Source: Deltaproteobacteria bacterium (lineage in GTDB: Bacteria > Desulfobacterota > BSN033 > UBA1163). From it: a DNA stretch of 36,632 nucleotides. Every line of letters begins with the position of its first letter. Position 1 is the stretch's first letter. The stretch covers positions 1 to 36,632 of the forward strand of contig JAGVBT010000072.1 in assembly GCA_020059605.1 (NCBI GenBank). The letters run 5' to 3'. This document shows, in pieces, positions 1 to 36,632 of the stretch. The position numbers and the translations under genes are program-made. The notes beneath the pieces are model-generated. The model was not told where the DNA came from and searched no databases. It saw nothing but the letters and a program-made list of their open reading frames with translations.

Positions 1-1
1 C

Positions 2-517
2 GAAATCCGAACTTTCAGCAGGCTATTTCTTATTATTTGGATAGGCCTGCTGGTAGGTTGTGGCTACCGGATGGTCGGCAAGGAGACCCATGTGCCGCCC
101 GGAATTACATCCATCGCTATTCCCACCTTTGTCAACCAGACGTTTGAGCCGGGCATTGAGGTTCCATTCACACAGGGGTTTTTAAGGGAGTTTATTCGGG
201 ATCAGAGAGTGAAGGTAACAGGGCGGAATGAGGCGGATTCGATTCTGGAAGGGGTGATTAAGTCGTTCTATCTCTATTCCGTCGCCTATGACCGGTCCGG
301 GACTGCCCTGGAGTACCGGGCTACGGTGGTGGTCGATTTAACGTTAAAGAAAAATAACGGTGAAACGCTCTGGAGAGAGAAAGGTCTTTCCGACCACAGA
401 ACGTATCGCACCTCTTCCGATATCCTTGTAACCGAATCGAACAAAACTTCGGCCGTTCAATCGCTGGGAAGATTCATGGCAGAACGGGTTCGTAACCGGT
501 TTTTCTATAATTTTTAA
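2..517 (+). CDS. lptE: LPS-assembly lipoprotein LptE (5' end outside window)
   Basis: Outer-membrane lipoprotein that plugs the LptD barrel and helps insert lipopolysaccharide into the outer leaflet. The reading frame is open from base 2. The first codons give a hydrophobic stretch ending in Leu-Val-Gly-Cys-Gly-Tyr, a lipobox whose cysteine codon is at 59-61, so only the first few signal-peptide residues are missing. The mature part carries the family's ITSIAIPTFVNQT-like first strand and a VTGRNEADSILEG segment typical of LptE (DUF799/LptE-like fold). An ATG at 71 lies downstream of the lipobox and cannot be the true start. In related bacteria this gene often sits between leuS and holA; here efp follows after 60 bp. 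Function is assigned from the lipobox, the size and this family-like sequence. Confidence 0.82.
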   Translation, partial: EIRTFSRLFLIIWIGLLVGCGYRMVGKETHVPPGITSIAIPTFVNQTFEPGIEVPFTQGFLREFIRDQRVKVTGRNEADSILEGVIKSFYLYSVAYDRSGTALEYRATVVVDLTLKKNNGETLWREKGLSDHRTYRTSSDILVTESNKTSAVQSLGRFMAERVRNRFFYNF

Positions 518-530
518 CCCTTCTCCTTAA

Positions 531-552
531 CCCTCTCCCGATGGGGAGAGGG
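531..552. repeat. Short palindrome (CCCTCTCCC / GGGAGAGGG)
   Basis: A 9-bp perfect stem with a 4-base loop between lptE and efp. The same arms recur at 25960-25968 and 25998-26006, where they are split by foreign sequence, so this is a dispersed repeat. There is no U-tract, so a terminator role is not supported. Confidence 0.6.
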
Positions 553-577
553 GAGGGAGAGGGAGGAAGGACGGATT

Positions 578-1141
578 ATGTACACTGCTTCTGATTTGAG
601 AAAAGGCTTAAAGATAACCATCGACAATGAGCCCTACATCGTTACGGCCTTCGAATTCTCGAAACCGGGCAAGGGCCAGGCCCTCTACCGGACCAAAATG
701 AAAAATATGATCACCGGATTGACGATCGATCGAACCTATCGCGAGGGAGACACCTTTGAACCTGCCTCATTGGAAGAGAGAGGCATGCAATATCTTTACA
801 AAGAAGGGGATCATCGCTATTTCATGGACAATCAGACCTATGAACAGGCCATCATCAATGAAGATACGCTGGGAGAGGCGACCCATTTTCTCATCGACAA
901 TTTGAATGTGAAGGTGCTGATGTTCAGAGAGAAGGCCATCGGGGTGGAACTTCCGAACTTTGTTAACCTCAGGGTGATCAAGACGGAGCCCTGGGTCAAA
1001 GGCGATACCTCGAAGGCCGACTATAAACCGGCCACGATCGAAACCGGATACATTCTTCGCATCCCTCCGTTCGTACAGGAGGGGGAGTTGATCACGATTG
1101 ACACGCGAACCGGCGAGTATTCCACCCGGGTCAAGGAATAA
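578..1141 (+). CDS. efp: Elongation factor P
   Basis: EF-P binds the ribosome between the P and E sites and relieves stalling at polyproline stretches. The 187-aa length is standard for the family, with three beta domains: KOW-like N-domain (about 1-64), OB domain (about 65-127) and C-terminal OB domain ending in the conserved GEYSTRVKE. The modification loop reads KPGKGQA, with the lysine at position 32 in the place of E. coli Lys34, which EpmA beta-lysylates. A purine-rich site (GGAGGAAGG) lies upstream of the ATG. The next gene, 4 bp after the stop, is epmA, and a KamA/EpmB-type aminomutase lies at 20.3-21.4 kb, so this EF-P is probably the beta-lysylated type rather than the rhamnosylated (Arg32) or unmodified type. 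Confidence 0.97.
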   Translation: MYTASDLRKGLKITIDNEPYIVTAFEFSKPGKGQALYRTKMKNMITGLTIDRTYREGDTFEPASLEERGMQYLYKEGDHRYFMDNQTYEQAIINEDTLGEATHFLIDNLNVKVLMFREKAIGVELPNFVNLRVIKTEPWVKGDTSKADYKPATIETGYILRIPPFVQEGELITIDTRTGEYSTRVKE

Positions 1142-1145
1142 GTTC

Positions 1146-2069
1146 GTGATAAATAACTGGCCATTGGCCGGGCGAAAGACCGCCCTTCGGCAGAGGGCAA
1201 GGATCATCGGGAACATAAGACAATTCTTCAATGGACGGGGATACCTGGAAGTCGAGACCCCTCACCGTATTCCTGCTCCCGCCCCTGAATCCCATATCGA
1301 CCCCGTTCCCTCGGGCAAATGGTTTCTCCATTCCTCCCCGGAACTCTGCATGAAGCGAATGCTTGCCGCAGGGTATCAGAAAATCTTCCAAATCTGCCGT
1401 TGCTGGAGAGGAGGAGAGAGGGGAAGCCAGCACGTCCCGGAATTCACCCTTCTGGAATGGTACCGGACGAGAAGCGATTATCTCGCTCTTATGGATGAAT
1501 GCGAGGTTATGATTCAAACTTTAGCTGCTGACTTCGGAATGGGCGAGAAGATTACTTACCAGGGCCAACACATTAACCTTACGTCACCATGGGAGAGGGT
1601 GACTGTCGAAGAGGCATTTCGACGTTACGCCAGGATTTCAGTAGGGGAAGCTCTTCGGCAGGATCTTTTCGATGAGTTGATGGTTCGGGAGATCGAACCA
1701 CGACTCGGAGTTGAAAAACCTACTTTTCTTTATGATTATCCATCTGAACGCAGATCGTTGGCGCGTTTAAAAAAAGAAGACCCCACGGTGGCAGAACGTT
1801 TTGAACTCTATCTGGGAGGCCTTGAGATCGCCAATGCCTTCTCCGAATTGGCCGATGCGGAGGAACAAAGGAAAGTCTTCGAGTCGGAAAGGGAAACCCG
1901 CCGGTCATTAGGGAAGGAAATTTACCCTTTGCCCGAAAGGTTCTTGGCCGAATTGGAGCAGATGCCTCCGTCGGCTGGGATCGCTCTGGGAGTGGACCGG
2001 CTGGTGATGGTTTTATTGAATGCAGAAACGATTGATGAAGTGGTCGCCTTTACCCCGGAAGAACTTTAG
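1146..2069 (+). CDS. epmA: EF-P lysine ligase EpmA (lysyl-tRNA synthetase paralogue; PoxA/GenX)
   Basis: Class II aminoacyl-tRNA-synthetase-like enzyme that activates (R)-beta-lysine with ATP and attaches it to the EF-P loop lysine. About 307 aa, with only the catalytic core and no anticodon-binding domain, as in E. coli EpmA (325 aa). Motif 2 reads FQICRCWRGGERGSQHVPEF, then TLLEWYR; motif 3 is GIALGVDRLVM near the C-terminus; GLEIANAFSEL is the family's active-site helix. I chose the GTG at 1146 because AAGGAA sits about 8 bases upstream. The earlier in-frame ATG at 1098 lies inside efp and would add 16 residues unlike the family. Tight coupling to efp (4-bp gap) supports co-transcription. 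The stop codon lies inside an 18-bp direct repeat next to the transposase element. Confidence 0.93.
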   Translation: MINNWPLAGRKTALRQRARIIGNIRQFFNGRGYLEVETPHRIPAPAPESHIDPVPSGKWFLHSSPELCMKRMLAAGYQKIFQICRCWRGGERGSQHVPEFTLLEWYRTRSDYLALMDECEVMIQTLAADFGMGEKITYQGQHINLTSPWERVTVEEAFRRYARISVGEALRQDLFDELMVREIEPRLGVEKPTFLYDYPSERRSLARLKKEDPTVAERFELYLGGLEIANAFSELADAEEQRKVFESERETRRSLGKEIYPLPERFLAELEQMPPSAGIALGVDRLVMVLLNAETIDEVVAFTPEEL

Positions 2070-2102
2070 ACAGGGCAGGGGTCATAGACAGGGAAGGGGT
2101 CA
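2067..2102. repeat. Tandem 18-bp direct repeat at the edge of the transposase element
   Basis: Two adjacent 18-bp copies (2067-2084 and 2085-2102) differ at one base. The first copy contains the epmA stop codon; the second overlaps the start of the long inverted repeat at 2096. It looks like a duplication tied to the arrival or slippage of the element. Confidence 0.65.
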
Positions 2103-3033
2103 GGTCTTGCAATCATATATTTGGTTTTCTATCCCCTTCCACCCGTTTTATTGCGCGGCTCACCGTCGCATAATGAAAACCTAGATGGTCCCCAATCTCC
2201 TTCATCGTATACCCATAACGAACATAGGCATCATAAATCGTTCTATCCTCAGTGGGCCTCTCCTTCTCATTATCCCCTCTAAAGAGTTCCCTCAAAGAAG
2301 GTCTCGCCACATATCTCTGAACCCTGGGAACCTCCTTTATACTTTCTTTCTTATCAACTAACTCACTGAGCTTATTGATAAATTGATCCGTTCCCAAAAA
2401 TATTTGTCCCCTTAATGCCTCCCATGGCGACTCCTTACCCACCCCCTCCATGACAAACCTCTTGTATTTCTCAATAGCCGCTCTCTTTTCCCCACCAAAT
2501 TGTGAGAGAACCCAATCCACAGTCAAAAAAGAAGGCTTTTTTACCAACCTTATCGTAGCCCTATAACTGCTCCATCTCCACTGCTCAGGCCTATTTATTA
2601 AACCAGCCCGCTCGGGGTTTAAGACTACATACCGGCACAAAGATAATAAATGATACTCCTTCTCCACAAGAATCGCCTTATATCTGCCCTGAAACAGATG
2701 CCCCACCCGTCTATACCTCTGGTTGAAGCCTTGAGTATAGACCCCGTTCAATTCTCTCATCCCTATGGATAAATTCCCTTCAGGGGTTTCGATCAGAAGA
2801 TGATAGTGATTCTCCATGAGACAGTAAGCATGACAGAGCCAATTGAACCTCTCCACAACCATCGAAAGAACATCTAAAAATCCACCCCTATCCTCATCAT
2901 CGATGAAGATAGCTTGCCTGGCATTGCCTCTGGACGTGACATGGTAGAGCGCCCCTGGAAATTCAATTCTTAAAGGTCTCGCCATATGAATCCACTATAT
3001 CAAATGAAAAGTATGATTGCAAGACCTGACCCC
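2096..3033 (-). mobile_element. RAYT-type element bounded by 22-bp perfect inverted repeats
   Basis: Bases 2096-2117 and 3012-3033 are exact reverse complements over 22 bp (outer end GGGGTCAGG, inner end AATCATA). They enclose only the transposase gene and ~25-30 bp on each side. REP-associated tyrosine transposases are usually flanked by REP-like palindromes in inverted order; here the flanks are simple long inverted repeats. No clear target-site duplication is seen, as expected for HUH/Y1 chemistry. Confidence 0.75.
2113..2985 (-). CDS. REP-associated tyrosine transposase (Y1_Tnp / IS200-like) with C-terminal helix-turn-helix
   Basis: Single-strand HUH transposase of the RAYT family, which cuts and joins REP-like hairpin DNA through one tyrosine. 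The 290-aa protein opens with the hallmark MARPLRIEFPGALYHVTSRGN. The metal-binding HUH motif is His60-Tyr-His62 in MENHYHLL; candidate nucleophiles are Tyr111 or Tyr119 in the helix EYHLLSLCRYVVLNPERAGL. Residues about 240-285 form a helix-turn-helix (YTMKEIGDHLGFHYATVSRAIKR), the C-terminal extension often misnamed DnaA-like in annotations. No strong ribosome-binding site precedes the ATG. The gene appears intact, so the element may still be active. It lies between epmA and the glucan synthase, convergent with epmA. Confidence 0.92.
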   Translation of the reverse strand: MARPLRIEFPGALYHVTSRGNARQAIFIDDEDRGGFLDVLSMVVERFNWLCHAYCLMENHYHLLIETPEGNLSIGMRELNGVYTQGFNQRYRRVGHLFQGRYKAILVEKEYHLLSLCRYVVLNPERAGLINRPEQWRWSSYRATIRLVKKPSFLTVDWVLSQFGGEKRAAIEKYKRFVMEGVGKESPWEALRGQIFLGTDQFINKLSELVDKKESIKEVPRVQRYVARPSLRELFRGDNEKERPTEDRTIYDAYVRYGYTMKEIGDHLGFHYATVSRAIKRVEGDRKPNI

Positions 3034-3095
3034 ACCTGCTTCTATTTGATCACTGTGCGATCCGCGTAAAGGTGCCTATCGGCAGGATGGACATC

Positions 3096-6000
3096 TCAAG
3101 CCGCATGCTCCGGCTTCCCCATGTGCACGAGGATCCGATGCTTGACCAGGCCCCGATCCAATGGGATCACCCCATCCCGCATGCGCTGGCCATCCATCTC
3201 CACCCACAACACACCTCGCTCGCAGCCTTCCGGGTTCTCGACCTGGATCTCGTAGATCGCTTCACCGTGACGATAGCGCAGGTGGAAGCCCTCCCACCAC
3301 CCGGGGATGACCGGGTCCAACCATAGGTGCTCCCCGCGCACCTTCAAACCCAGGACCTCTTCAACCCAGGCTCGGTACATCCACGCCGCCGAACCCGTAT
3401 ACCAAGACCAACCTCCCTGACCGATCCGCCCGGGCAATCGGTACACGTCGGCTGCGACCACATAGGGCTCAAGCCCATAGCGCCACACTGTTTCCGGATC
3501 ACGCGCCCGCTCAATCGGGTTGAGGATGCGCAGCATTTTCGCCGCCCGTGTGCCATCCCCTCGACGTGCCAAGGCCATGGCAAACCACAGGGCGGCGTGA
3601 GTGTACTGACCTCCGTTCTCCCGAACCCCCGGAGGGTACCCCTGCATGTATCCGGGTGACGGCTCCGATCTGTCAAAGGGAGGCATTAAGAGCAGCGCCA
3701 GACCCTCATCCTCGCGAACGAGATGTTTCCACGCTGATTCTAAAGCCCTATCCGCGCGATCCGTGTCGGCGGCTCCACTCAGACAAGCCCAAGATTGCGG
3801 CAGGGAATCAATCTTCGCCTCTTTATTCGCCGAAGAGCCAAGCGGCGTGCCATCGTCGAAGGTCGCCCGAAGATACCACTCTCCGTCCCATCCTGCTCGC
3901 TCGACACGCTGAATCAGCGCCTTTCTAGCTTGTTGATAGGACTGGCTTAGATCTGGCCGACCCAGTCGCTCAGACAACTCGATCATACCCTGAAGCACAT
4001 CCGCCATGAACCACGCCAGCCAAACGCTCTCCCCTTTGCCTCCGGCACCCACCAGGTTCATCCCATCGTTCCAGTCCCCTGTTCCCATCAGGGGCAAACC
4101 ATGAGGCCCAAAGGTCATGCTACGCGTGACGGCGCGCCGGCAGTGCTCAAACAGCGTGGCGTGTTCAAGCGCGACCTCCGGCGTAAAGAACATCTCGTGC
4201 TGATCGCCTTCCAGCGTGGGCCCGTCGAGGAAGGGAACCTCCGTGTGCAAGAGGTCCACATCGCCGGTGGCCCGAATGTATTGAGTGACGACGTAGGGCA
4301 GCCACAGGGGGTCGTCGGAGATCCGCGAGCGGACACCCGCGCCGCTTGGTGGATGCCACCAGTGCTGGACATCGCCTTCTTTGAACTGACGGCTCGCCGC
4401 GAGCAGGATGTGCTGGCGCGCCAGCCCGGGAGACGCGTAAAGGAATGCCATAACGTCCTGCAGTTGATCGCGGAAGCCGAATGCACCGCCGGACTGGTAA
4501 AAGGCGGAACGTCCCCAGATCCGACAGCTCAGGCCTTGGTACAAGAGCCAACGGTTGATCAGAAAGTCCGCTGCCAGCTCGGGGGTGTGCACTTCGATCG
4601 TGCCCAACAGATCATCCCACCACGCTTTCGTATGGGTAAACGCAGTCTCGAGTGCCAAGCCTTCCCGGTAGATGAAAACCCGCTTGTGGACCTCCTCCAA
4701 CGACTCGGCCTGGCCCAACATGCACGTGATCTCAGCCTTCTCTCCAGGAGCGAGTTCAACCGTAACCTGCAGCGCCGCACACGGATCGAGTCCCGCCCCC
4801 GTCCGACGTGATAGCCCGGTCCGCTCCATCGCCGCCGGGCTACTGAGCGAGCCGTTGCGCCCAACGAAGGACGTGCGGTCGCCGGTGTAAGACTTCGCAG
4901 GCGGGTTGATGGCCGCAAAGGCGATCCGATCCCCGTATTCGGGGTGGTAGCGATTCCGAGCGATCAGGGCGTGCACTTCGTCATCCCACTGGGTCAGGAC
5001 GTGCATCTGGGAGGATTCGCGGTTCTCGCCCAGTGTCCACTCCACATAGTACGTCACCGACAGTCTGCGACGCCGGGAGGAATCATTCCTCAACCGCAGC
5101 CTCTGCAGCTTGATCGGCTCTCCCCCGTTCTCATCCACCGGAACGAAGACCGTCAGCTCCTGCTCGATCCCTTGACTGTTATGCTCGAAGACCGTGTACC
5201 CCGTCCCATGCCTTGCCCGATAAGCGGTCTCTTCGCGGATCGGCGACGGGGTTGGCGTCCAGGTGACACCGGTCTCCTCGTCCCGGATGTACACCGCCTC
5301 AGACGGCGGATCCATGACAGGGTCGTTCGACCATTGCGTCAGACGATTGCGCTGGCTGTTGCCATACCAGGTGAAGCCAGACCCCGTTTCGCTGACCAAT
5401 GTGCCGAAGGTGGGGTTGGCAATGACGTTCACCCAGGGTGCAGGCGTGTGGGTGTTGGGGCCGAGATAGATCGCGTATTCACGCCCATCCGGGGTAAAAC
5501 CGCCCAGGCTGTTGAAGTAGGGCAGATCCATGAAGGGCAGCGAAGCCGAAGGCTCCCGGGGAGCCCGTTTCTTGGCCGCGGGTTCCGACATCTCGGGAAC
5601 CTCCACAGGCACGCCCTGGAGTAACGTGCCGCGGGCCGCCACCATCACTACACTCGCAGCGGCCATGAGCAGCGTCAGATCTTCCTCCGGGATTTGATCC
5701 GCGCTGCGCAAGAAAATCCCACCGGGCTGATCCTTCCCCGTATACGTCGAATGCGCCTGGATCAGGTCATCAAGTCGTTGACGCAACGGTTGCTCATAGC
5801 CGACCGCCTCTTCGTTGAGAATCACCAGGTCTGCCGTCAACCCATGCATCCGCCAATAGGTATGCGCCTGGAGGATCTGACGGACCAGGCTGATATCCCG
5901 CGCCTCGCCAACGGTGATCAGGACCATCGGCAAGTCGCCCGAGATTCCATAGGGCCATAAGCCGGCTTGGCCCTTGCGGTTTTCTTCGATGCGTTCGGCG

Positions 6001-9000
6001 GGAGGGCGCAGGAGGGGGTTGGGAAACAGCAGGTGGCTGGCGAGCTGCTGGAAGCGGCGAGCTTCGTCGGGCTGGATGCGAAGCAATCGCAACTCAAGCT
6101 GTGCAGAGGCCCAGGCGAAATCCATCGCCCGATCGATTGTATGGGGATCGCTGTACTTACTCATCAGTCCTAAGACCTGGTGGCGTGTTTCGCCGGCGGC
6201 GAGAACCAAGGAAATCTGAGCACGCTGGCCTGGACCGAGAGTCAGGCCCTGGCGCAGGCTGAGGATCGGGTCCAGGACAAAACCCTGGCTATTGCTGGGC
6301 TTCTGGAGGACCCCCATTGGATTCGCGAGCGTCCGTCCTCGGCCGATGAATCGGCGCCGGTCGGTCTCGAACTGCAAGGCTTCGTCCTCGGCGTGTTCAA
6401 CCGTAAGGCGGTGTGCAACGTAAATGGGTGGGTCGTCTTTCGCGCGAGGTCGGCGGCTCGCAAGGAGGGCTTGATGTTTAGGCACCGCCTCGGTTTGGAT
6501 GAACAGCTTGTTGAATGCCGGATGCTGCCGGTCTGCGTTGTGCGGCGCGAGCGAGAGTTCAACGTAGCTCGTGAGATTGAGACGACGGGTGCGAAGGGAC
6601 CGATTGATCAGGGTGACCCGGCGAATCTCAACGTCATCTTCCGGAGAGACAACGACCTCCGTTTCGATTTGAATGCCGTTATCAGTGCGTCGGAACACGG
6701 CACGGTCGAGTGCGAAGTTGGCGGAGTACGCCTCAACCTTCCCGCCGACTGGGTGATACGTGTTGGACCACAGTCGATCCGAGTCGGCCTCATGGATGTA
6801 GCAGAAGGTTCCCCAGGGATCCTGAGTCCTATCCGACCTCCAGCGTGTGATCTCACAGTCGCCCCATCGACTGTATCCCCCTCCTGCGTTCGTGATCATC
6901 AGGCAATAGCGACCATTGCAAAGGAGTTGGGTTTTGGGCATGCTCGTATGGGGGGTATCGAATTTGCTGACCGATGGGGATACTTCGTCGACGCTCTCCG
7001 GCAAAGACATTCTCTCTCGCGTGGAGATGTGGTGCAGCGGAGACAGGATCGGGATGCGTTCATAGAGCAGGGGCTCAACGGCACGCACGCGTGCGTCGGC
7101 ATAGAAATGGCGCTGGATAGAATTGCCATGGAGGAAGTTGGCCAGTGACAGGAAACCCATGCCTTGATGATGTGCCAGGTAGGCTTGAATGATCAACCCA
7201 CGCTCGCCCTCACGACTCGGTTGACGGCTGAAGTCCATCGCTTCGTAGTAACCGTAATCGTTCAACAGCCCCAGGCCGGCCAGTCGTTTCAGATTCTGCA
7301 CGGCCTCTCTCGGCGCAACGCTGAGCGCCAGAAGGGTGGCATAGGGCGAGACGACCACCTTTTCCTCTAAGCCGCGCTTCAATCCGAGTTCCGGTACGCC
7401 AAAGGCCTTATATTGATAGGTCTTGTTGAGGTCCAGATCCCCGAAGGCAGACTCCGAGATCCCCCACGGCACACGACGCTGACGGCCGTAAGCAATGTGG
7501 ATCGCCACCGCTTCCCTCGCCGCTTTATCCAGGAGCGAGTTCTCCTGGGAGCGTTGGAAAATCAGCGGCATCAGATATTCGAACATGGTCCCGGTCCAGC
7601 TGAGCAGCACCCGGCGCCGACCGATTGCACCGTAGGGTCGACTCATGGAGAACCAATGCTCAACCGGGACATCACCCCGAGCGATGGCGACGAAACTCCC
7701 AAGCCGCGCCTCACTCGCCAGGAGATCGTAGTAGGAGCGATCTAAGCGGCCTTCGGAAACATTGTAGCCGATTGAGAACAACCGTCGTTCGGAATCATAC
7801 AAGAAGCGCATATTGATCGATTCGGATAACTCGCGTCCGTCCTGGATGAGCCGCTCGCCCAAACCCAGGATTTCACCGGCCAGCCATCGCGACCTGGCGA
7901 AGGACCCCAGCAGGCGGTCAAGCCATTCGAAGAGGGGGCGGGCGGCTGGTGGAGCCTGCTCGCGGATCGATTGGAGGATCGGAATACAGTCGATGGACCC
8001 GTGAGCAAGATCGAGAAGCGAAGGCGCGTGAGACATAGCCTGGTGGATGGCGACCAGGGCTTCAAGGCCCAGAGGGGTGATCTCATCCTCCTTTTTTTCA
8101 TCGAGGATTTCGATCCAGGTGAGATAGCGATCCGTGATCCTTAGCCAGGCCGATACCTGCTCCTTCACTTGCCTGGCCCAATAAGCCGCTCCCGTTTCAA
8201 CCTCGGCGGACTCACGAGCTGCATCGGACAGAACCTTTGCGCCACTCTCCACCCGCCGCAGCAGGCGAAGCGCGTCGGCGATACGAGCCGGCGGGGTTTC
8301 CCACGTGCGCATCAGTTCGTTGAGGGCGTGACCATCCAGACCCGAATTGCTTTCCTGTTCGACGACCTGTTTCAGGATTTCCCCGGTATCCCGCAGGCCG
8401 TCAAAAGCTTTCCCATCCAAGATAGGGGCCTGAATCAGCTTGTCCAGTCCGTGCTCCAGTGACCATAAGGCACCCAGCAGGTTTCCGCTGTCTACGGAGG
8501 ACACGTAGCGAGGTTCGAGAGGGGTCAGGGTTTGAACATCGTACCAATTCAGCAGATGGCCCTCATAGCGGTCCAGTTTGCCGATCGTCTCCATGGTATG
8601 GGTCAGCTTTTCGACGACCTGATCCGCAGTCATATACCCGAAATCATGTGCGGATAGTGCGCTGAGCATCCAGAGACCGATGTTGGTTGGACTGGTGCGC
8701 ATCGCCAGTTGATTCTGTGGGGAGACCTGGTAGTTGTCCGGTGGAAGCCAAGACGTGTCATCGCTGATAAAGTCCGAGAAATAGCGCCAGGTTCGTCGTG
8801 CCACCTTCCTCAGGAACCGCTGATCCTTTTGAGGCAACAGTAGTTGCTTTTGCTTCGCCTGCGGTCGAAGGTTCAAGAGCCAGCCGATCAAAGGGGATAG
8901 GAACCACAAGACGAGCCAGGGGCTGGCCATCGCAAAGCTGGATGGCATCCAGCGCTGCACCGCCCAACCCACGATCCCACTGAATAGGCTCGCCAGACCC

Positions 9001-12000
9001 AAAGAAGCTACGAACAATGGCTGCCCACGCGGGGCGCTCCTATGGGTCGCCTGGGCCGAAGTCCACTCGAGCAACCCCCGCCGAGAGATGAGGCGGCGAT
9101 ACCAGACCCGCACAATGGCATCCAGAGCCAGCCAGGCCTGGTGCATAAGTAACGCCGCATCAGCAACCGTCCGCAGCAGGTCGTGCGCCACCTTCGGGAA
9201 GGAGAAGCTCCTCAGCCCATGGCGGGTGGTCGCCATGGTGAAGGGCTGCGCGAAAGGGTGAAAGAGCAACTGCATGGCGACCACAAGCGTAGAGATCCAC
9301 CCCATCTGAGAAGAAGTCAGCCAGGAGGCTATGAGCAAGCCCAGGCTGGTCGTGGGTATCAGGCTCCGGCGCAAGTTGTCGAAAACCTTCCAACGGTCGA
9401 ACCAGGAGAGCAGATTTGGCGCTCGCCGCCCTCCAGGTTGGGGAACCCGCGGCAAAATCCAATCCGAGATTTGCCAATCACCGCGAATCCAACGATGCTG
9501 CCGGCGGGTGTAGTTCAAGTAACCCTGCGGGAATTCATCATAGAGCTCAATATCACTGGCCAGGCCCACCCGGACGTGAGCGCCTTCAATCAAATCATGG
9601 CTCAGCAACCACTCTTCAGGAAACCTTCCGGACAGCACTCGACTGAAGGCGCGCACATCATAGATACCCTTGCCATGGTAGGAGCCTTCACCGGCCAGAT
9701 CCTGATTGACATCGGAAACGGCCTTGGTGTATGGGTCAATACCGACCGCGTCTGCGAAGAGCCGGCTGAAAAGCGAGGCATTCGTGCTCGGAAGCGTTGG
9801 GCTCACGCGCGGTTGGATGATGGTGTATGTGCCTGCCAGGATCCTGCCTGCGGCATCAAAGCGCGGCTGATTGAGAGGGTGTGCCAGGGTCTCGATCATC
9901 CTGCGGGCAGTGCCAAGAGGCAGCTGTGTGTCGCTGTCCAACGTGATGACGAACCTCACATTGGACAGATGATCCGGGTCGCCGACGTATACCAAACGAC
10001 CGGCATCTTCAGGTCGCGTTCCATCGATCAGACGATTGAGTTCTTCTATCTTCCCGCGTTTGCGTTCCCAGCCGATGAATTTCTGCTCGGATTCACTCCA
10101 GGTGCGGTTCCGATGGAAAAGGAAGAAACGCTGACCGCCATACCGATGGTTCAGAGCTTGGAGGCTCCCGGTCATAGTCTGGAGCAGGCTTTCATCGTCC
10201 TCACGATGCGCCTGATCCGAATCGGTGTAGTCCGTGAAGAGACTGAAGAGCAGATTGCTTTCTTTGTTGGCCAGGTACCGGATTTCTAACTTCTCCACTT
10301 CTGCCCGGATTGTCTCCGTGTTCCCTAGAAAACCGGGCACAACGACTAACGTTCGAAATGCGTCAGGAATGCCCGAAACCTCAAAATCCATCTTTGGAAG
10401 GGCTCGGGGTGGAAGGAGCCGCATGACGAGGTAATTCAAAACCTCGAGCGCGAGTTGGCTGGCGGGGATCAGCAATAGGAGGGCGATCACAAGCCGGATC
10501 CCGGGCGTCTGTCCGCGCAGACCCAGCAGGACGATCAGGGAGATGGATACAGCGGAGAAGAGGCTGAGCCCAAGAAAGTAAACTGCAGAATGATGGCGGT
10601 ATACCCACTGCAGGACGCGGAAACGCGGCCCCTCCTGGCAGCCTATGAGCTGCGCAAGGTCGGGCCTTCCTTCGCCTATCAGATAGGTCCCGACGTGGAT
10701 CCGCCGGTCATCTTCCACCGCTTCACGTGCGGCTTGCGTTGCCAGCTCGATGGCGCGTTGTGCGACCTGGTCTTCCGCCTGACCGGACCCACGGGCGAGT
10801 TCTTCAATCGCCCGACGGTAGCGATCGCGTGTGTCAAAATCCATCTTGGAATAAACGCCGGATGGATCGAATCGAAGCAGCCGCTCCACGCGGCTGAGAC
10901 GTTCGAAGATCCCTCTCCAATCCAACAGGGCGAGCTGGCGCAAGCTAGTAAATGCGTTGCCGATAGAGATCTGATCCTTCGTCTGGCGGTTTTGCTCACG
11001 CAGGTTGATCTCGCTCAGGGGCTTGCGGTAAATGCGTTCCAACCAGCTCTGGACCGGCGCTAACACGGCGTCTTCGTCGTAGAGATGATCCACCAGTTGA
11101 GAAGCGAAGTAAGGGCTCGGGCCGGGTTGGGTTGCAGCGAGCTCTGCCAGGATAGAGAAGAGCTGTTTGGGATCTCGCCGGTTGGCCGTAATGAGCCTGT
11201 TCGCCCAGAAGTCGGCGCTCTCACCTTCCCGCAGCTCGGTCAGAGCGCTGGCGGCAAGATCCCGGATGCTCTCAATCAACGCGATGCGCAGCATCTGGGG
11301 GACAGCCCAGAGCTCGCCAATCGTCAGTGTGTGCACCACCGACTGATAGGTCTCAATAAATGCAACGATGTTCTCCCGGTCTACGCGCAATTCCGTATAG
11401 GAGACGAGTTCCTTCACCAGACCGTAGATGCGCGGCAGGCCCCGGTAGGGCTTGTTGGCGAGCGCCGGCAGCTCCTGGTAAAAACGCCGAGGAAGATTCA
11501 GCTGAACGTCGCGGGCGTTGCTCTCGATGACGTACTCATTATCGAGGATCCACTCGGCGGTCGGAGGCGCACCCTGTTCCAGTCGACTCGCTTCGGAGAG
11601 ATCCAGGCATACCTGATGGATCCATTGGTGGGCGTTTTCGACCCGCCTGAGCAACTCAGCGTTCGGCCGAGGCCTTGGGTCCACTTCGTGGTCTATGGCC
11701 AGGCGCTGGACATGCTCCTGGATCTGCGTCGCAGAGAGCGGCACCCCGGGGCTTCGCACTTCTCCAATTGGATTCTCGCGCTTCGGATGTAGGACGAAGA
11801 CTGCGGGCGGGATGTCTCCGGTTTCTCGAAGTACCGCCACTGGGAATCGCAGTGTTTCAATCGGCGACTGAAGGATCAAGACGGTCTCCTCGGACACTAA
11901 CCAACGTGCTTGATCCTCAAGCAGCCTTCGCTCGACACCGTACTTCGATCGCCGTATCCACACCCGACCGAAGAGGGTTCCGATCAACCCACCCGCAAAG

Positions 12001-12272
12001 ATCGCAACCAGGGTAGAGAGGCTTCCGCTCAGAATAGGCGCCGGCCAGTGGAGGACCAGGGATGCAGCGCTGGCGAGGCCTCCGAAAAGAATGGCAGTTA
12101 AGGTAGCCCCGAGAGCACGGCGCCAAAGGAAGGGATCCCGTATGTGTACATCTCCGTCCGCGGTCTTGTGCACCCATGCGGCGCGGCGGAAGCCCCTTCT
12201 CTGCAGCTTCCGTAGAGCTCTACGAGCTTCATCTCGTTCTGCGAAGTAGCCTATGAGGGTGCCTGCTCCCAT
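3096..12272 (-). CDS. ndvB: Cyclic beta-1,2-glucan synthase (NdvB/ChvB type, GT84-GH94)
   Basis: Giant inner-membrane enzyme that polymerises glucose from UDP-glucose into beta-1,2-glucan, trims it by phosphorolysis and cyclises it; products act in the periplasm in osmoadaptation and host or surface interaction. 3058 aa, a little longer than the usual ~2800-2870. Order seen: an N-terminal extension with two membrane helices (about 54-75, 80-102); a membrane pair near 560-620; a GT84 glycosyltransferase with DSDTQLPLG near 778 and QHRWIRGDW near 925-933; more membrane helices (about 975-1010, 1087-1135); a glycoamylase-like domain (about 1500-1680); two beta-sandwich repeats (from about 1770 and 2260); and a GH94 phosphorylase domain with GDWNDGM at 2732-2738. 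AAGGA lies 8 bases before the ATG. The gene is visibly richer in G+C than its neighbours and is bracketed by mobile repeats, so transfer is plausible. ndvB is used by similarity; no biochemical proof is possible here. Confidence 0.93.
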   Translation of the reverse strand: MGAGTLIGYFAERDEARRALRKLQRRGFRRAAWVHKTADGDVHIRDPFLWRRALGATLTAILFGGLASAASLVLHWPAPILSGSLSTLVAIFAGGLIGTLFGRVWIRRSKYGVERRLLEDQARWLVSEETVLILQSPIETLRFPVAVLRETGDIPPAVFVLHPKRENPIGEVRSPGVPLSATQIQEHVQRLAIDHEVDPRPRPNAELLRRVENAHQWIHQVCLDLSEASRLEQGAPPTAEWILDNEYVIESNARDVQLNLPRRFYQELPALANKPYRGLPRIYGLVKELVSYTELRVDRENIVAFIETYQSVVHTLTIGELWAVPQMLRIALIESIRDLAASALTELREGESADFWANRLITANRRDPKQLFSILAELAATQPGPSPYFASQLVDHLYDEDAVLAPVQSWLERIYRKPLSEINLREQNRQTKDQISIGNAFTSLRQLALLDWRGIFERLSRVERLLRFDPSGVYSKMDFDTRDRYRRAIEELARGSGQAEDQVAQRAIELATQAAREAVEDDRRIHVGTYLIGEGRPDLAQLIGCQEGPRFRVLQWVYRHHSAVYFLGLSLFSAVSISLIVLLGLRGQTPGIRLVIALLLLIPASQLALEVLNYLVMRLLPPRALPKMDFEVSGIPDAFRTLVVVPGFLGNTETIRAEVEKLEIRYLANKESNLLFSLFTDYTDSDQAHREDDESLLQTMTGSLQALNHRYGGQRFFLFHRNRTWSESEQKFIGWERKRGKIEELNRLIDGTRPEDAGRLVYVGDPDHLSNVRFVITLDSDTQLPLGTARRMIETLAHPLNQPRFDAAGRILAGTYTIIQPRVSPTLPSTNASLFSRLFADAVGIDPYTKAVSDVNQDLAGEGSYHGKGIYDVRAFSRVLSGRFPEEWLLSHDLIEGAHVRVGLASDIELYDEFPQGYLNYTRRQHRWIRGDWQISDWILPRVPQPGGRRAPNLLSWFDRWKVFDNLRRSLIPTTSLGLLIASWLTSSQMGWISTLVVAMQLLFHPFAQPFTMATTRHGLRSFSFPKVAHDLLRTVADAALLMHQAWLALDAIVRVWYRRLISRRGLLEWTSAQATHRSAPRGQPLFVASLGLASLFSGIVGWAVQRWMPSSFAMASPWLVLWFLSPLIGWLLNLRPQAKQKQLLLPQKDQRFLRKVARRTWRYFSDFISDDTSWLPPDNYQVSPQNQLAMRTSPTNIGLWMLSALSAHDFGYMTADQVVEKLTHTMETIGKLDRYEGHLLNWYDVQTLTPLEPRYVSSVDSGNLLGALWSLEHGLDKLIQAPILDGKAFDGLRDTGEILKQVVEQESNSGLDGHALNELMRTWETPPARIADALRLLRRVESGAKVLSDAARESAEVETGAAYWARQVKEQVSAWLRITDRYLTWIEILDEKKEDEITPLGLEALVAIHQAMSHAPSLLDLAHGSIDCIPILQSIREQAPPAARPLFEWLDRLLGSFARSRWLAGEILGLGERLIQDGRELSESINMRFLYDSERRLFSIGYNVSEGRLDRSYYDLLASEARLGSFVAIARGDVPVEHWFSMSRPYGAIGRRRVLLSWTGTMFEYLMPLIFQRSQENSLLDKAAREAVAIHIAYGRQRRVPWGISESAFGDLDLNKTYQYKAFGVPELGLKRGLEEKVVVSPYATLLALSVAPREAVQNLKRLAGLGLLNDYGYYEAMDFSRQPSREGERGLIIQAYLAHHQGMGFLSLANFLHGNSIQRHFYADARVRAVEPLLYERIPILSPLHHISTRERMSLPESVDEVSPSVSKFDTPHTSMPKTQLLCNGRYCLMITNAGGGYSRWGDCEITRWRSDRTQDPWGTFCYIHEADSDRLWSNTYHPVGGKVEAYSANFALDRAVFRRTDNGIQIETEVVVSPEDDVEIRRVTLINRSLRTRRLNLTSYVELSLAPHNADRQHPAFNKLFIQTEAVPKHQALLASRRPRAKDDPPIYVAHRLTVEHAEDEALQFETDRRRFIGRGRTLANPMGVLQKPSNSQGFVLDPILSLRQGLTLGPGQRAQISLVLAAGETRHQVLGLMSKYSDPHTIDRAMDFAWASAQLELRLLRIQPDEARRFQQLASHLLFPNPLLRPPAERIEENRKGQAGLWPYGISGDLPMVLITVGEARDISLVRQILQAHTYWRMHGLTADLVILNEEAVGYEQPLRQRLDDLIQAHSTYTGKDQPGGIFLRSADQIPEEDLTLLMAAASVVMVAARGTLLQGVPVEVPEMSEPAAKKRAPREPSASLPFMDLPYFNSLGGFTPDGREYAIYLGPNTHTPAPWVNVIANPTFGTLVSETGSGFTWYGNSQRNRLTQWSNDPVMDPPSEAVYIRDEETGVTWTPTPSPIREETAYRARHGTGYTVFEHNSQGIEQELTVFVPVDENGGEPIKLQRLRLRNDSSRRRRLSVTYYVEWTLGENRESSQMHVLTQWDDEVHALIARNRYHPEYGDRIAFAAINPPAKSYTGDRTSFVGRNGSLSSPAAMERTGLSRRTGAGLDPCAALQVTVELAPGEKAEITCMLGQAESLEEVHKRVFIYREGLALETAFTHTKAWWDDLLGTIEVHTPELAADFLINRWLLYQGLSCRIWGRSAFYQSGGAFGFRDQLQDVMAFLYASPGLARQHILLAASRQFKEGDVQHWWHPPSGAGVRSRISDDPLWLPYVVTQYIRATGDVDLLHTEVPFLDGPTLEGDQHEMFFTPEVALEHATLFEHCRRAVTRSMTFGPHGLPLMGTGDWNDGMNLVGAGGKGESVWLAWFMADVLQGMIELSERLGRPDLSQSYQQARKALIQRVERAGWDGEWYLRATFDDGTPLGSSANKEAKIDSLPQSWACLSGAADTDRADRALESAWKHLVREDEGLALLLMPPFDRSEPSPGYMQGYPPGVRENGGQYTHAALWFAMALARRGDGTRAAKMLRILNPIERARDPETVWRYGLEPYVVAADVYRLPGRIGQGGWSWYTGSAAWMYRAWVEEVLGLKVRGEHLWLDPVIPGWWEGFHLRYRHGEAIYEIQVENPEGCERGVLWVEMDGQRMRDGVIPLDRGLVKHRILVHMGKPEHAA

Positions 12273-12342
12273 ATTTTGGTCCTTGTATCACCGCTTGGTC
12301 TAAATCCTTCCCAAATTGAGCGATTTTTTCACCCCTCTCAAG

Positions 12343-12495
12343 GAGACTGTGTCGTAATTCCGTTCATGGTTCGAGAGCCTCACCACGAACGGAATGCGGT
12401 ATATTAAAAATCAATCACTTAGCCGTTCGTCTCGGTTGCGAGTCGAAGCGACCTGAGCGCGTCGAAGGGCGAATGGCTAATTACGACACAGCCTC
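12343..12495. mobile_element. MITE-like element with terminal inverted repeats and two internal palindromes
   Basis: Terminal arms 12343-12359 and 12479-12495 match in inverted order at 16 of 17 bases (inner core GTGTCGTAATT). Inside are two imperfect hairpins: 12360-12392 (CCGTTCATGGT / ACCACGAACGG) and 12421-12478 (AGCCGTTCG / CGAATGGCT). A 7-bp direct repeat CTCAAGG overlaps both ends (12337-12343, 12493-12499) and could be a target duplication. The right end recurs at 25980-25996. No coding capacity. It lies 70 bp upstream of the glucan synthase start. Confidence 0.65.
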
Positions 12496-12511
12496 AAGGG
12501 AGGCGGAGAGT

Positions 12512-13984
12512 CTATGGTATTTTATTCTCCTCATTAAGATCCGATTCATCTTTTTTATACGGGAGACCATCTTTTAAAGACTGAAACGGGAGATGGGCTT
12601 GATCTGAAGAGAAGACGTTGCTCCCTCTTAAGACTTTATCATCGGGCCGACTCTTCTGGGAATCCCACTTTTTGTTGTTATCAGCCCAATCAAGGGAGAT
12701 GTCGATGCATTTTGCAACGCTTTTACCAGTAATATTAAGTAACAGGAAAAGCATGATCCGCCTGAGGTTGATAGGAGAAACTCTTAAAAGAAATGGAATA
12801 TGTCGAACGATAGAGGAGAAAGAACAAAACTCACTTTGGACATAATGGTGTCCCTCGGCAAGCTCCTGGGGAGTCATGTTCTTTGGTTGAAATACGACGG
12901 TATGGTGGTCGTAATGGCTCCAATCATGAGATATGATTCGCCCCTGATCTTTGAAACGATGGTATATTCGTGTTCCGGGATAGGGCGTCAAAACATGTAA
13001 GGCCATCGTGGGAAGTTTAGCCTTTGCCAGAAATTCCAGGGTATCATCAAAAATGGCTTTCGTATCCGTATCAAATCCCAAAATAATGGAGGGGTGAAAG
13101 GCAATACCATTGTCCTGGATAATCTTAATCGCCTCCTCAGTCTCTTCTACAGATTTAAGCGTTTTTTCCATTCCCACCAGGCTTGAAGGCGATACAGACT
13201 CAAGCCCAAAGAATAAGGCCGCACAGCCCGAGAGGCGACATAATTTCAGCATCTCTTTGTCTTTCGCCAAGGATATGGAACTTTGTCCTACCCATCCGAT
13301 GCCCAGGGGTATCAAAGCTTCAAATAATTCCTTGGAATATTTCGGGTGTCCGGTGACATTATCGTCTAAGATCAAAAACGTCTTTGAGCCGGATTGTTTG
13401 ATATCCTCAACAACCCTGGAAACCGATCTATGCCTAATTTTCCTCCCATAGAAATCCGTCACCGAGCAGAATTCACAGGCGTACGGACATCCTCTGGTGG
13501 TCACCAGCCCGACACAGTTAAATAGCGCCTTGTCAATATGGAAATCACGCCGCGGGAAAGGAAACCTTGAAAGATCAGGTTCTGGCACATGGTAGAATTT
13601 CTGGAGCCTTCTCTTTCTAAAATCATCGATGACATCTGCCCAACAGCCTTCTGCCTCTCCAATGACAACGGCATCGGCGTGCTGTATAGCCTCTTGCGGC
13701 AAGATAGTGGGATGAATTCCACCGAGAACGACTCTGGAACCTCTTTGTCTAAACATATCGGATAATTGATAGCTTCTATTTGCCGTCGCAGTCATGCAAG
13801 AAATCCCAACCAAGTCGAAATCCAAAGAAAAATCTATCTCTCTGATTTCTTCATCTACAACGGTAATATCAACATCCCTTGGCGTCAGTGAGGCCAGAAT
13901 GTGTAGGCTTAATTGAGGTATCTTAATAGCTTTTACTACCTTTTTGCCAAACTTACGAGAAGGTGAAACCAATAAGAGTTTCAT
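12512..13984 (-). CDS. B12-binding-domain radical SAM protein, substrate unknown
   Basis: Radical SAM enzyme with an N-terminal cobalamin-binding-type Rossmann domain. From the second Met (MKLLLVSPSRKFG) the protein has 490 aa. Residues about 1-130 are the B12-binding-like domain (VVLGGIHPTILPQEAIQHADAVVIGEAE is typical). The 4Fe-4S motif CxxxCxxC is Cys166-Cys170-Cys173 in TRGCPYACEFC, followed by a TIM-barrel core with LILDDNVTGHPKYSKELFEAL and GLESVSP. The DxHxxG signature of base-off cobalamin binding is not apparent. The last ~100 residues, from about 390, match nothing I know, and the polar tail looks disordered. Related proteins include methyltransferases and cyclases of the BchE/HpnJ type, but substrate cannot be inferred. 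The ATG at 13999 is an alternative start with no better ribosome-binding site. Confidence 0.85.
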   Translation of the reverse strand: MKLLLVSPSRKFGKKVVKAIKIPQLSLHILASLTPRDVDITVVDEEIREIDFSLDFDLVGISCMTATANRSYQLSDMFRQRGSRVVLGGIHPTILPQEAIQHADAVVIGEAEGCWADVIDDFRKRRLQKFYHVPEPDLSRFPFPRRDFHIDKALFNCVGLVTTRGCPYACEFCSVTDFYGRKIRHRSVSRVVEDIKQSGSKTFLILDDNVTGHPKYSKELFEALIPLGIGWVGQSSISLAKDKEMLKLCRLSGCAALFFGLESVSPSSLVGMEKTLKSVEETEEAIKIIQDNGIAFHPSIILGFDTDTKAIFDDTLEFLAKAKLPTMALHVLTPYPGTRIYHRFKDQGRIISHDWSHYDHHTVVFQPKNMTPQELAEGHHYVQSEFCSFSSIVRHIPFLLRVSPINLRRIMLFLLLNITGKSVAKCIDISLDWADNNKKWDSQKSRPDDKVLRGSNVFSSDQAHLPFQSLKDGLPYKKDESDLNEENKIP

Positions 13985-14308
13985 CGGGTGGCTTCCCATC
14001 TAATGGAACTTCGGGGTTAATCTCCAACCATAAAAAAATTAAGAGAGGAGTCAAAAAGGATTTCGTAATGATGACAACCCAATCTCCCCCCTCCTCATTC
14101 AATTTGTCACTTACAAAGTGCGGGGGTTACTCGGCGCTAAAGAGTGAGGATTTTCGATTGAAAGTGAATATAATGCCAGCATCCCCAGCAGGAACACTAC
14201 AGGGCAAAGCGGCGCAGTATTCCCTGTCCGCGTACATGCACTTGTCGGCCGTTTGCTCTTCTGTTATTTCATCAGCAGACCCAAGGCCATGATGCGCATA
14301 TTGATAAA
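13985..14308. other. Intergenic stretch with one weak small ORF
   Basis: A 61-codon minus-strand frame (14127-14312) begins with a GTG overlapping the stop of the gene upstream (ATGTGA), which could allow translational coupling. It encodes four cysteines (DKCMYADREYCAALPC and nearby) and matches nothing I recognise. An open plus-strand frame covers the same bases. Neither is convincing. The promoter of the radical SAM gene should also lie here, but no clear -35/-10 pair was found. Confidence 0.3.
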
Positions 14309-14959
14309 TCACATTATTTCATTTATCTTCGCAAGCTTAAGTTCAATCATTTCGCCAAGAAATTTCGCAATGACATCGATAAGCGTCCTCTCTTCCATGT
14401 AGAAGGGCCCTTCATCTTTTGCCGGTTTTTCCTGGAGATAACTTACTGTCAAAACCCCTTTGGGCTTGCCATTAACTAAGATTTCGGAGGCCTGCCTCCA
14501 TGGCGTCTCTTTGAAATTATCAGTTTTATATTCCTTACCTTCAAGAATAATTTGCACACAAGTATCCTCCGGATATTGCCAACCAGTCGGGATGATTTTT
14601 AAAATATCATAGAGTTTTTTCTCATCTGAAGCATATTCTTTATTCCCCAGGAAACCAATAACAGAATAGAGGCAGCTTATTTCTTTAACTCGTTCACTAA
14701 GAAGGGGTTCTTGTTTTCGCAGAATTGCCACCGTGTATTTCCGTTTTTCTATTTCTTGCCTTAGTTGCTCTTTTATGAATTTAAGTTCCGCATTAAGTTT
14801 CTTTATTCGCTGTTCCGCCGCATCGGCAATTTTTCGTGTTGCTTCTTTTATCTTTTTGAGTTCGTTTTCATCTTGAACCTGAACCAAATAATCATTCAGG
14901 AATGGTTTGGTTTTTGTCTCAAAGAGAATTGTCTGCTTTGTTTTGCCCCTCTTTTTCAT
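14309..14959 (-). CDS. Solo GAF-like sensory domain protein with N-terminal coiled coil
   Basis: 216 aa. Residues about 25-90 are highly charged and helical (ELKKIKEATRKIADAAEQRIKKLNAELKFIKEQLRQEIEKR), predicted coiled coil. Residues about 95-205 resemble the GAF-like module attached to many deltaproteobacterial histidine kinases: LYSVIGFLGNKE, then a IIPTGWQYPEDTCVQIILEGKEY stretch, then ETPWRQASEILVNGKPKGVLTVSYL and a DEGPFYMEERTLIDVIAKFLG tail. No kinase, receiver or DNA-binding domain follows; the ORF stops after the sensor. It may work as a separate input module or be a truncated kinase. No transmembrane segment. No strong ribosome-binding site. The family resemblance is from memory of the motif pattern and should be confirmed. 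Confidence 0.65.
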   Translation of the reverse strand: MKKRGKTKQTILFETKTKPFLNDYLVQVQDENELKKIKEATRKIADAAEQRIKKLNAELKFIKEQLRQEIEKRKYTVAILRKQEPLLSERVKEISCLYSVIGFLGNKEYASDEKKLYDILKIIPTGWQYPEDTCVQIILEGKEYKTDNFKETPWRQASEILVNGKPKGVLTVSYLQEKPAKDEGPFYMEERTLIDVIAKFLGEMIELKLAKINEIM

Positions 14960-15530
14960 AGCGTCGTCTATTAAATTCTACAAACTCAAGGGAAAGAATG
15001 CAGGGGGGCGAATAGGGGTAGAGTCAGGGTATATGTATTGGGTTGTATACATTAAAGGAAATAAAGAAGGACTCGCCCTAAACTCTTTATCTCGTCTTTT
15101 CAAGGATCCAAAAGCCCACGGATCGCCTCGTCTGTTACATGAGATAATAAGTTTTCTGCGTAAATGTTCATAATCATTTTCGTCTTTTTCGATTTGTTCC
15201 CCTTCTCTTTGTTACAAAAGTTTCGCTCCATTCCTGTGTAAATTCTTCAAGCCCACTCCACGCTGACTTTTCTTTCTTTTTTGGGACAGCTTCGTGGTGG
15301 ACGGTTTTTTCTTGTCCTTTGTCCCCTCCCTCCCTGACTTACTCTTCTAAGTGATAATTGACAGATATTGCACAAAAGTTCAGTGTTCCTCCGATAATCC
15401 TGAATAAACAGGAAATATGACGGAAGCGGTAGCTCTTTTTTACAGATCAACCAGAGAATTTAAGTATAAGCGTAAAGGGTGACACACATAAAATAAATCA
15501 TGCATCATCTTCAACGGCTAACTCAATGAC
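14960..15530. other. A+T-rich intergenic region, no supportable gene
   Basis: On the minus strand about 15187-15330 reads as a Lys/Glu-rich frame (including DKGQEKTVHHEAVPKKKEK) ending in a stop at about 15187, but it has an upstream stop and no start codon, so at most it is a remnant. A 21-codon plus-strand frame at 15418 is too short to support. No structured RNA was recognised. Confidence 0.35.
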
Positions 15531-15881
15531 TCATTTTTTGATAAGTACTTCAAGCCCCTTGGCGCATGCTCGGGCTACAGAAGGGTCAGCCTTTTCTTGC
15601 CCGGGCATTCTATCCCAGCCCCCTTTTTCAATAAATTCATATCTCTTCCAGGAATCTAATTCCCCTAATTCTTTAAGTTTCTCTTCATGGTTCGCTTGCT
15701 TCATAAATTGGGCGACGCAGATCGCCGCCTGACTCGCCAAAACCGCCTCGTCGGCCATCTTTTGGGTAGTGCCCTTGGTTGTCCAACCGCCCCACGCAAA
15801 GCCTATGATCATTACAATGACTGCCCCACAAATAAGGCCCCAAACTCCAAACTTAACCTTCCCTGCAGTTTCTGGTTTCAT
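15531..15881 (-). CDS. Small single-pass membrane protein, unknown function
   Basis: 116 aa. One strong membrane helix near the N-terminus (residues about 10-31, VKFGVWGLICGAVIVMIIGFAWGGW) followed by a soluble region with two cysteines (AAICVAQF, ARACAKGLEVLIKK). A very strong ribosome-binding site (GGGGAGGT) precedes the ATG, so the gene is likely real. It has its own ~190-bp leader holding an ACCTT-rich box and a hairpin that are repeated upstream of the nitroreductase gene at 18.3-19.0 kb, which suggests common control. The pilin gene lies upstream on the same strand but 530 bp away, so it is probably a separate transcript. I do not recognise the family. Confidence 0.7.
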   Translation of the reverse strand: MKPETAGKVKFGVWGLICGAVIVMIIGFAWGGWTTKGTTQKMADEAVLASQAAICVAQFMKQANHEEKLKELGELDSWKRYEFIEKGGWDRMPGQEKADPSVARACAKGLEVLIKK

Positions 15882-16411
15882 TGATACCTCCCCAATTTAT
15901 TTTGACATCCTTTAAAAATCTTACAGAATAACGAATGCATTATGGATATCTAATAAAGCCCCCAAAGAATTGCATTCCCCTCTTTGGAGGCTTTATATGG
16001 GCAGTTTCAGGCGCTCTTTCATAAGAGATTCTATCATGTTTTATGATGATCCCTAAAAGGTTAAAGGTTGGGTTGTAAGGTTAAATCTTAAGGAAAACAC
16101 CGGGGAACTTTTTTGACGGAAGGCTGTAAGACCCGTCAACCGTCAGGCAAGTCCCAGCATGTTACTTAAATGTTATTGTAGTTAAGCATACACCAAGATA
16201 TTATTTGAGTCAAGATATTATTAATATTATTAATCAAGAGGTGATTCCCATATATTATCTAACCAATTACCGTCTAACTCCTTCACCTACAAAGAGTGAA
16301 GATGAGCTTTCTTTATGATTTGAAGATTTCGGATTGAAAGCCTCCATGGGTTACTCCTCTTCCCCGATATAAGCATGGTGTGAAACTTCAAATCATGCTC
16401 GCAACACGAAA
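15882..16411. other. Intergenic region between pilin and small membrane protein genes
   Basis: Apart from the leader module at 15957-16082, the stretch is A+T-rich with no supportable ORF. Bases 16190-16260 are nearly pure A/T with repeated TATTATT runs. No clear terminator follows the pilin stop at 16412. Confidence 0.4.
15957..16082 (-). promoter_or_regulatory. Shared leader module, copy A (ACCTT-rich boxes plus hairpin)
   Basis: Read on the minus strand, bases 16082-16053 hold repeated AACC(T) units; 24 of 30 bases match the block at 19132-19103. After 54 bases comes TATAAAGCCTCCAA, exactly as in copy B. An 11-bp hairpin follows (15982-15992 with 15957-15967); its only non-Watson-Crick pair is a G-U wobble in the minus-strand RNA but an A-C mismatch in the plus-strand RNA, which favours a minus-strand RNA. 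TTTATT follows the stem, so it may act as an attenuator. Confidence 0.5.
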
Positions 16412-16870
16412 TCACTGCTTAGGAAGAAACTGTGGTAGAATGGTTCCGCCCCATTTCCAAGATAGGGAAGAATCGGAAGCATTAATTGAGGGCGTCAGAG
16501 TGATTGTACTGCCATCCACCTTGCCATGTATATTGGCCACGGTAACTGAAATAACTCCAATGTTCCGATCCACTGAAGCAGCACCAATTCTTCCTATCGC
16601 GACAAGTCCAACGCCTAAGCTCGTTTTAATTTCAGCAATATTTCCGCAATCAGGCCAAACATTGCTGCCTCCATTTAGAACTCGATCATGGTGGTAAATA
16701 TCAAGAGCAGTCACAACATAACTGATCGCATTTGTGACTTCTGTCAGTTTTGCTTTTATTGTGTAATCTATGTACATCGGGATGGCGACGGCTGCCAATA
16801 TGCCTATAATCATAATGACAACCAGCATCTCAATGAGGGTAAACCCTTTTTTATCTATTCTGTCTTCCAT
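16412..16870 (-). CDS. Type IV pilin-like prepilin
   Basis: 152 aa. A short positively charged leader (MEDRIDKKG) is followed by the prepilin peptidase site Gly9/Phe10, with FTLIEMLVVIMIIGILAAVAIP as the N-methylated hydrophobic assembly helix and Glu at mature position 5. The C-terminal domain is a small globular region with repeated hydrophobic strands; only one cysteine is present, so there is no classic C-terminal disulfide loop. It could be a major or minor pilin or a type II secretion pseudopilin. No assembly ATPase, PilC or peptidase gene lies in the window, so the machinery must be elsewhere. A ribosome-binding site AGGGAAG sits 9 bases before the ATG. It is the last gene of the operon behind the riboswitch at 17.8 kb. 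Confidence 0.88.
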   Translation of the reverse strand: MEDRIDKKGFTLIEMLVVIMIIGILAAVAIPMYIDYTIKAKLTEVTNAISYVVTALDIYHHDRVLNGGSNVWPDCGNIAEIKTSLGVGLVAIGRIGAASVDRNIGVISVTVANIHGKVDGSTITLTPSINASDSSLSWKWGGTILPQFLPKQ

Positions 16871-16900
16871 AATATGACTTCCCTATAACTTTCTTTTTCG

Positions 16901-17119
16901 TTACTTTTTTAGGATAGTACCTGGAAGGCGGAATGGCGGCAGATTCTTCAAATCTGAATTATCCTCGCTTTTTCCCTCTGTATCCAGGGATTCACGCAGA
17001 GGTACAAATTTACCTTCAAAGCCATCAATATCATCGCACTTGAGATCGCAGAAAGCATTCTTCTTGAGACATTTGGCATCTTGATAGAATTCACAGTTAT
17101 TTCCGAAAATTATGAACAC
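16901..17119 (-). CDS. Small four-cysteine protein between PilZ and pilin genes
   Basis: About 70 aa. The N-terminal half carries Cys9, Cys17, Cys24 and Cys28 (NCEFYQDAKC, then FCDLKC), a spacing suited to a small metal or disulfide knuckle; the rest is polar. The CxFY and CDL signatures also occur at the N-terminus of the PilZ protein encoded just upstream. The frame starts with GTG at 17119, but the excellent AAGGGAGG site touches that codon, so translation may begin a few codons later at a non-standard AUA or AUU. It lies 20 bp after the PilZ stop and 30 bp before the pilin start, in one operon. Function unknown; a pilus or signalling accessory is only a guess. Confidence 0.55.
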   Translation of the reverse strand: MFIIFGNNCEFYQDAKCLKKNAFCDLKCDDIDGFEGKFVPLRESLDTEGKSEDNSDLKNLPPFRLPGTILKK

Positions 17120-17139
17120 CTCCCTTATCTAAACGATCT

Positions 17140-17679
17140 TTATAGATTGGATGTGATTTCGTCTAAATTATATCGACCGCTGAGAAGCTGTCTTAGCCTC
17201 CAATGATCCTCCTTACTGATCTGAATGAATTTTAATCCATATTGATAACCTTCCCAGTCCTCCTTCCAATAAATTTCCTTCCAGACAATCTCTGCTGATA
17301 CCTCAAAATTGGCCATTTCGTACCCCTTTGGGAATAAGACGGCTATATTTAAATTCGTACCAGCAGGAATGTGTTTAACGGATTCAATGAGAAGACCCAT
17401 CTTACTTCCATTGACAACAAGTGCTCCATGAGCATTAGGGATATTCGTAAACCGGTATTCAAGTGGTAAGTCCAAGACCTTCCGGGGATGTTTTCTCCTA
17501 TTTTTCCCATTCCCATTTTGTTGTTTTTGAGAATTATTTAAAGTGCTTGGTTTTTCACAGTAATTGAGGTCTCCATTGCAAATCGTTTGGCCGCCATCAA
17601 GGTCGCAAAGTCCGAGCCTACGACCCATGTCGATGTTTTTGGAATTTCGATAAAATGAGCATTCCAGTACCTTTTCCAT
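17140..17679 (-). CDS. PilZ-domain protein with N-terminal Cys4 segment
   Basis: 179 aa from the Met at 17679, chosen because AAAGGT lies about 7 bases upstream; a longer frame to 17754 would run back through the terminator. Residues about 1-45 carry four cysteines (Cys7, 25, 34, 41) including ECSFY and LCDLDGG. From about residue 65 comes a PilZ domain, the c-di-GMP receptor fold: RKHPR gives the RxxxR motif and VVNGSKMG gives the (D/N)xSxxG motif, with the usual later strand ending YGLKFIQIS. PilZ proteins couple c-di-GMP to pili, motility and exopolysaccharide. The gene is first in an operon with the small Cys4 protein and a pilin, and its leader is a GEMM-I riboswitch, so the same second messenger may act on RNA and protein. 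Confidence 0.85.
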   Translation of the reverse strand: MEKVLECSFYRNSKNIDMGRRLGLCDLDGGQTICNGDLNYCEKPSTLNNSQKQQNGNGKNRRKHPRKVLDLPLEYRFTNIPNAHGALVVNGSKMGLLIESVKHIPAGTNLNIAVLFPKGYEMANFEVSAEIVWKEIYWKEDWEGYQYGLKFIQISKEDHWRLRQLLSGRYNLDEITSNL

Positions 17680-17711
17680 GTAAATACCTTTATCGGATGA
17701 AGCGGAAGGCC

Positions 17712-17750
17712 TAAAGAAAAGGGCCCGCTTCAATACAGACCACGGGCCCC
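17712..17750 (-). terminator. Intrinsic terminator of the GEMM leader
   Basis: On the minus strand GGGCCCG (17749-17743) pairs with CGGGCCC (17727-17721) and is followed by TTTTCTTT. It lies between the riboswitch aptamer and the PilZ start, so it is the expression platform. The left arm (GGGCCCGTGG) can also pair over 10 bp, with one G-U, with CCACGGGTCC inside the aptamer. Confidence 0.85.
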
Positions 17751-17761
17751 GCAAAATTCCT

Positions 17762-17846
17762 TTTGCTTCGGCAACCCGGCTATCCCGAACCTTCAGGACC
17801 CGTGGCTTTCCGTCACACGATTACTCGTGTTTTGGCTTTATCGGCA
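17762..17846 (-). ncRNA. GEMM-I riboswitch (cyclic di-GMP or 3',3'-cGAMP)
   Basis: Read on the minus strand, the leader holds the conserved parts of the class I GEMM aptamer. GCCGATAAAGCC is followed by a hairpin ACACGA-GUAA-UCGUGU whose GUAA tetraloop fits the GNRA docking loop. Then come GACGGAAAGCC, an ACGGGUCC helix strand and GAUAGCCGGGUUGCCGAAG, the signature 3' end. An intrinsic terminator follows at 17750-17712, then the PilZ gene. In GEMM-I RNAs one purine position near the 5' side decides c-di-GMP versus cGAMP preference; by eye I read an A-rich AAAGCC there, which leaves cGAMP (GEMM-Ib) possible. The alignment is by eye; a covariance-model score would settle class and ligand subtype. 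Confidence 0.85.
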
Positions 17847-17882
17847 TTCTACCTTAAAATTATTTTTCCTGTCTAAACTGTG

Positions 17883-17899
17883 AGCAATTTAAGTGCCAA
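17883..17899 (-). promoter_or_regulatory. Sigma-54 promoter of the riboswitch-PilZ-pilin operon
   Basis: On the minus strand TTGGCACTTAAATTGCT matches the sigma-54 -24/-12 consensus, with GG at 17897-17896 and GC at 17885-17884 separated by exactly 10 bases. Transcription would start near 17872, about 26 bases before the aptamer. Confidence 0.8.
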
Positions 17900-18042
17900 A
17901 AGAAATTGAATGTTTGAATTCTTTGATTTCTAAGGGTTTACTCGAAGTTGAAATCTTATGGAAGGAGAAAAAGTGACGCTTTTTGTCTTGAATAATAATT
18001 AGTTAGTGACAATCATAGGCCAGACCTATTGTAATCGTAAAC

Positions 18043-18059
18043 GATTTCGACTCGAAATC
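18043..18059. promoter_or_regulatory. Operator-like palindrome, candidate activator site for the sigma-54 promoter
   Basis: GATTTCGA-C-TCGAAATC is a perfect 8-bp dyad around one base. It lies about 170-190 bp upstream of the predicted start site, within the usual range of an enhancer-binding activator site. Its role is inferred from position only. Confidence 0.35.
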
Positions 18060-18236
18060 TTGTATGGTTGGATAAAAATGAAAAATCAATATAGAAGATG
18101 TTATCCTTTTACCCCAAAATTCAACCGATCCAAAAGTCCAATTTGACGCTGTTACCTACCTTATCGTCAAACAGCGTGGAATGGTAGATTCAACTATTAC
18201 AAGTTGAAAAATGTTCACAATTGAGATAAGAACTAT

Positions 18237-18264
18237 GGGGTGGGCTAATTAAAAAACCCACCCT
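18237..18264 (-). terminator. Hairpin downstream of the nitroreductase gene
   Basis: GGGTGGG and CCCACCC (18238-18244, 18257-18263) form a 7-bp stem about 30 bp past the stop at 18291. On the minus strand only weak U residues follow, so termination is probable but not textbook. Confidence 0.5.
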
Positions 18265-18290
18265 ATATTTCTTACACTCCTCTTGCCAAT

Positions 18291-18980
18291 TTAGGGATAC
18301 CCCACTGATTGAACGAGGGTAGCATATTGCTCTGGTTGCAACTTCATTTTTTTCTCCAGGGCTGGTTTGTTAAACCAGGAACGGACAACAGTCACCAATC
18401 CCTCAGAAGCACAGTATAGATAAACGTTTTGGCTAATCAGTCCTGTGTTGGTAAATACATGATACATATTTAACTCCTCTGAGTAATGGGGCCTCTTTTT
18501 AGAACGATCCCAAACATAGATAAGATTGACAGGGGCCTCCCCTACGTAACCGCCATATACGCCAGGAGGTGGATACTGTTGGCCGGACAAATTACGGACA
18601 TCTTCTACCAATACTGGATTCAGTAGATTTGCGCGTGCATCATATAAGAACACTCCTTCAGCAGTGGCTACATAAATATCATTGCTAAAAAATCCGCTGG
18701 GTGCAGTTCGCAAGTTCGTGCCAGGTCGATTGATCCCAAAGGCAGCCCACAACAAGTTGGAGAGAATTTGTAAAGGAATCTTTTTAGATGAGTATGCACG
18801 TGTAGACCTTCTATCCTTTAACACCTGCATAAGGGGCCTACCCCCATCAAGTTGTGGTGGCAAAAGTTGGATCGGTTTAAGTTCTTGTGCGAAAGTCGGA
18901 GAAAGACCTCCTGTCATCAAAACTGCACCCGTAGCAGCCGATGCCTTCATAAATTCCCTTCGATTCATCTCCTTTGACAT
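18291..18980 (-). CDS. Tat-exported nitroreductase-like protein (SagB/ThcOx-type fold)
   Basis: 229 aa. The N-terminus MSKEMNRREFMKASAATGAVLMTGG is a twin-arginine signal (Arg7-Arg8) followed by a hydrophobic stretch and a likely cleavage after TFAQ, so the protein should fold with its cofactor and be exported. From about residue 50 it matches the nitroreductase fold: LKDRRSTRAYSSKKIPLQILSNLLWAAFGINRP is the conserved FMN-binding start, and the NTGLISQNVYLYCASEGLVTVVRSW segment is the usual later helix. These proteins bind FMN and use NAD(P)H or another donor; the periplasmic electron source is unknown. No peptide substrate or YcaO partner is nearby, so RiPP processing is unlikely. Its leader shares a box-plus-hairpin module with the small membrane protein gene at 15.5 kb. 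Confidence 0.85.
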   Translation of the reverse strand: MSKEMNRREFMKASAATGAVLMTGGLSPTFAQELKPIQLLPPQLDGGRPLMQVLKDRRSTRAYSSKKIPLQILSNLLWAAFGINRPGTNLRTAPSGFFSNDIYVATAEGVFLYDARANLLNPVLVEDVRNLSGQQYPPPGVYGGYVGEAPVNLIYVWDRSKKRPHYSEELNMYHVFTNTGLISQNVYLYCASEGLVTVVRSWFNKPALEKKMKLQPEQYATLVQSVGYP

Positions 18981-19414
18981 AAATCCACCCCCCTTTTAAT
19001 GTATTTGTGAAAGTGAAACTCCTGAATGCCTCCAAGGGGCCAGAGAATCCACTTGGAGGCTTTATATAGGCACCTTCTGAAAATTGCTATTCATACCATC
19101 ATCCAGAAGGTTGAAGGTTAGGTTGTTAGGCTAATTTAGGACGTTTGTTGAAGGGTAATTCTAACTAAACTCTAAATACCCAGAATGAAAAAGTCAACAA
19201 GAATTATCAATTACTACTTAAAAGGTTGTATGAAAGGGTGATCTTAGAAAATCACGATAACAAGAAGGGTTAGTCTACGAAGAATGGGGCATGATCGACG
19301 ATGGAGTCCGTTTTCCTTTTAAGTGTTATAGAATATCCCTGATCGGATATGTTAAGATTTTGCCACTTTTTAGTTTTAATGTGAGAGGCCATTTAGGAGC
19401 AACACAGTCATGCC
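18981..19414. other. Divergent intergenic region, nitroreductase / hydrolase
   Basis: Holds leader module copy B (19028-19132) on the minus strand. The rest is A+T-rich; no clear promoter for the plus-strand hydrolase and no ORF worth calling was found. Confidence 0.5.
19028..19132 (-). promoter_or_regulatory. Shared leader module, copy B (ACCTT-rich boxes plus hairpin)
   Basis: On the minus strand 19132-19103 holds the same ACCTT-rich block as copy A (24/30), then 35 bases later TATAAAGCCTCCAA and a perfect 9-bp stem GCCTCCAAG / CTTGGAGGC (19060-19052 with 19036-19028). Unlike copy A there is no U-tract after the stem. The nitroreductase ATG follows 47 bases later. Confidence 0.5.
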
Positions 19415-20335
19415 ATGAAAAAGTTTCCTAACTCAAGGGCATATACCAGAATGAACATGGTCATCCCGGGGCTAATCATCATAGTCCTCCTTTGTCCCAT
19501 CTATGTCTTGAAGGTTCTGGCTTCAACATTTACGGGAAACTCATACCCGTCAACTTCTTCCTCACCCCTACCCGGCAGGTATATCAATGGTTTATTCGCA
19601 GGGGTTAAAAAAGAAAAGGTTCATGAAATGATTCATGGGAATAGAATTAGGGGAATCGAATATATCCCCAAAAGACCGAATCCTGATTTGGGAATCGTCT
19701 ATCTTCGCGGTGGATTTGAACCCCTGTCTATAAAAGAGGACTATAAAGATGTGGAATATTTTGCTTCTATCGGATTTCACATATTCGTCCTATCTTATGA
19801 AGGAGAATTTCAGGGGATACGCGGCATGTCTTTACTGCAGGATACAAAAGAAGCGGCGGACGCTGCGTCCTGGATGAAGACATTCAGGTTTTTCAAAAAT
19901 GTAGGCTTAATAGGAGTATCAAGGGGAGGATTTGCCGCTTACCATGCTTTTGTTCAATATCAAGATCATTTTTCCAGATTGGCCTGCCTTGTCGCTCCCA
20001 CTGATTTAAATCTTCTCAGGGAAGGAGATGCCGAGAACAAGATTCCCAAAACCAAAATACATCCATTACTCCTGGACAGGATGTGGAAATATTTTGTTTT
20101 TACCGGAGATGAAAAAACCTCATCGCCAATACACTATGCGGGAAAAATGAGGAATAAGCCGCTCCTCATGATCTATGGATCGCAGGATACGATTGTTCCA
20201 AAAGGACATGGTGAAAAAATGCGAGATGCTATCCATTCCCCCCATTGCACCTATATCTTATTAGATCATGACCATGGCCTGGCAAAGGAAGAGGATACTC
20301 AGAAAATATTAAGAAAGTTTTTTTTAAGCCACTAA
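19415..20335 (+). CDS. Membrane-anchored alpha/beta hydrolase (S9-like fold)
   Basis: 306 aa. An N-terminal hydrophobic segment (about 14-37, MNMVIPGLIIIVLLCPIYVLKVL) should anchor or export the protein. The hydrolase core has the nucleophile elbow GVSRGG with Ser169, an acid candidate Asp258 in YGSQDTIVP and a His287 in LLDHDHG, in the right order for an alpha/beta hydrolase triad. The layout resembles prolyl-oligopeptidase-type or dienelactone-hydrolase-type catalytic domains; substrate is unknown. The start ATG has an AGGAG about 15 bases upstream, longer than ideal. The stop TAA overlaps the stop of the convergent aminomutase gene (shared CTAA at 20332-20335). Confidence 0.8.
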   Translation: MKKFPNSRAYTRMNMVIPGLIIIVLLCPIYVLKVLASTFTGNSYPSTSSSPLPGRYINGLFAGVKKEKVHEMIHGNRIRGIEYIPKRPNPDLGIVYLRGGFEPLSIKEDYKDVEYFASIGFHIFVLSYEGEFQGIRGMSLLQDTKEAADAASWMKTFRFFKNVGLIGVSRGGFAAYHAFVQYQDHFSRLACLVAPTDLNLLREGDAENKIPKTKIHPLLLDRMWKYFVFTGDEKTSSPIHYAGKMRNKPLLMIYGSQDTIVPKGHGEKMRDAIHSPHCTYILLDHDHGLAKEEDTQKILRKFFLSH

Positions 20336-21387
20336 CCCTCCGTCTCCTCTTTACCATCAGGGTATGCGATGATCTCACCCATATAATTGCGCAGAAAGAG
20401 CGTCTCCCCCTGCCTTTTGACCTCGTCGGGGAGGACGGCCACTTTTCCTTTACCCTTCGGCAGGTCAATGACATAAGATGGGGTTGCCAGTCCGGATGTA
20501 TGTCCCCTTAATGCCGCCATGATCCTTAGCCCTTGTTGGACAGAGGTGCGAAAGTGGCCCGTTCCTTTCACGAGGTCCATCTGGTGGATATAATAGGGAC
20601 GGATCCTGAGGGTCAGGAGTTTCTGCATCAATTGTTTCATCACTTCCGGGTCGTCGTTGACCCCTTTGAGCAATACGGTCTGGTTGCCAAGCGGAATCCC
20701 CGCATCCGCCAGAACGGCGCATGCCTCCATCGAAGACGGCGTGATTTCCATCGGATGGTTGATATGGGTATTGATATAGAGGGGGTGATATCTTTTCAGC
20801 ATCAGGCAGAGCTGTTGGGTGATGCGCTCCGGCAGCGTCACGGGTATTCTGGTATTGAGCCTGATCATTTCCAGATGGGGGATGGCCTGAAGCCTGAGAA
20901 GGATATTTTCAAGTCCGTCGTCCGTGAGCAACAGGGGATCGCCGCCGGAAAGGATCACGTCCCGGATGACGGGTCTCCTTTCAATATATTCATAAGCGGC
21001 TTCCATGGAGTCAAAAAAACGGGCGTTTCCTTTGCGGTCCAACCTATTTTTCCTTGTGCAGAAACGGCAGAAGGTCGGGCAGGCGGATGAGACCATCAGG
21101 ACGACCCGGTCGGGGTAACGATGGATGAGACCCGGCACGGGGCTCAACCTTTTTTCGTTTAGGGGATCAAGAGAAAGGGCATCCGGTTCCAATTCCAAGG
21201 GGTCAGGGATGCACTGCCGCCAGACTGGGTCGTCCCTTTCCCGGATGAGGCTTAAATAGTAGCGGGTGATCCGGAGCGGGTAGCGGGCGACGACCGGTCG
21301 AAGGGGTTCCGGGTCTATCGGGAGATGACAGGCCAATTGATCGGGATCGGTGATGGATTCGGATAGTATTCTTTGCCAGCGCTCCAT
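20332..21387 (-). CDS. epmB: KamA-family lysine 2,3-aminomutase, probable EpmB
   Basis: Radical SAM, PLP-dependent enzyme converting L-lysine to beta-lysine. 351 aa from the Met at 21387, chosen because GGAGGAGAAGG lies just upstream; an earlier Met at 21405 lacks such a site. The 4Fe-4S motif CPTFCRFC is Cys103-Cys107-Cys110. Further family signatures are VILSGGDPLL, NTHINHPMEIT and a late RGHTSGLATPSYVIDLP stretch. The length is close to EpmB (~340 aa) and shorter than catabolic KamA (~415 aa), but the RGHTSG region is more like KamA. EF-P and EpmA are encoded at 0.6-2.1 kb, so supplying (R)-beta-lysine for EF-P is the best guess; osmolyte or lysine-catabolism roles are less likely because no acetyltransferase or 3,5-diaminohexanoate genes are present. 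Confidence 0.8.
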   Translation of the reverse strand: MERWQRILSESITDPDQLACHLPIDPEPLRPVVARYPLRITRYYLSLIRERDDPVWRQCIPDPLELEPDALSLDPLNEKRLSPVPGLIHRYPDRVVLMVSSACPTFCRFCTRKNRLDRKGNARFFDSMEAAYEYIERRPVIRDVILSGGDPLLLTDDGLENILLRLQAIPHLEMIRLNTRIPVTLPERITQQLCLMLKRYHPLYINTHINHPMEITPSSMEACAVLADAGIPLGNQTVLLKGVNDDPEVMKQLMQKLLTLRIRPYYIHQMDLVKGTGHFRTSVQQGLRIMAALRGHTSGLATPSYVIDLPKGKGKVAVLPDEVKRQGETLFLRNYMGEIIAYPDGKEETEG

Positions 21388-21498
21388 GCCTTCTCCTCCG
21401 AACATATTTTAGCTCTTCCGGGGACAGAACGCAAAAAAGAGGAGGCAACCGAGTTAGGAATATGGTATCATATCACGTATTCTTGAATGGGAGAGCCG

Positions 21499-22668
21499 AT
21501 GAATATCTGGGGGAAAAAGAGTCGGATCGTCATCACCTGCGCCAAGGGCATTCCTCCCTTCCTGAAAGAGGAACTCCGTCTACTCGATTATCCGATCCAT
21601 TCGGAGGGGATGGCAAGCGTTGAGACGGAAGGAACAATGGACGATGCAATGAAGTTGAACCTTTTTATCCGGACCGGGCATCGGGTCCTTTTCTTCATCG
21701 AACGGTTAAAAGCAAGAGACGCCGATGAACTTTATAGAGAAGTTTCGTCGATGAGCTGGGAAGAGTTGATCCCCGAGAAGGGTTACCTCTGCGTCACCTC
21801 AACCGTGGATAACCCGACCATAAAAGATTCTCGCTTTGCCAATGTCAAATGCAAAGATGCCATGGTAGACCGGATCAAGAAATCTCGCGGCCGGAGGCCG
21901 GATTCGGGCTCAGAAAGAGATCAGGCGGTCGTTCATCTGTTCTGGAAGGAGGAGATAGGTTCTGTCTTTGTCGATACTTCAGGACAACCCCTTTCGAGAA
22001 GAGGGTACAGGAAGATTCCCCTGAAGGCGCCCATGCAGGAAACGCTCGCCGCAGGGGTGATTCTTGCGACCGGCTGGAAGGGAGACCGTGCCTTGATCAA
22101 TCCCATGTGCGGGAGCGGAACACTTGCAATCGAGGCGGCCTTGATCGGCCTTGGAAGACCCCCGGGGTTGTTGAGAAGCAATTATGGCTTTATGCACCTG
22201 AAGGGGTTTAACGAGTCTTCCTGGAGGGAAATACGGCGAAAGGCAAGAGCTGCGGCAAGGGATACAATGGATGGAAAGATCATTGCCACGGATATCAGTG
22301 GAGAAGCGATCCAGGGAGCCAAGAGAAATGCCCAGACCGCTGGCGTGGAACGGTGGATTGACTTCGGAATCTGTCAGTTTGGCGAAACCCCGGTTCCCGC
22401 CGGGGGAGGTATTGTCATTCTCAATCCCGAATACGGGGAGCGGATGGGCGAGAGAGAGACGCTGAGAGGAATCTACAAGGGGATCGGGGATTTTTTTAAG
22501 AAGCGGTGCCAGGGGTACCGCGGGTACATCTTTACCGGGAATCGAGACCTGGCCAAACAGGTGGGGCTGAGGACACAAAGGAGGATTCCCTTCTTCAATT
22601 CCAATATCGAATGCCGGCTGTTGGAGTATGATCTTTATGAAGGAAGCCAGAAAGGCAAACACCAATAA
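21499..22668 (+). CDS. THUMP-domain class I SAM RNA methyltransferase (RlmL N-domain type)
   Basis: 389 aa from the ATG at 21499, which has GGGAGAG upstream; an ATG at 21487 lacks one. The N-terminal part (about 10-165) is ferredoxin-like plus THUMP, the RNA-binding module. The C-terminal part is a Rossmann methyltransferase with NPMCGSGT (201-208) as SAM-binding motif I, GKIIATDISGEAI as the acidic ribose-binding strand, and NPEYGER (309-315) at motif IV. The usual N6-adenine/N2-guanine signature is NPPYGER; here the second Pro is Glu, a variation that should be checked in relatives. E. coli RlmL makes m2G2445 in 23S rRNA; the exact target here is not proven. Divergent from the aminomutase across 111 bp. 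Confidence 0.85.
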   Translation: MNIWGKKSRIVITCAKGIPPFLKEELRLLDYPIHSEGMASVETEGTMDDAMKLNLFIRTGHRVLFFIERLKARDADELYREVSSMSWEELIPEKGYLCVTSTVDNPTIKDSRFANVKCKDAMVDRIKKSRGRRPDSGSERDQAVVHLFWKEEIGSVFVDTSGQPLSRRGYRKIPLKAPMQETLAAGVILATGWKGDRALINPMCGSGTLAIEAALIGLGRPPGLLRSNYGFMHLKGFNESSWREIRRKARAAARDTMDGKIIATDISGEAIQGAKRNAQTAGVERWIDFGICQFGETPVPAGGGIVILNPEYGERMGERETLRGIYKGIGDFFKKRCQGYRGYIFTGNRDLAKQVGLRTQRRIPFFNSNIECRLLEYDLYEGSQKGKHQ

Positions 22669-22851
22669 CCAAGCATCAATAACCAAATAATATCCAAATT
22701 CCAATCACCAAAATTTTAAACGTAATATGGTTTATAAACTTTCTTGTTTCGGACATTGGTCATTGGTTCATTGGTTATTATTTGGGAATTGAGATTTGGT
22801 TATTGGAATTTAAATTGCGGTACAATCAGCAAACATGGTCAAAATAGAATA
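22669..22851. repeat. A+T-rich dispersed inverted repeat (CCAATAACCAA-type)
   Basis: The left part (about 22664-22710) is rich in AATAACCAA and CCAAATTCCAA units; the right part (about 22755-22812) holds TTGGTTATT and TTTGGGAATT units in opposite orientation. Very similar text recurs at 25886-25942 and 26027-26085. No gene lies here. Confidence 0.55.
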
Positions 22852-23871
22852 ATGGCGAAGCCAAGCTCACCAATTTATCCCATCTACTTCCTATACGGTC
22901 CCGAGGACTATCTCATCGAAGAGGAGATCCGGCGGTTACTGGATCGGACCCTGACCCCGAAGGAGAGAGCCTTTAATCTTCATGTCTTCCACGGCGTGGA
23001 ACACAACGCCCGGGAGATCATTGAGGCCGCCCGGACCTTGCCGATGTTTTCTCAATATCGATTTGTTCTCATTCGAGAAGCGGACCAGTTTGACGAAAAA
23101 GAGGCGGAGACCTTGCTTTCCTATCTCCGCGATCCTTCACCTAAAACCTGTTTCGCAATGCAAGGGCTGGCAGCGGGACCATGGAAGAGGCATCAGAAAG
23201 AGATAGAGAAGGTTGGAAAGGTTGCCGAATTCCAGCGGTTAAAAGGGAAGGGGCTGGTCTCCTGGGTCAGAAAGAGGATGGAGGAGAAGGGGAAGTCGAT
23301 CACCGAGGAGGCGGCCGGATATCTCGTAGAGATGGTGGGAGACCGTCTCCAGGAACTTGAAAATGGACTGGAGAAGGCCTTCTTAAGCATCGGGACCAAG
23401 AAAGTGGCGGAGCTTTCCGATATCGAAGGGATTACATCGTACGTAAAGATCAGCACGGTTTTCGATTTAACCGACGCCATCGGCCGCCGGGATCTGGAAA
23501 GGGCGCTCAGCATCCTGGAGAAGGCGCTGGAATCGAAATCGATTCCGTTTAAGAAGGAAGAACCCGTTCCGAAGAGGAAAGACGATCCTGTCCCGCTTCT
23601 CATCGGCATGATGTCGAAACACTACTGGAATATGTTAAGAGCAAAAACGATAGCCTCCAACCGGGAAGACCCTGAGGAAATCTCGAAAGCGCTCCGGATG
23701 CCGGCGTGGAGCGTCAGGAAGTTGAGGGAACAGGGGAGAGGGTTCTCCGAGACTGCCCTGCGCAAGGGGATTCTGCAATGTTACCGGACCGATGTAGCCA
23801 TTAAATCGGGGCGTGGACCCAAGACCCTTCTGATGGAAAAACTTGTGATCGATCTCTGCCGGCCGCGGTGA
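22852..23871 (+). CDS. holA: DNA polymerase III delta subunit
   Basis: Clamp-loader subunit that opens the beta clamp. 339 aa from the ATG at 22852. The family start IYFLYGPEDYLIEEEIRRLL follows soon after; the longer frame from 22744 runs back through a repeat and is rejected. Features in order: AAA-like N-domain with FVLIREADQF and CFAMQG strands, a middle helical part with AGYLVEMVGDRLQELENGLEKAFL, and a C-terminal collar domain starting FDLTDAIGRRDLERALSILEKAL. Tail-to-tail with rpsT (5 bp between stops), an order seen in many related bacteria. Confidence 0.92.
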   Translation: MAKPSSPIYPIYFLYGPEDYLIEEEIRRLLDRTLTPKERAFNLHVFHGVEHNAREIIEAARTLPMFSQYRFVLIREADQFDEKEAETLLSYLRDPSPKTCFAMQGLAAGPWKRHQKEIEKVGKVAEFQRLKGKGLVSWVRKRMEEKGKSITEEAAGYLVEMVGDRLQELENGLEKAFLSIGTKKVAELSDIEGITSYVKISTVFDLTDAIGRRDLERALSILEKALESKSIPFKKEEPVPKRKDDPVPLLIGMMSKHYWNMLRAKTIASNREDPEEISKALRMPAWSVRKLREQGRGFSETALRKGILQCYRTDVAIKSGRGPKTLLMEKLVIDLCRPR

Positions 23872-23876
23872 AACCG

Positions 23877-24164
23877 TTATGCGCTTTGCTCCTTGGCGGT
23901 TGCGGATAATTTATTGACGGCTTGAGTCAGCCGAGATATCTTTCTGGCCGAGTTGTTTTTATGGAAGATGTTTTTTGAGCAGGCATTCTGAATGAGAGGG
24001 ACAGCCTTTAACAGGGCTTTTCGGGCGCCCTCCGTGTCCTTATCATCAATTGCCTCCCGGACTTTTTTGATCGAGCTCTTCACGGTTGTTTCGAGATGGA
24101 GGTTTCGGCCCCTCCTGATTTGATTCTGTTTCGCTCTTTTTATCGCCGATACGTGACTTGCCAA
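23877..24164 (-). CDS. rpsT: Ribosomal protein S20 (bS20), TTG start
   Basis: 95 aa. The usual start is Met-Ala-x-His-x-SAxKRxxQN; here TTG at 24164 gives (M)ASHVSAIKRAKQNQIRRGRN, with AGGAGG 7 bases upstream. An in-frame ATG at 24182 is part of the ribosome-binding region (ATGAAAGGAGG) and would add residues foreign to the family. The rest is the typical Lys/Arg/Ala-rich three-helix bundle (TTVKSSIKKVREAI, KALLKAVPLIQ, FHKNNSARKISRLTQAVNKL). It binds 16S rRNA early in 30S assembly. A non-AUG start on rpsT is known to matter for autoregulation in E. coli, where it is UUG. Confidence 0.95.
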   Translation of the reverse strand: MASHVSAIKRAKQNQIRRGRNLHLETTVKSSIKKVREAIDDKDTEGARKALLKAVPLIQNACSKNIFHKNNSARKISRLTQAVNKLSATAKEQSA

Positions 24165-24197
24165 AATTCGTCCTCCTTTCATTTAGCTTGTTGATTT

Positions 24198-24226
24198 ATT
24201 TAACATTTTAGGATAGCGTGTGTCAA
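24198..24226 (-). promoter_or_regulatory. Sigma-70 promoter of rpsT
   Basis: On the minus strand TTGACA (24226-24221), 17 bases, then TTAAAT (24203-24198). The -35 is perfect and the -10 matches 4 of 6. It is about 35 bp upstream of the TTG start. Confidence 0.7.
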
Positions 24227-24319
24227 GTGCCTTTCAGATGACGAATTACCCGAATGATAACGAATCCGACGAATTCGGGTTTATTCGGGACATTCTCTGT
24301 CATTCGATTTATTCGTTTT

Positions 24320-25885
24320 ATGTCTGAGAACAAAAAGATCGCAAGGGCCGCTTCCACCATCGGAATGGGGACTCTCGTCAGCCGTTTCCTGGGGTTTTTC
24401 AGAGATATGGTCATTGCCCATTTTTTCGGGGCGGGGATGGCGGCAGATGCCTTCTTCGTTGCCTTTCGAATTCCAAACCTCTGGAGGCGGTTGGTGGGAG
24501 AAGGGTCAATGACCATCTCTTTCGTCCCGGTCTATACTGAATACCTCCAACGGGGGACGGAAGAAGAGGTCAAGGAGGTGACCCATGCAGCCTTCACGCT
24601 GATGGGGCTCATATTAGTTGTGATCACTCTCGCCGGAATCCTCCTTTCGCCGTTTTTAATCCAGGTCATCGCACCGGGATTCATCCGGGTTCCGGAAAAA
24701 TTTCAGTTGACCGTCACGCTCAATCGATTCATCTTCCCCTACCTTTTTTTCATGGGCCTCTTTGCCCTCTGCATGGGAATTCTCAACTCCCGGCGCCACT
24801 TTTTCGCTCCGGCCGTCGCTCCCGTCTTCCTCAACATCTCCATAATCCTCTCCGTCTTTCTCTTCTATCACTTCTTTCAAAAACCGGTCATGACGCTCGC
24901 CCTCGGAGTTCTTGCCGGCGGGGTCTTGCAGTTTCTCTTCCAGGTTCCTTTTCTATGGCAGAAGGGGGTCACCTTCCGTTTCAATTTTCACTTCAGGCAT
25001 CCCGCCATCAGGAGGGTCGGCGCCCTGATGATCCCGGGACTCATCGGAACAGCGGTCTATCAATTTAATGTGTTCATCGATACGATCTTTGCCTCTTTCC
25101 TTCCGGGAGGCAGCGTTTCCTATCTTTTCTTTGCCGATCGATTGCTGGAGTTTCCTCTTGGAATATTTGCGATCGCCATCGGGGTGGGTTCCCTGCCAAG
25201 CCTGTCCGGGCTCGCCTCGCAGGGAAAGATGGAGGAATTTAAGGGCGCGCTCTCCTTTACCTTCCGGCTCACCTCCTTCATTTGTATTCCTGCAATGATC
25301 GGACTGATCGCCCTGAAGACGCCCATTGTCAACTTCCTATTTCAGAGAGGGCTCTTCGATTATTCCGCAACAATGATGACCGCCCAAGCCCTCCTCTCTT
25401 ATTCGGTTGGCCTTTGGGCTATTGCAGGGGTGAGGACCATTGTGCCTGCCTTTTATTCGCTTCAAGATTCCTGGACCCCGCTTAAGATCTCCCTGATCTG
25501 TCTTGGAGCCAATGTCTTGTTTAACGCAATCTTGATCATCCCGCTAAAACATGCGGGGCTCGCCCTGGCCACCAGTCTTTCTTCGATCCTGAACCTGATC
25601 CTTCTGTGCTGGAAGTTAAATCCGAAACTGGAGGGATTGGGTTTGAGTAAAAATTTAAAATCCCTTGGCCGGATCCTACTTTCAAGCCTTCCCATGGGGG
25701 GGGTAGCCTACGGGGTCTGCTCTTTCGGGGATTGGACGACCACGGGCCGCCTCTTGGAGAAGGCCCTCTTTCTATTTACGGGGATCGGCGCCGGCCTGGG
25801 AGTCTATCTGGCCTGCTCCTACTGGATGAAAAATGAAGAGATGGTGTTTCTGATGAAGATGTTGAAGAAGAAGAGCCACCAATAA
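24320..25885 (+). CDS. murJ: Lipid II flippase MurJ
   Basis: Polytopic MOP-superfamily protein moving lipid II across the inner membrane for peptidoglycan synthesis. 521 aa from the ATG at 24320, a normal length. The hallmark start is KIARAASTIGMGTLVSRFLGFFRDMVIAHFFGAG, followed by AFFVAFRIPNLWRRLVGEGSMTISFVPVYTEYL, matching MurJ helices 1-2 and their charged loop, then about 12 more hydrophobic segments. No strong ribosome-binding site is visible before the start. The longer frame to 24254 begins in a GAATTCG-rich repeat and is rejected. It lies divergent from rpsT, in the holA-rpsT-murJ order common in deltaproteobacteria. Confidence 0.93.
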   Translation: MSENKKIARAASTIGMGTLVSRFLGFFRDMVIAHFFGAGMAADAFFVAFRIPNLWRRLVGEGSMTISFVPVYTEYLQRGTEEEVKEVTHAAFTLMGLILVVITLAGILLSPFLIQVIAPGFIRVPEKFQLTVTLNRFIFPYLFFMGLFALCMGILNSRRHFFAPAVAPVFLNISIILSVFLFYHFFQKPVMTLALGVLAGGVLQFLFQVPFLWQKGVTFRFNFHFRHPAIRRVGALMIPGLIGTAVYQFNVFIDTIFASFLPGGSVSYLFFADRLLEFPLGIFAIAIGVGSLPSLSGLASQGKMEEFKGALSFTFRLTSFICIPAMIGLIALKTPIVNFLFQRGLFDYSATMMTAQALLSYSVGLWAIAGVRTIVPAFYSLQDSWTPLKISLICLGANVLFNAILIIPLKHAGLALATSLSSILNLILLCWKLNPKLEGLGLSKNLKSLGRILLSSLPMGGVAYGVCSFGDWTTTGRLLEKALFLFTGIGAGLGVYLACSYWMKNEEMVFLMKMLKKKSHQ

Positions 25886-26045
25886 TCACATACCAAATTC
25901 CAAGTTCCAAATAATAACCAATAACCAAATTCCAAACACCAGTCTCCCCTCACCTTTATCCTCTCCCCCTTTGCCTGCTATTACGACACAGCCTCATGGG
26001 GAGAGGGATGGGTTTACGATCGTTTTGGTTATTGGCACTTGGTGC
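25886..26045. repeat. Dispersed repeats, one split by a mobile-element end
   Basis: CCAAATAATAACCAATAACC-type text (25886-25942) is followed by the palindrome arms CCTCTCCCC (25960-25968) and GGGGAGAGG (25998-26006). Between the arms lies a short insert that includes 25980-25996, identical over 17 bases to the right end of the MITE-like element at 12480-12496. The far side carries the inverted CCAATAACC-type text. Confidence 0.6.
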
Positions 26046-27929
26046 TTATTGGGTGCTTGGTGTTTGGTGTTTGGGTATAGTTTTTCTTATCCTTGCCCAG
26101 ACAAAGGATCCTCCCGCCAGTCCAATGCCGATCAATTCCATGCCGATCGTGGGAAAGACCAGCAGGCTAGCCGATGCGGCGAACAAAAGCCGCTGGATCC
26201 AGTTCAAGGGCGACCAGATATGGCCGACGAGGGAGGCGGCCAGGCAGACCACCCCGAGAGAGGTCAATCCGGTTGCCCTGAGGATCTCAAGAAGGGTCCC
26301 ATCGAGGAGAAGGGCGGGCTGAAAGACAAAGGCGAAGGGAATAAGAAATCCGGCCATTCCGAGTTTGAAAGCCTCGATCCCTGTGGTCATCATCTCGGAG
26401 CCTGCCAGGTTTGCCGCTGCAAAGGCGGTGATGGCATCCGGTGGAGTGAGATCCGAAAGGACGGCATAATAGAAGACGAAAAGATGGGCCGACAATAAGG
26501 CGACATCAAACTTTCCGAGAGCCGACGCTCCGACGATGACGGCAATGATATAAGAAGGAGTGGTCGGAATCCCGGTTCCGAGAACACTGACGACCAGAAA
26601 GATAAGGATCATGGCAAGGAGAAGGTTGTTCAGGGATGCGGTCATGAGGATGCTTCCGAAGGCCAGGGCGGCTCCGGTCCGGGTCAGGATTCCAACCACC
26701 ATTCCGGAGCCGGCAAGGGCCGTGGCAATGATGGCCGCATTGACGGCCGATTGAAACAGGGCGTCGATCATTTTTTTAGGAGTCATCCAGGTTTTTCTAT
26801 CCAGGAAACTAAGCCCGAAGATGATCAGGACCGCAAAAAAAGCCGATTTGCTGGGGGAATACCCGTAGGCCAGGAAGACAACCACCAGGACGAAGGGAAG
26901 GAAATAGTAGGCATTTCGGAGCATCGGCCAGACCTCTGGCCTTTCCTCTTTAGGCAGGACCTTCATCCCTTGACGCAAGGCAATGAAATGAATCACGCAG
27001 AATAAGCCGAAGAAATAAAGCAGGGAAGGGACGGCGGCCGCCTGAATGATTTTAAAGTAGGGAATCCCTGTGATCTCCGACATGATAAAGGCCCCCGCTC
27101 CCATAATGGGCGGCATGAGTTGCCCGCCCGTGCTTGAAACGGCCTCGATGGCGGCGGCCTGTTTCGGGAGGAAACCTCCTTTCTTCATCAGGGGAATGGT
27201 AAAGCTTCCGGTTGCATAGACGTTGGCCACCGTGCTTCCGCTCACGGTCCCATAGAGTCCGCTGGAGATCACGGAAATCTTCGCAGCGCCTCCCCTTGTC
27301 CATCCCGCAGCCAGAATCGCAAAGTTAATGAGGAATTGGCCAACGCCCGCATGGAGCATGAAAGAGGCAAAGATAATGTAAATGAAGAGGATGTTGGAGG
27401 AGATGCCCGTTAGAAACCCGAAGATTCCTTCGTCTCCTGCCAGAAACAGGACTTCGACCATCCTTGGGAATGTATAGCCTTTAAATTTCAGCAACCCAGG
27501 CCAGTAAGGAGCGGTGGCTAAATAGACAAGGGATATGGCGATTGTAATCGCCATCCAGCGGGAAAGTGCCCGCCGGGCGGCTTCGACCACCAGGATGACG
27601 AGGGCCGTGCCTAAAATCATCTCCAAGGTTAAAACCTCGTCCATCCCCACCATCCTGAAATTCAAACGTTCGGCATTGGACACAATATAAGCGGGTCCGG
27701 CGAAGCATAAGAGGGAGGCCAGGACGTCAAGAAAGCTGGGGCGGTTTTTGGGAGAATGCTTCGTGGCGGGGAAAAGGATATAGACCAGCGGAAGAAGAAA
27801 AAGGAGGTGAAGCCCCCGCTGGGTCCGGGGTTCGAAGGTCCCGAATCCGGAGGTGTAAAGATGGAAGAGGGCGGCGCCCACTCCATAAACCAGGATCGTA
27901 ACTTTCAGCCATCCCGTCAATGTGCGCAT
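26046..27929 (-). CDS. TRAP transporter fused permease, TAXI type (4TM-12TM)
   Basis: 627 aa. The N-terminal ~170 residues have four hydrophobic helices (DctQ-like small subunit) fused to a DctM-like large subunit with about 12 helices. Signatures are ISSGLYGTVSGSTVANVYATGSFTIPLMKKGGF, STGGQLMPPIMGAGAFIMSEITGIPY and GTGIPTTPSYIIAVIVGA. TRAP transporters use an ion gradient and a periplasmic binding protein to import organic acids or amino acids. The TAXI binding protein is encoded directly upstream. The last ~12 residues (TIPKHQTPSTQ) and the stop lie in a dispersed repeat, so the natural C-terminus has been replaced or lengthened. Confidence 0.93.
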   Translation of the reverse strand: MRTLTGWLKVTILVYGVGAALFHLYTSGFGTFEPRTQRGLHLLFLLPLVYILFPATKHSPKNRPSFLDVLASLLCFAGPAYIVSNAERLNFRMVGMDEVLTLEMILGTALVILVVEAARRALSRWMAITIAISLVYLATAPYWPGLLKFKGYTFPRMVEVLFLAGDEGIFGFLTGISSNILFIYIIFASFMLHAGVGQFLINFAILAAGWTRGGAAKISVISSGLYGTVSGSTVANVYATGSFTIPLMKKGGFLPKQAAAIEAVSSTGGQLMPPIMGAGAFIMSEITGIPYFKIIQAAAVPSLLYFFGLFCVIHFIALRQGMKVLPKEERPEVWPMLRNAYYFLPFVLVVVFLAYGYSPSKSAFFAVLIIFGLSFLDRKTWMTPKKMIDALFQSAVNAAIIATALAGSGMVVGILTRTGAALAFGSILMTASLNNLLLAMILIFLVVSVLGTGIPTTPSYIIAVIVGASALGKFDVALLSAHLFVFYYAVLSDLTPPDAITAFAAANLAGSEMMTTGIEAFKLGMAGFLIPFAFVFQPALLLDGTLLEILRATGLTSLGVVCLAASLVGHIWSPLNWIQRLLFAASASLLVFPTIGMELIGIGLAGGSFVWARIRKTIPKHQTPSTQ

Positions 27930-27942
27930 GATTGCAGTTCAA

Positions 27943-27989
27943 CAAGAATGCCCGCTCGGATCCTGGGAAGGACAGGGCGGGCATTCTTG
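27943..27989 (-). terminator. Hairpin between TRAP binding-protein and permease genes
   Basis: A perfect 13-bp stem (27943-27955 with 27977-27989; CAAGAATGCCCGC arm) and a 21-base loop. On the minus strand it ends ...ATTCTTG with few U residues after, so partial termination or protection of the upstream mRNA is more likely than full termination. This would give more binding protein than permease. Confidence 0.6.
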
Positions 27990-28007
27990 TTCCCGGAAGA
28001 TCGGTCC

Positions 28008-28982
28008 CTATTTCAACACGCCTTTTTCCTTGTAGTATTTTTCCGCACCCGGGTGAATGGGAATCAAACCCAATCCCGTCACGGCATCCTTCAGTTGATA
28101 CGGGGCCAGGGAGCCATGGATTTTTCGGAACTGCTCAAGGTTTTCATGGATCGCCTTGGCCATACGGTAGGTTGCATCGTCAGCCACATTCTTGTTGACG
28201 AGGATGACGCTTCCGGCGATGGCAGTCGTGATGTCCTCGTTGGCGTTGGCTGCCTTGGCGTAGGTCCCCGCCGGAATCTTTCCGGATTCGATGCCATATT
28301 GTTTCAGGCTCTGTAAAACCTCTGGCGAGAAATGGATGAGCCTGAGGGGACGCCCGATGGAGGCTTCGGTTACGGCGGCCCCCGGAGTCGCCAGGAAGGT
28401 GAAGACGGAGTCGACGTTCTTATCTTTAAACTGGCCTGCCTGTTCCGCGTAGGAGCCCCGGAAGAACTTAAACCCTGCGGCTTCGAGCTCTTTGTAATCC
28501 GTCTTATAGGCGGTAAGGACTTTTCGGAAAACCCATTCATCCGATGTTCCGGCAGGCGAAATGGCTATGCGAAGGGGTTTTTTCTGCTTAAAAACTTCAT
28601 CCATGGTTTTGATGGGAGAATCGGCCGCCACATAGAAATGGAAGAAGTTCAGGCTCATGCCGCCTGCAATGGCCCGAAGGTTCGAATGTTTTTTGTCATA
28701 AGGGTCCTCGCCGTTCCAGGCCGCCACGTTCAAGAAAGGGAGGCCCCATCCCAGCTCGCAATCGCCCTTGTCGACCAGCCTTGGATTCACGGTGCCGCCC
28801 CCGGGGATCACTTTAACCGTGATTCCCCCCGACTTTTCGTTGATCATGTTGGAGATACCTCCGGCAATGGCATACCATCCGCCGCCCACTCCACCCGCCG
28901 TCCAGGTGAGCGTCTGGGCTTGAACCAGGGAGACACTTAGGATCAATAATGAGAGGATCGTTAGGAATAACAATTTTTTCAT
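28008..28982 (-). CDS. TAXI family TRAP transporter solute-binding protein
   Basis: 324 aa from the Met at 28982, which has AAGGAGGG just upstream; an earlier in-frame start at 29015 lacks one. Signal peptide MKKLLFLTILSLLILSVSLVQAQ, cleaved after AQA or nearby. TAXI signatures: LTWTAGGVGGGWYAIAGGISNMINEK, GGGTVNPRLVDKGDCELGWGLP and an ISPAGTSDEWVFRKVL stretch. Ligand is unknown; TAXI proteins have been linked to glutamate and other amino or organic acids. It is the first gene of a two-gene operon with the fused permease and is divergent from an FAD-dependent oxidoreductase that might act on the imported compound. Confidence 0.93.
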   Translation of the reverse strand: MKKLLFLTILSLLILSVSLVQAQTLTWTAGGVGGGWYAIAGGISNMINEKSGGITVKVIPGGGTVNPRLVDKGDCELGWGLPFLNVAAWNGEDPYDKKHSNLRAIAGGMSLNFFHFYVAADSPIKTMDEVFKQKKPLRIAISPAGTSDEWVFRKVLTAYKTDYKELEAAGFKFFRGSYAEQAGQFKDKNVDSVFTFLATPGAAVTEASIGRPLRLIHFSPEVLQSLKQYGIESGKIPAGTYAKAANANEDITTAIAGSVILVNKNVADDATYRMAKAIHENLEQFRKIHGSLAPYQLKDAVTGLGLIPIHPGAEKYYKEKGVLK

Positions 28983-29239
28983 CGGGCATCCCTCCTTCTT
29001 TAAATTTGGGTACATTTTATAATGGATGAGAGGAAAAAAGCAAAGAAAAAAATTCTTCCGCCTGACGGATCAGAAATCCACAAGCCGGGAAACATTTTAA
29101 GAAAGGATGTTTTGTGTTATGGTATATTTCATCTTTAAAGTCATTTCACGCTCGTTCATTTTATAAAAATGCGCCAGAATACCCACCCGGCTGTGCTGCG
29201 GGGTGCTTCATTCATCCGAGAGGAACGTGAGGGGTTACG

Positions 29240-30394
29240 TTGGAACGGATTGCAGATGTCGTGATCATCGGAGGCGGGGTCATCGGGTTGAGCATTGCCT
29301 ATCACCTCGGACAGAGGAAAGCCGGGAAGATTGTTCTTCTGGAGAAAGGGCAATTGGGCGAGGGGTCCACGAGTCGGTGCGTGGGCGGGATAAGAACACA
29401 ATTTTCCACGGAGATCAACATCCTTTTTTCCCTTGAGTCCCTCAAAACCTTCGATCGGTTTGAGGAAGAGTTCGGGGTTGATCCTGAATTCAGAAGGATC
29501 GGATACCTTTTCCTGGCAACGACGACATCGGAGGTGGAGATTTTTAAGGAGAATATCGAACTCCAGAAACGGTTCCATATTCCCGTTCAATACCTGGATT
29601 CGGATGAGATTGGAAAGCAATGGCCCTACCTGAAAGCGGACGACATCCTGGGGGGGACTTTTTGCTCCCAGGACGGATATGCCGGTCCAAGCGAGGTTCT
29701 TTCCGGATTTGCCCGGGGAGCCAAAAGGGTCGGGGTAAAGATTTATGAGGGGGCGGAGGCAAGAGAAATCCTGGTTGCTCAAGGCAGGGTCATGGCGGTC
29801 AGGACAAGCGATGGGGAGATTTCCAGCCCTGTGGTTGTCAATGCCGGCGGGCCATACGCCTCGTCCGTGGGCGAGATGGCGGATATGAAGATCCCCGTGA
29901 AACCCTTGAGAAGGCAGGTGTTTGTGACCGCACCCTTCCATCTCACGGAACGGGACATTCCGCTCACCATCGATTTTCACCGGGGATGGTATTTCAGGCG
30001 GGAGGTGGATGGATTCCTCCTCTCAGGTCCTCTGGACAAGGAGGCGGGATTGAATACGAGCATTGACTATGAAGCTATGGTTGAAGCTTCGGAAAATGCG
30101 ACCTATCGGGTACCTGCCTTTGAGAACGCTCGTATTGCCAGGGGTTGGGCGGGACTTTATGAGATCTCGCCCGATAACCATGCCATTCTGGGAAAGGTTC
30201 CCGGCCTGGAGGGATTTATCTTAGCCAATGGTTTTAGCGGCCACGGATTTCAACACAGCCCTGCGGTGGGAAAGGTGATTTCGGAGGTCATTGTCGATGG
30301 GAAGGCGACCACCATCGATATTTCTTCTCTTTCGATCCAACGCTTCGAGAAAGGCGAACTGATCCGGGAACCCGTAACTGCGTTTAAAGAGTGA
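29240..30394 (+). CDS. FAD-dependent oxidoreductase, DAO family (sarcosine/glycine oxidase-like)
   Basis: 384 aa. Starts at TTG with GAGGGG upstream. DVVIIGGGVIGLSIAYHLGQR is the N-terminal dinucleotide-binding GxGxxG motif (about 9-15), LLEKGQLGEGSTSRCVGGIRTQFS is the DAO-family second FAD contact, and VVVNAGGPYA plus the C-terminal GFSGHGFQHSPAVGKVISE complete the fold. These enzymes oxidise N-methyl or primary amino acids, or pass electrons to a dehydrogenase partner. RTQFSTEINILFSLES resembles the sarcosine oxidase beta-subunit/dimethylglycine dehydrogenase branch, but no alpha, gamma or delta subunits are nearby. It is divergent from the TAXI transporter; shared substrate use is a guess. 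Confidence 0.88.
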   Translation: MERIADVVIIGGGVIGLSIAYHLGQRKAGKIVLLEKGQLGEGSTSRCVGGIRTQFSTEINILFSLESLKTFDRFEEEFGVDPEFRRIGYLFLATTTSEVEIFKENIELQKRFHIPVQYLDSDEIGKQWPYLKADDILGGTFCSQDGYAGPSEVLSGFARGAKRVGVKIYEGAEAREILVAQGRVMAVRTSDGEISSPVVVNAGGPYASSVGEMADMKIPVKPLRRQVFVTAPFHLTERDIPLTIDFHRGWYFRREVDGFLLSGPLDKEAGLNTSIDYEAMVEASENATYRVPAFENARIARGWAGLYEISPDNHAILGKVPGLEGFILANGFSGHGFQHSPAVGKVISEVIVDGKATTIDISSLSIQRFEKGELIREPVTAFKE

Positions 30395-30456
30395 GATGAT
30401 TTGAAATTTAGATACAATTGTGTTACCATAAAAAAATTAATTTTTGAGGTTTGAAG

Positions 30457-30648
30457 ATGGCTAAAAAATGTGAGATCTGTGGGAAGGGGCCGGTTTTCGG
30501 CCACAATGTGAGCCACGCCAACAATAAGACCCGGAAGGTGTGGTATCCGAACCTCCATAAGGTGAAGGCGATTCAAGAGGGCCGGACCGTCAAGGTAAAG
30601 ATCTGTACCCGGTGCCTCCGCTCAGGCGCCATCACCAAGGCGGCCTGA
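30457..30648 (+). CDS. rpmB: Ribosomal protein L28 (bL28), zinc-ribbon form
   Basis: 63 aa from the ATG at 30457; GAGG lies upstream, and the TTG two codons earlier is not needed. MAKKCEICGKGPVFGHNVSHANNKTRKVWYPNLHKV is the family signature. Two CxxC pairs (CEIC near residues 5-8 and CTRC near the C-terminus) make this the zinc-binding C+ form. Small 50S protein. Monocistronic, convergent with the RelA/SpoT gene. Confidence 0.95.
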   Translation: MAKKCEICGKGPVFGHNVSHANNKTRKVWYPNLHKVKAIQEGRTVKVKICTRCLRSGAITKAA

Positions 30649-30767
30649 TCCCGTTTCGGTTTTCGGTTACGATTAGGTGCATAGAAGGAAGAGACACTAA
30701 ACGTAACCTTTTATTAACGATACGGGTATCGTTACCGTTGGACGAAACATCTACTTTCTTTCTGAAA

Positions 30768-32939
30768 TTAGGATTCAACCTGTCCTTCGATCCTCATCCT
30801 TTCCACCCGGTGAACCCCTTTTATCTTTTCAAGGCTTTTCATCACTTTTTTCAGGTGATTTAAATCCCGGATCTGCAGTTCGAAAGTCCCGATGGCCTTT
30901 CGGTCATCGGTCGTTTCCACTCTCGCATTGGTAATGTTGGCTTCATTGGAAGAGAGGGAACCGCTGATCTCCGCCAGCAATCCCTTCTTGTCGTCCGAAT
31001 AGATACGAATCCGCACGGGATAACTGTATCCCTTGGTTGAATCCCACTCCACTTCCACCTTCCGGTTGGGATCCTCATCGACCATGCTCTGGCAATCGAC
31101 GGTATGGATGGTGACTCCACGGCCTCTGGTAATGAATCCCACGACCCTTTCTCCCGGCACGGGGTTGCAACATCCCGCATAGCGGACCATCACATTATCG
31201 ATGCCCTTGATGAGAATGGAATCTTTCTGACCCGTGCGGGTGATCTTATGAAGGAGGCTTTGCAGGCGACCCTCCTCCTGTTGATCCTTCTGCTCCAGCT
31301 TTTCCGGAGGGAGGAGCTTTCCGATGACCTGGTTGGCGGTCACTTTTCCATAACCGACGGCGGCGACCAGATCTTCGGCTCCCTGGAAGCTGAATTCCCC
31401 GGCCACTTTTGCCAGTTCTCCTGATTTCATCAGCTTGGTTTGCTGAAGATCGTATTTTCGAAATTGCCTTTCCAGAATCTCTTTTCCAATGGCGATCGAT
31501 TTTTCCCTCTCCTCGGATTTGAACCACTGCCGGATTTTGGTCTTGGCCCGCGGGGTCTTGACGAATTTGAGCCAGTCTTTACTCGGTTTCTGATTGGGAG
31601 AGGTGAGGATTTCCACCGTATCTCCGCTTTTAAATTCGTATTTCAGGGGAACGATCCTTCCGTTCACCTTCGCTCCCACACAGTGGTTCCCGATATCAGA
31701 GTGTATGCTGTAAGCAAAGTCAACCGGAGTGGCCCCTATGGGGAATTCCTTGACCTCGCCTTTCGGCGTAAAGATATAGACCTCGTGGGGAAAGAGGTCG
31801 ACCTTGACGCTTTCAATGAATTCCTGATCGTCCTTTAAGTCATGCTGCCATTCGAGGAGCTGTCTCAGCCAGGTAAACCGCTTGTCATCCGCCTCATCGA
31901 AGGCTTTCCCTTCCTTGTATTTCCAGTGAGAGGCAATGCCTTCTTCGGCGATGCGGTGCATCTCCTGGGTGCGGATCTGTATCTCAATCCGTTCGCCGTA
32001 GGGCCCGATGGCAGCCGTATGCAGAGATTGGTACATGTTTTCCTTGGGAAGGCCGATGTAGTCTTTGAATTTACCGGGGATGGGTTTCCAGAGGGAGTGG
32101 ATGATGCCCAGAACATCATAGCAATCCTTGATGCTGTTGACGACGACCCGGAAGGCGGTGATATCGTAAACCTGGTCGAAATCGATATTCTGGTCTTTCA
32201 TCTTCAGATAGATGCTGTAAATTTGTTTGAGACGACCGGTGACCTCTCCCTCGATCTGGTTTTCATAAAGCTTCTTCTTCAAGATTCGCATCACCTCATC
32301 GGTATAACGGAAGCGCTCCTTCTCTTTCTTTGCGATTTTGCGGTTGATCTCCTCGTAGATATCCGGATAGAGGTGCTTAAAGGCGAGATCTTCGAGTTCC
32401 GTTTTGATCCAATCAATTCCAAGGCGGTTGGCCAGGGGGGCATAGATGTCGAGGGTTTCCTGGGCGATTTCAGCCTGTTTTTCCGTGGAATGGTACTTCA
32501 GAGTTCGCATATTGTGAGTTCGATCGGCCAGTTTGACCAGAATGACCCGGATGTCTTTCACCATGGCCAGAATCATCTTACGGAAATTTTCGGCCTGATT
32601 CTCCTCTGAAGAACGGAGGGAGATTCGGCTGATCTTGGTCACCCCGTCTACCAACTGTGAAATTTCGTCCCCGAAGTTTTCACGGATTTCCTCGAGGGTG
32701 GTCAGGGTATCCTCGACGGAATCATGGAGAAGGCCGGTGGACAGTGCATCGGGATCGAGTCGCATCTGGGTAAGGATCCCGGTGACTTCGAGCGGGTGCG
32801 TCAGATAGGGTTCTCCCGAGAGGCGGACCTGGCCAAGATGGACTTTGGCCGAGAACACATAGGCTTTTCTCAGAAGGTCGGTGTCGGCATTGGGACTGTA
32901 TGAGAGCAACCGATCGAGAATGTCATTGAATCTCAACAT
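30768..32939 (-). CDS. spoT: (p)ppGpp synthetase/hydrolase, long RelA/SpoT homologue
   Basis: 723 aa with the full domain set of Rel/SpoT. HD hydrolase: His72-Asp73 and Glu76-Asp77 in LLHDSVEDT, with the later DRTHNMRTL. Synthetase from about 230 (GRLKQIYSIYLKM, YDITAFRVVV, DYIGLPKENMYQSLHTA). TGS about 390-450 (VYIFTPKGEVKEFPIGATPVDFAYSIHSDIG). A conserved Cys-rich/RIS segment with GCCNPVPGERVVGFITRGRGVTIH. C-terminal ACT about 645-720. Both active-site motifs are intact, so a bifunctional stringent-response enzyme is likely. Only one such gene is in the window, so rel is an equally good name. Confidence 0.95.
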   Translation of the reverse strand: MLRFNDILDRLLSYSPNADTDLLRKAYVFSAKVHLGQVRLSGEPYLTHPLEVTGILTQMRLDPDALSTGLLHDSVEDTLTTLEEIRENFGDEISQLVDGVTKISRISLRSSEENQAENFRKMILAMVKDIRVILVKLADRTHNMRTLKYHSTEKQAEIAQETLDIYAPLANRLGIDWIKTELEDLAFKHLYPDIYEEINRKIAKKEKERFRYTDEVMRILKKKLYENQIEGEVTGRLKQIYSIYLKMKDQNIDFDQVYDITAFRVVVNSIKDCYDVLGIIHSLWKPIPGKFKDYIGLPKENMYQSLHTAAIGPYGERIEIQIRTQEMHRIAEEGIASHWKYKEGKAFDEADDKRFTWLRQLLEWQHDLKDDQEFIESVKVDLFPHEVYIFTPKGEVKEFPIGATPVDFAYSIHSDIGNHCVGAKVNGRIVPLKYEFKSGDTVEILTSPNQKPSKDWLKFVKTPRAKTKIRQWFKSEEREKSIAIGKEILERQFRKYDLQQTKLMKSGELAKVAGEFSFQGAEDLVAAVGYGKVTANQVIGKLLPPEKLEQKDQQEEGRLQSLLHKITRTGQKDSILIKGIDNVMVRYAGCCNPVPGERVVGFITRGRGVTIHTVDCQSMVDEDPNRKVEVEWDSTKGYSYPVRIRIYSDDKKGLLAEISGSLSSNEANITNARVETTDDRKAIGTFELQIRDLNHLKKVMKSLEKIKGVHRVERMRIEGQVES

Positions 32940-33005
32940 CTTAATATCATATTACTATAATGAGTGGAAAATTCAAGAGGGAAGACGGTTGGGAGAATAA
33001 AAGTT

Positions 33006-33034
33006 TTGACAGGTTTGAGGCGGAAATTTATAAT
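33006..33034 (+). promoter_or_regulatory. Consensus sigma-70 promoter of the HlyD-ABC operon
   Basis: TTGACA (33006-33011), exactly 17 bases, TATAAT (33029-33034): a perfect match at both boxes. It lies about 29 bp before the GTG start of the HlyD gene. Confidence 0.85.
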
Positions 33035-33062
33035 GGGCTAAAATGCGCTGGGAGGAATTGAT

Positions 33063-34067
33063 GTGAGACGCGGGTTGTTCGTCATTTTGGCGGCAGTGAT
33101 TGCCGGAGTTTTTCTCTTCTATTTTTTCATTAGGGAGAAGAAAGAAGAATACCCCTCGATCAGGGTGTCCGGCAATATTGAGACGACGGAGGTGGATGTC
33201 GGGTTCAAAATCTCGGGAAGGATTGCCCATCTTTCCCTTCGGGAAGGGGATTGGGTCGAAAAGGGGAGGGTGATCGCGCGCCTGGATGATGAGGACCTTC
33301 GCCAGCGGCTTGAACTGGCACGGGCCACCCTGAGGTCGTCCCAGGCTCGTTTGGGAAAATTGCTGGCCGGTCCAAGGCCGGAGGAGGTCGGGGAGGCAGA
33401 GGCCGGGCTCCGGCAGGCCCAGTTCGATTTTGATCATAAGAAAATCCAGTGGAGCCGGATGAAAGCCCTCTATGACGGTCGGGTGATTCCCAGGGAAACC
33501 ATGGATCATACGGAGACTCAATTAAAGATCGCAGGGGCGGCCCTGGAGAGGGCGACGGAGGTTTATAAATTGGTGAAGGAAGGGCCGAGGAAAGAGGATA
33601 TCGAAGATGGGAAGGCCCAGGTCGAACAGGCGCAAGCCTCTCTGAGGCTGTCGGAAACGCAGCTTGGTTATACGGTTCTCCATTCCCCGATCTCCGGAAT
33701 GGTTCTTGTCAAATCGGGAGAGGTAGGGGAGGTGGTCAACCCGGGCACCTCCATCGTTACCATCGCCGATATCGACCATGTCTGGTTAAAAGCCTATATC
33801 CCGATGACCGAACTGGGCCGCGTCAAATGGGGCCAGGATGTGGTGGTGACAACGGACCTCCAGCCCCCGAAAGAGTATAAAGGGAGAATCTCTTTTATTT
33901 CTCCCCAGGCAGAGTTCACACCCAAGCAGATCCAGACGGAGAAGGAAAGGGTGACCCTGGTTTATCGGATCAAAGTGGACCTTCCGAATGCAGACCATGA
34001 ACTGAAGCCGGGTATGCCGGCCGACGGGCGGATTTTGCTGCCATCTCCGGGGGTGAGGGAAAAATGA
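33063..34067 (+). CDS. HlyD-family membrane fusion protein
   Basis: 334 aa. Starts at GTG 33063 with GGAGG upstream; the ATG two bases earlier reads ATG-TGA and cannot be used. One N-terminal membrane helix (about 4-24), the first half of the lipoyl/barrel-sandwich domain (SGNIETTEVDVGFKISGRIAHLSLREGDWVEKGRVIARLDD, about 36-80), a long coiled-coil hairpin (about 75-190), and the second lipoyl half with ISGMVLVKSGEVGEVVNPG. It should span the periplasm as the adaptor of an export system. Overlaps the next gene by 4 bp (ATGA). Resembles E. coli YbhG/YhiI-type adaptors paired with ABC-2 permeases. Confidence 0.92.
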   Translation: MRRGLFVILAAVIAGVFLFYFFIREKKEEYPSIRVSGNIETTEVDVGFKISGRIAHLSLREGDWVEKGRVIARLDDEDLRQRLELARATLRSSQARLGKLLAGPRPEEVGEAEAGLRQAQFDFDHKKIQWSRMKALYDGRVIPRETMDHTETQLKIAGAALERATEVYKLVKEGPRKEDIEDGKAQVEQAQASLRLSETQLGYTVLHSPISGMVLVKSGEVGEVVNPGTSIVTIADIDHVWLKAYIPMTELGRVKWGQDVVVTTDLQPPKEYKGRISFISPQAEFTPKQIQTEKERVTLVYRIKVDLPNADHELKPGMPADGRILLPSPGVREK

Positions 34068-35197
34068 ATCCATCCCGGACCTGGGCGATCGTAAGGAAGG
34101 AGTTTATCCACATCTACCGCGACCCGAGAAGCCTGGGACTGGTCCTTCTCATGCCCGCCCTTCTGATGCTCCTTTTCGGTTATGCGGTGACGCTCGATGT
34201 AAAAAAAGTGAAAATCGCTGTTCTCAACCATGACGGCGCGCAGGAGAGCCTTTCCTTTATCCATCGGTTCAGCGGTTCTCCGTATTTTGCCCTTCGGTCA
34301 TTTGTTCGGGATGAACGGGAGATGAGAAGGTTGATCGATGAGGGAGCCGTTAAGATGGGGCTGGTTCTTCCAAGGGATTTCTCCAGAATGATAAAGGCGG
34401 AGAAGAAAGCTCCCGTTCAGGTGGTGCTGGACGGAACCGATTCCAACAGTGCCAATATCATCCTCGGTTATGTCCAGGCCATTGTCCGGGAATACACGCA
34501 GGAGAAGACCTTTCTAAAAATTGAACGGTTGGGCGGGAGCAGGCCGGTCCCGCCGGTGGAGGGACGCCCAAGAATCTGGTTCAACGAGGAGTTGGAATCG
34601 AAATACTATTTTGTCCCCGGACTGGTGGCCGTCATCATTTCAATCATCGGAGTTCTGCTCACCGGTCAGGTGGTGGTCAGGGAATGGGAAAGGGGAACCA
34701 TGGAAATCCTGATTTCGACCCCTGTCCGGAAAACGGAATTGATTGTCGGCAAGTTATTCCCATACTTCTTTTTAGGCCTCCTGGATCTATCTCTGGCCAT
34801 CCTGATGGGAACGATGGTCTTTCAAGTCCCGTTGAGAGGAAGCGTTGTCCTCCTTCTCCTGCTCTCCGGCATCTACCTCGTTGCCGCCTTGGCCATGGGG
34901 TTGACCATCTCCGCGGTTGCCAGGACACAACTGCTGGCCAATCAAATGGCCATGATCATCGGTTTTCTGCCCACTTTCCTCCTCTCAGGGTTTACCTTTG
35001 TCATTGCGAACATGCCTCTCTGGCTTCAGGTCATCACCTACGGGATTGCTCCCAGGTATTATGTGACCATCGTCAAAGAGATCTTTCTGAAAGGATCGGA
35101 CTTAACCTTCCTCTGGAAGGAGGCCCTGGCGTTGATCGGGATGGGAGGGTTAGGGCTTCTGGTGGCGACCAGAAGTTTCAAGAAGGAGCTGAGATAA
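34064..35197 (+). CDS. ABC-2 type transporter permease (YbhS/YhhJ-like), first of a pair
   Basis: 377 aa. First helix about 22-45 (SLGLVLLMPALLMLLFGYAV), then a large extracytoplasmic domain with VVLDGTDSNSANIILGYV, and a C-terminal block of five helices (about 185-375) with the QVVVREWERGTMEILISTPV coupling region typical of ABC-2 permeases. Translationally coupled to the HlyD gene. It resembles the permeases of the YbhFSR and RbbA-linked systems; drug or lipid-like substrate is unknown. No ABC ATPase gene follows or precedes it in the window. Confidence 0.92.
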   Translation: MNPSRTWAIVRKEFIHIYRDPRSLGLVLLMPALLMLLFGYAVTLDVKKVKIAVLNHDGAQESLSFIHRFSGSPYFALRSFVRDEREMRRLIDEGAVKMGLVLPRDFSRMIKAEKKAPVQVVLDGTDSNSANIILGYVQAIVREYTQEKTFLKIERLGGSRPVPPVEGRPRIWFNEELESKYYFVPGLVAVIISIIGVLLTGQVVVREWERGTMEILISTPVRKTELIVGKLFPYFFLGLLDLSLAILMGTMVFQVPLRGSVVLLLLLSGIYLVAALAMGLTISAVARTQLLANQMAMIIGFLPTFLLSGFTFVIANMPLWLQVITYGIAPRYYVTIVKEIFLKGSDLTFLWKEALALIGMGGLGLLVATRSFKKELR

Positions 35198-35214
35198 AAA
35201 AGGAAAAGAAGGAT

Positions 35215-35293
35215 GGAATATTGAAATGATGGAATAATGGATAAAGATTTTGATTAAAAGTTAACCCAATATTCCATTATTCCAACATTCCAA
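35215..35293. repeat. Inverted repeat between the two permease genes
   Basis: Arms 35221-35240 and 35274-35293 match in inverted order at 18 of 20 bases (ATGGAATAATGG / CCATTATTCCA core). It splits the operon with a 104-bp gap and could stabilise or attenuate the mRNA. Confidence 0.65.
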
Positions 35294-35301
35294 CGGTTTT
35301 T

Positions 35302-36432
35302 ATGTTTGAACGAGTTCGATTTCTGTTCGTCAAAGAGTTGATTCAGGTCTTCAGGGATAAGCGGTTGCGGATCACGCTTCTCTTTCCGCCCATTTTCCAG
35401 CTGATCGTTTTCGGCTATGCGGCAAACCTCGATGTAAAGAATATCGCCACTGCGATCAGGGACCTGGACCGGAGTGTCGATTCAAGAAACCTCGCCGACC
35501 GGTTCGAGCGGTCCAAGTATTTTAAAGTTGTCTCTCACCCGCAAACCCCTGAAGAGATCGAACTTCTCATCAACAAAGGAGAGGCCGTGCTCACCATCGA
35601 CATACCAAGCGGGTTTTCACGAAAAATAAAGAAAGGGGACACCGCCGGGGTCCAGATCATCGTCGATGGGACGGAGTCCAATACGGCGATGATTGCCCTG
35701 GGATATGTCAGCCGCATTCTTTCCGAATATTCGGCCGAGAAGGTGGTCAAAAAGCTGAACCGCGAAGGAAGGAGGGATTTCGAAGAGGCGGGAGTGGAAT
35801 TGGAACCCCGGGTCTGGTTTAACCCCAATCTCGAAAGTCGATATTTTTATGTCCCCGGGGTCATCGCGACGATTGCCTTTCTTCTCCCGATGATCCTGAC
35901 CGCCCAGGCCATTGTGAGGGAGCGGGAGATGGGAACGCTCGAACAGATCATGGTGACCCCCATCCGCTCCTGGGAACTGGTTCTCGGAAAGACGCTTCCC
36001 TTCGCTCTCATCGGTCTGATCGATGTCGTCATGATTGCCCTTCTGGGAGTATTCTGGTTTGAAATACCGCTCCGCGGAAACCCTTTGGTGTTGCTCCTGG
36101 GGACCTTCCTGTTTCTCATGAGCTCGGTGGGAATCGGCCTTTTCATCTCCACCATCTCATCGACGCAGCAGCAGGCCCAAATTTCCACCTTCTTCTTCAT
36201 GAACCCCGCCTTTATCCTGTCAGGGTTTGCCTTCCCCCTGGAGAACATGCCGGAGTGGCTTCAGACGATGACCTATCTCAACCCCTTGCGGTATTTCCTG
36301 ATCATCATCCGGGGGGTCTTTCTCAAAGGGGTTGGCCTGGAGGTCCTGTGGCATCAGATGCTGGCCCTGGCTGTCCTGGGTGGGTTGATGATTACATTGA
36401 GTTCGGTGAGGTTCCGGAAAAGACTGAAATAA
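35302..36432 (+). CDS. ABC-2 type transporter permease (YbhR-like), second of a pair
   Basis: 376 aa, a clear paralogue of the preceding permease: N-terminal helix with LLFPPIFQLIVFGYAANLDVKNI, a large extracytoplasmic domain with VDGTESNTAMIALGYV, and a C-terminal five-helix block with QAIVREREMGTLEQIMVTPI. The two presumably form a heterodimeric channel with the HlyD protein. Start ATG at 35302 lacks a strong ribosome-binding site, since the gap holds a repeat. The ATPase must come from elsewhere, as only 200 bases remain and they hold no gene. Confidence 0.92.
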   Translation: MFERVRFLFVKELIQVFRDKRLRITLLFPPIFQLIVFGYAANLDVKNIATAIRDLDRSVDSRNLADRFERSKYFKVVSHPQTPEEIELLINKGEAVLTIDIPSGFSRKIKKGDTAGVQIIVDGTESNTAMIALGYVSRILSEYSAEKVVKKLNREGRRDFEEAGVELEPRVWFNPNLESRYFYVPGVIATIAFLLPMILTAQAIVREREMGTLEQIMVTPIRSWELVLGKTLPFALIGLIDVVMIALLGVFWFEIPLRGNPLVLLLGTFLFLMSSVGIGLFISTISSTQQQAQISTFFFMNPAFILSGFAFPLENMPEWLQTMTYLNPLRYFLIIIRGVFLKGVGLEVLWHQMLALAVLGGLMITLSSVRFRKRLK

Positions 36433-36460
36433 GAGAGGCATAAATCCGAAGCACGAAATC

Positions 36461-36494
36461 CCTGCCTTCGCCGAAGCGGCTTCGCGCAGGCAGG
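36461..36494. repeat. Nested palindrome inside a dispersed GAAATCC-type repeat
   Basis: Outer arms CCTGCCTTCGC and GCGCAGGCAGG pair at 10 of 11, and the loop GAAGC-G-GCTTC is itself a palindrome. The flanks (AATCCGAAGCACGAAATC before, CGAAATTCGAAAC after) look like one repeat that was cut by this one. Confidence 0.6.
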
Positions 36495-36573
36495 CGAAAT
36501 TCGAAACAAATACGAATTTTCGAAATACAAATGATGATACATTCGTAAAAAGTCAAAAAACAAGAAAGACGTC

Positions 36574-36615
36574 ATGCTGAACTCGGTTTCGAGTCGTACC
36601 GACTTGTTTCAGCAT
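36574..36615. repeat. Palindromic repeat (ATGCTGAA ... TTCAGCAT)
   Basis: An 8-bp perfect stem encloses a smaller hairpin (ACTCGG / CGAGT). It is a REP-like element; the window ends 17 bp later. Confidence 0.55.
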
Positions 36616-36632
36616 CCAACAGTTTCAAGAAC

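Follow-up and report, generated by a model that had tools for sequence, protein, structure and literature searches.

A predicted two-key leader, with a sigma-54-type promoter and a c-di-GMP OFF riboswitch, upstream of PilZ-Cys4, Cys4 and pilin genes in a deltaproteobacterium

In a 36,632-nt stretch of deltaproteobacterial DNA (hereafter the window, taken at its full length), a minus-strand operon with genes for a PilZ domain protein (Cys4 stretch at its N-terminus), a small Cys4 protein and a type IV prepilin is probably governed by a two-key leader, i.e., transcription would be started in a sigma-54-dependent manner and then submitted to a c-di-GMP OFF switch before the genes are reached. The pairing of a sigma-54 site with a class I c-di-GMP (GEMM-I) aptamer recurs as a pattern in the lineage. 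While the parts are of known kinds, their regular combination in the lineage, the predicted sign of the switch and two small protein families look new. Such a leader would join an activator-gated sigma factor and a c-di-GMP RNA attenuator, namely two regulators usually studied apart.

Promoter and operon

The elements of the leader and of the operon are as follows.

17883 to 17898, minus strand: sigma-54-type -24/-12 promoter TGGCACTTAAATTGCT, with a predicted start near 17872
17766 to 17845, minus strand: class I c-di-GMP (GEMM-I) aptamer, G20 / C21-G46 variant, matched by RF03167 and RF01051
17796 to 17805, minus strand: P3 5' strand CCACGGGUCC, which is also the antiterminator 5' strand (folding)
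17740 to 17749, minus strand: switching strand GGGCCCGUGG, either terminator 5' arm or antiterminator 3' strand (folding and complementarity)
17714 to 17749, minus strand: intrinsic terminator GGGCCCG..CGGGCCC followed by TTTTCTTT (folding; also in the leader of the relative G003)
17140 to 17679, minus strand: PilZ domain protein (PF07238), 179 aa, with an N-terminal Cys4 of type A (C7, C25, C34, C41)
16901 to 17119, minus strand: small Cys4 protein of type B, about 70 aa, matched by the A2 profile (E 2.9e-21, the profile including the window's own row)
16412 to 16870, minus strand: type IV prepilin (PF07963, PF00114, TIGR02532), 152 aa

The promoter sequence TGGCACTTAAATTGCT has the GG-N10-GC spacing and conforms to the TGGCAC/TTGCW-type sigma-54 consensus, TGGCAYNNNNNTTGCW has a single exact match in the 36.6 kb window (17898-17883, minus strand) for an expectation of 0.01, and rpoN is encoded in the same genome (PF04552, E 1.7e-62), which together bear out the near-consensus -24/-12 promoter of the first-pass annotation made from the same DNA. 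RpoN would be used at 17898-17883, as judged from the sequence, and each of the four GEMM-I aptamers of this genome has a sigma-54 score of 10 or 11 of 11. A sigma-70-like site (10/12) at 17875-17846 speaks against the sigma-54 reading, though a start from it would cost the aptamer its 5' end.

The three gene calls of that annotation (PilZ/Cys4, Cys4 and pilin) agree with the profile matches and the cysteine patterns. The PilZ profile PF07238 matches with 28 bits for a cut-off of 22.5 (E 2.8e-6). PilZ receptors of c-di-GMP carry the motifs RxxxR and (D/N)xSxxG, and since both are kept, as R62xxxR66 and N90xS92xxG95, binding of c-di-GMP by the PilZ-Cys4 protein can be expected. The messenger may exert its control twice, i.e., on the leader and on the receptor made from it, as had been suggested earlier. 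The middle ORF has no ATG, its candidate starts being GTG 17119, ATA 17113 and ATT 17110, and its start region is conserved in G003. The prepilin exhibits the GFTLIE signal and a pilin domain (PF07963, E 1.2e-9; PF00114, E 2.1e-6; TIGR02532 above cut-off).

The Cys4 stretch of the PilZ protein and the small Cys4 protein display two different cysteine patterns, namely (i) type A, which reads C-x(17)-C-x(8)-C-x(6)-C in the window and has an arginine four residues past the first cysteine in 24/24 rows, and (ii) type B, C-x(7)-C-x(6)-CDL-x-C. No credible match to described families was found for 24 members of Cys4A (best E-values of 0.027 in Pfam, 0.016 in NCBIfam and 2.1 in PDB), nor for 12 members of Cys4B in Pfam and PDB (best E-values of 0.006 and 0.75, respectively), and the window copy of Cys4B gave none in NCBIfam. 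The Pfam match to Disintegrin (E 0.006), seen in two members of type B, was taken as chance cysteine spacing and set aside. AlphaFold returned no usable fold for Cys4A (pLDDT 48.7). As guessed from their cysteines, both types probably bind a metal, and the Cys4 proteins probably belong to the pilus/c-di-GMP programme.

Aptamer and predicted switch

A GEMM-I aptamer had been proposed, and covariance models confirm it. RF03167 (c-di-GMP-I-GGC) matches over 80 nt at 17845-17766 of the minus strand with 66.2 bits (gathering cut-off 59, E 1.1e-13), and RF01051 (c-di-GMP-I, i.e., GEMM-I), which belongs to the same Rfam clan, matches at 17767-17846 with 72.8 bits (cut-off 35). Over the whole window, Rfam at gathering thresholds reported no match besides the RF03167 aptamer, in the alignment of which P1 gets few pairs. 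The genome contains four GEMM-I aptamers by RF01051 and likewise four by RF03167, three of the latter above its cut-off.

Aptamer positions are numbered here in what we take to be the Vc2 scheme. A G at position 20 is found in c-di-GMP binders, while A20 marks the cGAMP (GEMM-Ib) types; since position 20 is a G in the window aptamer, as in all four of the genome, c-di-GMP is favoured over cGAMP as the ligand. Together with G20, the pair C21-G46 is present in 53 of 80 class aptamers, including that of the window, and G21-C46 in 83 of 110 phylum aptamers; positions 21 and 46 thus covary between the class and phylum aptamers, and the window aptamer differs in this from most of the 110 phylum aptamers.

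The terminator, also claimed beforehand, holds as a hairpin GGGCCCG...CGGGCCC at 17749-17721 of the minus strand followed by the T-run TTTTCTTT. It begins 15 nt past the aptamer match, with no strand in common, and its 5' arm GGGCCCGUGG (17749-17740) can form 10 pairs, one of them G-U, with the P3 5' strand CCACGGGUCC (17805-17796). The transcript was folded from the predicted start 17872 with three end points compared. In a transcript that stops short of the terminator 3' arm, the antiterminator reaches a probability of 1.0, at -51.1 vs -43.5 kcal/mol with P2 and P3 enforced. When ending at the T-run, the terminator pairs reach 0.99-1.0, the best fold, which combines terminator and P3, having -60.4 kcal/mol vs -54.9 for the antiterminator. 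When extended into the gene, the terminator pairs fall to 0.07 and the antiterminator regains 0.93, which requires a switch that operates kinetically. Folding thus yields two mutually exclusive structures, one of which uses a strand of the aptamer.

As the terminator 5' arm has the P3 5' strand for its alternative partner, ligand binding would free the terminator, and the leader is predicted to be a transcriptional OFF switch under kinetic control, a sign that was absent from the first-pass annotation, where folding of the leader had been called for. In the proposed mechanism, the first key would be a sigma-54 RNA polymerase with its activator, plausibly PilR-like, starting near 17872. The second key would be c-di-GMP itself: (i) when scarce, the P3 5' strand and the terminator 5' arm would form the antiterminator and the polymerase would enter pilZ-cys4, cys4 and the pilin gene, and (ii) when plentiful, P3 would be locked, the terminator would form and transcription would stop. 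The PilZ receptor and the pilin would then be made only at low c-di-GMP with the sigma-54 signal on. The sign of the switch in the cell we infer from these folds.

Sigma-54 and GEMM-I in class and phylum

RF01051 matches occur in 20 of 23 genomes of the class, and the class set comprises the 80 of 90 matches above cut-off, the 10 below being left out. A sigma-54 site (at least 9/11) lies at most 60 nt upstream of 45 of these 80 aptamers, 13-49 nt from the aptamer match; in controls, such a site is found in 0.35% of random 76-nt stretches and in 0.24% of shuffled upstream stretches. By family, it accompanies 34 of 41 aptamers in the family of the window (f1), 3 of 21 in f2 and 8 of 18 in f3. 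In the phylum, where the 110 loci are the top-scoring matches listed rather than a random sample, a sigma-54 site is present in the last 76 nt at 20 of 110 aptamers, for 0.27-0.68% in controls. A pattern scan of named genomes, selected for sigma-54 and including records of f1, gave at least 111 stretches; among the matches listed, these came from Deltaproteobacteria, Rokubacteria, Acidobacteria and Omnitrophota, and 76 of 79 loci tested had a c-di-GMP-I match (the misses being L178, L196 and L207, with L224 left out). Reading by eye revealed insertions in a few f1 aptamers, i.e., C148 of the window's genome, G008:C40 and G013:C116.

Within the class, the presence of the sigma-54 site goes with a predicted OFF switch and its absence mostly with an ON-like layout. 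Related loci being non-independent, the counts are given without p-value. At the 45 sigma-54 loci, a strong terminator follows the aptamer in 35, overlaps the aptamer 3' strand in 2 and is lacking in 8, e.g., at G016:C65; it is thus downstream in 35 of the 37 loci with a terminator, and 31 are predicted OFF. The two overlapping loci, kept in the counts, are G012:C156 and G020:C1:701173; by eye, the terminator of the former begins after the aptamer, and the sigma-54 match of the latter is weak. At the 35 loci without sigma-54 site, the terminator is downstream in 7, overlapping (the ON-like layout) in 20 and lacking in 8, or 1, 26 and 8, respectively, after a motif-based correction that relabelled six loci where the Rfam match stopped short of the aptamer 3' strand. 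The ON-like layout thus accounts for 20 of the 27 loci having a strong terminator and no sigma-54 site, and for 26 of 27 once corrected.

Pairing of the terminator arm with the aptamer (mean probability of at least 0.5) was obtained at 31 of the 35 class sigma-54 loci with a downstream terminator vs 22 of 210 shuffles, and at 3 of the 7 loci with a downstream terminator and no sigma-54 site. At least 7 exact pairs between aptamer and terminator arm were counted in 27 of 28 anchorable loci vs 69 of 560 shuffles, the other 7 of the 35 loci being left out for want of the anchor motif. Four class sigma-54 loci do not show the arm-aptamer pairing, among them C148 of the window's genome, which is one of the 27 and where the exact pairs run through inserted sequence. 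At three f3 loci, the same exclusion operates through another strand, CGGAAAGCC with GGCTTTCCG.

The association of sigma-54 with OFF fits the three families of the class, but as a general law it fails in the phylum sample and was rejected. The terminator is there downstream, overlapping or lacking at 8, 0 and 11 of 19 sigma-54 loci and at 36, 12 and 43 of 91 loci without sigma-54 site, respectively, and among the loci with a downstream terminator, arm-aptamer pairing occurs in 1 of 8 with sigma-54 vs 19 of 36 without.

Genes behind the leaders

The leader of the window is seemingly one of a lineage set that would serve pilins, minor pilins, Cys4 proteins and some REC-GGDEF cyclases. By pattern search, a Cys4 protein is encoded downstream of 19 of the 80 class aptamers, while the pattern was found neither on the antisense strand nor in the 1 kb upstream of the same 80 aptamers. 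In a twentieth locus, G014:C14, one cysteine is changed, and all 20 Cys4-bearing leaders belong to f1, which holds 41 of the 80 aptamers. Among 395 phylum genomes, the Cys4A profile gave 29 matches in 11 genomes and the Cys4B profile 13 matches in 10 genomes, all of f1; the alignments behind several profile searches contain the window's own rows, and outside the phylum the Cys4 search space was the loci of the named-genome scan. In the class, Cys4B has 17 matches in 14 of 23 genomes, and the best 11 of the 17 all stand behind a GEMM-I leader. Another 20 Cys4 units examined have no Rfam-level aptamer; in a tally partly read by eye, with one unit in no category, five combine a sigma-54 site with recognisable aptamer parts (G008:C57, G014:C37, G002:C20, G009:C6 and G006:C184), nine have a sigma-54 site alone and five have neither.

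Recurrence of the trio of PilZ-Cys4, Cys4 and pilin genes behind the leader was supported in part. Among 59 genomes, including that of the window, a match spanning Cys4 and PilZ was found only in the window's genome and in G003. At G003:C43, the PilZ-Cys4 protein is 80% identical to that of the window, and the leader, which keeps the sigma-54 site, the aptamer, the terminator and the antiterminator pairing, is followed by PilZ-Cys4, Cys4B, an ORF of 75 aa that matches TPR weakly, and a REC-GGDEF protein. The 5-kb stretch of this locus yielded no prepilin, and the trio as a conserved unit was thus rejected; what recurs is the leader before PilZ-Cys4 and Cys4 in this one relative, and more broadly before Cys4 proteins and, in three genomes, before pilins. 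Relatives of the window pilin are present in 22 of 23 class genomes, and those behind a GEMM-I leader with sigma-54 site are G002:C24, G008:C40 and G007:C241. Out of 30 pilin loci fetched, 17 were examined (15 distinct), and a sigma-54-like site was present in the stretch retrieved for 13 of these 15. Operons with the leader and a GspH-like pseudopilin first are found at G007:C273 and G015:C226. REC-GGDEF proteins are encoded in two leader-bearing operons, i.e., G003:C43 and G016:C65; at G003, were the cyclase active, negative feedback would result, where c-di-GMP would switch off the operon that makes c-di-GMP.

First genes could be called, crudely, at 37 of the 45 class loci and at 72 of the 82 named sites. 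The commonest Pfam families among the 37 class genes have two members each; in the named scan, among the matches listed, fn3 occurs in 27 of 72, others being PKD, Ig and PEP-CTERM.

Discussion

The comparisons below draw on the accessible parts of the papers cited. The closest known parallel is the Cd1 c-di-GMP-I riboswitch of Clostridioides difficile flagellar genes, an OFF switch whose aptamer and terminator can be present together, in competition with an antiterminator (PMC9262584). Like Cd1, the window leader has a class I aptamer and is predicted to be a transcriptional OFF switch; unlike Cd1, its antiterminator uses the P3 5' strand, its promoter looks of sigma-54 type and its targets are PilZ, Cys4 and pilin genes.

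PilR and sigma-54 control pilA in Pseudomonas, Myxococcus and Geobacter; the window likewise has a type IV pilin preceded by a promoter of sigma-54 type, but with a c-di-GMP attenuator placed between promoter and genes. The pilM riboswitch of Geobacter metallireducens is a GEMM-I-like leader on type IV pilus genes as well, and an ON switch with cGAMP as ligand whose terminator uses an aptamer strand (PMC9262584). By analogy, the same parts in the window could make an ON switch, where the ligand prevents termination, and the overlap of the terminator with the aptamer 3' strand at most class loci lacking a sigma-54 site (20 of 27, or 26 after correction) lends this some weight. The window terminator, however, stands clear of the aptamer by 15 nt, has no strand in common with it and has a 5' arm complementary to P3, which makes an ON switch improbable. 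That the aptamer senses 3',3'-cGAMP as a GEMM-Ib type rather than c-di-GMP is rated equally low: such GEMM-I riboswitches do occur in Geobacter (PMC9262584, PMC8835794), but G20 in each of the genome's four aptamers argues the other way, and a motif search read A20, the cGAMP mark by the rule given above, in 2 of the 80 aptamers of the class and in 7 of the 110 of the phylum (position unplaceable in 11 and 7, respectively). The window leader hence differs from pilM in its predicted OFF sign, its favoured ligand and its terminator.

A more serious alternative, though still well short of the two-key reading, is that sigma-54 is merely the generic promoter of pilins and that GEMM-I stands close to it as a by-product of pilin operons, with no coupled module. 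Indeed, f1 pilin loci without GEMM-I also bear sigma-54-like sites, and 9 of the 20 Cys4 units without Rfam-level aptamer have a sigma-54 site and no trace of an aptamer. On the other hand, the pairing is also met before genes that are not pilins, namely Cys4 and GGDEF genes, and fn3, PKD and PEP-CTERM genes in the named scan, and the class sites keep to the 13-49 nt from the aptamer match. Very unlikely, finally, is a relic leader with a decaying aptamer, the operon being driven by another promoter: the insertions noted in C148 of the window's genome, G008:C40 and G013:C116 would suit it, but the window aptamer exceeds the curated cut-offs of both models, and all four elements persist in the G003 leader. 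Under the preferred reading, i.e., a sigma-54 start followed by a c-di-GMP OFF switch, production of a c-di-GMP receptor and of a pilin is predicted to stop at high c-di-GMP, the opposite of the pilM ON switch.

At the scale of the class, a broader proposal is tentative, and we hold it as somewhat doubtful: sigma-54 and c-di-GMP OFF would form one transferable AND-NOT cassette, the other GEMM-I leaders being mostly ON and run from different promoters, with the Cys4 proteins as signature targets and metal-binding c-di-GMP/pilus partners. A place of the Cys4 proteins as metal-binding partners in the c-di-GMP pathway of type IV pili is suggested by the PilZ-Cys4 fusion. If this cassette exists, two gene sets would respond in opposite ways to a rise of c-di-GMP. 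In any case, two orphan Cys4 families tied to a regulon offer a practical route to their function.

Published work on sigma-54 promoters paired with c-di-GMP riboswitches was not found in the literature accessible, where subscription journals are poorly covered. In the parts available, no mention was found of a sigma-54 pairing for the pilM riboswitch in PMC9262584 or of RpoN in the Geobacter cGAMP work of PMC8835794 and PMC6456294; the G. bemidjiensis genome paper names GEMM and RpoN separately (PMC2996986), and c-di-GMP-I-GGC is named in PMC12452182 and PMC11124144, with no promoter link found in the sections available. A riboswitch is employed as reporter in PMC11960120. In Methylophaga, c-di-GMP riboswitches lie beside PEP-CTERM genes, no promoter type being found in the available text of PMC12530212, and as at many loci of the named scan, the riboswitch there stands on surface-protein genes.

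Translation start of the small Cys4 gene

16901..17119, minus strand: small Cys4 protein

The gene encoding the small Cys4 protein lacks an ATG. At window positions 17128-17105, a strong Shine-Dalgarno sequence is present, namely AAGGGAGGTG in the window and AAAGGAGGTG in the relative G003, and is followed in both genomes by the same TTCATAATTTTC. Because this arrangement is conserved between the two, the sequence suggests that translation is initiated at a non-canonical codon, i.e., ATT or ATA.

Additional observations

3096-12272, minus strand: ORF of 3058 residues

By eye, this large ORF looks like a glycosyltransferase of the cyclic-glucan-synthase type; an NCBIfam scan of part of it returned no strong match.

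Regarding the leaders, a tandem array of three GEMM-I aptamers with a spacing of 254 nt occurs in G279 (L363, G279:C2:145876-146461), and two Rokubacteria loci of 8 kb (L173 and L219) each hold two sigma-54/GEMM-I leaders. Some aptamers are interrupted by inserts of some tens of nt that are palindromic-looking as judged by eye, with CCACGGGTCC of helix P3 often remaining intact.

GEMM-I aptamers bearing an insert
L133 (G000:C148, the window's own genome)
L129 (G008:C40)
L128 (G013:C116)
L119, L121, L122, L123

Downstream of a sigma-54/GEMM-I leader, a third small Cys-rich protein (LYCT.FKCPHNLFWE...NCCCLI.HPWTPE) is encoded at loci L093 and L120, followed at L120 by a REC-GGDEF protein. Directly after the terminator, five loci (L082, L074, L076, L129, and L128) encode a hydrophobic peptide of 36-40 residues (e.g., MKLLLTAMISLTFVLGIGMVGLTFFFGKMALAS...), with a pilin gene downstream of the peptide in three of them.
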